Source: an uncultured Candidatus Saccharibacteria bacterium
GTDB taxonomy: Bacteria > Patescibacteriota > Saccharimonadia > Saccharimonadales > Saccharimonadaceae
Direction of reading: 5' to 3'
DNA: 39,399 nt
Assembly: GCA_947302765.1 (NCBI GenBank)
Contig: CAMYWN010000003.1
Coordinates: 1 to 39,399, forward strand
The notes beneath the pieces were generated by a model, which saw only the letters and a list, made by a program, of their open reading frames with translations, was not told where the DNA came from and did no database searches. The position numbers were made by a program, and so were the translations under genes. Within the stretch, counting starts at the first letter, position 1; every line of letters starts with the position of its first letter. Shown here one piece after another: positions 1-39,399 of this stretch.

Positions 1-11
1 CTCCTCCCAAA

Positions 12-869
12 CTATGATTTAAGCATAATCATACCCACATTTTTGCAATTATACCTAAATACATGTTCTCTGGAATGGTCATTATAATAGCCACTATCGA
101 GAACTTGAGTTTCTTCCCAGTCATACTTTTTGATAATTCCAGCAAACTGGTCGAGTTTATAGTCGGCAATGGTAATGAGTGGCTTGGTTGTGCCGAGCCA
201 TTCAAAACATCTTTCGACTAAAGCCGTAGCGATACCTCGTTTCTGATACTCGGGTTTTACGTAGAGTGTACTAATTTTGAGTTCCGTTTTGTCTTTTTTA
301 AGAAATGCCGTAGCGGCAATTTTGCCATCAACGTAGCAAGAAATTACCTCACGTTCTCCATCAAAGATACCCGGAACGTACTTACTATAGAAATGGTCGC
401 AATGCGACGGATAGTCTTTGCAAATCCAATCCGTAATCATATAACTTTCTGCAATCAGTTTTGAGAAAGTCTTATTGCGTTCCGCTTTCAGCAAGTCAGA
501 TGCTTTCAGGAATTCAAGCGTGGGTTTCTTGGCGTCATTGGTCTTGAATCTCAATTCAAAGACATAAACACCGAGCGACTCCCTATCCTTCGGATAAATA
601 TCGCGGAGCGTCCTGAGTGCTCCATCGAAAGTCATATCCGGAAGTACGTTTTTTACCCCCTCTACTTCAAGCATCCTCTCAAAACTGTCGTACACGCTGA
701 CACGCAGTACATCGAACTCATTCTTACCGTAGTTCTCAAAAGTAATGGTGTCTCCTTGTCTCACTTTCTTGATTTGCGAGTATCCTACTCGAATTTCAAG
801 ACTCTTGCTCCCGTTTTTGAGTTGACGGAAGTATTCCTTTTTGACTCTCCAGACGTGTTTTTTCGCCAT
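12..869 (-). CDS. ASCH domain-GNAT acetyltransferase fusion protein
   Basis: Two-domain protein of 285 aa. Residues 1-110 look like an ASCH domain (KNGSKSLEIRVG followed by the GDTITF turn), an RNA-binding or nucleoside-hydrolase-like fold. Residues about 125-275 are a GNAT N-acetyltransferase with the acetyl-CoA loop YQKRGIATAL at the expected place. ASCH proteins are linked to RNA or modified-nucleoside metabolism and GNATs acetylate amines, so an RNA- or nucleotide-linked acetylation role is possible, but no substrate can be read. Start ATG follows AAAGGAG at 9-bp spacing. A TTGCAT/TATAAT promoter with a 17-bp spacer lies upstream, giving a leader of about 45 nt. It appears monocistronic. 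Domain calls are fairly sure; function is not. Confidence 0.8.
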   Translation of the reverse strand: MAKKHVWRVKKEYFRQLKNGSKSLEIRVGYSQIKKVRQGDTITFENYGKNEFDVLRVSVYDSFERMLEVEGVKNVLPDMTFDGALRTLRDIYPKDRESLGVYVFELRFKTNDAKKPTLEFLKASDLLKAERNKTFSKLIAESYMITDWICKDYPSHCDHFYSKYVPGIFDGEREVISCYVDGKIAATAFLKKDKTELKISTLYVKPEYQKRGIATALVERCFEWLGTTKPLITIADYKLDQFAGIIKKYDWEETQVLDSGYYNDHSREHVFRYNCKNVGMIMLKS

Positions 870-920
870 CGTTAATCAACTCCTTTCAATGTTCTATAGG
901 TGGCTTCCGCTATCTTTTCT

Positions 921-949
921 ATTATATCATAAATACATCAAAAATGCAA
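921..949 (-). promoter_or_regulatory. Promoter of the ASCH-GNAT gene
   Basis: On the minus strand TTGCAT (944-949) and TATAAT (921-926) are separated by 17 bp, close to the sigma-70 consensus. Confidence 0.65.
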
Positions 950-1031
950 GATGGATGGATGCAGGAAGGGCGATAAGCTGAAGTGTATTATCTTCCTATC
1001 GGGCTTAAAAATATAATAGGATTAACTATGG

Positions 1032-1110
1032 TATAATAACCGAGTACGAACTTCATACAAAGTCGTGCACCATAGAAAATACCTGAACGTCTGGTCGGGT
1101 ATTTTCTATA
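1032..1110 (+). ncRNA. Possible small RNA with two hairpins
   Basis: A TATAAT box at 1032-1037 precedes two hairpins: 1046-1066 (seven pairs, one bulged A) and 1072-1109 (twelve perfect pairs, ATAGAAAATACC with GGTATTTTCTAT, 14-nt loop). No gene lies in 870-1239 and nothing upstream needs a plus-strand terminator. The -35 is poor and the second stem lacks a long U-tract, so this could instead be a leftover terminator or protein site. The remainder of 870-1239 shows only the two flanking promoters. Confidence 0.3.
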
Positions 1111-1159
1111 ATATAAGTAGAGGGAGGAGAGCACATAGACAAAATAAGCGAGACCATAT

Positions 1160-1188
1160 TTGACATAGTATGAACAGTATGTTAGAAT
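1160..1188 (+). promoter_or_regulatory. Strong sigma-70 promoter of the 142-aa orphan gene
   Basis: TTGACA (1160-1165), 17-bp spacer, TAGAAT (1183-1188). The 5' leader would be about 45 nt and ends with AGGAGG at 1227-1232, 7 bp before the ATG. Confidence 0.75.
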
Positions 1189-1239
1189 AAAGCATCTTGG
1201 TACCTTAACCCTTTCTGGTTTAGAGTAGGAGGAATAAAT

Positions 1240-1668
1240 ATGTATCCAATTAGTAAATCTTTAAGCCCCAATACATTGTATGAACACGTAAAGGCCGTCT
1301 TATACTTCCCAGAATCTGATTGCTACGGCATCGAGTTTACAATAATTATCCCAGTATCCGTATCCGCATCGAACGTTATTGAAACCCTACACGGAATCAC
1401 CCCAATCGAATTACGTTTTCCTGAAGACTCAACTGAGCAGGCCATACGGGAGCATAATAATTTTACCCCTTTCACTTTGAGTGGAGTTTTGTTACTCAAC
1501 CCAGACAGTGTAGAGAGCGCCTCGTATGACATATTGGTTAGTGAGCTCTATTTTGTTGGTTATTTCGACCTTGGGAATGGCGATTTTGTTCTGGCGCTCA
1601 AGCAACAGAAAGTAGATAAAACTTTTTACCTTTCGAGGGCTGATGGGCATTACTACCTGAAAGTGTAG
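1240..1668 (+). CDS. Hypothetical protein, 142 aa
   Basis: I do not recognise this family. The protein is soluble-looking, with no signal peptide, membrane helix or cysteine cluster, and alternates hydrophobic and polar residues as in a beta-rich fold (for example EFTIIIPVSV and LYFVGYFDLG). The start is well supported: a near-consensus promoter, an AGGAGG site 7 bp upstream, and a bidirectional terminator just after the stop. Those signals argue for a real and probably well-expressed single-gene transcript. No operon partner gives a clue to its role. Confidence 0.7.
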   Translation: MYPISKSLSPNTLYEHVKAVLYFPESDCYGIEFTIIIPVSVSASNVIETLHGITPIELRFPEDSTEQAIREHNNFTPFTLSGVLLLNPDSVESASYDILVSELYFVGYFDLGNGDFVLALKQQKVDKTFYLSRADGHYYLKV

Positions 1669-1701
1669 ATTGCGGTCGTACTTAGCACGAGTAAAAAGCT
1701 T

Positions 1702-1730
1702 AGCGCTCAACTTATGTTGGGCGCTTTTTT
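1702..1730. terminator. Bidirectional intrinsic terminator
   Basis: AGCGCTCAAC pairs with GTTGGGCGCT around a TTAT loop, followed by a T run on the plus strand and preceded by AAAAAGC, which becomes a T run on the minus strand. It sits between convergent genes ending at 1668 and 1739. Confidence 0.85.
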
Positions 1731-1738
1731 GTTGTTGA

Positions 1739-2767
1739 TTAGTCGCTGGGCTGCTCGATAGCGCCAAGCTCTTTGATTTCGATAAGTTCGTTAATCTTCC
1801 CTTCTTCTTGAAGTTTGGCAAATTGGACATCCAGTTCAGTAAATGGAATTTTGATAGAAACAAATTGGGCCTCGGTTTCGGTTTTCTTGATGAGTTTAAC
1901 ATAATAATAGCCGTCACCATTCATAGAAATGAATCTTTTGCTACTCTGGCCCGGTTCGAGTTTCATAGCCTCAGTGGCGCGGCCACCGTCTATATTAGTA
2001 CTACCGACTAAACCGCCGGTTTCCTCATAAATAATATTGTTTCCTAACTCCTCAACTACGGCCATATAATCGTAATCATGCGAGCTAAGGATAGACTCAA
2101 CTTGCTCGGCTAATTGGTTCGCTTTGGAATCAACTGAAGTTGCTACTTTCGCCTTAATGAGGCTTAGATAAATCATCCTCTCGTATTCGTCTCGGTTCAG
2201 ACCAAAGTTCTCGCTGACAATTTTTAGGAAGCTTTCTTCACTACGATCAACGCCGCCAATTTTAACGTGACGCTGCAATTCGGCTTGGATTTCATCATTA
2301 GAAACCGTAATATCCTTTTCTTTAGCGATTTTTGTAGCAAAACTATAAAGCTCAGCATTTGTCAGGGCGGCTCTTTTATATTCATTGCGCACTTCTTCAA
2401 TGGAACCTTCTTCGAATTGGGTAGTAGATTGGCGCTCAAGAGAGGTCATGCTACTACGATAAAGCATTAGGTAATCAGAAAAGCGTACATCACTAGAATC
2501 CACATACGCTACCGGAGCTGGGAAAATTTTAGTTAATCTAAAAAGCAAGTCGTCTGTCATGTTGAGGCGATACAACGCAAGCCAAACACCAGCAATCAGG
2601 ACAGCAAGAACAACTGCCCCGATTAATACTGTGTTTACAACAATACGATGCTTAGTCCACTGAAGAGGATATTTAAACTTACGGCCTGTAGCGAGAACTT
2701 CCTCGCGGCGTTCTTCCACCTTCTCTTGTTCGGTTTTCTTGGAATCTTTTTTCTTGAACAGATTCAT
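1739..2767 (-). CDS. Membrane-anchored SurA/PrsA-like peptidyl-prolyl isomerase
   Basis: 342 aa. A basic cytoplasmic N-terminus (FKKKDSKKTEQEK) is followed by one membrane helix (about residues 42-65) and an extracellular part. That part resembles SurA/PrsA foldases: a helical SurA_N-like segment rich in charged residues, then a parvulin-like region with GGLVGSTNIDGG, EPGQ and GDGYYYVKLIKK. It probably folds exported proteins outside the membrane. Start: an in-frame ATG further upstream would run into tRNA-Arg. The ATG at 2767 lies exactly 6 bp after a TATAAT and has no Shine-Dalgarno, so a leaderless mRNA is likely. The parvulin match is weak, and catalytic activity is uncertain; a chaperone without isomerase activity is the alternative. 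Confidence 0.75.
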   Translation of the reverse strand: MNLFKKKDSKKTEQEKVEERREEVLATGRKFKYPLQWTKHRIVVNTVLIGAVVLAVLIAGVWLALYRLNMTDDLLFRLTKIFPAPVAYVDSSDVRFSDYLMLYRSSMTSLERQSTTQFEEGSIEEVRNEYKRAALTNAELYSFATKIAKEKDITVSNDEIQAELQRHVKIGGVDRSEESFLKIVSENFGLNRDEYERMIYLSLIKAKVATSVDSKANQLAEQVESILSSHDYDYMAVVEELGNNIIYEETGGLVGSTNIDGGRATEAMKLEPGQSSKRFISMNGDGYYYVKLIKKTETEAQFVSIKIPFTELDVQFAKLQEEGKINELIEIKELGAIEQPSD

Positions 2768-2769
2768 GG

Positions 2770-2779
2770 TATAATTATA
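2770..2779. promoter_or_regulatory. Palindromic -10 box shared by tRNA-Arg and the divergent foldase gene
   Basis: TATAATTATA is its own reverse complement. Read on the plus strand it is a -10 for tRNA-Arg (mature 5' end at 2789); on the minus strand it lies 6 bp before the foldase ATG at 2767. RNA polymerase could use one orientation at a time. Confidence 0.65.
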
Positions 2780-2788
2780 ACATAATGT

Positions 2789-2864
2789 GGCCTGGTAGCT
2801 CAATGGATAGAGCAGCTCCGTCCTAAGGAGAAGGTTGTGCGTTCGACTCGCACCCGGGTCACCA
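2789..2864 (+). tRNA. tRNA-Arg (anticodon CCT)
   Basis: The cloverleaf folds by eye. Acceptor GGCCTGG pairs with CCGGGTC (two G-U pairs), D-stem GCTC/GAGC, anticodon loop GTCCTAA with anticodon CCT at 2822-2824, T-stem GTGCG/CGCAC with loop TTCGACT. Discriminator A is followed by an encoded CCA. The top pair of the anticodon stem (27-43) is a G-A mismatch. It reads AGG codons. Its 3' 21 nt (from C56 to A76) recur at 2995-3015. Confidence 0.93.
2844..2864 (+). repeat. 21-bp direct repeat, copy 1 (tRNA-Arg 3' end)
   Basis: Starts at C56 in the T-loop and ends with the CCA tail. It is identical to 2995-3015, 151 bp downstream, like the duplicated core of a tRNA attachment site. Confidence 0.95.
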
Positions 2865-2866
2865 AA

Positions 2867-2966
2867 TTCGAGTTAAAAGCCGGCATCTCGGCGTTTTTTT
2901 GCTCGCTCGATCATAAATCGCACTTCGCAAGAATAAAACACCGATCTGTCGGCTTTTATTCTCAAA
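2867..2966 (+). other. Type-I structured hairpin element after tRNA-Arg
   Basis: Imperfect inverted repeat of about 36-40 bp per arm (2867-2902 with 2927-2966), with an inner stem CGAT/ATCG (2908-2911 with 2917-2920). The inner stem is flanked by unpaired TCGCT and CACTTCG. The left arm contains GCCGGCATCTCGGC followed by seven T, so it can also end the tRNA transcript. The same loop motif and layout recur at 32257-32364. Confidence 0.75.
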
Positions 2967-2994
2967 TGAGAAATCATAACCGAATCTAGCGATG

Positions 2995-3015
2995 CGACTC
3001 GCACCCGGGTCACCA
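2995..3015 (+). repeat. 21-bp direct repeat, copy 2 of the tRNA-Arg 3' end
   Basis: Perfect copy of tRNA-Arg positions 56-76 including CCA, with no tRNA body in front of it. It ends 7 bp before the -35 of the next gene. Confidence 0.95.
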
Positions 3016-3021
3016 TTTTTG

Positions 3022-3049
3022 TTGGTCATGAAGCTTGTTATGCTATACT
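3022..3049 (+). promoter_or_regulatory. Promoter of the amino-acid binding-protein gene
   Basis: TTGGTC (3022-3027), 16-bp spacer, TATACT (3044-3049), then 6 bp to the ATG at 3056. A leaderless transcript is expected. Confidence 0.65.
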
Positions 3050-3055
3050 TATATT

Positions 3056-3907
3056 ATGCTTAAGGTCAAGAATTTGGTCTGGATGGTTTTGTTTCTAGTG
3101 GTGACGGTCGGAATGGGGGTAAGCGTGTATTTCTCAATCAGAGGAGAAGTTGATTATGACTACGTGGTTGAAACAAATGCTTTTTTTGCACCGTTTGAAT
3201 TTTATGAAAACCGACAAATCGTAGGAGTGGATATAGATATCGTTGATCGTGTGGCAGAAAAAACGCAAAAGAAAATCCAGATTAAGAACGTGGAATTTGA
3301 TGTGATTATCGACAATGTCGAGGCGGGGCGGATTGCGGATGCAGGAGCGGCTGGACTCACTATCACGCCAGCTCGAGAAGAGAAAGTAAATTTCACGATT
3401 CCCTATTATACTTCAGTGCAGTATGTGATCTTCGACCGTAACATGCCACCATCGCTACGGGATGACCATGTAGTATGGGAAGCTTTAGAAGGAACGAGGT
3501 TGGGGTCGCAGATTGGAAGTACTGGTTACATTTTCGTAGAAGACGAGATCGAAAACGGAGTATTGTCTGGGACTAATACCACTATCAAAGGCATCGATTC
3601 GCATCAGCTAGCGGCGGATTCCATCAAAGCACATATTATAGATTACGCAATCGCCGATGAGTTGGTCGCAAAATTTATCGTAGAAAAGAATCCCGAATTT
3701 GATGCTCTGCCGCTTTATTATTCTGGTCCAACTCGGGAGGAGGATTACCCGGTGGAAGAGTCTTATGCGATAGCGGTAAACAAAGAGCGGACGGAGCTAC
3801 TTGAAGCATTCAATGAAGTATTAGCGGAAATGTCTACTGAGGACGCTGAGGGTGTTTCTGAAATTGATCGACTAGTTTTAAAATATATGGGGTTATCCAA
3901 TGAATAG
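3056..3907 (+). CDS. Amino-acid ABC transporter substrate-binding protein (family 3)
   Basis: 283 aa. An N-terminal membrane segment (VWMVLFLVVTVGMGVSVYF, about residues 8-27) is followed by an SBP_bac_3 fold. Visible landmarks are APFEFYENRQIVGVDIDIVD, the GLTITPAREEKVNFTIPYYT segment and a late LLEAFNEVLAEM helix. There is no lipobox cysteine, so it seems tethered by an uncleaved helix. It captures a polar or charged amino acid for the permease and ATPase encoded downstream; the exact ligand cannot be read. Start: the ATG at 3056 has a -10 box 6 bp upstream and no Shine-Dalgarno. The last bases, ending at the stop, are duplicated 146 bp downstream. Confidence 0.88.
   Translation: MLKVKNLVWMVLFLVVTVGMGVSVYFSIRGEVDYDYVVETNAFFAPFEFYENRQIVGVDIDIVDRVAEKTQKKIQIKNVEFDVIIDNVEAGRIADAGAAGLTITPAREEKVNFTIPYYTSVQYVIFDRNMPPSLRDDHVVWEALEGTRLGSQIGSTGYIFVEDEIENGVLSGTNTTIKGIDSHQLAADSIKAHIIDYAIADELVAKFIVEKNPEFDALPLYYSGPTREEDYPVEESYAIAVNKERTELLEAFNEVLAEMSTEDAEGVSEIDRLVLKYMGLSNE
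3888..3906 (+). repeat. 19-bp direct repeat, copy 1 (end of binding-protein gene)
   Basis: TGGGGTTATCCAATGAATA covers the last codons up to the stop. It matches 4034-4052 with one mismatch; the second copy also reads as LSNE followed by a stop. Confidence 0.9.
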
Positions 3908-3912
3908 TATCA

Positions 3913-4033
3913 TGCTAGCCAGAATAGTGCTTTTCGGAGACGGGGTTCCTCGCGCCCGCCGTCGCGGGGCTCGGACCCCTCATACCTCGGTCGTAACCTC
4001 CGGAAGCTCCTCAAAGCACTATTCTTGGCCAGC
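3913..4033 (+). other. Type-II structured element, copy A
   Basis: Outer arms near 3913-3939 and 3998-4033 pair (AGAATAGTGCTTT with AAAGCACTATTCT). Inside, GGGGT/ACCCC closes a GC-rich hairpin, and a small GGT-CGTA-ACC stem follows. The layout suggests a branched structure. Homologous to copy B, which follows directly. Confidence 0.7.
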
Positions 4034-4052
4034 TGGAGTTATCCAATGAATA
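4034..4052 (+). repeat. 19-bp direct repeat, copy 2
   Basis: TGGAGTTATCCAATGAATA, a copy of the end of the binding-protein gene. It separates elements A and B. A third, weaker relative (GGGGTATCATGGATA) covers the ribosome-binding site and ATG of the permease near 4186-4200. Confidence 0.85.
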
Positions 4053-4058
4053 ACCTTT

Positions 4059-4181
4059 ATCTAACCAGAATAGCACCTTTCGGGCACGGAGTCTCGCCAG
4101 CCCGTCTTCACGGGTGGCGAGCTCCTTCGTTCTCGCTAGCAAGCTCCGAAAGATCCCTCAATGTGCTATTTTGGTTAGATA
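4059..4181 (+). other. Type-II structured element, copy B
   Basis: The outer stem begins ATCTAACC and ends GGTTAGAT. Inside it, AATAGCAC pairs with GTGCTATT where copy A has AATAGTGC with GCACTATT, so two base pairs have changed on both sides. A near-perfect inner hairpin (CTCGCCA...TGGCGAG around CTTC) and a small GCT-AGCA-AGC stem match copy A in position but not in sequence. Confidence 0.72.
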
Positions 4182-4193
4182 TGGAGGGGTATC

Positions 4194-4898
4194 ATGGATA
4201 ATTTCTTTTCGAAGCTCGTGGAGCTATTTAGTACACAGGAATATATCGATTCCCTACTGCATGGGTTCTTACTAACAATTCAAGTTTCATACTTTGCGCT
4301 TTTGATTGGGCTGGTACTTGGGACTGTGATTGCTTTGGTTGATACAGCCAGACGGTCAAAATGGATGGTGCTACCTAAGTTTATTTGCCGAGTATATGTA
4401 GGGATTATCCGCGGAACGCCGATGGCTTTGCAACTCTTTATCATGTTCTTTGTAATTTTTGCGATTAAAGGATTCCCTAGTATCATCACGGCGATTATCG
4501 CCTTTGGATTAAACTCGGCGGCCTACATGGCGGAGGTGATTCGGGGTGGGATATTGTCAGTAGATAAAGGTCAGACGGAAGCAGGATTAGCGCTCGGGCT
4601 ATCGAACTTGACGATTTTCATGAAGATTGTGGCACCGCAGGCAATTAAAAATATCATCCCAGCGCTCGGGAACGAAATCATAACCGTACTAAAGGAAACC
4701 GCGATTGTCAGTATGGTAGGAATGTATGATCTCAATATGGCAGCAAAAGACATCGGCTCTGGGCAAAACATGGCGAGCTATATTGTACCGATGTTCGTAG
4801 CGGCACTATTCTATCTTGCGACAATTTATCTTATCACGTTTATTGTGAAGCGAATTGAGAAAGGCCTCAGGCGGAGTGATTTAAGGACGGAGGAATAG
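4194..4898 (+). CDS. Polar amino-acid ABC transporter permease (HisM/GlnP type)
   Basis: 234 aa, the usual length. Membrane helices are visible from about residues 20-45, 60-80, 90-110 and 190-220. The conserved ATPase-contact (EAA) loop reads EAGLALGLSNLTIFMKIVAP, ending in the expected Gly-rich turn and proline. It also has the RGTPMALQLF segment typical of this family. It forms the membrane channel with the ATPase encoded immediately downstream (its TAG stop touches the next ATG). A GGAGGGG site precedes the ATG, unlike the leaderless first gene. Two structured repeats separate it from the binding protein and may lower its expression relative to that gene. Confidence 0.92.
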   Translation: MDNFFSKLVELFSTQEYIDSLLHGFLLTIQVSYFALLIGLVLGTVIALVDTARRSKWMVLPKFICRVYVGIIRGTPMALQLFIMFFVIFAIKGFPSIITAIIAFGLNSAAYMAEVIRGGILSVDKGQTEAGLALGLSNLTIFMKIVAPQAIKNIIPALGNEIITVLKETAIVSMVGMYDLNMAAKDIGSGQNMASYIVPMFVAALFYLATIYLITFIVKRIEKGLRRSDLRTEE

Positions 4899-5633
4899 AT
4901 GGAAAACACGAATACGGATTTAAAAATTCGAAATCTCAAAAAGTCTTTTGGTAAAAACAAAGTGTTAAATGGGATTAATTTTGAACTGACCGAAGGAGAA
5001 AGAGTGGTAGTACTTGGTCCATCTGGGTCTGGGAAATCTACGTTCTTAAGGTGTATTAACTGGATGGAAGAGCCGACTTCGGGTGAGATTATTATGGATG
5101 GAGAACGTGTAACGGCGAAGAATATTCGAAAAATACGACGCAACCTTGGGATGGTTTTTCAGCATTTTAATCTGATCAATAATTTGACTGTAATGGAGAA
5201 TCTGACTCTAGCACCGGTTAAACTGCATCTAATGAGCCGCGTCGCGGCAGAAAAGCGGGCAATGGAGCTACTGAGACATATTGGGTTACCTGCGAAAGCT
5301 GGGGCGTACCCCGCTTCCCTTTCGGGTGGGCAAAAACAAAGGGTTGCTATCATTCGCGCGATGATGCTGAACCCGGAAGCGTTGCTATTCGACGAACCAA
5401 CTTCGGCACTAGACCCGGAATCGATTGGGGATGTATTGTCGCTCATTCGGGAGCTCGCAGAGCGAGGTATGACGATTATGATAGTGACGCACGAAATGAG
5501 TTTCGCGAAAGAAATTGCAACCAGAGTTGTATTCCTGGATAAGGGCAAAATTATCGAAGAAGGCACGCCGGAGGAATTCTTTAATCACCCGAAGACAGAG
5601 AGGGTAAAGGAGTTCTTGAAGAAAGTCTTATAA
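4899..5633 (+). CDS. Polar amino-acid ABC transporter ATP-binding protein (GlnQ type)
   Basis: 244 aa, full length. The order of motifs is canonical: Walker [10 protein letters not shown] near residue 40, Q-loop MVFQHFNLI, signature [10 protein letters not shown], Walker [12 protein letters not shown], and switch histidine in IVTHEMSFA. It powers amino-acid import with the permease directly upstream. The ATG begins on the base after the permease stop; a GGAGG within the permease end serves as its ribosome-binding site, so the two are translationally coupled. A cell of this type, likely unable to make most amino acids, would depend on such importers; that is inference. Confidence 0.95.
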
Positions 5634-5634
5634 T

Positions 5635-5850
5635 CTAATGCCACGATAAGTCTAATTTGCGTTTCTTTGTTGCACAATCCGCCAAGTAGAGATTAATCAG
5701 TGTCTGGTATGGTAGACCGGATTTCTCCGACTGGGTCTTGAAATACTCTATCGTATCGCTGTCGATATTGATAGTAACCTGTTTTTTGAGGCGATTGGAA
5801 TAGGGGTTCTTGCGAGGATTTAATTCCTCGATATTATACTCTTTTTTCAT
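5635..5850 (-). CDS. brnA: BrnA-family antitoxin
   Basis: 71 aa. The C-terminal half matches BrnA ribbon-helix-helix antitoxins: VTINIDSDTIEYFKTQ, then GLPYQTLINLYLADC. It binds and neutralises BrnT and, with it, represses the operon. The ATG at 5850 was chosen because AAAGGAG lies 6 bp upstream and the family begins near this point; the longer open frame would run far into brnT. It overlaps the 3' end of brnT by 17 bp, giving translational coupling in the toxin-first order usual for this system. Its stop lies 1 bp beyond the convergent ABC ATPase gene. Confidence 0.88.
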   Translation of the reverse strand: MKKEYNIEELNPRKNPYSNRLKKQVTINIDSDTIEYFKTQSEKSGLPYQTLINLYLADCATKKRKLDLSWH

Positions 5851-6142
5851 TACATACTCCTTTATGGCCGTTATATGTTTCCCTCTCATGCTTGGTGGCC
5901 TTCCTTGCCGAGATGATACGTATGACTTCGTCCTTACCTCGATAACAATGGCTAACGATACAGACACTGGCCTTTCTAGTAGTACCAATTATCAAAAACC
6001 GATTCTCTATTATAGAGTGGCTTGGATCATCAAAGAGGATAGCGTCAGGGTCATAAAAGACCGTAGAAGCCTCTTCAAAAGAAAGCCCGTGTTTACGTAT
6101 ATTCACGCGGTTCTTTAGTTCGTCCCATTCAAAACGTACCAT
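5834..6142 (-). CDS. brnT: BrnT-family ribonuclease toxin
   Basis: 102 aa, close to the usual BrnT size. It shows the family landmarks: FEWDELKNRVNIRKHGLSF at the start, EASTVFYDPDA, ERxFLIIG-like strand, and the RIISARKATKHER helix. BrnT is a RelE-fold RNase that blocks translation until bound by BrnA. The ATG lies 6 bp after TATAAT with TTGACC 16 bp further up, so the transcript is probably leaderless. A perfect 16-bp inverted repeat covers the start codon, the -10 and the spacer and is the obvious autoregulatory site. Confidence 0.92.
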   Translation of the reverse strand: MVRFEWDELKNRVNIRKHGLSFEEASTVFYDPDAILFDDPSHSIIENRFLIIGTTRKASVCIVSHCYRGKDEVIRIISARKATKHERETYNGHKGVCNEKRV

Positions 6143-6173
6143 ACTTATATTATACTTATAATATAAGTATGGT
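6138..6173. promoter_or_regulatory. brnTA operator/promoter: 16-bp perfect inverted repeat
   Basis: Arms 6138-6153 and 6158-6173 are perfect reverse complements around ACTT. They cover the brnT start codon, the -10 (6149-6154) and the spacer, and overlap the start of the -35 TTGACC (6171-6176). BrnA-type antitoxins repress their own promoter, so this is the expected binding site. Confidence 0.8.
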
Positions 6174-6238
6174 CAAGTATTTTGATTCGCGAATAAACGG
6201 CAATCTCGCAGCCCAACGCCTTTCCGGGTATATCAGCT

Positions 6239-6772
6239 TTAACGGGTGTATTTCTCGTTGAGATCAGAATAGTCGTAGAGCTCGTTACCATTGAACCAAA
6301 GGTCAATTTCTTGCTTGGCTTCTTCGAGAGAACCAGATGCGTGAACGAGGTTTGGTACACCAACACCTTTGGCATCCGAATAACCAAACGACATGTGAGA
6401 GAAATCACCACGGATAGTGCCCATCTCTGCTGCCTTTGGCTCGGTCGGGCCAACGATTTTGCGCACGAGCGGCTGCGCCTCGACACCTTCTAGAACCATA
6501 GCAATGACTGGCCCCGTCATCATGTACTCAACATTGTAGCGGAATGCCTGCTCACCACGGCGAGTAATCATCTTGCCAATATCTTCGTAGTGCTGACGAT
6601 AGAGATGCTCGTCTGGCATAACCATCTTCATGCCAACGATTTTAAGCCCAACGCGTTCGAAGCGCTGAATGATTTCACCAACAATACCGCGCTGAACAGC
6701 ATCTGGCTTCAATACTACTAGACTTCTCTGGATAAAGTCTTGTGTTTTTGCTTTAGTTTCTTCTTTAGCCAT
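6239..6772 (-). CDS. ndk: Nucleoside diphosphate kinase
   Basis: 177 aa, longer than the usual 140 or so. It makes NTPs from NDPs through a phosphohistidine. The N-terminal VVLKPDAVQRG (Lys22), the GTIRGDF loop and NLVHASGSLEEA with catalytic His144 are all present. The usual H-G-S-D-S motif reads H-A-S-G-S here, so the conserved Asp is Gly. An extra segment around residues 65-85 (TRRGEQAFRYNVEYM) accounts for part of the length. The ATG at 6772 has AAAAGGAG upstream; an in-frame ATG 30 bp earlier lacks a site. TATAAT at 6791-6796 (minus strand) is the likely -10. Confidence 0.92.
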   Translation of the reverse strand: MAKEETKAKTQDFIQRSLVVLKPDAVQRGIVGEIIQRFERVGLKIVGMKMVMPDEHLYRQHYEDIGKMITRRGEQAFRYNVEYMMTGPVIAMVLEGVEAQPLVRKIVGPTEPKAAEMGTIRGDFSHMSFGYSDAKGVGVPNLVHASGSLEEAKQEIDLWFNGNELYDYSDLNEKYTR

Positions 6773-6858
6773 AAAAAACTCCTTTTTGGTATTATACCAC
6801 ATATAAATATCTGGTACTTAATCTTAGTTCGAACATAATAATGATACGCAATCTGATT

Positions 6859-9800
6859 TTATTGACTTGGAACTGTTGCGATTGTCTGTGGAGAGTTAAT
6901 GATGATTTCAATACCAGAGACTTTGCGCGGACCGGAAGCGCGCGCATTTTCACCGCCAAACTCGATGTAGTGGTCGCCAAAACCAGATTCTGGCACCGTG
7001 ACGGTTTTGTCTCTAATATCTTCAAAGCCGTCCCCCGAGCCAATCCTTCTAGATAGTTCCATGGCGTCAACGCTGGCACTGCAACTATTAATGGAAGAAT
7101 CTGGGAGAATGACTGAGATAGGGACTTTCGGAAACCCACTCTTAAGCTCGTGAGCTTTTTTCAGTATGGTTTCTATATGGGCCATCATAATGTCACTATT
7201 CTTCATCCCATAGATTCGGTCCATGACGAAGCTTAGTCTTTTATTCGCGCCGTTTTCATCTTCTGATGGTACAAAATACACGATTTCGTCCGCCACACTA
7301 CTCCCACGACTGGCGCTTTCGCTAGAACACATATAGAATATATTCCCGTCTCCTAAGGTTAGATTAGTATCATTATTGATACCTTTAGTTTTGCAGCTGA
7401 GACATGCTCGCATGTTTTCAATGATTGTAGTCATCTCATTTGTGCAGGTAGTAGTAATGACGGATTGGTTGGCTTCATTCGAGATAATTTTGTCAATCTC
7501 CTTAATCTGATTGAGAGTGCTTGGGTGGACTCCATTTTTCTTCATCGTGTTGTAGTTTTCAACAACCTTGCCGTATATACTGTCGAGCTCTGTTAGCTTT
7601 TTACGAATGGAGCCTAAATATTCTCCGAGAGTGTTTGTCTCATTTTCCGTAAGCTCGTTGGCCTTTTTTACCATTAAGTTTTCAAGGAAGTCTAAGTCCT
7701 CCCCTAGAGCCATAACACCCGATTGGGGTTTCGGCGCTTCGCCTAGTTTCTCTAGAATTTGAACCACATTATCTGGCGGGTTAAGCATCCTTTGAAGTTC
7801 CTTGATGGAATCCACGACACCGTAACTGTCTATACTTTCCAGAATTCTAAATGGGACTTGGATAGTTTTCATATCAGTTTGGAAATACTGTTTGATGTTA
7901 TTCGTATTAACCTCTAAATCATTATCTTTGAGGATTTGCTCTACCCTGCCCATAATTAATTGCCCTTCATCAGTGAGCGGTATATCTTTACCCATCATCC
8001 TCTGTTGTATTGTGCCAATAATTTTATTAAACTCCTTCTGAGATGGCAATTCCCTCAATAACTCTACTCTCTGCCTGTCAATTCCTTCTGGGTAGAGGTC
8101 CGGGTCAATAAGTTCTTCCATATTACCCCTAAGATTTTGCAATCTTAGATCAACCGTCTGTATGTTGCCAAATCTCATTGAGACCGTCTCATTTTGTAAG
8201 GCACGCCTAAACTCGATAAGTCTCTCTGGGTTATCTATCCTAGTACTCTCTAGCGTGATTGGGTTGTTCCTACGACTCTGTTCGACAGCTTGCTCGACAC
8301 CAAAACTGGATACAATATCTAGATAATTAGACGGTGAGACGTCCTCGCCACTGCGTAATTTTTTCCAGGCGGTTTGATCCCTATCGAGTTGAAGCGCTAG
8401 GTAGAACCCTAGGATGTCCTTTTTTTGCTGGTTTGGCTGGGCGAGATTACCTAAATAGAGCGTCATATCACCTACAACCCTGGCGTCTGCCTTACTTAAC
8501 TCACTAGGAATTGCTTCTGGGCGAATACTAAATTTTGTTTTGAACAGCTCGGATATTTCACTGAAAATATTTTCTTTAACTCTCTCAATTCCTTTTCGTC
8601 TTTTTTCCATTGAAACCTCTTTGCAGTTAAACGGCAATAACGCGGTGTGTAGTTGGTTTTTTAGATTGTCGATATCGGAGGGATTATACTTTATAGTAGT
8701 ATAACCTTCTCCAATACCGTTGCTATGATCTTCGTATTCACGTAGGAGGGCCAATTTGGCACGATAAAGTGGATAAATCTCGCCAGTAAAAGCTTTAAAT
8801 TCTTCTTTACTAAGGTTGTTAACAAACAGTTGGGTAAATTCCCGGAAAAGCTCTGGGCTTGCATTAATAATCTCGGCAGAGGTTGCATAAAAATTAGATT
8901 TTTCTTGGTTGTCCCATCGGTATTTCTGCATCATCCCCTCGATAGTGGCTACATTAGTAATTAGCTCGTTCCTCCAGTCGTCATCCTTTTTTGCTTCTTG
9001 CATGGAATTACCGAGTGCACCAGCATAGTCTAAGAAAGCTTCAATCTGAGTGAGTGGCCCTGCGCCACCTTTAGAATGCATATAATCGGCCATAGCCGTC
9101 AATACGTTCGGAAATTGCATACTATTGCCGTTTTTTAGATACTCCCCATATAAGCTCCTTAATTTCGCCAAACTCAAATCCTTTACATCGTTACCATCAA
9201 AGGCTTCCTTGATCAAGAGATCGTCTTCAGATGAATCACTCCAGTCGTCTGCGTCTTTATTAATGAACCGCGTTAATGCCTGTATGACATTAGATTCGTC
9301 TATGGTCCTCTTCTCGCCGGCAAACACTTTCCCGGCGGCACCATTAATAAAGGCCATTGTTGCTTCGTCGAAACCCATTGATTTTCTAGTTTCTTCATCT
9401 TGGCGAGCGAGTAACGAGAAGTTCTTAACCGCGAAACTATCCTGCCAAAACTCTGGTTTGGGGCCGTTGGGCGTAAAATATCTATCTATAGCCTCACGTA
9501 CCCTGTCATCTGTTTTCGCCTTCTCCAAAATAATTGAGCCTTCTATCTTTTTGTATTGATCAAGAAAAGTATTGATTGTTTCATCGAACCCTATAACGTT
9601 TGCCCTAAAGAGGCGGTCTTGTTTTGCTAATAATAAAAAATCACCGGCCTCTAAACATAGCTGCCAGAATTCAGGTTTGGGCAACCCGCTAGCCTTATCA
9701 AAAAGCGAAACGATATTGTTGGATCGATCGAACCAGGGTGCCGTTGACTCTTCGGCAAGATTTAGAATGCTGTCCAAGAGGGCGTCGGACGCTTCACTGA

Positions 9801-11850
9801 TACCTTGTCTCCTTCTTTGTTCTTTACTAAGCTCAGAGGCGTCCAGGATGAAGTAATTAAAACTCTCTTCTTTTTTGGGATTCTTCGCATTGATATATGC
9901 TGTTAGAAGGTTGCCCGACACATCATCAAGGCCCATCTTATTTCTGATATCTTCGTCTTGTTTTATAAGAAAGGCTATGTCGCCGGCGTCAAATGATGTC
10001 TGCCAGAATTCTGGTTTAGGGCCGCTGACATCAAAATACTTGGAAATGATTTCTCGTCTCTCCTCTTGGGTGCGTGTCTCTTTAACTATCCCGGAGCTCG
10101 ACACGACGTCATACGTCTGTAAAAAACCGTTCGTCGCATCGTCAAAGCCTGTCTCCTCTTTATCTTGAGTTGCCAGAAAATTGTAATCTCCTTCCCGTAG
10201 TGCATATTGATAAAATTCAGGTTTGAGGTTGCCGGATTCGTCGAAAAACTGCCAATACCGTAATTGGACATTGTTATAAAAGCTCGTACTCATAGCTTCG
10301 CTACCTTGGTTTATGAAGGCTAACGCCTTATTTTGCATCTTTTCAAACAAAGAGATTCTCTTTTTTTCATGCTCGCTAAGAATAGAATGTGGTGGACTAG
10401 TGGAAGGATTTCGAGCTACACGGTGATACCAATAATTGTTCGGTTCTCCTTGATTATCAAAGAAATCAGAATATTCTTGACCTTTATATAGTTCTAAACG
10501 ATCTTTCTCCGTAAAGTCATTCTTAGAGGCTTTTCTAATGGTGTCATTTTTAGAAATAGATTCGGGATAATTGTCGAATGATTCGCGTCGTCTCATGTCT
10601 TCTAAAATATCACGATTGGACGCGAGTATTAAGAACGGAGCGGGTGGGCGCTCGGAATGCATGGTTTTGTTTTTCATTTGATGTTCTATCTCCCCCATAA
10701 TCGTTTCCTGGATGGCTGTTTGCTTTAGCGCCTCTTGGAATTCATGGCTCTGAGCCCAGGATTCGACTTCTGCCACTGCAACCCTATAATCGTCCTCCAT
10801 GTGGATTCTGGAAAAAAGGCGCATGACCGATTCATCGGAAAAGTTTAGTTTTTCCAGCTGTTTTTGGAAGTTACCCCGGAGTAGTACTTCAAGTTTGTTC
10901 TCCCCCGACTCTACTAAGGCTTGGCTCCAATACTTTATGTCGGGGCTGTTGCCTTCTGGCACAATATGTGCTTTTGAGGCGATATCCATAATACTAAAAC
11001 CGGATTCTCCGGCGGACTGAGGGTTGTTAAGCATGTCCCCAATTATTCTTTCGTATTCTTGTCCGTCAAATAAGTTATTTTGGATGAGAAACTCCGTTCC
11101 GGCAGATATTGTAGCTACTGACTTTTCGTCATGATACTGGCCCCAACGTTGATCTTTCAACAAGCATACCCCTGACTGTTTGAGAACCTTAAGATCGGAG
11201 ATCTTCTTCCTATCATACGGCTCATTACTAATAATTGCGTGTATTTCTGAATCTAGGTCGTATATATATCTTTTATTATTAATGAAGTTCTTCTGGAATT
11301 TTTCTGCACCCTCTTTAGTCTGGGACATTGTTTGATAAATTTCAGAAAGCTTGCCGTCACCTATACGTTCAGGAGATCCCACCATGCCAGAATAAAAGTC
11401 TTCGTTCTCAAGCACTATCGACACGGGCATGTCGTATTTTTTAATGAATCTCCACGCATTCCCGTAGTACGTTCCACGGAGACCGCCTATATTATAACTA
11501 GGTTGGGAAGCTTTGCACAGCTCTTCGGCAAATTTGCGGGACCATAAGCCTTCACTCTTTTTCTTAAATTCTTCTACTATTCGTTGCTGTTGTTCTGATA
11601 ATTCTGATTCATAGCCGAGAATAGTGGGTTCACTTACTAGGGCATCTTTGTTATTAGTAAAGAACTCTAAAGCCTCTTTGCGACGAGCGTTTAGAACTGG
11701 CTGCTGCAATTGCTCGATTGTCTTATCCTTTACCAATCCAGCAAGAGTGATTGCCTTATTCCCGAACTGACCGGCGAGAGCCGCAACAGAGCTCCATGGA
11801 CTGTTGTCTGATTGGCTTTTACTATTAACTTCTTCACCTCCATTTGCCAT
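6859..11850 (-). CDS. Giant uncharacterised protein, 1663 aa, with repeated PEFWQ motifs
   Basis: I do not recognise this family. No signal peptide or membrane helix is evident, so it may be cytoplasmic or exported by an unusual route. In the middle four degenerate repeats centred on residues about 541, 610, 723 and 797 share the pattern K-P-E-F-W/Y-Q ... GD..LLakQDe ... GfDdat..F. Near residue 1480 a Cys cluster (RACLSCKTKG, then NNDTNLTLGDGN and a further Cys) could bind metal or be an active site. The last 100 residues include IEFGGENARASG and IEIIINSPQTI strands. The ATG at 11850 is 6 bp after TATAAT with no Shine-Dalgarno. It is transcribed divergently from the Xer recombinase gene. Confidence 0.85.
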   Translation of the reverse strand: MANGGEEVNSKSQSDNSPWSSVAALAGQFGNKAITLAGLVKDKTIEQLQQPVLNARRKEALEFFTNNKDALVSEPTILGYESELSEQQQRIVEEFKKKSEGLWSRKFAEELCKASQPSYNIGGLRGTYYGNAWRFIKKYDMPVSIVLENEDFYSGMVGSPERIGDGKLSEIYQTMSQTKEGAEKFQKNFINNKRYIYDLDSEIHAIISNEPYDRKKISDLKVLKQSGVCLLKDQRWGQYHDEKSVATISAGTEFLIQNNLFDGQEYERIIGDMLNNPQSAGESGFSIMDIASKAHIVPEGNSPDIKYWSQALVESGENKLEVLLRGNFQKQLEKLNFSDESVMRLFSRIHMEDDYRVAVAEVESWAQSHEFQEALKQTAIQETIMGEIEHQMKNKTMHSERPPAPFLILASNRDILEDMRRRESFDNYPESISKNDTIRKASKNDFTEKDRLELYKGQEYSDFFDNQGEPNNYWYHRVARNPSTSPPHSILSEHEKKRISLFEKMQNKALAFINQGSEAMSTSFYNNVQLRYWQFFDESGNLKPEFYQYALREGDYNFLATQDKEETGFDDATNGFLQTYDVVSSSGIVKETRTQEERREIISKYFDVSGPKPEFWQTSFDAGDIAFLIKQDEDIRNKMGLDDVSGNLLTAYINAKNPKKEESFNYFILDASELSKEQRRRQGISEASDALLDSILNLAEESTAPWFDRSNNIVSLFDKASGLPKPEFWQLCLEAGDFLLLAKQDRLFRANVIGFDETINTFLDQYKKIEGSIILEKAKTDDRVREAIDRYFTPNGPKPEFWQDSFAVKNFSLLARQDEETRKSMGFDEATMAFINGAAGKVFAGEKRTIDESNVIQALTRFINKDADDWSDSSEDDLLIKEAFDGNDVKDLSLAKLRSLYGEYLKNGNSMQFPNVLTAMADYMHSKGGAGPLTQIEAFLDYAGALGNSMQEAKKDDDWRNELITNVATIEGMMQKYRWDNQEKSNFYATSAEIINASPELFREFTQLFVNNLSKEEFKAFTGEIYPLYRAKLALLREYEDHSNGIGEGYTTIKYNPSDIDNLKNQLHTALLPFNCKEVSMEKRRKGIERVKENIFSEISELFKTKFSIRPEAIPSELSKADARVVGDMTLYLGNLAQPNQQKKDILGFYLALQLDRDQTAWKKLRSGEDVSPSNYLDIVSSFGVEQAVEQSRRNNPITLESTRIDNPERLIEFRRALQNETVSMRFGNIQTVDLRLQNLRGNMEELIDPDLYPEGIDRQRVELLRELPSQKEFNKIIGTIQQRMMGKDIPLTDEGQLIMGRVEQILKDNDLEVNTNNIKQYFQTDMKTIQVPFRILESIDSYGVVDSIKELQRMLNPPDNVVQILEKLGEAPKPQSGVMALGEDLDFLENLMVKKANELTENETNTLGEYLGSIRKKLTELDSIYGKVVENYNTMKKNGVHPSTLNQIKEIDKIISNEANQSVITTTCTNEMTTIIENMRACLSCKTKGINNDTNLTLGDGNIFYMCSSESASRGSSVADEIVYFVPSEDENGANKRLSFVMDRIYGMKNSDIMMAHIETILKKAHELKSGFPKVPISVILPDSSINSCSASVDAMELSRRIGSGDGFEDIRDKTVTVPESGFGDHYIEFGGENARASGPRKVSGIEIIINSPQTIATVPSQ

Positions 11851-11856
11851 AAGCTT

Positions 11857-11880
11857 ATTATACTACAAATTTGTTATAAT
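11857..11880. promoter_or_regulatory. Overlapping divergent promoters around a perfect palindrome
   Basis: TATAAT boxes at 11857-11862 (minus) and 11875-11880 (plus) face outward, each 6 bp from an ATG. Between them is the perfect palindrome ACAAATTTGT (11865-11874). With so little space each promoter's -35 region overlaps the other's -10, so the two genes may be expressed alternately or share a regulator. Confidence 0.6.
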
Positions 11881-11886
11881 ATAGAT

Positions 11887-12825
11887 ATGGACATCTACGA
11901 GCTGATTAATGATTTTTTGGAGCATCTTGAAGTTGAGGCGGGACGGAGCAAGAAGACGGTTGAGAATTATCGGCTGTATCTAGAGAGGTTCGTAGAAATC
12001 GCGCTAGACGTAAGTGGCAAGAATGAGATTCGGCCACAAGACATCACAAAGGAACTACTTAGAAAGTATCGCATTAAGCTAAACCGCTACGGGTCTGAGA
12101 ACGGTAATGATGACTTGAAGACCATCACGCAGGCGTATCATCTGATTGCGCTGAGAGGTTTCCTAAAATATCTAGCGCGACGCGATATTAAATCACTGGA
12201 TCCTTCCCTAGTGGATTTGCCACACGTAATTCGCAAACAGGTAACATTCTTACACTACGACGAGGTGGAGGATATGCTCGAACAAATAGATACATCCACT
12301 GAATCAGGGCTACGAGATAGGGCGATTATTGAGCTTCTGTACTCTGGAGGCTTACGCGTATCAGAGTTAGTGGGGCTGAACCGCGATTCGATTAACCTGG
12401 AAAGACGTGAATTTATGGTGCGCGGGAAAGGCTCTAAGGATAGGCCGATATTTATCTCGCAGTCGGCGGCGGACAGAGTGCGAGATTATTTGGATGCGCG
12501 GACCGATTCCCTGCCGGCTTTGTTTCTTAATAACTCAAGAAACCTGCAGACGGCTGACACTTCGGGTAATTATCGGCGGATGACGACGCGCTCGGTAGAA
12601 CGAATTGTAGAGAAATATGCCAGGCTGGCCGGTATCACAAAACATGTCTCCCCGCATACATTAAGGCATTCATTTGCGACGGATTTACTGATGAACGGAG
12701 CGGATATCAGAGCGGTACAGTCGATGCTGGGGCATGCAGATATTTCGACAACGCAAATTTACACACACGTAACAGATGTACATCTCAAGGAAATACACGA
12801 TAAATTTCATTCAGAGACTAAATAG
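11887..12825 (+). CDS. xerC: Tyrosine recombinase XerC/XerD family
   Basis: 312 aa, typical Xer length. An N-terminal SAM-like core-binding domain (about 1-105) precedes the catalytic domain. All active-site residues are visible: Arg157 in GGLRVSE, Lys184 in KGSKDR, His257 and Arg260 in HTLRHS, His283 in LGHADI, and nucleophile Tyr292 in IYTHV. It probably resolves chromosome dimers at a dif site together with FtsK, which is also in this window. The ATG at 11887 is 6 bp after TATAAT without a Shine-Dalgarno. Integron-integrase inserts are absent. Whether it acts as a single Xer or has a partner cannot be told here. Confidence 0.92.
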   Translation: MDIYELINDFLEHLEVEAGRSKKTVENYRLYLERFVEIALDVSGKNEIRPQDITKELLRKYRIKLNRYGSENGNDDLKTITQAYHLIALRGFLKYLARRDIKSLDPSLVDLPHVIRKQVTFLHYDEVEDMLEQIDTSTESGLRDRAIIELLYSGGLRVSELVGLNRDSINLERREFMVRGKGSKDRPIFISQSAADRVRDYLDARTDSLPALFLNNSRNLQTADTSGNYRRMTTRSVERIVEKYARLAGITKHVSPHTLRHSFATDLLMNGADIRAVQSMLGHADISTTQIYTHVTDVHLKEIHDKFHSETK

Positions 12826-12863
12826 AACGAACGTAATAAGCAAAGGCGAACTGGGCTTTACTT

Positions 12864-13622
12864 CTATTGTTTAGATTTGCCTAGAAGACGGATAACGGTG
12901 GAGATAGTAGAAGGATGGTCGCTGTTTGACGTATCCCAGCAAGCGTGAATATAGAAATCATAGAAAGCTTGGGGCTTGTCATTATTAGCTGAGATTACCT
13001 TAGCGCCCGAATCCTTAACCGCGACGACGTAGAGACCTTCAGCTTTTACGGTATTGTTTTCTTTGTAGACGCGAGGATAAGTGATAGCCTGCGAGAAACT
13101 TGGGTTGACATTAGAAGAGTCGGGACCACCAGTGTCGGATTTGGCGCTGATTAATGGGGTTAGTGAGCTAGATGACGCGCTAGGACCTGATGGGCTAAGT
13201 GAATCGAAAGTATCAGATGACGCTTGCGTAATAAACTCCCCTAGGGTAGAGGTGTCGATGATGAAAGCGTTTTGCCCAGAGATATTATTAGTGTTTTCGG
13301 TGTCATATAACTCGCTGCAACTTGAAGGGGCGAAGTTGGTGATGGTGTTTTTTACAACATCCGACCTATTCGCATTATCGGCCTTATTAAGTATTTCATT
13401 CCAAAGATCGTTGAAGCCAGGTTTATTGGCGGAGGCGGAAGTTTGGATGAAGCGGAGTGCCTCGGCCTGGGCGTCAATCTCGGCGCGGGCTAGAGTGGTT
13501 TCTAGTGCGGTCTGAGCATTGGTAGTACCGCTGCTCATAGTAGCGACGACGGCAACCGCGATCATAGAAAAAATACCAACTGCTAGAGTCACTTCTATGA
13601 GCGTATCGCCTCTTTTTACCAT
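12864..13622 (-). CDS. Type IV pilin-like protein (minor pilin)
   Basis: 252 aa. The N-terminus MVKRGDTLIEVTLAVGIFSM is a class III-like prepilin signal: cleavage would follow Gly5, with Glu5 of the mature protein present and a hydrophobic helix after it. The usual Phe after the cleavage site is Asp here (G-D-T-L instead of G-F-T-L). The rest is a Ser/Asn-rich globular domain with cysteines in SSCSELY and HACWDTS that could form a disulfide. Size and helix suggest a PilV/PilW-like minor or priming pilin. The ATG lies 6 bp after TATAAT (13629-13634). It is convergent with the recombinase gene, 38 bp apart. Confidence 0.82.
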   Translation of the reverse strand: MVKRGDTLIEVTLAVGIFSMIAVAVVATMSSGTTNAQTALETTLARAEIDAQAEALRFIQTSASANKPGFNDLWNEILNKADNANRSDVVKNTITNFAPSSCSELYDTENTNNISGQNAFIIDTSTLGEFITQASSDTFDSLSPSGPSASSSSLTPLISAKSDTGGPDSSNVNPSFSQAITYPRVYKENNTVKAEGLYVVAVKDSGAKVISANNDKPQAFYDFYIHACWDTSNSDHPSTISTVIRLLGKSKQ

Positions 13623-13682
13623 AAGTTTATTATAACATAGTGTTTTGTAGTTTGCGTGAAATAGTGCAATATGGCGACGTTA

Positions 13683-14492
13683 TTATTTAAGTAGACCAAG
13701 AAGGGGCCCGGCCATAACATAGACCACAACGAAACCAATGACTAGATATGGACCAAGGTGGATTTGGTGAGCAGCTTTAAGCTTTAGTTGCGGTAGCGCG
13801 ACGACGCAAGCGACAAGGTTAGACACAAACAGGGCGTTGAGGGCGAGCCAAGGGTGCGCAAGGACGATAGCAATAGCGGTCGCAAGAAGCCAGTCGCCGT
13901 CGCCGACCCACTTGCCTTTTGATATCAAATACAGAACGAGGTAGAGCCCGCCTAGGATAAGGACCGAAAATAACGCATCAGTGATACTGGTCCAAGAAAA
14001 AGGCGTAAGGGCAGAGGTGGGGATTATTCGAATAATACAATAAACTACCGCCAGGCCGATAGCAAAGAATAAGCCTAAAGTTGGCAATTCGCCATAAAGG
14101 CCGTCATAGATAGCGAGAAAGCCAACAACAGTCGTAAATACAAGGACCATAACAAAGGCGAGCCACTCCATAGGAGTATGCGTCGTAACGTTTATAGTTG
14201 TACTGAGACAGCAAAAGGCGAGACCAAGACATAGCTCGGATAGAATTTCGGCGCAGCCGATACGATGATGACAGTGCCGACATTTTCCTCCAAGCATCAA
14301 CCAAGAAATAATCGGAAGATTGTCATACCACTTGAGCTGACGATAGCATGATAAGCAAACCGAGCGAGCACCAAGGTGCTTAGTGGTTTTTGACTTAACG
14401 GTTTTTAGATGAAGGCGGCGAGCTTGACAACACAAAAATGAGCCTAGACATGCGCCAATAACAAATAGCATAATAGCAAACAGGATTTGCAT
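13683..14492 (-). CDS. pilD: Prepilin peptidase (type IV leader peptidase, A24 family)
   Basis: 269 aa, polytopic. The N-terminal GSFLCCQARR stretch is followed by two CxxC pairs (CLSCYRQLKWYD and CRHCHHRI) that would bind zinc. The catalytic aspartates are in YDGLYGELPT and in GDGDWLL, as in A24 aspartic proteases. It cleaves the short signals of the pilins encoded on both sides and normally N-methylates them. The ATG is 6 bp after TAAAAT (14499-14504). It lies 60 bp downstream of the minor-pilin promoter and divergent from the first major-pilin gene. Confidence 0.92.
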   Translation of the reverse strand: MQILFAIMLFVIGACLGSFLCCQARRLHLKTVKSKTTKHLGARSVCLSCYRQLKWYDNLPIISWLMLGGKCRHCHHRIGCAEILSELCLGLAFCCLSTTINVTTHTPMEWLAFVMVLVFTTVVGFLAIYDGLYGELPTLGLFFAIGLAVVYCIIRIIPTSALTPFSWTSITDALFSVLILGGLYLVLYLISKGKWVGDGDWLLATAIAIVLAHPWLALNALFVSNLVACVVALPQLKLKAAHQIHLGPYLVIGFVVVYVMAGPLLGLLK

Positions 14493-14629
14493 AAACTAAT
14501 TTTATCACATTGAGCTGGTCTCGAAAGACGACGCGCGAATCAAGGACGAAGAAGTGATAGCGTTTATATTTTTAGTTTACGGTATGTGTTTTGAGTGCGA
14601 CAGGCCTTGTTTTTGCAGGATAATTCGCT

Positions 14630-14635
14630 TATAAT
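14630..14635 (+). promoter_or_regulatory. -10 box of the pilin gene pair
   Basis: TATAAT with TTGTTT 17 bp upstream; about 25 nt of leader and a GGTAGGTGAG Shine-Dalgarno-like stretch before the ATG at 14667. The rest of 14493-14666 holds only this and the divergent pilD promoter. Confidence 0.55.
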
Positions 14636-14666
14636 AAAAAAAATAAGCATATAAAGGGTAGGTGAG

Positions 14667-15155
14667 ATGAGAAGAAAAAGTGGCTTTACAATAATTGAGG
14701 TTTCTCTCGTGCTTGCGATCGGCGGATTAATTTTGATGATGGTGTTTATAGCGTTACCGTCTTTGCAACGTGGCCAACGAGATGCGCAGAGGCGAGAAGA
14801 TGTAATATCGTTGATTGAGAACATCAAGAAATATCAGCAGAATAATCGGGGAGCTCTGCCTAGCGGAGAGTCGGGCGAGTTCACCCGCAATAATACACCT
14901 GGAGCAACGGGATGGCAGGATTTACTAAATAATTACCTTGGGGAAAACTTTAAGGACCCAAACGGGACGCCGTACACATTAAAGATTACCAATGATTTGG
15001 ATGAAACTACTGAATATAACAACAAGATTTTAATAGTAAAACAGGCAACCTGTAGTGGGAATAGTGATGGAAACAAAGTAAAGCAAGCTAACTCGCGGAA
15101 ACTTGCGGCGCTCTATGAGCTCGAGGTGGGCGGAACATTCTGCGCTAATACGTAA
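14667..15155 (+). CDS. pilA: Type IV pilin, copy 1
   Basis: 162 aa. A textbook prepilin: MRRKSG then FTIIEVSLVLAIGGLILMMV, with cleavage after Gly6, Phe at +1 and Glu at +5. The helix continues into RGQRDAQRREDVISLIENIKKYQ. The C-terminal domain has Cys in ATCSGNS and GGTFCANT, probably a disulfide closing the D-region. It is a paralogue of the next gene (shared AL-P-LQR-QRD-QRR pattern). One of the pair is likely the major fibre subunit. Unlike most first genes here it has an untranslated leader with a Shine-Dalgarno. Confidence 0.88.
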   Translation: MRRKSGFTIIEVSLVLAIGGLILMMVFIALPSLQRGQRDAQRREDVISLIENIKKYQQNNRGALPSGESGEFTRNNTPGATGWQDLLNNYLGENFKDPNGTPYTLKITNDLDETTEYNNKILIVKQATCSGNSDGNKVKQANSRKLAALYELEVGGTFCANT

Positions 15156-15171
15156 CCACCGCGAATGCCAT

Positions 15172-15203
15172 AAAAAAAACGCTTGCATTTTGGTGTTTTT
15201 TTG
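15172..15203 (+). terminator. Weak intrinsic terminator between the two pilin genes
   Basis: A run of A plus CGC pairs with GTG plus a run of T around a 10-nt loop. It could end some transcripts after the first pilin gene and so set the ratio of the two pilins. Confidence 0.5.
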
Positions 15204-15273
15204 TTATGATGAGATAAAGGTTATGCTACCAGTGGAAGTAGCATGGCGTAAACTAATAAAACGAAAGGATACT

Positions 15274-15777
15274 ATGCCTAGCAAAAATCAAATCAAAAAG
15301 CAAAAGACTGGGTTTACCATTATCGAGGTGGTGCTCGTGCTTGCAATCGCGGGCCTCATCTTCTTGATGGTGTTCGTAGCGCTCCCAGCATTACAAAGGT
15401 CGCAGAGAGACACACAGAGGCGGCAGGATATGGCGAGATTGATTACGGCTGTACAGAATTATCAATCCAATAACAAAAATGCCGTCCCAACAGATTTTAG
15501 TAATACAAGTGCAATAGTAACACAGTACTTGACAGCAAATGGAGATACGTTTAGTGATCCTTCTACTGGTTCGACGTATAGTTTCGAGAATACAATCACG
15601 GATTGTAGCACTAGCGCCAATTGCACACAACAAAGCACGGACGATCCTATGGGTACCATTCATGTCTATTCGAGTGCTTCGTGTAATGGCGAAACGCCAC
15701 AAGCGGCTAGTGGTCCAGGTAGATTAGCATTTACTATTAATCTAGAAGGAGCTGGCATCTATTGTACCAATAACTAG
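15274..15777 (+). CDS. pilA: Type IV pilin, copy 2
   Basis: 167 aa. MPSKNQIKKQKTG precedes FTIIEVVLVLAIAGLIFLMV: a longer basic leader than copy 1 but the same prepilin signal. The mature helix runs into LQRSQRDTQRRQDMARLITAV. Four cysteines are seen near TDCSTSANC, SASCNG and GIYCTN. The ATG at 15274 was chosen over upstream in-frame options because AAAGGA lies 6 bp before it and the leader then has the expected length. The longer open frame would overlap the first pilin. A strong terminator follows at 15794. Confidence 0.88.
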   Translation: MPSKNQIKKQKTGFTIIEVVLVLAIAGLIFLMVFVALPALQRSQRDTQRRQDMARLITAVQNYQSNNKNAVPTDFSNTSAIVTQYLTANGDTFSDPSTGSTYSFENTITDCSTSANCTQQSTDDPMGTIHVYSSASCNGETPQAASGPGRLAFTINLEGAGIYCTNN

Positions 15778-15793
15778 ACGATGGTCTATCAAC

Positions 15794-15825
15794 AAAAAAT
15801 CACTCCTAATTGGGGGTGATTTTTT
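15794..15825 (+). terminator. Intrinsic terminator after the pilin genes
   Basis: AAAAAATCACTCC pairs with GGGGTGATTTTTT around a six-base loop; the stem ends in a T run on the plus strand and in A-rich sequence on the other side, so it may work both ways. Confidence 0.88.
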
Positions 15826-15854
15826 ATTGATTATTCATGCTCGATATATAAGGC

Positions 15855-15898
15855 TTAATACCAATTTTTGGTATTAACCCCTAAAGTATTGGTATACG
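15855..15898. other. Clustered GGTAT inverted repeats between convergent genes
   Basis: TTAATACCAA and TTGGTATTAA (15855-15864 and 15868-15877) form a perfect 10-bp inverted repeat; about 16 bp on, GGTAT-ACGC-ATACC forms a second. Both lie between the pilin terminator and the 3' end of pilC. They may end the pilC transcript, though no U-tract is visible, or bind a protein. Confidence 0.4.
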
Positions 15899-15957
15899 CA
15901 TACCCCATCGATACAATGGCAAAATATACACCATTTATCATCAAGAATTGCGACGTG

Positions 15958-17160
15958 CTACGCAACTGAGTTGACGAGGGAGTAGATAGGGAGGAGGGTG
16001 CCGCCGATGACGACGCCGATGAGGCCGGCCATGATGACCATGAGAATCGGCTCGATCATGGTGGAGATGTTGTTAATCTGCTCGTCGAGTTCAGTTTCGT
16101 AAACGGAGGCGGCTTTGCCGAGCATTTCGTCGATCTTCCCTGACTCTTCTCCGATGCTAGCCATTTGATATACGAGCGGTAGCATATAATTACGGTCTCT
16201 GAGAGCTTCAGAAAGTGGTTTGCCGCCTTTGATGACGTCCAGTGATTTACTATATTCTTCTTCTACAACGACGTTACTAGTGGCATCAATGGCAATTTGG
16301 ATAGAGTCAAGCATCGGGACACCAGTTGAGAGCATCATTTCGGCAGTACGAGCAAAGCGTGAAACATAGAGCTTACGGAAAAGCCCCCCGAATATGGGAA
16401 CATGGAGCTTGAAGCTATCCATAGCCTTACGACCAGCAGGAGTACGCTTGACAGCATACCAGCAAGCACCAATAACACCGACAACAACTAGGGCAACGAG
16501 CCACCAGAATTGACCGAAGAAATTAGAAATCGCGACGAGAATCTTGGTGAGGTCGGGGAGTTCTTTGTTCATATCATTATAAAGACCTTGTACTTGAGGG
16601 ACAACCATAATCATCATGAAAGCTAACACCGCAATAATCACCACAAGAATGATACCCGGATAAACAAGTGCGCCTCTAATCTTGGAAAGCATGGCGGCGT
16701 CTTTCTCTTCCTGATTCGCTAGACGTTGCAAGGCAAGGTCTAGAGTACCAGAGGCTTCGCCGGCTTTGATTAAGGCCAAATAAACTCCATTGAAGGTGTC
16801 TGGATATTTAGCAAAGGATTCGTAAAGAGTCTTCCCTGCTTCGACATTAGAGAGAATTTCCTCAACGATAGTTTTCATTTTCTTGGACTGGGTTTGCTCA
16901 GCAACGGTACGAAGCGATGCGGCAAGTGGAAGTCCTGCACCAATTAGCGTAGCGAGCTGACGAGTAAAAGTAATGCGGTCTTTGGTAGTAACGCGGTTAA
17001 TAAGTCCACCTAAACCGGCACCTTCTTCTGTGACGGACTCTGGCACGTAGCCTTGCTCAATCAGGAGATGACCGGCGGCCTGTTCGTTTTCGGCTTGAAT
17101 GGTGCCTTTGATAAGCTTGCCGCTTTTCTTTTCCTTAGCTTTATAATTGAAGCGTTTCAT
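15958..17160 (-). CDS. pilC: Type IV pilus inner-membrane platform protein PilC
   Basis: 400 aa, full length. Two T2SSF domains are seen: the first around TRQLATLIGAGLPLAASLRT and GEASGTLDLALQRLA, the second around ARTAEMMLSTGVPMLDSIQI and GEESGKIDEMLGKAAS. Three or more membrane helices occur (about residues 170-195, 220-240 and 370-395). It anchors the pilus in the membrane and couples to the PilB and PilT motors. Its start is 1 bp from the pilT stop, and the gene order pilB-pilT-pilC is the common one. Confidence 0.95.
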   Translation of the reverse strand: MKRFNYKAKEKKSGKLIKGTIQAENEQAAGHLLIEQGYVPESVTEEGAGLGGLINRVTTKDRITFTRQLATLIGAGLPLAASLRTVAEQTQSKKMKTIVEEILSNVEAGKTLYESFAKYPDTFNGVYLALIKAGEASGTLDLALQRLANQEEKDAAMLSKIRGALVYPGIILVVIIAVLAFMMIMVVPQVQGLYNDMNKELPDLTKILVAISNFFGQFWWLVALVVVGVIGACWYAVKRTPAGRKAMDSFKLHVPIFGGLFRKLYVSRFARTAEMMLSTGVPMLDSIQIAIDATSNVVVEEEYSKSLDVIKGGKPLSEALRDRNYMLPLVYQMASIGEESGKIDEMLGKAASVYETELDEQINNISTMIEPILMVIMAGLIGVVIGGTLLPIYSLVNSVA

Positions 17161-17161
17161 T

Positions 17162-18259
17162 CTAGCCCTTTACTAGCCTGTTTAATTCATTAATATCAAC
17201 GGCATATTCGCGAGCCGATTCGTAGGTAATTACACCGGTCTGGACGAGTTTGGCTAGAGTGCGATCCATAGTTTGCATGCCCTGCTCGGCGCCGGTCTGG
17301 ATGGCAGTATCAATCTGGTAAGTCTTGCCGTCACGAATGAGAGAACGAATGGCGGAATTAGCCACCATGATCTCTGCAGCTACAACACGGCCGCCACCAA
17401 TAGCGGGAACTAGCCTCTGGGCACAGATTGCCATAAGCATGTTGCTAAGCTGTGAGCGAATTTGTGGCTGCTGATGGGCTGGGAAGACATCAATCATACG
17501 ATCAATTGACTGGGCGGCAGAATTAGTATGCAAAGTGGCAAAAACGAGGTGGCCGGTCTCCGCAATAGTGATAGCAGCTTGGATGGTCTCCAGGTCGCGC
17601 ATCTCGCCGATCAGTACGACATCGGGGTCTTCACGCAGGACGGAGCGCAAAGCGGCTGCGAAGCTAAAGGTGTCATAATGAACTTCGCGCTGCGCAATGA
17701 CAGAACGAATAGACTTATGAGTAAACTCGATAGGGTCCTCAATGGTGATAATATGAGTGGATTTCTCGCGGTTAATTTTGTCAACCAGGGCGGCTAGGGT
17801 AGTAGACTTACCGGAGCCGGTCGGACCAGTAACTAGCACAAGACCGCGTGGAAAATCGGCGAAGGTTTCGACGACTGTCGGCATGCCGAGGTCGTTGATA
17901 TTTTTGATTTGATTTGGGATGAGACGAAAAGCCGCAGCTAGTTTACCTCTTTCGTTAAAAGCATTAACACGGAAGCGGGCAATATCACCAAAAGCAAAAG
18001 AATAATCAAACTCTTTATCTTTAATTAATATCTTCTGCTGGTCTTCGTCAAGTGTGGCGAAGATTAGTTTTCGAACAGTTTCTTCGTTTAGAGCGGTAGT
18101 ACCAGCAATGGGGGTAAGAGCTCCATCGATACGCAAAATCGGAGGTAGGCCATACTGAATGTGAAGATCGGAGGCATTACGACGAACGCATTCCTCTAGT
18201 AAGGATTCGATCCTAACTGAAACTGGTGCTGTTTGACGGAATTGATTATTGTTATCCAT
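17162..18259 (-). CDS. pilT: Pilus retraction ATPase PilT
   Basis: 365 aa. A hexameric secretion-type ATPase: N-terminal PAS-like domain, Walker A GPTGSGKSTT, Asp box ITIEDPIEF, Walker B DVVLIGEMRDLET and His box ATLHTNSAAQSIDRM. The absence of the N-terminal MshEN domain and the length separate it from PilB. It drives depolymerisation and twitching. A clear Shine-Dalgarno is not obvious near the ATG, and the 73-bp gap after pilB is very AT-rich, so an internal promoter is possible. Confidence 0.95.
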   Translation of the reverse strand: MDNNNQFRQTAPVSVRIESLLEECVRRNASDLHIQYGLPPILRIDGALTPIAGTTALNEETVRKLIFATLDEDQQKILIKDKEFDYSFAFGDIARFRVNAFNERGKLAAAFRLIPNQIKNINDLGMPTVVETFADFPRGLVLVTGPTGSGKSTTLAALVDKINREKSTHIITIEDPIEFTHKSIRSVIAQREVHYDTFSFAAALRSVLREDPDVVLIGEMRDLETIQAAITIAETGHLVFATLHTNSAAQSIDRMIDVFPAHQQPQIRSQLSNMLMAICAQRLVPAIGGGRVVAAEIMVANSAIRSLIRDGKTYQIDTAIQTGAEQGMQTMDRTLAKLVQTGVITYESAREYAVDINELNRLVKG

Positions 18260-18332
18260 ATTGCTTTTAAACCTTTGCTAATGATGTTTGTTAATTATTG
18301 TTTGATTACTATAATATATAATAGCACAAGTG

Positions 18333-20096
18333 TTATGATAAATCACTAGCGACGCGGTTTACCTCCTCTATGGTTGTTATACCAGAAAGTGCTTTTAAGA
18401 CACCATCCTGGCGCATGGTGATAGTTCCCTTCTCTTTGGCTAGAGTCATAATTTCGCTAGCGGTCGCACGCGATACGATAGTTTTCTGGATATCTTCGTC
18501 TACGACGATTGTCTCATAGAGACCAGTACGACCAGAATAGCCACCGGGGTCTTTTTTAGATTCGATACCTCGGGAGAGGAGATAATAGTCATCATTGCGG
18601 ATTGGTAGACCATCGTAGCCTAAATCTTTGCCTATTTCGACAACATCTTCTTTACTAGAGGGGAGCAAGTCTCCGACTATAGAATTAATGCTTCTGGTTT
18701 CTAGGTCGGATGATTTGTAAGTCTCACGCTTCTCAGTGTTACGTCTAACTAGCCTTTGACCAATAACCACGTTGAGAGTAGAAGCAAGTAGGAATGGCTC
18801 AATACCCATATCTAGGAGACGCGGTAAAATGCCAGCAGCAGAGTTGGTATGTAGTGTACTAAACACGAGGTGGCCAGTGAGGGCTGCCTGGACAGCTAGA
18901 CTAGCGGTCTCGGAGTCACGAATCTCCCCCACCATTACAACGTCTGGGTCCTGACGCAAAATAGAACGAAGACCAGAAGCAAAAGTCAAGCCAGCGTCGA
19001 CATTGACTTGAATCTGGTTGATGCCACTCATTTTGTATTCAACTGGGTCTTCGAGCGTGACGATGTTAATTTCTTCTGATTTGATTTGTTGAATCAGGGC
19101 ATAGAGAGTAGTTGATTTGCCGGAACCGGTTGGACCAGAGGTTAGAATCATGCCATTAGGTTTTTTGATACCATTCAACACATCACGAAGAGCGTGACCG
19201 GTCATACCCATTTTTTCGATTTCCATACTGACGCCGGTTTTGTCGAGAAGACGAATAACGACTTGTTCACCCCAGGTGACCGGAGAGGTGGCGATACGAA
19301 GGTCGATCTCTTTCCCATCCACAGACACCGTAAATTGACCGTCCTGCGGAACGCGGTGTTCATCGATTTTGAGATTGGAGAGGATTTTGATACGGGAAAC
19401 TAGGGCCGGGGCGACTGTCTTGGGAAGTTCCATAATTTTGCGTAGGACACCATCGATGCGGCAGCGAATGATGAGAGACTTTTCGAGCGGCTCAATATGA
19501 ACGTCAGAGGCTTTACTCTTGGCAGCATAGCTTAAAATAGTCGTGAGAGCCTTTGAGATGGGGGAGTCTTGCACGATGTTTTTAATATCTTTCTCGTCCC
19601 TCGAGACGAGGTCTTCGGTGGTTTCTTTAACCGCTTCATTGACGCTAGAAAAGTCGCCATGAGATTGGTCGAGCATTTCACGAATACCGCGTTCGGAGGC
19701 CATCCAGACCCGAATTGGCATATTAACCAGGCTGGCAAGATAATCTGTGGCTTGAACGTTCGTGACATCCTCTACGGCAACATTCAACATCCCGTCTTTG
19801 ATACCAAGAGGGACGGCCATAACCCGCGATGAAGCTTCTGCGGGGATAAGAGAAAGAATATCCTGGTCTAAGGTGATGTTTTTTAGCTCAACATAGGGGA
19901 CACCGATGATAGATGCTGTGGCGCGAGCCACCATGTCGTGATTAACGATTTTGCGCTTGATAAGCTCTTCGAGAACTGATTTGTTTTCGGCCAGTGATTC
20001 CTGCTGGAGCCCAAAAACAACGTTTGAATCAGCTAGACCTTCACTCACGAGTAGTTCAACAATTCTATCTTCTACTTCCCTAGTCATCAATGCCAT
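18333..20096 (-). CDS. pilB: Pilus extension ATPase PilB
   Basis: 587 aa. The N-terminal MshEN domain (about 1-150) has NVVFGLQQESLAENKS and the GVPYVELKN strand. The ATPase core has Walker A GPTGSGKSTT, Asp box VTLEDPVEY, Walker B DVVMVGEIRDSET and His box STLHTNSAAG. The family's tetracysteine zinc site is missing: GQRLVRRNTEKR stands where GQRLVR-x-C-x-x-C is usual, and GGYSGRTGLYE has no Cys. It powers pilus assembly. AAGGGAA precedes the ATG. Confidence 0.95.
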   Translation of the reverse strand: MALMTREVEDRIVELLVSEGLADSNVVFGLQQESLAENKSVLEELIKRKIVNHDMVARATASIIGVPYVELKNITLDQDILSLIPAEASSRVMAVPLGIKDGMLNVAVEDVTNVQATDYLASLVNMPIRVWMASERGIREMLDQSHGDFSSVNEAVKETTEDLVSRDEKDIKNIVQDSPISKALTTILSYAAKSKASDVHIEPLEKSLIIRCRIDGVLRKIMELPKTVAPALVSRIKILSNLKIDEHRVPQDGQFTVSVDGKEIDLRIATSPVTWGEQVVIRLLDKTGVSMEIEKMGMTGHALRDVLNGIKKPNGMILTSGPTGSGKSTTLYALIQQIKSEEINIVTLEDPVEYKMSGINQIQVNVDAGLTFASGLRSILRQDPDVVMVGEIRDSETASLAVQAALTGHLVFSTLHTNSAAGILPRLLDMGIEPFLLASTLNVVIGQRLVRRNTEKRETYKSSDLETRSINSIVGDLLPSSKEDVVEIGKDLGYDGLPIRNDDYYLLSRGIESKKDPGGYSGRTGLYETIVVDEDIQKTIVSRATASEIMTLAKEKGTITMRQDGVLKALSGITTIEEVNRVASDLS

Positions 20097-20135
20097 AAAT
20101 TGTTCCCTTGGATGTCGTAATGGTCCAGTGGTCCA

Positions 20136-20369
20136 CTACTCACACCCCTCACCATTTTCACAATTGCCTACAAATACTTCGACAGTAGGATTAAGAGCCT
20201 TGTAGTTAAATACATCGACGTTCGGTTCAGCTAGATCGGCGCTAACGTCTGACTCGATAGATTTAAACGAGACCTGTTCGATTGGACCGAGGAGAAGGTT
20301 GCAAATGAAGAATCCGAGTACGGCGCCAACTATGCCAATACCGATTGAAGTGGCTAGATTTGTTTTCAT
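20136..20369 (-). CDS. Small single-span membrane protein in the pilus operon, 77 aa
   Basis: Not recognised by family. One N-terminal membrane helix (SIGIGIVGAVLGFFICNLLL, about residues 7-26) precedes a short acidic external tail with two cysteines (GNCENGEGC). Its ATG lies 1 bp beyond the pilO stop, and it is followed by pilB, so it belongs to the pilM-N-O-B unit. The place is that of PilP in Gram-negative operons, but the protein is too small and lacks a lipobox; a local partner of PilN/PilO is the modest inference. Confidence 0.75.
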   Translation of the reverse strand: MKTNLATSIGIGIVGAVLGFFICNLLLGPIEQVSFKSIESDVSADLAEPNVDVFNYKALNPTVEVFVGNCENGEGCE

Positions 20370-20370
20370 A

Positions 20371-21249
20371 TTAGTTTCCCTCCGCTGATTTAGTAGTTGT
20401 TGTTTCGACGATACTTGATTCGTCCATATAATATGCGGCAGCCTCGGCCTCAAGGTGCAAAGTGTTATCACTGTCCCATTCGATAGAGGCTTTCTTAAAA
20501 TCGAATTCGCGGATGGAACGCTCGATGTTATTGAGAACATTCATCGTCGTGCCGCTATCTGCTTCTACGGATACATTAACCGATAGCACATTGAGACCCG
20601 GGAAGAGGTTCGAAATAGACATCGAGCCCGCTGGGCTAAGGTTTTCTGGAGTCCAATTTGACACAATAAATAATTTGTTCAAACTCGCAAGAAGAGCTTC
20701 TTCGTTTTTGAAAGCCGGAAGCGCATCGGGAATAACGCGAAGTGCGGAGCAGCTCTTAATGAGTTGGCTTGCTTGGCTGAGCTGTTCGCTACTACCCGAT
20801 TTGTCTGCTTCGTTATAGATAGATTCTAGCTCCGCATAGGTGAACTGTTGGCCAGTAACAGGATTTTGACAGTCCGAATTAGAATCGTTAGGGACGGAGT
20901 TTAGAGCTTCATTCCCTGCCATAGTAGTCAAGACGTTAGCTCTAAGCGTTCCAGGAATCTGCGAGACTGAAATGTTTTCTGGGGTACAATTTTTTAGCTC
21001 TTCATCAGTATAAACGCTCCCTTTAGGACTTAAGCATACACCCGTGTTTTTGATTACGGTTGAATAGCTTACTAATGCTTCATCCTCGGCGGAAATCACA
21101 TCTGCGTTGAACATTATTTGTTTAACAAAGTGTGAAGTTAATGAGACTGCCACACCTAGTAAGACCGAAGCGCCCAAAACAGCGAGCAAGATGTACTGCT
21201 GGGCTTCGGAAATGGTAGCCCTTTTGCCTACTGCTACTTCTTTTGCCAT
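20371..21249 (-). CDS. pilO: PilO-like pilus alignment protein
   Basis: 292 aa. A short cytoplasmic N-terminus is followed by one membrane helix (ILLAVLGASVLLGVAVSL, about residues 20-38) and an extracytoplasmic domain. That domain ends in the ferredoxin-like pattern of PilO/PilN (NVSVEADSGTTMNVLNNIERS). Six cysteines lie outside the membrane. Position directly after pilN and this topology support PilO; sequence similarity alone would be weak. It is larger than typical PilO (about 200 aa) because of an Asn/Ser-rich insert around residues 110-190. Confidence 0.75.
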   Translation of the reverse strand: MAKEVAVGKRATISEAQQYILLAVLGASVLLGVAVSLTSHFVKQIMFNADVISAEDEALVSYSTVIKNTGVCLSPKGSVYTDEELKNCTPENISVSQIPGTLRANVLTTMAGNEALNSVPNDSNSDCQNPVTGQQFTYAELESIYNEADKSGSSEQLSQASQLIKSCSALRVIPDALPAFKNEEALLASLNKLFIVSNWTPENLSPAGSMSISNLFPGLNVLSVNVSVEADSGTTMNVLNNIERSIREFDFKKASIEWDSDNTLHLEAEAAAYYMDESSIVETTTTKSAEGN

Positions 21250-21250
21250 A

Positions 21251-22444
21251 CTACTTCTCCTCTCCTGAGTTTACGTTTTGCTCTGTTGATTGCTCTGGTT
21301 GAGGGTTAGTGTTAGTATTACAACCGGTGTCGCCCTCCTTGCAGTCGTTGGCGCGCTGACCAAACATTGCTTGTATTTGGACATACGAGTCGGTAACGTT
21401 ATGTCTACCAGATGGAGCAAGGGCTAGCATGTGAGTGTTGGGGAATTTGAATACTTCTGGGGATAGCACGATTCCTGCCGAGAACCTTAGAACTAGGTTA
21501 TTATTAGAGTCACGACCGTTTGAGGAATCGGCAATTTTGATACCCTGAATACCGTCAGGAACTAGAAGACATTGGTCGTTGGTTTGCTCCCATTTTGGCT
21601 CGTTTGGATCAATGACAGTGTTGCCTTTGTATGAGACGCAGGCGCTCTCGAAGTGTTCAACTCCAGTAATAGTACCGTCCAGGCCCATAAATGGTTGATT
21701 TTCGGCTGTAGCGGAGTGATACCAGGTAGAAAACTGTGGAGTGCGCCAAATACGAACAACTTCTTGGTCTTGGTAGCTTTCTTTCTGGTAGCCTTCTGTG
21801 GAACCATCGGCACTAGTATTGCAACCCTTAGCATTAATAGTCCAATATGCGTAGATTCCTCTTTCTGGATCCTGCAAGATTGAGCCTTCTGGACTGGTTT
21901 CAATCATGCAATATGCGGGAATCGTGTTGCCGTCTTTGTCGACATATTTTCCATAATCGTAGCGCAAGTATTCCATGCTTTTCTTGAAGGAATCTAGCAC
22001 ATTATAATCAATGAATGGTTCTTGTCCGGCGTCAGCTTGCGCTTCAAAAGTAAATGTAGGTCTTTCGGCGGAGAGATCGACATTTAGCTGCGAAATAGTA
22101 ATCGTATCTGGACCTTGCGGCAACATCGCTGATAAGATATCAAAAGTACGCGAAAGGACGTTCTGATTATTTGCGAGTGTTGATAAATTACCAAGCTGGT
22201 CTTTTATGGTTAGATAATCGTTAAGTTCTCCATAAGAACCTAGCTTAGCCGATAGTGAATCTAGAGAGCTTTTCTTGTTATCGATCACTAGCTTTTGCCC
22301 GCCCACGATAACACCAAAAAGAATCGTAATTACGACGCTCGCTATCGCAACAATTATACAAATGAAGAATGCAAAGTTTCTTTGTTTTAAGGTCTTAATC
22401 ATCTCGGCCTTGACATCCGGGACTAGATTAATCTCACGTGCCAT
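21251..22444 (-). CDS. pilN: PilN-like pilus assembly protein, enlarged
   Basis: 397 aa, about twice the usual PilN. MAREINLVPDVK at the N-terminus is the conserved segment that docks into PilM; one membrane helix follows (about residues 24-50), then a coiled region (SSLDSLSAKLGSY). The external part holds an insert with several cysteines and a Cys-rich tail (NDCKEGDTGCNTNTN). Start ATG overlaps the pilM stop (TAATG), so the two are translationally coupled. PilN links cytoplasmic PilM to the envelope complex. Confidence 0.8.
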   Translation of the reverse strand: MAREINLVPDVKAEMIKTLKQRNFAFFICIIVAIASVVITILFGVIVGGQKLVIDNKKSSLDSLSAKLGSYGELNDYLTIKDQLGNLSTLANNQNVLSRTFDILSAMLPQGPDTITISQLNVDLSAERPTFTFEAQADAGQEPFIDYNVLDSFKKSMEYLRYDYGKYVDKDGNTIPAYCMIETSPEGSILQDPERGIYAYWTINAKGCNTSADGSTEGYQKESYQDQEVVRIWRTPQFSTWYHSATAENQPFMGLDGTITGVEHFESACVSYKGNTVIDPNEPKWEQTNDQCLLVPDGIQGIKIADSSNGRDSNNNLVLRFSAGIVLSPEVFKFPNTHMLALAPSGRHNVTDSYVQIQAMFGQRANDCKEGDTGCNTNTNPQPEQSTEQNVNSGEEK

Positions 22445-23490
22445 TAGTCATTACTCCTTTCTGAAAGACCTATTGCGACAGCAAACTCACTTGCGACATT
22501 TAGGAGGGCTTGTTGCTGGTCATTATTAAGCTTAACAAATTGCCATGGATTGCCATTCATAGTGGAAACATTAGTTTTAGCCTCTATATACTGAATAAAG
22601 AGAGGAATCATGCTGGCATAACCGGAGAGGATAATGCCACCAACTTTACCACCAACATATTTGGTCTGAAAGAAACGAACGGATTTGGCTAATTCAGAGG
22701 CGAAGTTTTCTAGATGGGCATTAAGAACTCGAAAGATTTGACCTTGGAACTGATTTTGATTGAGACCGAATTTGAGAATAGATTGACGTGCCTGGTCTTC
22801 TCTTATATTTAACCCCGAAGCAACTGCTCTAACTAGTACTTGGAACCCTCCAGGAATAGAACGGACGAGACGGGGCTGATCTTTGTATACGATCACGATG
22901 TCAGTTGATTTTTCACCGAAATCCACAATCATACTAGCATCCATACTTCCAGGGATTGCGAGAGATCTCGCCATCGCTAACGGTTCTGGCTCCATAGCAA
23001 TAATATTTAAGCCGGTGCTTTCGATGATTTCCATAATTGATTCAGAATATTCTTTACTCACTGAACTAACTAAGATTTCAGTTTTGGCGGGATTATTGGG
23101 ACTTAGCCCTAGTAGAATATAGTCAGCCTTTGCGTCGCTCATGGGCATTGGCACGTATTTATCCATTTCGTACTTGAAGGATTTTCTAAGCTCTTTTTCT
23201 GGCAAAGTATCGGTTTCAACAATGGAAGTAAAGGTCTTTGAGGCTGGCAGACCTAAGGCCACGTTTTTTGTTTTGATGCCGGCTTGCGAAACGGCGCCGA
23301 GGATAGCTTCTCCCAAGCGTTTTTTCCCCGCCTCAGATGAATCCTGAGTTAATCTGGCGTCGATTGGGACGTAAGCAAAATGTTGCAATGCCCATCCATG
23401 TTGGGAACCGCCAGAAAGCTGCACAATTCGCATCGAATTAGTCCCTATGTCTAGAGAAAAGAATTCGCCCACTCCATGTATTAAATTCAT
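22444..23490 (-). CDS. pilM: Type IV pilus actin-like protein PilM
   Basis: 348 aa. It has the actin-like ATPase signatures: phosphate-1 SLDIGTNSMRIVQL, phosphate-2 IVDFGEKSTDIVIV and the adenosine motif GGIILSGYASMIP. It forms a cytoplasmic ring that binds the N-terminus of PilN and organises the pilus motor. It heads the pilM-N-O-77aa-B(-T-C) unit. Promoter TTGCAA, 17 bp, TATAAT, then 6 bp to the ATG: near-ideal and leaderless. Confidence 0.93.
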   Translation of the reverse strand: MNLIHGVGEFFSLDIGTNSMRIVQLSGGSQHGWALQHFAYVPIDARLTQDSSEAGKKRLGEAILGAVSQAGIKTKNVALGLPASKTFTSIVETDTLPEKELRKSFKYEMDKYVPMPMSDAKADYILLGLSPNNPAKTEILVSSVSKEYSESIMEIIESTGLNIIAMEPEPLAMARSLAIPGSMDASMIVDFGEKSTDIVIVYKDQPRLVRSIPGGFQVLVRAVASGLNIREDQARQSILKFGLNQNQFQGQIFRVLNAHLENFASELAKSVRFFQTKYVGGKVGGIILSGYASMIPLFIQYIEAKTNVSTMNGNPWQFVKLNNDQQQALLNVASEFAVAIGLSERSND

Positions 23491-23496
23491 ACTATG

Positions 23497-23525
23497 ATTA
23501 TATGCTTAAACACTTTAATTTGCAA
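23497..23525 (-). promoter_or_regulatory. Promoter of the pilus assembly operon
   Basis: TTGCAA (23520-23525), 17-bp spacer, TATAAT (23497-23502), 6 bp to the pilM ATG at 23490. Confidence 0.72.
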
Positions 23526-23610
23526 GACCAGTTTTTGATAACAAATACGAGCCTTTGAGGCTTTGATGTAAACGCTACTTTTGCACGACTACCGCTATCA
23601 AATCCGGTTG

Positions 23611-24327
23611 TTATTCTAGCGATGTTGCAAGTTTAAGCCAGTAAAAACGTTCCATATTGCCGTTCTTCCCTCTTAACCGGTTGTCACGTTTATTAACTAC
23701 GAGAAAATCATTTTCTTTTAGCCATTGTTCGAATTCTACGATAATGACGTGGCGGGTTTTGTGGTTTTTGATGACGCCGTTTATAAGTTGATCTGGATTG
23801 GCTTCGAATTGCGGTTTGAGCATAACAAGAAAGTTGGTTTCTTTATTCGAGAGATGTTGTTTGGCATATGAGAGGACCTTTTTGAGGCTGATAAAAGAAA
23901 CGTCCGCCACGATAACGTCAGGGATACAAGATAATTCTAGTCTTACTGAAAAAATATCTGTTTTTTCGTGAAGGTCAATGCGTTTATCATAACGTAAAGG
24001 TTTCACCATTTGATTGGTGCCCTTTTCGATGGCGATAACTTTTTTAGCGCCATGATCTAAAGCATATTTAGTGAAGCCTCCGGTGGAGGAGCCAATGTCT
24101 AAAACTAATTTGCCGAGGAAATCAAAATTAAAGGCCTTAGCGGCATCTGAAAGCTTAATGTAACCACGAGAAAACGGTAAATGCAAAGGCGCACTTCTTT
24201 TGGGTCGCATTGTTTGTTTCGATCGTTTGCCAGGTTGACGAAAGGCGGAACTCTCATCCTCGTGAGTGTTCTGGGATACTACCCCAAGTCTTACTCCCTT
24301 GGATTGGAAATTCTGCCTTTTTGTCAT
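23611..24327 (-). CDS. tlyA: TlyA-like rRNA 2'-O-methyltransferase lacking the S4 domain
   Basis: 238 aa. The Rossmann methyltransferase part is clear: SRGYIKLSDA, then LVLDIGSSTGGFTKYAL (SAM site), VIAIEKGTNQM, VIVADVSFISLKKVL and MLKPQFEA. These correspond to TlyA/FtsJ enzymes that 2'-O-methylate cytidines in 16S and 23S rRNA. The usual N-terminal S4 RNA-binding domain is absent. Instead there are about 50 basic, low-complexity residues (GKRSKQTMRPKRSAP). The first Gly-Gly of the SRGG motif reads G-Y. Last gene of the rpsF-ssb-rpsR-efp unit, 53 bp after efp. Confidence 0.85.
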   Translation of the reverse strand: MTKRQNFQSKGVRLGVVSQNTHEDESSAFRQPGKRSKQTMRPKRSAPLHLPFSRGYIKLSDAAKAFNFDFLGKLVLDIGSSTGGFTKYALDHGAKKVIAIEKGTNQMVKPLRYDKRIDLHEKTDIFSVRLELSCIPDVIVADVSFISLKKVLSYAKQHLSNKETNFLVMLKPQFEANPDQLINGVIKNHKTRHVIIVEFEQWLKENDFLVVNKRDNRLRGKNGNMERFYWLKLATSLE

Positions 24328-24380
24328 TCGCTTTTGCCCTTCTCGGTTACTTAGCTTATTACTACTAGTCTTGCTTGTTA

Positions 24381-24941
24381 CTACTTACGTCTTTCGCGAT
24401 AGGCGTAAGTGTCTGTATCGATAGAAACGACGTCACCTTCTTTAACAAATGCAGGAACTTTAACCACTACACCAGTTTCTAATGTAGCATCTTTGGTGAT
24501 AGAAGTAGAAGTGTCACCTTTGACGGCGTTCTCAGTGTAAGTAACTTTTAGCCAAATGTTTTTGGGGAGTTGAAGATTAATGGGTGTACCATTATAAAAT
24601 TGGATTTCCATCTCGTCGCCATCTCGCATAAAATCTCTAGAATCACCGACCATATCGGAAAGCAATTCGTACTGTTCAAAAGTTTCTGGATCCATAAAAT
24701 AGAACTTCTCGTCGTCTTTATAGAGATATTGAACCTTCCTAGTCGTGACTTCGGCTGGCTCAATTTTTTCTTGACCTTTGAAGGTTTTAGGGAGAAGGGC
24801 TCCCGTAATTAGGTTTTTAACCTTAACGTTAACAATGGAGCCACCACGGCCCATAACTTTTTGCGAGTATTCTACCACCTTATACGGCTGCCCGTCTAAA
24901 GTGATAAGGGTATTTTTCTTTAGATCTGTTGGTCCGTACAT
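24381..24941 (-). CDS. efp: Elongation factor P
   Basis: 186 aa, standard length with three barrel domains. It enters the ribosomal E site and relieves stalling at proline stretches. Domain I carries the tip loop SQKVMGRGGSIVNV: the tip residue is Arg32, the type that EarP rhamnosylates in some bacteria, not the Lys that EpmA modifies. Domains II and III have QYLYKDDEKFYFMD and ETGVVVKVPAFVKEGD, both typical. AAGGAG lies just before the ATG, and the gene follows rpsR by 8 bp. Confidence 0.96.
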   Translation of the reverse strand: MYGPTDLKKNTLITLDGQPYKVVEYSQKVMGRGGSIVNVKVKNLITGALLPKTFKGQEKIEPAEVTTRKVQYLYKDDEKFYFMDPETFEQYELLSDMVGDSRDFMRDGDEMEIQFYNGTPINLQLPKNIWLKVTYTENAVKGDTSTSITKDATLETGVVVKVPAFVKEGDVVSIDTDTYAYRERRK

Positions 24942-24949
24942 GATTCTCC

Positions 24950-25147
24950 TTAATTATTAGAAACAAATGGTAGTAGTGCCAAATGACGCGCACGCTTAAT
25001 TGCTACAGCTAGTTGGCGTTGCTGCTTGGCCGACAGGCCAGTTTTAGAAATAGGCTCGATATGACCATAAACGTCGATGTAGCGTTGCAAACTTTTGACA
25101 TCGCGATAATCGAAGTATAGGTTAGCTTCTCCTTTATTTTTTTTCAT
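24950..25147 (-). CDS. rpsR: 30S ribosomal protein bS18
   Basis: 65 aa. [20 protein letters not shown], then [21 protein letters not shown], is the diagnostic bS18 pattern. It binds the central domain of 16S rRNA as a heterodimer with bS6, encoded two genes upstream. The order rpsF-ssb-rpsR is conserved across bacteria. A GAAGGAGAAAG stretch precedes the ATG. Confidence 0.97.
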
Positions 25148-25168
25148 CTTTCTCCTTCGTTAGTTAAT

Positions 25169-25621
25169 TTAGAATGGGACATCACTCAGATCGATTTCTT
25201 CTTCTGGGATGTCTTCTGGGACATCGCTCACTGGAGCTTCGCTTGAAGCTGACTCTGGAGCTGAATATGAGCCACCGTTGTCGCGACTAGCGTTGCTTGT
25301 GAAATTAAAGTCTTCCACAACAATTTCGACGCGCGAGCGCTTCTGGCCGGTAGTCTTGTCTTCCCAGCTGCGCTGATCGAGGCGGCCGGATACGAGTACA
25401 CCGGAGCCCTTCTTGGCATATTGATTAATCATTTCGCCAAGTTTGCCCCATGCAGAACAATCGATAAACGAAACATCTTCTCTCTGTTCGCCACTGGCGT
25501 CACGGTAGACACGGTTGACCGCGACAGAAAAGCTACAGACCGTAGCACCGTTTGGTGTAGTCCTGAGCTCTGGATCTCGGGTTAGGTTGCCTGTAATAAT
25601 TGCTTTACTAAAACCACGCAT
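25169..25621 (-). CDS. ssb: Single-stranded DNA-binding protein
   Basis: 150 aa. An OB-fold (about 1-108) contains AIITGNLTRDPELRTTPNG, FIDCSAWGKLGEMINQYAKK and GSGVLVSGRLDQRSW. A flexible Ser/Glu-rich linker follows and the acidic tip EEIDLSDVPF matches the SSB tail that recruits repair proteins. It coats single-stranded DNA during replication and repair. Lies between rpsF and rpsR with only 5 and 21 bp gaps, the classic operon. Confidence 0.97.
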   Translation of the reverse strand: MRGFSKAIITGNLTRDPELRTTPNGATVCSFSVAVNRVYRDASGEQREDVSFIDCSAWGKLGEMINQYAKKGSGVLVSGRLDQRSWEDKTTGQKRSRVEIVVEDFNFTSNASRDNGGSYSAPESASSEAPVSDVPEDIPEEEIDLSDVPF

Positions 25622-25626
25622 GGTTA

Positions 25627-25977
25627 TTATTCTCCCTTTTCGTTATTATTGCTTGATTCTTTTTCTTGGCGAAGAGCTTCGGCTTTCTTTTTACGCTCGT
25701 CAACTTTAACTAGTAAATAGCGGAGGGTCTCGTCGTTGATATTTAACGCCGACGAAATCTTAGCTGGGGCCTCAGCAGGAAGCGATACTTCAAAATAGTA
25801 GTAGATAGCAAATTCTTGTCCAGAAATTTTGTAGGCAAGTCTTTTTTTGCCATCGACCTCTTCTTTAGTGATATTCCCACCGGCTGTCTCGACAATTTTT
25901 TTGACTTTGTCGAGGGCTGGATCTATATTCATCTCTAGATCAGGATGAAATAGAACTGTGAGTTCGTAGTCTTTCAT
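25627..25977 (-). CDS. rpsF: 30S ribosomal protein bS6
   Basis: 116 aa. DYELTVLFHPDL, then KKRLAYKISGQEFAIYYYFEV and DETLRYLLVKVDERKKK, are bS6 landmarks; the C-terminal tail is charged. The ATG at 25977 was chosen over an in-frame ATG 81 bp upstream because AAAGGAG precedes it and the conserved N-terminus starts there. First gene of the rpsF-ssb-rpsR-efp-tlyA unit. The 5' leader folds into a two-level hairpin that may be the S6:S18 autoregulatory site. Confidence 0.96.
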   Translation of the reverse strand: MKDYELTVLFHPDLEMNIDPALDKVKKIVETAGGNITKEEVDGKKRLAYKISGQEFAIYYYFEVSLPAEAPAKISSALNINDETLRYLLVKVDERKKKAEALRQEKESSNNNEKGE

Positions 25978-25994
25978 GAAACTCCTTTGGTTAA

Positions 25995-26039
25995 AACAAA
26001 TACTGTTCTTTGGCGACTCGCCAGGTTGACATATTTGTT
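25995..26039 (-). promoter_or_regulatory. Candidate S6:S18 autoregulatory leader hairpin
   Basis: In the rpsF 5' UTR an outer stem AACAAATA/TATTTGTT (26032-26039 with 25995-26002) encloses an inner hairpin TGGCGA/TCGCCA (26011-26023). Many bacteria control this operon through S6:S18 binding to a leader stem with a CCG-containing loop. The position fits; the exact consensus is not confirmed. Confidence 0.45.
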
Positions 26040-26059
26040 GAGCTAATATTATGTTCATG

Positions 26060-26088
26060 ATTCTAGCACATCATGGTGACTTTGTAAA
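26060..26088 (-). promoter_or_regulatory. Promoter of the rpsF operon
   Basis: TTTACA (26083-26088), 17-bp spacer, TAGAAT (26060-26065). It gives a leader of about 75 nt, unlike the leaderless genes nearby. Confidence 0.7.
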
Positions 26089-26100
26089 GAGGTGCGAGGA

Positions 26101-26156
26101 GGCGAAGTGTAGCGGGCGTAAGGGCGAAGCATAGCAGATGGGAGCTAAACTTAGCT
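26101..26156. repeat. Short direct repeats and an inverted repeat upstream of a surface-protein gene
   Basis: GGCGAAGTGTAGC (26101-26113) and GGCGAAGCATAGC (26123-26135) are near copies 22 bp apart. AGCTAA-AC-TTAGCT (26143-26156) is a perfect inverted repeat just upstream of the -35 region of the gene at 26200. Possible operator; no protein can be named. Confidence 0.35.
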
Positions 26157-26187
26157 TTAGAGTTATACAAAAACTCTGGCCGCGTGC

Positions 26188-26193
26188 TATACT
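26188..26193 (+). promoter_or_regulatory. -10 box of the 192-aa surface-protein gene
   Basis: TATACT, 6 bp before the ATG at 26200; no good -35. Confidence 0.55.
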
Positions 26194-26199
26194 AATGTT

Positions 26200-26778
26200 A
26201 TGAATAGTAATGCAATGATATCTAACGAAAAACCCAATAATCTGGCGAGAAGGATTTTTATCATTTCTTTTTCCGCACTCGGCGCACTTTGTGTTATTTT
26301 GATAATAACTCTAGTAATTACTAGTGGAAACCCAAAGTATATGAATACAGGGGGGAGTTTTGAGATTACGTATCATAAATACGATAATTTAAGCGAGATG
26401 CTTAACCTATATAATAACCTTCCAGAAGAAATGCCAGAGGATTATCTATACGCTATTCTGGAGAAGGGCGGGATTGACCGCGACTATGTTCAAATTAATG
26501 CCGAGGCTGGCGAGGGTTATATCGCAACGACTCCTATTAGTTCGGATACTGATTTGTCCACTCAGAATGTTGAATTTATCAGTTTTAAATATATACCTGG
26601 CGACGAAGAATCAACTGTGACTATGATTGACGATGTCACCTTTAATAGTTATCGCAACGGGAGGTATGATTCGATTAAAAGTACGGCGGAGGACGAGTAT
26701 ACGCATTACGGCAACGAGTACACTAACTCGTACGAAAACAAATCCTACGCAATTGATAGTTATTTGATGACTCTTTAG
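26200..26778 (+). CDS. Hypothetical membrane-anchored protein, 192 aa
   Basis: Family not recognised. A cytoplasmic N-terminus of about 17 residues (with NLARR before the helix) leads to one membrane helix (about residues 18-42, ISFSALGALCVILIITLVI). An acidic, Tyr-rich external domain follows with many Asn/Tyr near the end (YTHYGNEYTNSYENKSY). The topology is N-in, C-out. TATACT lies 6 bp before the ATG, so a leaderless mRNA is likely. The 3' end almost meets that of the convergent C39-fusion gene, with 8 bp between them and no terminator visible. A role at the cell surface is the only inference offered. Confidence 0.75.
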   Translation: MNSNAMISNEKPNNLARRIFIISFSALGALCVILIITLVITSGNPKYMNTGGSFEITYHKYDNLSEMLNLYNNLPEEMPEDYLYAILEKGGIDRDYVQINAEAGEGYIATTPISSDTDLSTQNVEFISFKYIPGDEESTVTMIDDVTFNSYRNGRYDSIKSTAEDEYTHYGNEYTNSYENKSYAIDSYLMTL

Positions 26779-26786
26779 TTGCTACT

Positions 26787-28583
26787 TTAGTTGTTTGAGG
26801 CCTTTTGTACGGACCAGGCAGCTTCGTTGATGTTGCGTTGGAAAGCGGCTCGATCGTACCAGCACTGCCCCGCACTACAGTCACCTATATTGCGCCCCGG
26901 GGCGGCTTTTTCTGAGACTGGACTCCAGATGTAGATTTGGCCCCCTCCCTGGTTACGATAGCTGAGAGCAAGCACATAATGTTTGCCATATGTGAGCCTA
27001 TAACCTTGTTGGTTGGCCATGGATTCCGGAATACTATGGACTAGGAAGATGACTGGATGGCCTTTTTTCAGTTCTTTAACCGTAGCATCCCAGGTGTTCG
27101 GAAGACGCTTGACATCGACATGGTATCTGTTCCGATATTCGGTTCTATAAGTAGTCGTTAGAGCATCAATAGCCGAACCATTCTCACCAAGCCATCTACC
27201 ACAGGCGCTCTGAGCGAAGCTAGGGTAGTCGATTTTCTGCTTCGTGAGCGCGTAGACGGCCGCCATATATGTTGCCGGACCACAAGAAACACTACCAGCT
27301 GTAGAGCCGCAATTACCAGAGATTGGCTCACGATGGTTTGTTTGATAGAAATAATCCAGTGCCGACAGGAGGGATGGGGTGATTTTTATAACATCCCCCT
27401 CCTCATCCACCACAGTGACCGGGATAGTGGCGGTTTTTCCATTTGCAGTTCTTGCAGTAATATTGGCATTACCTGGTTTTCTGCCAGTAATTTGACCACG
27501 ACTATTCACGGTTGCGACCATAGCGTTATCGGTCGACCATATGACATGCTTATTGGTCGCTTCGCGAGGATAAACGGTGGCTACCAAATTAAACCGCTTA
27601 CCGCTGACAAGCTTAGCGATTCGATTAGGCTCTAGGGTAACACTAGCCGGTTCCACCGGCCTAGTAACAGTAATCTGAGTGGAGGCAGTCTTGCCATTCT
27701 TGGTCGTGGCAGTAATTTTGGCCACGCCTGGGTTTTTGGCAATAATATTACCACGGCTATCAACAGAAACAACGTTTGAATTGTCGGAGATCCAAGTAAT
27801 AGATGCCGTATTGGTGAGCTGATGTGGCGTAATATGAGCAATAAGCGCTTCGCTGTCGCCCACGTTCATAGCCTTACGGCTAAGCATCGAGATATTCGTA
27901 ACCCCTTCTCTTGAGGATGTCTCCGTTTCGTTGCCTGAGCCCGCTCCTATACCTGGACTTCGAGCGTAATAATCTTCGAAGTCAACCGTGTAGCTGCTAG
28001 TGCTTTCCCCCTCATCTTCCTCTCCTTCTTCAGATGAGGAATCAGACGATTCTGAGCCTGACATATTTTCGTAGATTAATCTGATAGAAAAATTAACAAT
28101 AACAAATGCTAAGCTAGAAATCACGAGACCAATCGCAGCATAGAGAAGTGTTTTTCTACCTTCTTGCACCATATCGGGACTTCCTTGAGACGAAATAAAC
28201 TTAATACCGCCAATGACTATATATACGGCCGAGATTACCCCGCCAAGAACAATGATGCTGAGCAAAATATTGATAACAACGTTCGCGAGTACATCTTCGC
28301 TCTCTCCTCCACAGCCGGCGGCCTCACTAGCTGCTCCGTTTAGATAAGTGCACCCATCCTGAGAAGAGCCACCAGTAGAACCCCCAGAGTCTGACGACTC
28401 GCCAGTAGTGCTTCCTGAGTCGGTATTGGAGTTGCTGGCCCCAGATGAGCTGTTGGAGTCCTCTACATCAATTAACTGCGGTGCAGCAAAAGCGGAGTTT
28501 GGGGTAAATGCACCAAAAATCAAAGTAGTGCTGGCAATTATTGATGCTAGTACTAAAATTATGATTCGAAAACGCTTTCTCAT
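26787..28583 (-). CDS. VirB2-like/BIG2/BIG2/C39-like peptidase fusion surface protein
   Basis: 598 aa. Signal peptide with a likely cut near Ala33 (NSAFAA). A Ser/Gly-rich stretch is followed by two hydrophobic helices (about 98-128 and 144-172) in the TrbC/VirB2 pattern: ANVVINILLSIIVLGGVI ... IGGIKFISSQGS ... LLYAAIGLVISSLAFVIV. After an acidic linker come two bacterial Ig-like group-2 domains (about 231-308 and 313-392), each with the WxSDNxxVVxVxSxGxI type core. Residues 398-598 resemble a C39-like cysteine peptidase: Cys434 in SCGPAT and His535 in GKHYVLAL. The position of the usual Asp/Asn reads Ser554 (IWSP). Promoter TTGACG, 17 bp, TAAAAT, 6 bp to ATG. Possibly a surface protease or adhesin for host contact; that is inference. 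Confidence 0.8.
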   Translation of the reverse strand: MRKRFRIIILVLASIIASTTLIFGAFTPNSAFAAPQLIDVEDSNSSSGASNSNTDSGSTTGESSDSGGSTGGSSQDGCTYLNGAASEAAGCGGESEDVLANVVINILLSIIVLGGVISAVYIVIGGIKFISSQGSPDMVQEGRKTLLYAAIGLVISSLAFVIVNFSIRLIYENMSGSESSDSSSEEGEEDEGESTSSYTVDFEDYYARSPGIGAGSGNETETSSREGVTNISMLSRKAMNVGDSEALIAHITPHQLTNTASITWISDNSNVVSVDSRGNIIAKNPGVAKITATTKNGKTASTQITVTRPVEPASVTLEPNRIAKLVSGKRFNLVATVYPREATNKHVIWSTDNAMVATVNSRGQITGRKPGNANITARTANGKTATIPVTVVDEEGDVIKITPSLLSALDYFYQTNHREPISGNCGSTAGSVSCGPATYMAAVYALTKQKIDYPSFAQSACGRWLGENGSAIDALTTTYRTEYRNRYHVDVKRLPNTWDATVKELKKGHPVIFLVHSIPESMANQQGYRLTYGKHYVLALSYRNQGGGQIYIWSPVSEKAAPGRNIGDCSAGQCWYDRAAFQRNINEAAWSVQKASNN

Positions 28584-28589
28584 AACCCT

Positions 28590-28618
28590 ATTTTATCTCT
28601 TATCTCTTGTTACGTCAA
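28590..28618 (-). promoter_or_regulatory. Promoter of the VirB2/BIG2/C39 fusion gene
   Basis: TTGACG (28613-28618), 17-bp spacer, TAAAAT (28590-28595), 6 bp to the ATG at 28583. Confidence 0.7.
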
Positions 28619-28701
28619 CGAAAATACTAACATTTGAATTGTCGTGTTCCTGAGTCAAAGTAGTGAGTTACTTTTCAATTCTGGAGCAAATCTGGTGTTA
28701 G

Positions 28702-30882
28702 CTATTGATTAGCGAGTTGGTCAAACTCTTCAAGTGAGCTAATCAATAGGTCGCGGGGTTTGTTGCCATTTTGTGGGCCAATGACGCCAATTTCTTCAAA
28801 CCAGATAGCAAGGCCCGAGACAAAGCCGTGGCCTTTGCCAAGATAGGTCTGAAGCATAGCGGTGGAGAACTTGCCCTTACTGAGGGAGATTTCGACAGCT
28901 TTTCTGACGATGGGATCATTTGGATCAAAACGTCGACCAAGATCACCCATTCCACCAGAGTCGCCTCCCATCCCCTTAATGGCGACGGTCTGCGCGATAA
29001 CTTCATCGTTATATTCTGGCGGACGCTGTGCGCGGAGGAAATCAGTAACTTTATTAATATCCTCGTCAGAAGCCCAGGCGCCCTGGATACGACGAGGTTT
29101 ACCCATCATTTCGGTAGTTAGAAGAAGCATGTCGCCCTTACCGAGGAGTTTTTCGGCACCACCTTGGTCAAGCATAATGCGGGAATCCATTTGGGAGCCA
29201 ACAGCGAAGGCGATACGACCCGGAATATTGGCCTTAATGAGGCCAGTGATAACCTTCACTTCTGGACGCTGGGTGGCGAGTACTAGATGAATACCAGAAG
29301 CACGTCCCTTCTGAGCAATACGCACAATAAGCATTTCGAGGTCTTTTCCCGCCATCATCATGAGGTCGGCCATCTCATCGATAATTACTACGATATACGG
29401 CATTTTCCCTTCCTTCTCGGGGTCTTCGGATTTGGCCATTTTGGCGTTATAGTCAATAATATTCTTGACTTTCTCCTGTGCCATTAGAGTGTAGCGGCGC
29501 TCCATCTCGCCGACGGCCCATTTCATAGCAGAGAGGGCCTTCTCGGTGGAAGTAATAATCGGGGTCAAAAGATGCGGGATGTCCTGATACTGAGCCATTT
29601 CAACCTGCTTAGGGTCTACGATGATGAGTTTCATATCGGACGGTGAATTACGATAGAGTAAGGAACTGATTAGGGTGTTCGTCATGACGGACTTACCGGA
29701 ACCAGTAGTACCTGCGATTAAGAGGTGAGGCATCTTAGCGAGGTTAGCTACCACGGCGCGACCGGAGATATCCTTCCCTACCGCAAAAGCGAGAGGATCG
29801 GAGCATTTTTTCCACTCTGGGGACTCAATAACACCGCGCAATCTGACATCGGCCGATCGCGCATTGGGAATCTCGACACCTACCGACCTAGTGCCCGGGA
29901 TTGGGGCTTCGATACGAATCTTGTCTACGGCTAGGTTAAGGGCTAACTCTTTGTCGCGAGCGAGAATCTTGGACAGATTAACACCGGCAGGTGGTTTCAT
30001 GGTGTACTGCGTAACACGAGGCCCAACGTTAGCACCTTCCATTTCTACGTCAATACCAAACTCGGCCAACGTAGATTTAATGATGTAAGCGTTCTGTTGA
30101 ATATTGCCGGCGTCGGCTGGAGATTGTTTCTTCTCGAGCAGGTCTACGCTTGGCATTTTCCAATCTGGGTCAGAGACGGCGACGAGGGCTTTTTCTTCTT
30201 TGACTGGGGCCGGAGCAGCTTTGGCCGGTGCCTTATGTAATAGCCTGGAGCTTGCCGCTGGGGCCGCAGACTCAGAAGGTGCCAAGCCAGAATTCACTTT
30301 GATTTCTAATTGACCAAGTTTTTTACCTTTTTTGTTTGAGCCGTTATCATTAGATCTTGGGGCTTTGCCGTTTTTGACAAGATTTTTGGTGTCTTTGAAG
30401 AAAGTGACTGGCGAGACTTGAAGTATAAATGCGGTTGTAATAAAAATCAGAATAATATAAACAAAGATGACGACGCCTTGGCTGAGGAAATTTGTAGCGA
30501 GGGAATTTAGCCAGTTACCAACGTGGCCTCCGGCGTGCCAAATGGCGGCAGCTCCAGCAATCCAAAGTATCATCAGAATGCTCGCGATATAAACAGGTAT
30601 GGCTACACGATTGTCTTCAGAACGAAAGATTTTGACAGCGAGATAGATAAGAAGGGCGGGGACAAAATAAGTCGCAAAACCTAGCCCTTGGTAGAAAAAC
30701 TGGTGAACATAGTTTAAGACGGTGCCGCCCTGGCCGAACCAAGTAATGACGAAAAATAGCGCGACCGCAATCATAATAACAGCACTAATCTGACGCCAAA
30801 AACCACCGGGGAGCTCGTGCTCTACCGGGGCTTCGCGCCTCGTGCTTTTTCTTTTTGCGGATTTTCGTTTTTTCTTAGCCAT
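28702..30882 (-). CDS. ftsK: DNA translocase FtsK/SpoIIIE
   Basis: 726 aa. A basic N-terminus (MAKKKRKSAKRKSTRR) and four to five membrane helices (about residues 30-170) precede a linker. The motor follows with Walker A GTTGSGKSV, KLIIVDPKQVEMAQY and Walker B VVIIDEMADLM, and the QRGRAS-like QKGRASGIHLVLATQRP. The C-terminal gamma winged helix (FDPNDPIVRKAVEI ... YLGKGHGFVSGLAIWFEE) would read orienting sequences and contact Xer. It pumps DNA through the division septum. The ATG at 30882 is 6 bp after TATAAT; the longer frame would run into the upstream gene. Confidence 0.96.
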   Translation of the reverse strand: MAKKKRKSAKRKSTRREAPVEHELPGGFWRQISAVIMIAVALFFVITWFGQGGTVLNYVHQFFYQGLGFATYFVPALLIYLAVKIFRSEDNRVAIPVYIASILMILWIAGAAAIWHAGGHVGNWLNSLATNFLSQGVVIFVYIILIFITTAFILQVSPVTFFKDTKNLVKNGKAPRSNDNGSNKKGKKLGQLEIKVNSGLAPSESAAPAASSRLLHKAPAKAAPAPVKEEKALVAVSDPDWKMPSVDLLEKKQSPADAGNIQQNAYIIKSTLAEFGIDVEMEGANVGPRVTQYTMKPPAGVNLSKILARDKELALNLAVDKIRIEAPIPGTRSVGVEIPNARSADVRLRGVIESPEWKKCSDPLAFAVGKDISGRAVVANLAKMPHLLIAGTTGSGKSVMTNTLISSLLYRNSPSDMKLIIVDPKQVEMAQYQDIPHLLTPIITSTEKALSAMKWAVGEMERRYTLMAQEKVKNIIDYNAKMAKSEDPEKEGKMPYIVVIIDEMADLMMMAGKDLEMLIVRIAQKGRASGIHLVLATQRPEVKVITGLIKANIPGRIAFAVGSQMDSRIMLDQGGAEKLLGKGDMLLLTTEMMGKPRRIQGAWASDEDINKVTDFLRAQRPPEYNDEVIAQTVAIKGMGGDSGGMGDLGRRFDPNDPIVRKAVEISLSKGKFSTAMLQTYLGKGHGFVSGLAIWFEEIGVIGPQNGNKPRDLLISSLEEFDQLANQ

Positions 30883-30888
30883 AGGCTT

Positions 30889-30894
30889 ATTATA
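30889..30894 (-). promoter_or_regulatory. -10 box of ftsK
   Basis: TATAAT on the minus strand, 6 bp before the ftsK ATG and overlapping the stop codon of the upstream HD-domain gene; ftsK may therefore be transcribed both by read-through and from this box. Confidence 0.55.
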
Positions 30895-31945
30895 GCACAC
30901 TTTCTTGGGGCCGTAGATTTTGGTCGACTCCTTCAAGATAAACATAATCATTCATAGCGTAGGCGAGGTTTTTTGCGATGTAGGAGTTAGCGATTTTGCA
31001 AATTTTAGATATACGCTGGCCGTTTACTAAAGGGTCGATATGACGGACCTTAAGTGACTGGCGTACGGAGTAGGTGTTGGCTGGTTGCTCTTTAGATGTT
31101 TTGAGATTACTGGCAGCCCTCCATCGGTCAAAAATTGGTTGGTATTTAGAGTCTTCTATTTTTTGAATAATTGCTGACTCGGGCAGGGTGTAGAGGTCTT
31201 CTATGGTGAGCTGGTCATCTTCTCGTAAACTTTTTAGGATGTCAGCAATGAGGCGCATAGAATAAACTGGACGCTCGTCGCGGTAAATAACCGACATTTC
31301 ACTAGTAGCTTTGACGAACTTTCTGGCGAGGCGTTTAGTCTTAAAGCCTAGTTCCGGAAGGTTGTCCTCGTTAGTTTGAATCTCGATATCTTGATAGATT
31401 TCTGAAACTTCATCGGGGGTAAGTTTGTCGTAGAGAAATAAGGCATTTGAAAGTGAGTACTCGAGACGGTCGCTAGCGAGACGAGGAGAATCATTGTCGG
31501 CGATTGGGTAGAGGTGATAATCACAGACTTCTTCCAGATTAATATGGTCGCGGGCTAAAAGAGACATGATTTCTGGTGAGTTTTTGATAAAGGCCGGAGT
31601 GAGCTTTTCAAGAGACTCTTGTCTAGCACCATCATCATTCATCACGTCTACGCAATGCTTAAAAGCCGGCGTCGCTATATCATGGAAGAGTCCTGAGAGG
31701 GTTTGTTTTTTGTCATGGGTAAAATGCCAGATAACGAGAGCTACGCCGACAGAATGGTCGAGATTAGAATAAAAGAAATTGGATGGGTCCAGATTTGTAT
31801 ATACCATACCACAATTATTACTAATTGATGCCGAACGGAGCATAGCGGGGGTCTCAATGTAATCATTTAGCCATTTGGGTGGATAGGGTTCGAGAATAGT
31901 AAAGTATTGCTTGATACTGGTAGGAATATTATCAAGATAAGCCAT
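30890..31945 (-). CDS. HD-domain phosphohydrolase-like protein
   Basis: 351 aa. An HD metal-binding core is visible: His in LDHSVGVALVIWHF, the adjacent pair in LSGLFHDIATPAFKH, and a later Asp in NDSPRLASDRLEYS. The family hydrolyses phosphate esters, often of nucleotides; the layout recalls dGTPase-like and metal-dependent HD proteins rather than the RelA type. Substrate unknown. The promoter is near-ideal (TTGGCA, 17 bp, TATAAT), with 8 bp to the ATG. The stop overlaps the ftsK -10 box, so both may form one unit, but a functional link is not shown. Confidence 0.8.
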   Translation of the reverse strand: MAYLDNIPTSIKQYFTILEPYPPKWLNDYIETPAMLRSASISNNCGMVYTNLDPSNFFYSNLDHSVGVALVIWHFTHDKKQTLSGLFHDIATPAFKHCVDVMNDDGARQESLEKLTPAFIKNSPEIMSLLARDHINLEEVCDYHLYPIADNDSPRLASDRLEYSLSNALFLYDKLTPDEVSEIYQDIEIQTNEDNLPELGFKTKRLARKFVKATSEMSVIYRDERPVYSMRLIADILKSLREDDQLTIEDLYTLPESAIIQKIEDSKYQPIFDRWRAASNLKTSKEQPANTYSVRQSLKVRHIDPLVNGQRISKICKIANSYIAKNLAYAMNDYVYLEGVDQNLRPQESVL

Positions 31946-31953
31946 GATAGTTG

Positions 31954-31982
31954 ATTATAAGGCAATCCGTAGGCTTTGCCAA
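31954..31982 (-). promoter_or_regulatory. Promoter of the HD-domain gene
   Basis: TTGGCA (31977-31982), 17-bp spacer, TATAAT (31954-31959), 8 bp to the ATG. Confidence 0.7.
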
Positions 31983-32066
31983 GTTGTATTTTCTTGAGGA
32001 GTAGAGATGTTTCGACGAACCTTATTAGGATGTTTCCAGCGGTGACGATTTTAGCCTCGACTTCTT

Positions 32067-32095
32067 TTGACGCTATGGTGAAACTATGCTAGAAT
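32067..32095 (+). promoter_or_regulatory. Promoter of tRNA-Gln
   Basis: TTGACG (32067-32072), 17-bp spacer, TAGAAT (32090-32095), 10 bp before the mature 5' end. Confidence 0.7.
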
Positions 32096-32105
32096 AATCA
32101 GAGAT

Positions 32106-32180
32106 TGGACCGTCGCCAAGCGGTAAGGCACTGGGTTTTGGTCCCAGCATTCGCAGGTTCGAATCCTGCCGGTCCAGCCA
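32106..32180 (+). tRNA. tRNA-Gln (anticodon TTG)
   Basis: Acceptor TGGACCG pairs with CGGTCCA, discriminator G, encoded CCA. Anticodon stem CTGGG/CCCAG holds the loop TTTTGGT with anticodon TTG. T-arm GCAGG-TTCGAAT-CCTGC is standard. The U1-A72 pair is typical of glutamine tRNAs. It reads CAA and, by wobble, CAG. Its 3' end is repeated twice more downstream. Confidence 0.95.
32160..32180 (+). repeat. tRNA-Gln 3'-end repeat, copy 1
   Basis: C56 to A76 of the tRNA: identical over 21 bp to 32487-32507, and over its last 18 bp to 32242-32259. Confidence 0.95.
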
Positions 32181-32221
32181 AGATGAAAAAATAGCGAGCT
32201 TGCTCGGTATTTTTTTATCTT
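32180..32221. terminator. Bidirectional terminator-like hairpin after tRNA-Gln
   Basis: Two 20-nt arms pair at 18 positions around TT, with A-rich left and T-rich right arms, GCGAGC/GCTCG at the tip. It can end the tRNA transcript. Confidence 0.8.
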
Positions 32222-32241
32222 GCGACCGGTCTTGGATGAAT

Positions 32242-32259
32242 ATCCTGCCGGTCCAGCCA
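32242..32259 (+). repeat. tRNA-Gln 3'-end repeat, copy 2
   Basis: ATCCTGCCGGTCCAGCCA, an 18-bp copy of the tRNA end without a tRNA body. Its last bases form the base of the next hairpin. Confidence 0.93.
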
Positions 32260-32364
32260 GACTAGCTAAAAGCCCCTAATAAGGGCATTTTTCTTGCCTC
32301 GCTCGTCATTAGACGCACTTCGGCAAGAGAAAATACCCTTCTAGGGGCTTTTAGTTTAGTCTGG
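32257..32364 (+). other. Type-I structured hairpin element after tRNA-Gln
   Basis: Arms 32257-32298 and 32322-32364 pair over about 42 bp with few mismatches (CCAGACTA ... TAGTCTGG at the base). The loop TCGCT, inner stem CGTC/GACG, then CACTTCG has the same unpaired bases as the element after tRNA-Arg, while both stems differ in sequence and stay paired. Confidence 0.8.
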
Positions 32365-32416
32365 TTAGCGATTGGCAGGATGAAAACCGTAGGTTCGGAC
32401 GTCGTAGGAGGTGAGT

Positions 32417-32446
32417 AAAAATCCCAAATCTTGTTTGGGATTTTTT
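32417..32446. terminator. Terminator-like hairpin in the third repeat interval
   Basis: AAAAATCCCAAA pairs with TTTGGGATTTTT around a short loop. It is followed by a GC-rich stretch (about 32450-32486) with no recognised content, then repeat copy 3. Confidence 0.7.
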
Positions 32447-32486
32447 GAACCGACGCCCGGCGTAGTGGGCGAGCGCAGCGAGGCCA

Positions 32487-32507
32487 CGAATCCTGCCGGT
32501 CCAGCCA
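32487..32507 (+). repeat. tRNA-Gln 3'-end repeat, copy 3
   Basis: Perfect 21-bp copy of tRNA positions 56-76, 327 bp from the tRNA's own end. Confidence 0.95.
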
Positions 32508-32726
32508 GAGCGTTTTCAATTGCATTAAAACACTTTTTGCTTTTATCTTCCATATTCCCCTCACTTTCTAGCATTTTAAGATGCTTAGTAGTCATTTATA
32601 CTGCTACTCTAAGCCAAAATATAAATAAGCGGGTGCTAAGAACGGTTTTACTCATATTTTTATTTTAGCATACGTTTTCGGGGCGATTTTATGGCGCATG
32701 TGCTTTCATAATAATGAGTTTTCTCG

Positions 32727-32732
32727 TATAAT
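32727..32732 (+). promoter_or_regulatory. -10 box of the membrane pyrophosphatase gene
   Basis: TATAAT with TTCATA-like -35 about 17 bp upstream. The leader is about 50 nt and ends with AAGGAGGTG before the ATG. Confidence 0.55.
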
Positions 32733-32787
32733 TTATCTTGATGCTTTGAGGTTAGCTATTGTACGTTAAAAAGGAGGTGTATAAGAT

Positions 32788-34944
32788 ATGTTAGCTACAA
32801 TAGTTTACATCGGTACTTTTGCGATCACGGTGATCGCACTACTTTTGGTCGCATGTAACTTCATTGGTTTACGTAAGCGCAATGAGGGGCAGGAGAACAT
32901 GGTAGAGCTTGCGGGAATTATCCGCGATGGAGCAAATTCTTTCCTGAAGCAGGAGTACGTAATCATTGCTCCGTTGGCTGTGTTGTTTGCCTTTATGTAT
33001 TCGTGTCTTAGCGAATGGACGGCGGGTGGCGCTTTTATATTTGGCGCCGCGTTAAACACGACTGCTGCCATTATCGGCATGAAGGCGCAAACCTACGGCA
33101 ATGTTCGGACGACCAATGCGGCTCTGGTGACGAAGAAAGAGAGTCGCACGATGCGCGTGGCCTTGCTCGGTGGTAGCGTGGGCGGATTTGCGGTCCCGGC
33201 GTTTGGTCTGCTTGGGTTCCTAATCGTCTTCTTAGTGTCGGGTGGACCTGAAGGTGTACACCAGTTAGGTACGGGTATTTTGAAGCTGTCTACTACTGCA
33301 GTCTTGGCGGCGAGGTTAGAGTGCTTCGGGTTGGGATATTCTCTGATCGGGATGTTTAGCCGAATTGCGGGCGGTATCTATACTAAATCCGCAGACATTT
33401 CGGCGGATTTGGTAGGAAAGAACCATCACAATTTCCCAGAAGATGATCCGCGGATGCCGAATACGATTGCGGATTTCATCGGAGATATGATGAACGACGC
33501 ATTCGGAAACTTTACGGATCTCGGCGAGAGCTATATAGCCTCGACGGTGTTCTGTATTATAATGGCGACACAGTTGTACGCTGATGATGCGGAAGCATTG
33601 ATGGTGGCTTGTCTATTTCCGATCATTCTGTCCGCAGGCGGGCTGTTAAGCAGCCTCATCGGCGTAATGACAGTAATTGCCATTAATCGCAAGCGCACGA
33701 CGCTGGACGAAAACGGAAACGAGGTCGTTGTATCGAGAGAGATCTCTGATATTGGCGCTGAGCTTGCGTTTACGACCACTGTTTCTTCGGTAGTTATCGT
33801 CATAGTAGCTCTAGCGGGAGCGTTTGTTCTCTTTAGGGACACCAGCATGTTTAAATATGGCTTCTGGTCGCCCTTTGCGGCGGCGATGTTCGGCATCGTA
33901 AGTTCGGTTGCGATTGGCAAACTCGCTGAGTATTATACGAGCTCAAAATACCATCACGTTCAGGGGCTTGTAAAAATGGCGTATGAAGATACGTCGTTCT
34001 TAGTGAGCGCTGGAGATTTCTTGGGCTATCTTAGCGCGGTTATTGCGATGTTGATACTGTCGTTTTCTATCATAGGTGCTCTTTTCGTTTGTGGCGGCCC
34101 TTATGGGTTGGTAGTGGCGGCAGTTGGGATGCTGTCGTTCGCGGGTACAACCATCACGATTGACGCATTCGGGCCGATCGCGGATAATGCTGGTGGGATT
34201 GCCGAAGGGTGCCATCTGCCTCCGGATGTACGGAGGATCACGGATGCTCTGGATGCATGTGGCAATACGACGGCAGCAATCGGCAAGGGCAATGCCATAG
34301 GTTCGGCGGCTTTCGTGACAGCAGCGGAAATCTATGTATACCTTAACTCTTATGCTGGAGACATGCTGTTGATCGATGCGGCAGGCATGATTGTTTCTGG
34401 ATTGCTCGCTGGTGGGGCATTTGTGCTATTGTTTTGTTTCTTCTTGGGCAGAAATACGACCAGCGCTGCGTATTCGCTTGCCAATATCGGTGAAAAACAA
34501 CTAACCGATGAGGTAATTGCAGGGACGCAGCTACCGGATTATGAAGAGGTTATATCGGCGGCCGCTCGAGATGCGTTGAAATATATGGTCGCCCCGGCGC
34601 TGATTCCCTTCCTTGCTCCGCTCCTTGGATTTGGTTTTGGCCCGAACTTTGTGTTTGGAATGATGCTTGGACAAATGGTTGTCGCCATTTTCTTAGCATT
34701 GTACAACGGAAATTCGGGTGGCGCTTGGGATAATGCTAAGAAGTACATTGAAGGATTGTTAGCCCATGATCCGACTAATCCAATCTTGATAGCCGCAGAC
34801 AAGGCTTCGGTCATTGGAGACACCATCGGCGATATCCGAAAGGATGTTTTAGCCGTGTGCCTTGATATATACATTAAGATTATGTGTAACGAGGCTATTG
34901 TCTTAGCAGGACTGTTCACCGCGCACCATTTCCTGAAAATATAA
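32788..34944 (+). CDS. hppA: Membrane-bound proton/sodium-translocating pyrophosphatase, divergent
   Basis: 718 aa, about 16 membrane helices. It splits pyrophosphate and pumps H+ or Na+. Recognisable core motifs are GGIYTKSADISADLVGK, FPEDDPRMPNTIADFIGD, DAFGPIADNAGGIAEG, DALDACGNTTAAIGKG and GGAWDNAKKYIE. The Ala-Ala after GNTT is the K+-dependent signature (Lys in K+-independent enzymes). The second Asp cluster is unusual: the normal DNVGDNVGD segment reads DFIGDMMND, keeping the Asps but losing the Asn/Val context. The C-terminal PFKDTSGP is IRKDVLAV. Strong AAGGAGGTG before the ATG. It could save energy in a cell with little respiration. Confidence 0.92.
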   Translation: MLATIVYIGTFAITVIALLLVACNFIGLRKRNEGQENMVELAGIIRDGANSFLKQEYVIIAPLAVLFAFMYSCLSEWTAGGAFIFGAALNTTAAIIGMKAQTYGNVRTTNAALVTKKESRTMRVALLGGSVGGFAVPAFGLLGFLIVFLVSGGPEGVHQLGTGILKLSTTAVLAARLECFGLGYSLIGMFSRIAGGIYTKSADISADLVGKNHHNFPEDDPRMPNTIADFIGDMMNDAFGNFTDLGESYIASTVFCIIMATQLYADDAEALMVACLFPIILSAGGLLSSLIGVMTVIAINRKRTTLDENGNEVVVSREISDIGAELAFTTTVSSVVIVIVALAGAFVLFRDTSMFKYGFWSPFAAAMFGIVSSVAIGKLAEYYTSSKYHHVQGLVKMAYEDTSFLVSAGDFLGYLSAVIAMLILSFSIIGALFVCGGPYGLVVAAVGMLSFAGTTITIDAFGPIADNAGGIAEGCHLPPDVRRITDALDACGNTTAAIGKGNAIGSAAFVTAAEIYVYLNSYAGDMLLIDAAGMIVSGLLAGGAFVLLFCFFLGRNTTSAAYSLANIGEKQLTDEVIAGTQLPDYEEVISAAARDALKYMVAPALIPFLAPLLGFGFGPNFVFGMMLGQMVVAIFLALYNGNSGGAWDNAKKYIEGLLAHDPTNPILIAADKASVIGDTIGDIRKDVLAVCLDIYIKIMCNEAIVLAGLFTAHHFLKI

Positions 34945-34969
34945 GTTCATTGATGAACTTCTGTACCTT

Positions 34970-35004
34970 AAAAGCACCCCGGCTTTACGCCGGGGGCTTT
35001 TTGT
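34970..35004 (+). terminator. Intrinsic terminator of hppA
   Basis: CCCCGGC-TTTAC-GCCGGGG with outer AAAAGC/GCTTTT pairing and a T run. A smaller AAGTTCA/TGAACTT hairpin lies just before it at 34943-34960. Confidence 0.9.
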
Positions 35005-35034
35005 CCTTAGTTGGTTTGCCTAGGCAGTAAGGTT

Positions 35035-35081
35035 GTTTAAGTAGCGATTTTTCCGCCCAATGAAGGTTTAAGTAGCGATTT
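35035..35081 (+). repeat. 16-bp direct repeat, 31 bp apart, upstream of rlmH
   Basis: GTTTAAGTAGCGATTT occurs at 35035-35050 and 35066-35081. The 31-bp period equals about three helical turns. It lies about 45 bp upstream of a -10 box (35125-35130) that has a poor -35, as expected for an activator site. Confidence 0.6.
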
Positions 35082-35124
35082 ATCTACACAGCAACGTATA
35101 AGTCTGCCGCTGTCGTCTTAATGA

Positions 35125-35130
35125 TATAAT
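35125..35130 (+). promoter_or_regulatory. -10 box of rlmH
   Basis: TATAAT, 6 bp before the ATG; no recognisable -35. Confidence 0.55.
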
Positions 35131-35136
35131 GAAAGC

Positions 35137-35568
35137 ATGATTAGGATTATTGCCGGAGGAAAGAAAAATACGGAGTGGGTACAGGAAGCGGTTTCGGAAT
35201 ACGAGAAGCGGCTAAGGAAGCCGTTTGATTTGAAATTTGAGTTTATGGAGGAGGACAAGTTGAATAAAAGATTGGCTGATTGGCCGTTTTCGGGGCGGGA
35301 GTTTGTAATCTGTTGTGATGAGCGTGGGAAAAATATATCATCAGATGAATATTCTTTTATGTTAGAGCGAGCGTTTCTGGATTCTAGAGATGTAGTGATT
35401 TTGATTGGTGGAGCGTATGGATTCGATGATGCGGTTAGAGCTAAATCAGATTTTGTTTGGAGTTTTTCAAAATTAGTCTTTCCACATATGATTGCGAGAT
35501 TAATCGTAGTTGAGCAGGTTTATCGAGCACAAGAGATAGCTCGGGGTGGAAAATATCATCATGAATAA
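35137..35568 (+). CDS. rlmH: 23S rRNA pseudouridine1915-N3 methyltransferase RlmH
   Basis: 143 aa, near the usual 155. A SPOUT methyltransferase: FVICCDERGKNISSDEYS, the SAM-binding trefoil loop VILIGGAYGFDD, and FPHMIARLIVVEQVYRAQEIARGGKYHHE, which is the diagnostic C-terminus of RlmH/OrfX. It methylates pseudouridine 1915 in helix 69 of assembled ribosomes. The ATG is 6 bp after TATAAT with no Shine-Dalgarno. Alone on its strand here. Confidence 0.95.
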   Translation: MIRIIAGGKKNTEWVQEAVSEYEKRLRKPFDLKFEFMEEDKLNKRLADWPFSGREFVICCDERGKNISSDEYSFMLERAFLDSRDVVILIGGAYGFDDAVRAKSDFVWSFSKLVFPHMIARLIVVEQVYRAQEIARGGKYHHE

Positions 35569-35680
35569 TATTCGTCCGGTAATATAACTGTGCGAATTAA
35601 ATTGTCTTTTTAGTGGCGGTGACCCAGAACAATATAAGGCATCTACTAGTTATGATGCCCCGTGAGCTTGTTTAGTTTTT

Positions 35681-35704
35681 AAAAACCACCCCTTTTGGGG
35701 TGGC
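35681..35704. terminator. Terminator of the HTH/coiled-coil operon
   Basis: CCACCCC-TTTT-GGGGTGG. On the minus strand the stem is followed by TTTTT, so it ends the gene at 35719; the other side is weaker. Upstream, GGCATC/GATGCC (35638-35659) is a small extra stem. Otherwise 35569-35680 shows no feature. Confidence 0.85.
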
Positions 35705-35718
35705 TAGTTGATATAATT

Positions 35719-36876
35719 CTATTGATAGTCGTCTTTATCAATAGAATTGAAGGCTGCTTCGATTCCTACATCATCAAAGATAACCATGGTTTCAAAGTCT
35801 TTTTTGATGCCATTAGTTATCGCGATTACATGGGCTAGAACTCGAATTTTGTCTAGAGTAAGCCCCTTCACTGCTTTGACATCCTTTTTGAGCACAATCT
35901 TAGTATAGATCTGTTCGCCCTCGCTCATGAAGCGATCTTCAATCGGATACGGCCGATCACCCTGAACTGCAGAAATCTGAGATGTGTTTTCCACAAACAC
36001 CGTCACTACAGAGAGCTGGCAAATCTGCTCTTCTACGGAGTCTAGTTCCTTCTTTGCCTCTTTTTTCTGTTCAGTAATTCTACACATCTCCTCGCCCAGA
36101 GAAGTATAACGCTGTCTGACCTGGTCATACTGTTCGGTAACCGAATCAAGTGACCGCATCAATTGATCAAGCCGATTCGAGAGCTCTTTCAAGTCATTGA
36201 TACATGCCCTTCTCCGACCAACTAGTTTCCCATGTTGTTCTTCAAATGACTTGACACTCGCCACCAACCCGTCTCTGCGGGCAGTAAGGTCTTTAAGGAT
36301 TGGATTTGCGTCTCGTTCAGAAACATCAGGTATATCGGCCTGCTTCTCGAGTTCTATGTTTTTTCTCAGTGTATCCCCGTCAGCTACGGCGTCATTTGCA
36401 CCACTATTGTCCCCTTGTTTTGTGTAAGCAGCGTCTTCCATTCTTTCTGGCTTCCTTTTCCTAAGCTTGTTTTTAGCTCTAGCTTTTGCTTTAGAATTCG
36501 ACTCAAGACTCCATAGCAGCTTACTTTGACGCCCAAGACATGTATAATTGAGAAAATGCTTCACCTCTTTCTCTCCGTAGCCATACTGATTCTTGATGTC
36601 TGTGAAGGAAAGACCACTTTTAGCGGCCTTCTGAAGAAGATTTACGGTAAGCCCTCGACCCCCTGTAAACTTATCCGTCTGCTGTCCCTGCTCAGTATGT
36701 GTAGGTTCAGGATTTTCCTGATTTGCTAACGATTTCGGCTCAACGTGTGTCGTTCTAGGTTCAGGATTTTTCTGATTTACTAACGGTTTCGGCTCAACGC
36801 GCGTCGTTTCAAGGTTTCTCGTCTCACTTGTCGATTGCTTCTGATCTCTTCCAGATTTTTTAGGATTCTTCTTCAT
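35719..36876 (-). CDS. Coiled-coil protein with 18-residue repeats, partner of a small HTH protein
   Basis: 385 aa, family unknown. The order is: a basic start (MKKNPKKSGRDQKQ), two 18-residue tandem repeats (TTxVEPKxLxNQxNPEPx) mirrored by a 54-bp DNA repeat, an HTH-like segment (LLQKAAKSGLSFTDIKNQYG), a basic patch (KAKARAKNKLRKRKPE), and a coiled coil of about 100 residues. A C-terminal globular part (TLDKIRVLAHVIAITNGIKK) ends the chain. No signal peptide or membrane helix. The ATG at 36876 has GGAGTGGGAAG upstream and overlaps the HTH gene by 17 bp. This is tight coupling, as in brnTA. A DNA- or RNA-associated role is possible. Confidence 0.75.
   Translation of the reverse strand: MKKNPKKSGRDQKQSTSETRNLETTRVEPKPLVNQKNPEPRTTHVEPKSLANQENPEPTHTEQGQQTDKFTGGRGLTVNLLQKAAKSGLSFTDIKNQYGYGEKEVKHFLNYTCLGRQSKLLWSLESNSKAKARAKNKLRKRKPERMEDAAYTKQGDNSGANDAVADGDTLRKNIELEKQADIPDVSERDANPILKDLTARRDGLVASVKSFEEQHGKLVGRRRACINDLKELSNRLDQLMRSLDSVTEQYDQVRQRYTSLGEEMCRITEQKKEAKKELDSVEEQICQLSVVTVFVENTSQISAVQGDRPYPIEDRFMSEGEQIYTKIVLKKDVKAVKGLTLDKIRVLAHVIAITNGIKKDFETMVIFDDVGIEAAFNSIDKDDYQ
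36704..36811 (-). repeat. 54-bp tandem repeat within the coiled-coil gene
   Basis: Two units of 54 bp (starting at 36704 and 36758) encode the 18-residue repeats; they differ at a handful of positions. Confidence 0.8.
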
Positions 36877-37204
36877 CTTCCCACTCCTTGATCTCGTTGC
36901 TAACGATTTGCTGCATTTCTTCGATTCTCTGCTTCGCCTGCTCTGCCTTTTCGCAAAAATCTTCTCCAATAAATGGTTTTGCCGATGAGCGAGTTCGACC
37001 GGCACGATGTGATTTGTTGGGACTCTCCAATAAATCTCTATAGTTTATTCCGTGCTCCTCTGCTATTACCCGAACCTCATCATAGGCCGTGCACCTCGAT
37101 ATATCGCATTTTACTGCTATCTCCAAAATCGTGTATCCTTCCTCCCTAAGAGGAAAGAATTTTTCTTTGAATTGTCGCCTTCTTATACTTATTCTTTGAC
37201 TCAT
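36860..37204 (-). CDS. Small helix-turn-helix protein
   Basis: 114 aa. A basic start (SQRISIRRRQFKEKF) leads to a helix-turn-helix of sigma-region-4 or transposase type (REEGYTILEIAVKCDISRCT, then AYDEVRVIAEEHGI). The C-terminal half is charged and helical (EQAKQRIEEMQQIVSNEIKEWEDEEES). It probably binds DNA. ATG at 37204 follows AAAGGGGGTG; an ATG six codons earlier lacks a site. The promoter is close to consensus (TTGACA, 16 bp, TATAAT). It forms a two-gene unit with the coiled-coil protein and faces away from tsaD. Confidence 0.8.
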   Translation of the reverse strand: MSQRISIRRRQFKEKFFPLREEGYTILEIAVKCDISRCTAYDEVRVIAEEHGINYRDLLESPNKSHRAGRTRSSAKPFIGEDFCEKAEQAKQRIEEMQQIVSNEIKEWEDEEES

Positions 37205-37241
37205 TTTGTCACCCCCTTTCATTTCAAAGAATACTTTCCTT

Positions 37242-37280
37242 ATTATATCATATACATTCTCTTTGTCAATGGTGTATAAT
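37242..37280. promoter_or_regulatory. Divergent promoters of tsaD and the HTH operon
   Basis: Minus strand: TTGACA (37264-37269), 16 bp, TATAAT (37242-37247). Plus strand: TATAAT at 37275-37280, 6 bp before the tsaD ATG. The minus -35 lies in the tsaD spacer, so the two compete. Confidence 0.7.
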
Positions 37281-37286
37281 AAGGGA

Positions 37287-38360
37287 ATGAAGATTCTCGG
37301 AATAGAGACGAGCTGTGACGAAACCGCCGCGGCTGTAGTGGAAGATGGGGTGAAGATACTGTCAAATGTAGTGGTGAGCCAGATTGATATTTTTGCTGCC
37401 TATGGTGGCGTGATTCCGGAGGTGGCCGCGAGAAGTCATCTGGAGGCTATGCTGCCCGTAGTTGATAAGGCGCTAGAAGACGCCCATTGTGACTGGGGAG
37501 ACATCGATGCAATTGCGGTGACACATGCGCCGGGCCTACTGGGGTCGTTACTAGTTGGAACTTTAACTGCGAGAACGCTGGCGATTTTACACAATAAGCC
37601 GCTCTATGCAGTACATCATTTGAAGTCACATGTATATGCAAATTGGATTAGTGACGGACAAAAAGATGATTTTCCTAGTTTTCCTTTGCTTGCACTAGTA
37701 GTATCGGGAGGACACACGCAGATTTTGTATATGCCGGGACATAATCAGTTTGAGATTATCGGAACTACACATGATGATGCGGTAGGCGAATGTTTCGACA
37801 AGGTAGCGAAGATATTGGGGCTACCTTATCCTGGAGGGCCGAGTATTTCTAAGGCAGCCTCTAGTGGTGACGCTGATAAATATAAATTGCCGCATCCGAA
37901 GGTTGCGGGGCTTGATTTTTCGTTTTCGGGGCTAAAGACTGCGGTTCTTAGAACTGTACAAAAAGAGCTCGGGGTGCCGATTTCTTACCCGTCACATCAA
38001 CTGAAGGATTTGTTGTCGGCTCAGCAAGTGAATGATTTTGCGGCGTCGTTCCAGAAGACAGCCGTGGCGATATTGGTTGAAAAGTTAAAGAAGGCCTTGG
38101 AGCAATATCCGGACGCGAAGTCCGTGGTGGTAGCTGGCGGGGTGAGTGCGAATGCGGAGCTGAAAAAACAGGTTCATGAGATGGTCAGTTCACTTGCTAG
38201 TGGCGAACCAGAGATACGGGCGTATTTCCCCGCCCTTTCACTTGCGGGAGATAATGGCGCGATGGTGGGGGCGGCGTGCTACTTCGAGATTCAATCCGGC
38301 GTGGAACCCGTAGACCCATACTCGCTTAATATTTATCCTAGGATATCGATTGAGAGTTAA
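37287..38360 (+). CDS. tsaD: tRNA N6-threonylcarbamoyladenosine transferase TsaD
   Basis: 357 aa, usual length. It makes t6A at position 37 of ANN-decoding tRNAs with TsaB and TsaE. Landmarks: ILGIETSCDETAAAVVEDG, GGVIPEVAARSH, THAPGLLGSLLVG, metal-binding histidines in HHLKSHVYA, SGGHTQI, DDAVGECFDKVAKILGLPYPGGP and the late VAGGVSANAELK. The last four are the ASKHA nucleotide fold. ATG at 37287 is 6 bp after TATAAT, and the frame upstream would cross the divergent promoter. Confidence 0.97.
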   Translation: MKILGIETSCDETAAAVVEDGVKILSNVVVSQIDIFAAYGGVIPEVAARSHLEAMLPVVDKALEDAHCDWGDIDAIAVTHAPGLLGSLLVGTLTARTLAILHNKPLYAVHHLKSHVYANWISDGQKDDFPSFPLLALVVSGGHTQILYMPGHNQFEIIGTTHDDAVGECFDKVAKILGLPYPGGPSISKAASSGDADKYKLPHPKVAGLDFSFSGLKTAVLRTVQKELGVPISYPSHQLKDLLSAQQVNDFAASFQKTAVAILVEKLKKALEQYPDAKSVVVAGGVSANAELKKQVHEMVSSLASGEPEIRAYFPALSLAGDNGAMVGAACYFEIQSGVEPVDPYSLNIYPRISIES

Positions 38361-38363
38361 GCT

Positions 38364-38394
38364 CAAAAAATAGGCTCGTGGTGAGCCTATTTTC
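38364..38394. terminator. Bidirectional terminator between tsaD and the last gene
   Basis: AAAATAGGCTC-GTGGT-GAGCCTATTTT. A T run follows the stem on both strands; it ends the convergent transcripts. Confidence 0.9.
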
Positions 38395-38410
38395 TTAGTT
38401 GTGTGAGGTT

Positions 38411-39399
38411 TTAGGGTTTTTCCACTTTATTAAAGTAGTACTTATCGTCTTCACCCTTATCAAATACAAAACGGTAGTTAGAGTAATCCTTGTAATTTGA
38501 TTCATTGAGAGTAAAACTGCGAGCCTCATCATCACTGTTATAAGTCGCACACACTTTTGCATCTTCCGAGACGGCGGGTTCTTCTAAGAAAGCAATGTCG
38601 CAATATACGTAATATGGGGCACCTTCAGTATTATGCCCTTCTGGATTTGTACCGAATGTAGGCGCCAAAAACGCCGTGGAGGTGTATACATACGCATGAT
38701 TGTCATCGGTAGTGTAGCGATTCTTGTAGTAGAATCTTTCATATGGCGTCATGCCACCGCAACCAAGAACATCATCGTAGTAAAAACCATATTGCGAATT
38801 ATATCTATACCCTCCACAAGCAGAGCCATAATCATTAGGAATTATTTCTTTATTAAATACTTCTTTATACTTTTGAATAACTACGTCTTTACTAACACCT
38901 TCAGCGAGTTCCTGGCGAAAGTATTTTTCGTTGTCACCACTGTAGCCGGTTTGAGCAAGAGCGGCAAGAATCTCTTGCTCATTCAATGGTTTCATTGTCA
39001 GAGTGTGCCTAATGAGCGAATTTACTTTGGCGCGTTCCGATAGGTCTCCATTATGAAACAATTCTTCATCATAATACCCAATCCCTCTACCGGTTGCAAA
39101 GGTTGGATCTGTATTGTCAACATTGAAAAGTATGGCGATTTTTTTATCGAGGTCTTTTTTGAGAAGAGTGTCGGTGATTTCGGTTTCTTCGGTAGTAGTT
39201 GGCTCTTCCGAAGCAGTGGGGGATTGGTTGTTGTTCGGAGTTGGAGCTGGGTTAGATGTTGAGGTAGTGAAATAGAGGTAGGCGAAGACTGCGGCGGCGA
39301 TTAGACTGATTAAGGCGAGGGTGCCGAGACACCAGATTAGGGGTTTTTGAGATTTTGGGGGACCTAGGATAATATCGCCTGTGTCGGCGCGATTCTTGA
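38411..39399 (-). CDS. Membrane-anchored surface protein, 5' end outside the window
   Basis: Partial: the frame is open to the right edge, so the start lies beyond it; about 329 residues are present. Reading from the edge: a short cytoplasmic stretch (GDIILGPPKSQKP), one membrane helix (LIWCLGTLALISLIAAAVFA), a Pro/Thr/Ser/Glu-rich stalk, then a globular external domain with Tyr- and Gly-rich segments (YGSACGGYRYNSQYGF, DVLGCGGMTPYERFYY) and four cysteines. A TTG near 39061 could be mistaken for the start, but the upstream helix and stalk read through it in frame. The family is not recognised. A cell-surface role is inferred from topology. Confidence 0.75.
   Translation of the reverse strand, partial: KNRADTGDIILGPPKSQKPLIWCLGTLALISLIAAAVFAYLYFTTSTSNPAPTPNNNQSPTASEEPTTTEETEITDTLLKKDLDKKIAILFNVDNTDPTFATGRGIGYYDEELFHNGDLSERAKVNSLIRHTLTMKPLNEQEILAALAQTGYSGDNEKYFRQELAEGVSKDVVIQKYKEVFNKEIIPNDYGSACGGYRYNSQYGFYYDDVLGCGGMTPYERFYYKNRYTTDDNHAYVYTSTAFLAPTFGTNPEGHNTEGAPYYVYCDIAFLEEPAVSEDAKVCATYNSDDEARSFTLNESNYKDYSNYRFVFDKGEDDKYYFNKVEKP

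Follow-up and report, generated by a model that had tools for sequence, protein, structure and literature searches.

The window, i. e. the whole stretch of DNA analysed here (39,399 nucleotides), contains two tRNA genes, and both are followed by copies of their own 3' ends (Table 1). The last 21 nt of tRNA-Arg(CCT), CGACTCGCACCCGGGTCACCA (2844-2864), have a perfect second copy at 2995-3015, 151 bp downstream from start to start, and this copy has no tRNA body. This 21-mer occurs twice in the window. As 2000 random window pieces of 536 nt shared at most 8 nt with it, the copy is far beyond chance. The interval between the repeats folds as a whole with z = -4.2 relative to shuffles, and its 130 bp, which contain no ORF of at least 60 aa and no site-specific recombinase, are too short for an integrase. 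On these points our analysis agrees with the initial annotation, which had described a tRNA-Arg 3' end duplicated around a structured hairpin (2865-2969 in our analysis) without room for an integrase; the same arrangement at tRNA-Gln had not been mentioned there. The gene downstream of the tRNA-Arg locus encodes a substrate-binding protein; orthologues of it occur in Candidatus Saccharibacteria, a large number of which come from ruminant guts. A gene for a XerC/XerD-like tyrosine recombinase, as read from its sequence, is located at 11812-12825, about 9 kb from the tRNA-Arg repeat.

Table 1. Features of the two tRNA loci in the window
Feature	Position	Strand	Description
tRNA-Arg(CCT) gene	2789-2864	+	source of the copied 3' end (2844-2864)
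X1 hairpin	2865-2969	+	long covarying stem straight after the tRNA-Arg CCA; model R2
X1 apical motif			TCGCTC-stem-loop-stem-CGCRCTTCG
Class C tail	2970-3015	+	decayed inverted T-arm (about 2979-2994) and 21-nt tRNA-Arg copy
T-run	3016-3020	+	directly after CCA in empty sites of relatives
tRNA-Gln(TTG) gene	32106-32180	+	second instance in the window
First unit after tRNA-Gln	32181-32259	+	terminator-like hairpin, copy-complementary arm, copy at 32239-32259 (18 nt exact)
Second X1 hairpin	32258-32364	+	
Class A structured unit	32365-32507	+	ends in tRNA-Gln 3'-end copy, 32487-32507 (21 nt exact)

The 46 nt of the window ending at position 3015 can be aligned with units of 12 congener loci. Their consensus is GGGAGTCGNACCTANCGGTG followed by the copy, and in most of them the copy is preceded by a sequence similar to GAGTCGGACCTAGCGGTG. 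The tRNA-Arg copy belongs to the short class C, here with an X1 hairpin in front of it.

In the genome of the window (a ruminant-gut Saccharibacteria assembly of 919 kb in 110 contigs, 87% complete), an exact copy of the gene's own 3' end of at least 16 nt was present within 600 nt downstream of 15 of the 37 tRNA genes that had enough downstream sequence. Thus the window repeat is one member of a large set. The copies lie within about 400 bases of the tRNA, mostly at +151 to +192, and the tRNAs concerned include Arg, Tyr, Lys, Asp, Val, Ser, Gln, Glu, Leu and Ala. When each tRNA was compared with the DNA downstream of other tRNAs as a swapped control, the rate was 0.24%. Copies of at least 12 nt were found behind 14 of 33 tRNAs in one genome from another family of the same order, behind just 2 of 34 in a congener, behind 3 of 30 in a genome from another class of the phylum and behind none of 79 in Evansella, the Bacillota control. 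These counts indicate that the trait is patchy and common in parts of the order. An assembly artefact could be ruled out because the pattern recurs across many independent assemblies. When the window and the unit loci were searched with Rfam, tRNA was the sole family above the cut-off. A scan of viral contigs did not find the class A hairpin motif, and a literature search on tRNA-associated repeats in Saccharibacteria returned nothing relevant.

The units share a common plan. A hairpin after CCA is followed by an inverted copy of the tRNA's own T-arm, a partial direct T-arm, one or two hairpins and finally the 3' strand of the T-stem with acceptor and CCA. For class A, folding and alignment of our own units gave the order post-CCA hairpin, arm complementary to the copy, hairpins 2, 3 and 4, and copy. 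Hairpin 2 is GAACC..GGTTC, and hairpin 3 has conserved internal-loop letters (GGTAGGAGCCGA / GAGGCGACGCC). In units from the other family it could be read that arm and hairpin 2 are the inverted T-arm of the own tRNA and then a partial direct copy. Across 47 units the inverted segment scored 10.9 against the own tRNA and 7.6 (sd 1.7) against foreign ones, and the direct T-stem segment carried a weak tRNA-specific signal. Own arm and own copy pair with -14.9 kcal/mol, versus -9.8; within the copy, the arm pairs best with the T-stem portion and more weakly with the acceptor portion.

In the class A alignment, which was fitted to the model so that the figures are biased towards it, all 36 of 36 pairs showed double changes, and 94.6% of cells were paired, versus 63.8% after shuffling and 41-48% after sliding. 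An unfitted alignment of 12 class A sequences still had compensatory changes in 27 of 36 pairs. Wobble pairs were few, with 63 G-T against 28 A-C. Units behind tRNA genes served to train the class A model, whose search nevertheless ignores tRNA position. Of the 86 matches examined, 62 had a tRNA at most 800 nt upstream, at a distance of mostly 34-47 nt, and the copy often ended at the last base of the model. Matches were also found in other classes of the phylum. R1 matches without a nearby tRNA were mostly partial, lower-scoring or at contig ends; one of them, in genome G000, abuts RNase P RNA. In several units the copy is decayed on its CCA side, which indicates that the CCA end is not always needed. 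One class A unit (L162:1765-1912) lies 1.7 kb downstream of the 3' end of tRNA-Glu, which is copied where the unit ends; the unit was either displaced or separated from the tRNA by a later insertion.

X1 is a second, separate structured family placed mostly at tRNA ends. Compensatory changes occur in 27 of its 36 pairs, and its wobble count was 41 G-T against 27 A-C (p = 0.11). Among the 30 X1 loci fetched, 24 were at most 130 nt from a tRNA 3' end, most of them at most 3 nt; two of the remaining loci touch 16S rRNA ends and a few lie elsewhere. The 16S rRNA genes were identified by eye from the flanking sequence; X1 adjoins a 3' or 5' end of such a gene at L227 and L233. In a search of 60 genomes the family was limited to the genus of the window. 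X1 may possibly act as a signal for RNase III or for termination.

Relatives with the same downstream gene were compared for the presence of the tRNA-Arg unit. Three of them (L120, L133, L134) have a single copy of the 3' end, with CCA followed directly by the T-run, i. e. the empty site that the initial annotation had proposed to look for. In L119, L121-L123, L125 and L138 an extra piece is present exactly between CCA and T-run. L130 has two copies in tandem, and tandem copies also exist in L057 and L060. Related cores were found behind different tRNAs as well, e. g. behind Tyr in G000 and Gln in G007 (84%). Together with the empty sites in relatives, this shows that units come and go. For the nearest-neighbour cores the picture is mixed: 16 belonged to the same amino acid in another genome, 7 to another tRNA in the same genome and 34 to neither, which indicates neither pure inheritance nor pure mobility.

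The copy can follow changes of its tRNA. The Val units of G006 and G018 have cores that are 99% identical; their acceptor alleles differ, the copy follows the allele, and the inverted arm is unchanged. In the Gln units of G000 and G007, copy and arm both follow the acceptor change. In G010 the copy did not follow the acceptor allele. Conversion between tRNA and copy is presumably at work here, and with it an exchange of cores between units.

A small RNA of E. coli provides the closest likeness. RtT RNA (rttR, tyrT/tyrV operon) sits behind a tRNA gene in tandem copies and ends in a copy of its own tRNA's 3' end including CCA, as the Saccharibacteria units do. In E. coli K-12 tyrV is followed by three units of 178 bp, all of which terminate with 19 nt copied from the tRNA 3' end; the annotated 3' end of rttR is the CCA of the first copy. 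The Rfam model RtT (RF00391) had four hits on E. coli (133-138 bits), namely the three tyrV units and the tyrT-tyrV spacer. The E. coli unit consists of an arm (GGGGAAGGAT) complementary to the copy, a GAGAA..GGTTCG hairpin, further hairpins and the copy, and this order matches that of class A. The Saccharibacteria units differ from RtT in that they occur behind many tRNA types per genome, are tailored to them, have other inner hairpins and form several classes. With the RtT model the best match in the whole genome of the window had an E value of 0.035 (21.7 bits, cut-off 45), and ten of our own loci gave no match at E up to 1. Conversely, the three E. coli units gave no significant match to model R1 (E 0.096). 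Since neither model finds the other's units significantly, homology or membership in RtT is not established. According to PMC4986893, which refers to Bosl and Kersten (1991), RtT was reported to be released from the transcripts of tyrT and other tRNAs and to affect the stringent response; PMC2965389 cites the same work for rtT-like sequences noted within BIMEs.

These comparisons lead us to regard the units as probable RtT-like tRNA-trailer RNA elements, greatly expanded and tailored to each tRNA, where the likeness lies in the shared layout and the covariance models have no significant cross-match. In the folded RNA the inverted arm would pair with the direct copy and thereby rebuild part of the T-stem/acceptor helix with a CCA tail, a proposal derived at the DNA level from sequence, pairing and, for class A, covariation. 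By analogy with RtT, the units would be transcribed with the tRNA and trimmed to a small RNA by tRNA-processing enzymes, and they may function as RNA. As hairpin 1 resembles a terminator, they may be reached by read-through only. The direct repeats would allow clean loss of a unit, which leaves an empty site, or its tandem amplification. The copy would stay matched through conversion with its tRNA, and cores would pass from one tRNA gene to another when units exchange them.

The initial annotation had interpreted the duplicated 3' end as the hallmark of site-specific insertion and the locus as a minimal mobile or mobilised element, or a remnant of one. Empty sites, exact junctions and tandem copies in relatives speak for part of this reading. 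A single site-specific insertion or its remnant does not fit, as the same arrangement recurs behind 15 of 37 tRNA genes. Each copy moreover fits its own tRNA, the inverted T-arm is tRNA-specific, unlike an attL/attR duplication, class A units covary, and the E. coli RtT locus has the same plan. Integrative elements that target tRNA genes resemble the units in the duplicated tRNA 3' end, the exact empty sites and the core from T-loop to CCA. They differ in that the units have no integrase or cargo, an interval of roughly 60-190 bp, many cores per genome and an inverted T-arm inside. No integrase-type insertion is indicated at the units. A non-autonomous form of mobility, in which a trans-acting recombinase or transposase inserts small palindromic elements at tRNA 3' ends and the copied end is an attachment site or target duplication, is unlikely but deserves to be taken most seriously among the alternatives. 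It would account for the orthologous empty and filled sites with exact junctions, for the tandem arrays, for similar cores behind different tRNAs such as the Tyr and Gln pair and for the scarcity of wobble pairs. Yet the inverted T-arm is tRNA-specific too, and there is no fixed attachment core, since many different tRNAs are involved and every copy fits the one it follows. Y1 transposase, the sole candidate class of enzymes tested, was found once in G000 and in none of the 11 congeners searched (G001-G011), several of which hold units; it was therefore ruled out as the mobiliser. The lone gene in G000 (C66:3430-3786, L362) is IS200-like and lies near tRNA-Phe. REP/BIME sequences are also short palindromic repeats able to serve as terminators, but the units are not dispersed and sit mostly at the ends of tRNAs or other stable RNAs, classes A and C bear tRNA copies, and the congeners searched lack the Y1 transposase. 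It also seems doubtful that the units are a new class of small elements of Patescibacteria which move among tRNA genes and gain direct and inverted copies of the local 3' end, a self-tailoring process that would possibly be RNA-templated.

The scarcity of wobble pairs makes the units less RNA-like than expected and would also fit DNA palindromes whose arms template switching keeps identical. Low wobble content in both class A and X1 thus keeps an explanation at the DNA level alive. In its pure form, the units would be a functionless by-product of template switching at tRNA genes, which creates micro tandem-inversion duplications, with quasi-palindrome correction keeping the arms matched. The order direct, inverted, direct is what a double template switch yields, and the inverted as well as the decayed copies speak for it. 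However, the same plan, shared motifs and covarying helices return at numerous tRNAs and extend to other classes of the phylum, and the 79 Evansella tRNAs examined had none, so that we consider such an origin improbable. It is hardly conceivable that the copy is what remains of a tandemly duplicated tRNA gene without its 5' part, the case which the initial annotation had named as evidence against insertion. The copy does hold the 3' end of the tRNA alone, but a degenerate tandem tRNA leaves the inverted arm and the shared hairpins unexplained: in place of tRNA remains, the units contain family hairpins and an inverted T-arm, no 5' part or body of a tRNA in direct orientation was found upstream of the copy, and copy and tRNA have different downstream flanks. 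This candidate is contradicted by the anatomy of the units.

The RtT repeats behind E. coli tRNA-Tyr were long a local oddity. The tRNA-trailing self-copies of Saccharibacteria are a large, undescribed set with a layout previously known from the E. coli tRNA-Tyr operon. With the same plan behind more than one third of the tRNA genes in some Saccharibacteria, the trailing self-copy becomes a general design open to comparison, e. g. with regard to the tRNA segment that is copied, the way in which it stays matched and the role of the trailer RNA. It is also a warning that a duplicated tRNA 3' end alone is not evidence for integrase-type insertion.

A motif resembling hairpin 3 was also seen in a GC-rich, structured-looking stretch at about 560-800 of L164 as well as in L108, L110 and L111. 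This stretch recurs in congeners, had no Rfam match at the gathering score when L164 was tested and may be an undescribed RNA. In G000, matches similar to hairpin 3 and X1 were located at the 3' end of and inside the RNase P RNA gene (C38, about 2347-2715, L165), which suggests that hairpins of this kind are present in further stable RNA genes, too.

Follow-up and report, generated by a model that had tools for sequence, protein, structure and literature searches.

Two members of a dispersed palindromic repeat family of ruminant-gut Saccharibacteria at the junction of an amino-acid ABC transporter operon

Layout and pairing of the transporter junction

The window analyzed here is a 39,399-nucleotide stretch from an uncultured Candidatus Saccharibacteria bacterium; among named organisms, its nearest relatives are Candidatus Saccharibacteria of the ruminant gut. 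Its + strand carries open reading frames for an amino-acid ABC transporter substrate-binding protein (SBP; positions 3059 to 3907, stop codon at 3905 to 3907) and for an ABC permease (4194 to 4898). Homologues of the SBP occur in 53 of 100 genomes of the genus, and in most relatives the permease start overlaps the SBP stop. In the window, two homologous imperfect palindromes of approximately 120 bp each, here called copies A and B, lie between this stop and this start. Copy A (3914 to 4033, + strand) is composed of a 5′ arm (3914 to 3939), a first core hairpin (3942 to 3979), a second core hairpin (3985 to 4003), and a 3′ arm with one extrahelical base (4007 to 4033). Copy B (4058 to 4181, + strand) has arms at 4058 to 4084 and 4155 to 4181.

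Each palindrome is preceded by a copy of the SBP gene end, as the earlier note had described. The first of these + strand junction repeats is the last 19 bp of the SBP gene itself (GGGGTTATCCAATGAATAG, 3889 to 3907), and the second (GGAGTTATCCAATGAATAA, 4035 to 4053) retains TTA TCC AAT GAA TAA, which encodes LSNE followed by a stop. The third, degenerate repeat seen in the same reading is also present and was compared with the empty junctions of relatives; it spans 4183 to 4205 across the ATG at 4194 (GGAGGGGTATCATGGATAATTTC) and contains a Shine-Dalgarno-like GGAGGGG besides the permease start codon.

A mechanical search for inverted arms retrieved 3921-3939/4007-4025 for copy A (89% complementary) and 4058-4084/4155-4181 for copy B (85% complementary). 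RNA folding gave z scores of −5.0 for copy A and of −6.7 (+ strand) and −7.1 (− strand) for copy B, with no shuffle equally stable. The two copies differ at several pairs that are changed on both sides. In the arms, AATAGTGC/GCACTATT of copy A corresponds to AATAGCAC/GTGCTATT of copy B, so that two pairs are altered on both sides; the internal stem reads GGGGT/ACCCC in copy A and GGAG/CTCC in copy B; and the small third stem (GGTCGTAACC versus GCTAGCAAGC) carries one pair altered on both sides. All three paired changes had been claimed beforehand and proved correct, which supports the description of two homologous structured units that carry compensatory changes and were made by gene-end copying. 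A covariance model (CM) built from 34 copies, with copy B left out of the training set, recovered copy B with 69.9 bits and an E value of 1.7e-19. Copy A matched with 110.1 bits, and a scan of the window with this model gave no further significant match.

Strong folds in this position would suit an RNA regulator or attenuator specific to this amino-acid ABC operon, present as a tandem duplicate and with its pairing selected in the mRNA. There is a precedent in Escherichia coli, where differential decay favors the binding-protein mRNA of malEFG and of several other ABC operons, and a protective intergenic structure in malEFG stabilizes this mRNA (PMC5927463). Against such a regulator, no intrinsic terminator (G+C stem followed by a T tract) was found on the + strand between 3700 and 4400, and a search of the region against Rfam gave no match above the gathering score. 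No promoter-like signal was found on the + strand at the junction. The distribution of the element and the substitutions in its arms, described below, also speak against this explanation, which is considered improbable. A local effect of the hairpins may still exist as a by-product. By analogy with malEFG, they could plausibly shield the SBP mRNA from 3′ decay and uncouple the translation of the permease; a GGAGG-like site precedes the now separate permease start in both genomes with a filled junction, that of the window and that of a relative, G134.

The window also contains palindromes with copies of tRNA 3′ ends after tRNA-Arg and tRNA-Gln (2865 to 3012 and 32181 to 32510). The parallel that had been drawn between these loci and the transporter junction holds as a loose likeness, in that gene-end copies accompany palindromes in both. 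It does not extend to the hairpins, which were rejected as the same element because they form a separate family. The hairpin at 32250 to 32380 represents this second palindrome family, which occurs in 29 of 100 genomes of the genus; of 11 loci inspected, most adjoin a tRNA gene at its 3′ end.

Distribution and host genes of the family

Copies A and B are two members of a dispersed palindromic repeat of this ruminant-gut Saccharibacteria genus and not a locus-specific RNA element. Their core matches sequences within open frames of gatB and alaS in the same genome (NCBIfam GatB and AlaS), and a DNA search found matches in 67 of 100 genomes of the genus. The CM retrieved 12 copies in the genome of the window and 12 to 29 per genome in seven relatives. 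Across the class, CM matches were present in 83 of 294 genomes and in 5 of 127 genera: this genus contributed 70 (of its 76 genomes), and four further genera of its family contributed the other 13. The genomes compared are mostly or entirely metagenome assemblies. The view that the element belongs to this junction in particular is thus not supported; it is a genus-wide palindrome that resides mostly inside protein genes, and its presence in unrelated genes in either orientation counts against an RNA regulator of the transporter operon.

The element spans approximately 110 to 130 bp. Two arms of roughly 22 bp, interrupted by one or two bulged single bases, enclose a branched core of about 72 bp formed by one long and one small hairpin. 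In a collection of 101 distinct copies, partly selected on core similarity, 71 are crossed by an open frame that continues for 30 codons or more to either side. These in-frame copies use all six combinations of strand and phase, and the Pfam and NCBIfam assignments of the host genes include UvrB, IleS, LepA, PheT, cysteine desulfurase, MnmA, Der, TatD, GatB, and AlaS. Since the frames stay open, the reading frames are most simply explained if the insert is translated within the host proteins.

Many genomes carry the gatB insertion between one particular pair of conserved motifs, where other genomes have a short linker. This inter-domain site (L064 to L093) displays unlike palindrome types across genomes and the core in both orientations, which suggests a hot spot or repeated swapping of the core. 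Some element sites could be hot spots, or old insertions with a swapped core. Other core types occur within the same arm architecture (L298, 1553 to 1674; L309, 13832 to 13961; and L102 of genome G055), and this common architecture suggests a palindrome superfamily.

Insertion history and upkeep of the arms

The number of copies in orthologous operons, which the earlier note had proposed to compare, forms a series of zero, one, and two. In 29 orthologous SBP/permease junctions, which also weigh against an RNA regulator, the element is absent and the stop and start either overlap or are separated by no more than about 35 bp. G134 has a single element at the junction, with arms (AGCCAGAATAGTG) that are close to those of copy A in alignment. 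A further relative, G101, has only a spacer of about 30 bp, which may represent an empty or scarred site. This series makes it most likely that the ancestral junction was empty, that it received one element, and that the unit of gene end and element was then doubled in the genome of the window. The element would have inserted where the SBP stop and the permease start overlapped, with duplication of the junction allowing both genes to survive, and a subsequent tandem duplication of the unit would have given rise to copies A and B.

A neutral tandem duplication of a chance palindrome, free of constraint, could account for the tandem arrangement of A and B and for the repeated gene end. It is contradicted by the genus-wide family, by the excess of compensatory changes at other loci (see below), and by the A-like arms of the single copy in G134, and can be regarded as extremely improbable. 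The copy series and the pairing conserved across the family likewise counter a recent tandem duplication without pairing constraint, which the earlier note had named as the finding that would refute it.

Presence and absence at orthologous sites were also observed in a trio of close species (about 94 to 96% alike), which differ in whether they carry three of the copies while the sites run on without other interruption. The filled sites are longer by 121 nt in an intergenic position (L309 versus L275) and by 105 nt (L298 versus L277) and 115 nt (L306 versus L288) in coding positions, and the flanks at these filled and empty sites are 84 to 97% identical. The polarity of the trio insertions is taken from the general absence of the element elsewhere and not from an outgroup at each site. 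Target duplications amount to approximately 9 to 19 bp at the SBP/permease junction (window and G134), and none is obvious at the clean intergenic site. A different contrast between two close species, an AT-rich repetitive stretch with a difference of about 190 bp (L309, 3121 to 3642, versus L294), seems unrelated to the element. In L031, two copies alike in core and arms lie about 670 bp apart (at about 1501 and 2173) within different flanks; they may stem from a recent local event, either a duplication or a transposition, in which the arms were included.

Mobilization by a Y1 (RAYT) transposase was rejected, because a search for the Y1 domain identified it in only 8 of 170 genomes of the genus, whereas the element is present in most; this enzyme is therefore not the general mover. 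The genome of the window is among the few that encode such a domain, which appears intact (L315; G000:C66:3430-3786).

The arms are complementary to a degree well beyond chance. Among the 101 distinct copies, the mean arm pairing score is 35, compared with 13 for random partners (random maximum of 22), and it is at least 20 in 98 copies, which thereby beat nearly all random-partner scores. Watson-Crick pairs make up 2291 of 2516 aligned arm pairs (about 91%), a value to which the arm alignment itself contributes by favoring pairing, so that the random-partner comparison is the fair measure. Fifteen pairs of orthologous copies, picked by arm identity only, showed 50 compensatory double changes, compared with a permutation mean of 21 and a maximum of 30 in 300 permutations, a comparison that leaves the common ancestry of the pairs uncorrected; an earlier count made with a pairing-biased filter had given 76. 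The core hairpin shows two-sided changes at 7 of its 17 predicted pairs.

Arm mismatches read on the + strand comprise 47 G-T/T-G and 71 A-C/C-A, with no wobble excess. The lack of a G-U excess does not indicate wobble-tolerant selection on RNA, contrary to the expectation for an RNA regulator, and the symmetry fits a cause at the level of DNA. This points to arm complementarity being upheld in the DNA. Two routes can be envisaged for this upkeep: the mobility machinery may need a folded hairpin, or template switching during replication may keep converting one arm to the sequence of the other.

The possibility was considered that the core alone moves and that the arms are made anew at each insertion by fold-back copying, as an inverted copy of the target DNA. 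Near-identical cores with very different arms occur at some loci, which shows that the two parts do not simply diverge in parallel; the outer arms of coding copies hold little sequence information and look random between loci, and one arm overlaps native codons in gatB. At the cleanest empty intergenic sites, however, neither arm is found in the target. Related copies at other loci are almost exactly alike in the core and recognizably alike in the arms, and a weak terminal consensus survives, T rich beside the core and A rich about 13 nt out. Fold-back generation was dropped after the clean empty sites and the arms common to related copies had been seen, and it is held to be a poor candidate. 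Concerted evolution of the cores within a genome was likewise set aside as weak, with a core identity of 0.86 within genomes and 0.83 between genomes.

The family is thus dispersed in the genus, is present or absent at orthologous sites, occurs in both orientations and mostly in frame in protein genes, and has covarying arms. The full account, in which copies A and B belong to a mobile, non-autonomous palindromic element that inserted, was duplicated, and has its arms maintained at the DNA level, is given a probability of about 0.8. Points that weigh against it are the rarity of the Y1 domain, the inconsistent target duplication, the near-identical cores with unlike arms, and the sites that could be hot spots or old insertions.

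Relation to known palindromic elements

The nearest known kind is that of the Rickettsia palindromic elements (RPE), to which the Saccharibacteria family is likened for its behavior, without being counted as a member. Palindromes of 100 to 150 bp in Rickettsia and Wolbachia, which are also small-genome bacteria, occur in frame in conserved protein genes and in intergenic regions, and, as here, one gene site can hold different element types among relatives (PMC10969869, PMC3767692, PMC2229807). The Saccharibacteria element is similarly a dispersed palindrome of approximately 100 to 150 bp with many copies, 71 of 101 in frame in conserved protein genes. It differs from the RPE by its phylum (Patescibacteria), by its branched covarying core, and by its use of six strand and phase combinations instead of a conserved peptide. 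Rickettsia elements are also reported, in work cited in PMC6649704, to lose repeat identity over time as their arms decay, whereas here the arms stay complementary through compensatory change.

Bacterial miniature elements (MITEs) such as Correia/NEMIS, ERIC, and RUP are likewise short and non-autonomous, with terminal inverted repeats and a strong hairpin; the arms of the present element, about 22 bp long and well paired in 98 of 101 copies, correspond to such repeats. A search for the Y1 family gave no parent transposase for the element and target duplication does not seem constant, which may set it apart from MITEs, and most copies are coding, in contrast to MITEs. REP/BIME sequences, which are associated with the Y1 transposase RAYT, share bulged palindromes and dispersal, also between operon genes; the present element is much longer, and the Y1 domain is rare in the genus. 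The coding palindromes of Nematomorpha mitochondria resemble it as inverted repeats with matched arms, for which template switching has been proposed (PMC6649704), but are nearly perfect and locus specific, whereas the Saccharibacteria repeats form a dispersed family with a common core. Integron attC sites (RYYYAAC...GTTRRRY) were rejected as a match: the ends of copy B fit by eye (ATCTAAC/GTTAGAT), and those of copy A and of G134 do not.

No account of palindromic elements of Patescibacteria or Saccharibacteria was found in the open-access literature. A bolder and more doubtful proposal is that Patescibacteria harbor, in this family, a novel class of hairpin-borne mobile DNA that lies mostly in essential genes and lacks a dedicated transposase. 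Its arms would be kept matched by a DNA-level process, either template-switch conversion or a host recombinase that recognizes the folded strand, so that the sequence would be free and the structure inherited.

The Rickettsia elements were first described in 2000, and the origin, movement, and persistence of protein-coding palindromes have been a standing question since then. The Saccharibacteria family provides a second system of coding palindromes, which appears to be independent and is sampled far better (174 genomes of one genus). Filled sites can be set against empty ones, hot spots and both orientations occur, and the covariation of the arms can be measured, so that the question of maintenance becomes directly testable. 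The presence of the family also means that selfish DNA is tolerated within essential genes of the streamlined Saccharibacteria genomes.

What the first reader, a model, noticed from the sequence alone, without database searches (positions are those of the whole stretch)
32160..32507. tRNA-Gln 3' end present three times with a different hairpin in each interval
Copies at 32160-32180, 32242-32259 and 32487-32507 bracket two intervals of about 80 and 245 bp. The first holds a terminator-like hairpin, the second a type-I hairpin and another terminator. Copies 1 and 3 share exactly the same 21-nt limits (C56 to A76) as the tRNA-Arg case. Two independent tRNAs with the same limits point to one mechanism, for example tyrosine-recombinase insertion at the T-loop or repeated accretion of cassettes.
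Basis: partly seen in the sequence, partly recalled or inferred. Interest (0 to 1): 0.75.

Follow-up and report, generated by a model that had tools for sequence, protein, structure and literature searches.

The report
tRNA-matched RNA cassettes behind tRNA genes
Behind this tRNA gene sit two small structured cassettes that each end in a copy of that tRNA's own tail; dozens of tRNA genes in these tiny gut bacteria (Saccharibacteria) carry matching cassettes, and the same design turns out to underlie E. coli's long-unexplained RtT repeats.

Summary
In detail: the tRNA-Gln 3' end occurs three times (32160-32180, 32242-32259, 32487-32507), with 0 matches expected by chance. It is one case of a genome-wide system. 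In this genome 15 of 37 distinct tRNAs carry copies of their own 3' end downstream; unrelated tRNA ends occur there in 4 of 1298 controls. The second cassette (32364-32507) is a conserved about 145-nt structured RNA with strong covariation. A model of it finds about 20 copies in this genome and hits 51 of 60 genus genomes. Of 107 full-length copies, 100 lie behind a tRNA gene (24 isoacceptors). Each carries an antisense copy of its own tRNA's T-arm; the repeated 3' end is the other strand of that stem. The model also finds the E. coli/Klebsiella RtT repeats (tyrT, proK), which share layout and the GAGAAcc...GGTTCG motif. So these are RtT-like tRNA-trailer cassettes. They vary in number (0-4 per tRNA-Gln locus) and are inherited or transferred tRNA by tRNA, with no sign of hopping between tRNAs. 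No dedicated integrase is associated. How new cassettes first form, and what the RNA does, is inferred, not shown.

The parts
32106..32180 (+). tRNA-Gln (anticodon TTG); its 3' 21 nt (32160-32180) are the first copy
   Evidence: ARAGORN
32181..32220 (+). H0: AT-rich hairpin with GC head directly behind the tRNA (terminator-like by eye; the strict terminator scan did not call it)
   Evidence: fold; scan; in most loci one such hairpin fills the roughly 35-45 nt between tRNA and cassette
32221..32259 (+). Acceptor/T-arm-like minihelix whose 3' strand is tRNA 3'-end copy 2 (32242-32259)
   Evidence: fold; in G007 (locus L043) the copy, its complementary arm and the tRNA acceptor stem have all changed together
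32260..32361 (+). Type-I long hairpin (arms 32266-32298 and 32322-32354)
   Evidence: a similar hairpin lies next to tRNA-Arg(CCT), tRNA-Met and after the tRNA-Tyr cassette
32364..32507 (+). Type-A (RtT-like) structured cassette: antisense T-arm, P2 hairpin, P3-P5, P6, closed by copy 3
   Evidence: R1 model hit 120 bits, E 1.7e-29 (one of the ten sequences the model was built from); structure and covariation
32374..32388 (+). Antisense T-arm (GGCAGGATGAAAACC), 5' strand of P1 and P2, complementary to tRNA-Gln T-arm
32389..32397 (+). Sense copy of the 5' half of the T-arm (GTAGGTTCG), 3' strand of P2
32417..32445 (+). P5 hairpin (perfect 12-bp stem)
   Evidence: (I2)
32487..32507 (+). tRNA 3'-end copy 3 = 3' strand of P1 plus acceptor strand and CCA
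2789..2864 (+). tRNA-Arg (anticodon CCT), second tRNA of the window with the same arrangement
2865..3015 (+). Module behind tRNA-Arg: type-I hairpin and a 21-nt copy of its 3' end (2995-3015)

Best explanation
The stretch is a short array of two tRNA-trailer cassettes behind tRNA-Gln; the second belongs to an RtT-like family found behind many tRNA genes. Each RtT-like cassette is a structured RNA element. Its left part is an antisense copy of the T-arm of the tRNA it follows. That antisense pairs with a sense T-arm split in two: the 5' half nearby, and the 3' half with acceptor strand at the cassette's end. The repeated tRNA 3' end is therefore one strand of a tRNA-specific stem. Shown: tRNA association, tRNA-specific complementarity, covariation, copy-number variation, and near-identical cassettes in unrelated flanks. 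Inferred: (1) the array grows and shrinks by unequal recombination or slippage between the 3'-end repeats, which also helps keep copy and tRNA alike; (2) cassettes spread between species mainly by homologous exchange at tRNA genes; (3) the cassette is read from the tRNA promoter when transcription passes H0, and acts as RNA, most likely on maturation or stability of that tRNA's transcript, as RtT RNA is released from the tyrT transcript in E. coli (the E. coli point is from record annotation and memory).
For: Covariation: 31 of 39 pairs with two-sided changes, score 0.594 against 0.222 shuffled, 0/500. tRNA link: 100 of 107 full-length copies behind a tRNA, 24 isoacceptors, copy 15.8/18 identical to own tail against 9.6/18 to others. 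Antisense of the whole T-arm 14.2/21 own against 11.0 others, 0/2000 permutations; controls (anticodon arm, acceptor 5' strand) show nothing. Where a copy has left its tRNA, the 5' strand often follows the copy, e.g. L094, L251, L268, L305 (not in every case). Copy number 0-4 at tRNA-Gln in 30 species, with both flanks orthologous for 0 against 1 and 0 against 2 modules. Nearest relatives of a cassette core sit at the same isoacceptor in 51 of 97 (expected 5), in the same genome in 4 (expected 3.6). G006 and G026: 265-bp tRNA+cassette block with one change in the cassette, while 2+2 acceptor changes are matched in the copy and flanks are unrelated. RtT link: R1 finds the RtT units of E. coli and Klebsiella, best 21 bits, E 1.7e-4 in 14 kb; proK RtT carries a proline-specific antisense T-arm and copy; whole 168-bp units are gained or lost at proK within E. 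coli. Distant Patescibacteria: Gly, Ser, Arg, Gln loci with the same layout. Saccharibacteria are naturally competent (PMC10633639).
Against: No expression data: transcription and processing are not shown here. The RtT link is modest in score, and Rfam's RtT model does not recognise the Saccharibacterial cassettes, so convergence is possible. Homologous exchange alone does not explain G006/G026, where tRNA and copy both carry the local acceptor. How a cassette first acquires a new tRNA's T-arm is not explained by unequal crossing-over. Modules other than type A share only a hairpin ending in the tRNA 3' end.
Confidence: 0.6

Rival explanations
1. Site-specific mobile mini-elements: a tyrosine recombinase (phage-type or the housekeeping Xer) inserts cassettes at the T-arm, and the tRNA 3' end is restored by the element, leaving the direct repeat.
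For: Direct repeats with the insert between tRNA and a second, ordinary-looking terminator; orthologous sites without modules; two modules with genes bracketed by the repeat; cassette 98% alike in unrelated flanks.
Against: One Xer-like recombinase only in G000 and none found in the incomplete G006. Repeat limits vary 18-21 nt. No hopping between tRNAs of one genome. Antisense T-arm and covariation unexplained. No carriers found in phage or plasmid collections; four IMG/VR pattern matches lacked tRNA and R1 hits.
Confidence: 0.2
2. Mutational by-product: template switching at the tRNA T-arm during replication makes inverted copies, slippage makes direct copies; stems stay paired through further switching and need no function.
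For: Simple modules are little more than antisense plus sense tRNA 3' end; template switching is known to create and repair RNA stems (PMC8794818).
Against: The core (GTAGGAGCCGAG...GAGGCGACGCC, P3-P5) keeps sequence and paired structure in most genomes of the genus and in some beyond, which a neutral process would not easily preserve.
Confidence: 0.15
3. tRNA-anchored gene-cassette arrays, integron-like: the 3'-end hairpins are recombination sites that collect cassettes, some with genes.
For: G010 and G116 tRNA-Gln arrays have modules with promoter-like sequence and ORFs of 101 and 125 aa.
Against: Only two coding modules seen, no family match for either ORF, no dedicated integrase.
Confidence: 0.05

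Closest known systems
RtT RNA / 178-bp repeats of E. coli tyrT and tyrV (Rfam RF00391, rttR)
   Same: Tandem units of 168-178 nt behind a tRNA gene, each ending in that tRNA's 3' end; antisense T-arm at the left; GAGAAcc...GGTTCG hairpin; variable unit number; truncated last unit. R1 hits the RtT units.
   Different: Core (P3-P6) does not align; not recognised by RF00391. In E. coli I saw it only behind tRNA-Tyr and tRNA-Pro; here behind 24 isoacceptors, in mixed arrays with other module types.
Integrative elements that use tRNA 3' ends as attachment sites (tyrosine recombinase, T-loop class)
   Same: Direct repeat of the tRNA 3' end, tRNA gene left intact.
   Different: Elements of 60-250 nt, almost never coding, no integrase, no fixed core, internal antisense T-arm.
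Integron gene cassettes (attC)
   Same: Short modules each ending in an imperfect hairpin, in arrays.
   Different: Hairpin differs with the tRNA; no dedicated integrase found; mostly non-coding.

Membership tests
RtT (RF00391) | Repeat unit of about 170-180 nt 3' of a tRNA, ending in the tRNA 3' end | tested here: met
   (type-A cassette with H0 170-192 nt in most loci)
RtT (RF00391) | Score above Rfam's gathering cut-off (45 bits) | tested here: not met
   none of 40 genomes reaches the cut-off
RtT (RF00391) | Left arm complementary to the T-stem copy plus GAGAA...GGTTCG hairpin | tested here: met
RtT (RF00391) | Stable RNA released from the tRNA transcript | not testable with these tools
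   no RNA data
tRNA-targeting integrative element | Own or linked site-specific recombinase | tested here: not met
   only one Xer-like gene in G000, conserved in the order
tRNA-targeting integrative element | Constant repeat core across insertions | tested here: not met
   exact identity starts at C56 in some copies and 1-3 nt later in others
tRNA-targeting integrative element | Orthologous empty sites | tested here: met
   (also expected from array loss)
Integron | IntI-type integrase next to the array | tested here: not met
IS110-type bridge RNA | RNA guides target and donor for a DEDD transposase | not tested
   considered because of guide-like complementarity; transposase families were not searched

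The most novel reading that the evidence does not exclude
RtT-like cassettes are a general bacterial system: a tRNA-specific trailer RNA that carries an antisense T-arm and controls maturation or supply of the very tRNA it follows. Arrays behind tRNA genes also act as exchange points through which cassettes, sometimes with genes, pass between species.
Probability: 0.25. Interest if true: 0.88.

Novelty: new variant of a known kind. Interest (0 to 1): 0.7.

Why it matters
RtT is, as far as I recall, treated as an oddity of the E. coli tyrT operon. Here the same design is found behind 24 kinds of tRNA in Saccharibacteria and at a few loci in other classes of Patescibacteriota. Its parts track the T-arm of the tRNA, a signal that a single-tRNA case could not show. 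That turns an old puzzle into a testable one: each cassette predicts which tRNA it acts on or copies from. It also shows tRNA 3'-end repeats that are probably not footprints of an integrase, a caution for searches that use such repeats to call mobile elements.

Tried and rejected
Rfam scan of the cassettes: nothing but tRNA above threshold. Dedicated integrase: none. Phage, plasmid and viral-contig carriers: no match in the phage and plasmid collections; four IMG/VR pattern matches lacked tRNA and R1 hits. Hopping between tRNAs of one genome: rejected. 'Shared 21-nt limits' as a sign of a fixed crossover: rejected. A retroelement primed by tRNA was considered: the antisense covers the T-arm, not the CCA end, so it does not look like a primer-binding site. 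The terminator scan did not call H0 on the plus strand with its strict rule. The HD-protein search in named genomes gave mixed gut Firmicutes and Saccharibacteria titles, useful only to place the organism. Literature searches for RtT/tyrT found nothing on its function in the held library, apart from RtT sRNA being listed as upregulated at low temperature in Thioalkalivibrio (PMC8092127).

Full report
What was claimed and what is there. The window has a tRNA-Gln(UUG) gene at 32106-32180. Its 3' end recurs at 32242-32259 (18 nt) and 32487-32507 (21 nt), and shuffled windows give no such match. The intervals fold far better than shuffled sequence, z -5.8 and -8.4. The first interval is a hairpin (H0) followed by a minihelix in which the copy is the 3' strand. 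The second is a long 'type-I' hairpin followed by a multi-helix RNA that the third copy closes. tRNA-Arg at 2789-2864 has one such module too.

It is genome-wide. I fetched the flanks of the tRNA genes of the source genome (919 kb, 110 contigs, 87% complete). Fifteen of 37 distinct tRNAs have a copy of their own last 18 nt (at most 2 mismatches) within 1.5 kb downstream, none upstream. Downstream regions contain the 3' end of an unrelated tRNA in only 4 of 1298 pairings. tRNA-Asp has three tandem 82-nt units close to a contig end; such repeats probably break the assembly, so counts are lower bounds.

A conserved structured RNA. Ten cassettes behind Lys, Val, Arg, Glu, Leu, Ala, Tyr and Gln tRNAs align over 154 columns. 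Thirty-one of 39 pairs show two-sided changes; 93% of cells are paired, and the covariation score is 0.594 against 0.222 shuffled, 0 of 500. A covariance model (R1) gives 20 hits at E <= 0.01 in this genome in the genus search and 26 at E <= 0.1 in the single-genome search. It hits 51 of 60 genus genomes, other genera of the same family, and a few other Patescibacteriota.

The tRNA link. Of 107 full-length copies, 100 have a tRNA gene within 500 nt upstream and 87 within 60 nt, with 24 isoacceptors. The terminal copy matches its own tRNA at 15.8 of 18 positions on average, against 9.6 for other tRNAs. Inside the cassette lies an antisense T-arm: 14.2 of 21 positions match the own tRNA against 11.0 for others, 0 of 2000 permutations. 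The 5' half of the T-arm is also present in sense. Antisense of the anticodon arm and of the acceptor 5' strand show no such effect. The 5' strand of the closing stem is tRNA-specific. In several loci whose copy has drifted from the tRNA, that strand pairs better with the drifted copy (L094, L251, L257, L268, L305), while in others it still fits the tRNA better (L081, L297, L306). Pairing inside the cassette is thus at least partly what is kept.

Variation and history. At tRNA-Gln in 30 species the number of copies is 0 to 4, with several module types (174 genomes counted). G054 (0) against G109 (1), and G075 (0) against G056 (2), have both flanks orthologous. Cassette cores are closest to those at the same isoacceptor (51 of 97, expected 5) and not to others in the same genome (4, expected 3.6). 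In G006 and G026 a 265-bp block, exactly tRNA to last copy, is 97% identical in unrelated flanks. Two compensated acceptor changes appear in the tRNA and again in the copy, with one further change. In G010 the left half of the tRNA-Val region differs from this genome while the right half, the copy and more than 1 kb downstream are nearly identical, so the copy no longer fits the tRNA: a recombination inside the cassette. These patterns fit exchange at tRNA loci plus array turnover. Saccharibacteria are naturally competent (PMC10633639).

No integrase. The genome has one PF00589 protein, the Xer-like ORF at 11812-12825 of this window, with counterparts in the other families of the order; none was found in G006, a 79%-complete genome, despite its cassettes. 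The phage and plasmid collections gave no match, and four IMG/VR pattern matches lacked tRNA and R1 hits.

Comparison with the known. E. coli K-12 tyrV is followed by three 178-bp units each ending in the tRNA-Tyr 3' end, the RtT/rttR repeats. They have the same left arm (GGGGAAGGAT, antisense of the T-stem), then GAGAA...GGTTCG. R1 finds the RtT units of E. coli and Klebsiella, best 21 bits, E 1.7e-4 in 14 kb. RtT behind E. coli proK carries a tRNA-Pro antisense T-arm and copy. Within E. coli whole 168-bp units are gained and lost at proK, leaving a truncated last unit, and the tyrT region of strain A10 holds eight units, two and six behind its two tRNA-Tyr genes. RF00391 does not reach its cut-off on the Saccharibacterial cassettes, so I call them RtT-like rather than RtT. 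Loci in distant Patescibacteriota (Gly, Ser, Arg, Gln) have the same layout; in one, whose tRNA lacks an encoded CCA, the copy also lacks it.

What remains open. How a cassette comes to carry the T-arm of a new tRNA; template switching during replication could write both arms (PMC8794818). Whether the RNA is made here and what it does. In G006/G026 simple homologous exchange is not enough. Two tRNA-Gln arrays hold modules with ORFs of 101 and 125 aa without known relatives, which keeps an integron-like reading alive at low probability.

The organism. Record lengths suggest gut Saccharibacteria: G126 contig 4 has the length, 330110, of JAFWHO010000001.1, a sheep-ileum Saccharibacterium. This is inference.

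Noticed in passing
window 3921-4025 and 4058-4181: Two long imperfect hairpins (89% and 85% complementary arms around 67-70 nt) lie between neighbouring ORFs and resemble each other.
   Followed up: no
window 11812-12825 (+): The only PF00589 (Xer-like) tyrosine recombinase found in the whole genome.
   Followed up: partly
window 30890-31945 (-): Protein whose closest relatives (55-62% identity) are mostly in gut MAGs labelled Clostridia or Bacilli and in Saccharibacteria: mislabelled bins or horizontal transfer.
   Followed up: no
L240 (G010:C16) and L229 (G116:C2): Modules of 459 and 837 nt between tRNA-Gln 3'-end copies contain ORFs of 101 and 125 aa with promoter-like sequence and no Pfam or PHROG match.
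   Followed up: partly
L065-L068 (own genome, no tRNA found upstream): The P3-P5 core of the cassette alone occurs at places without a detected tRNA.
   Followed up: no
L008 (G000:C77): tRNA-Asp followed by three identical 82-nt units close to the contig end; several tRNA genes of this assembly sit at contig ends, probably because of such repeats.
   Followed up: no
L018, L034, L013: A second cassette family (type B) behind tRNA-Ser and tRNA-Gln(CTG), ending in a hairpin whose 3' arm is the tRNA 3' end.
   Followed up: partly
L238 (G109) and L186 (G061): tRNA-Gln copies whose acceptor strand does not match the local tRNA; in G109 it matches the tRNA-Gln allele of other species.
   Followed up: partly
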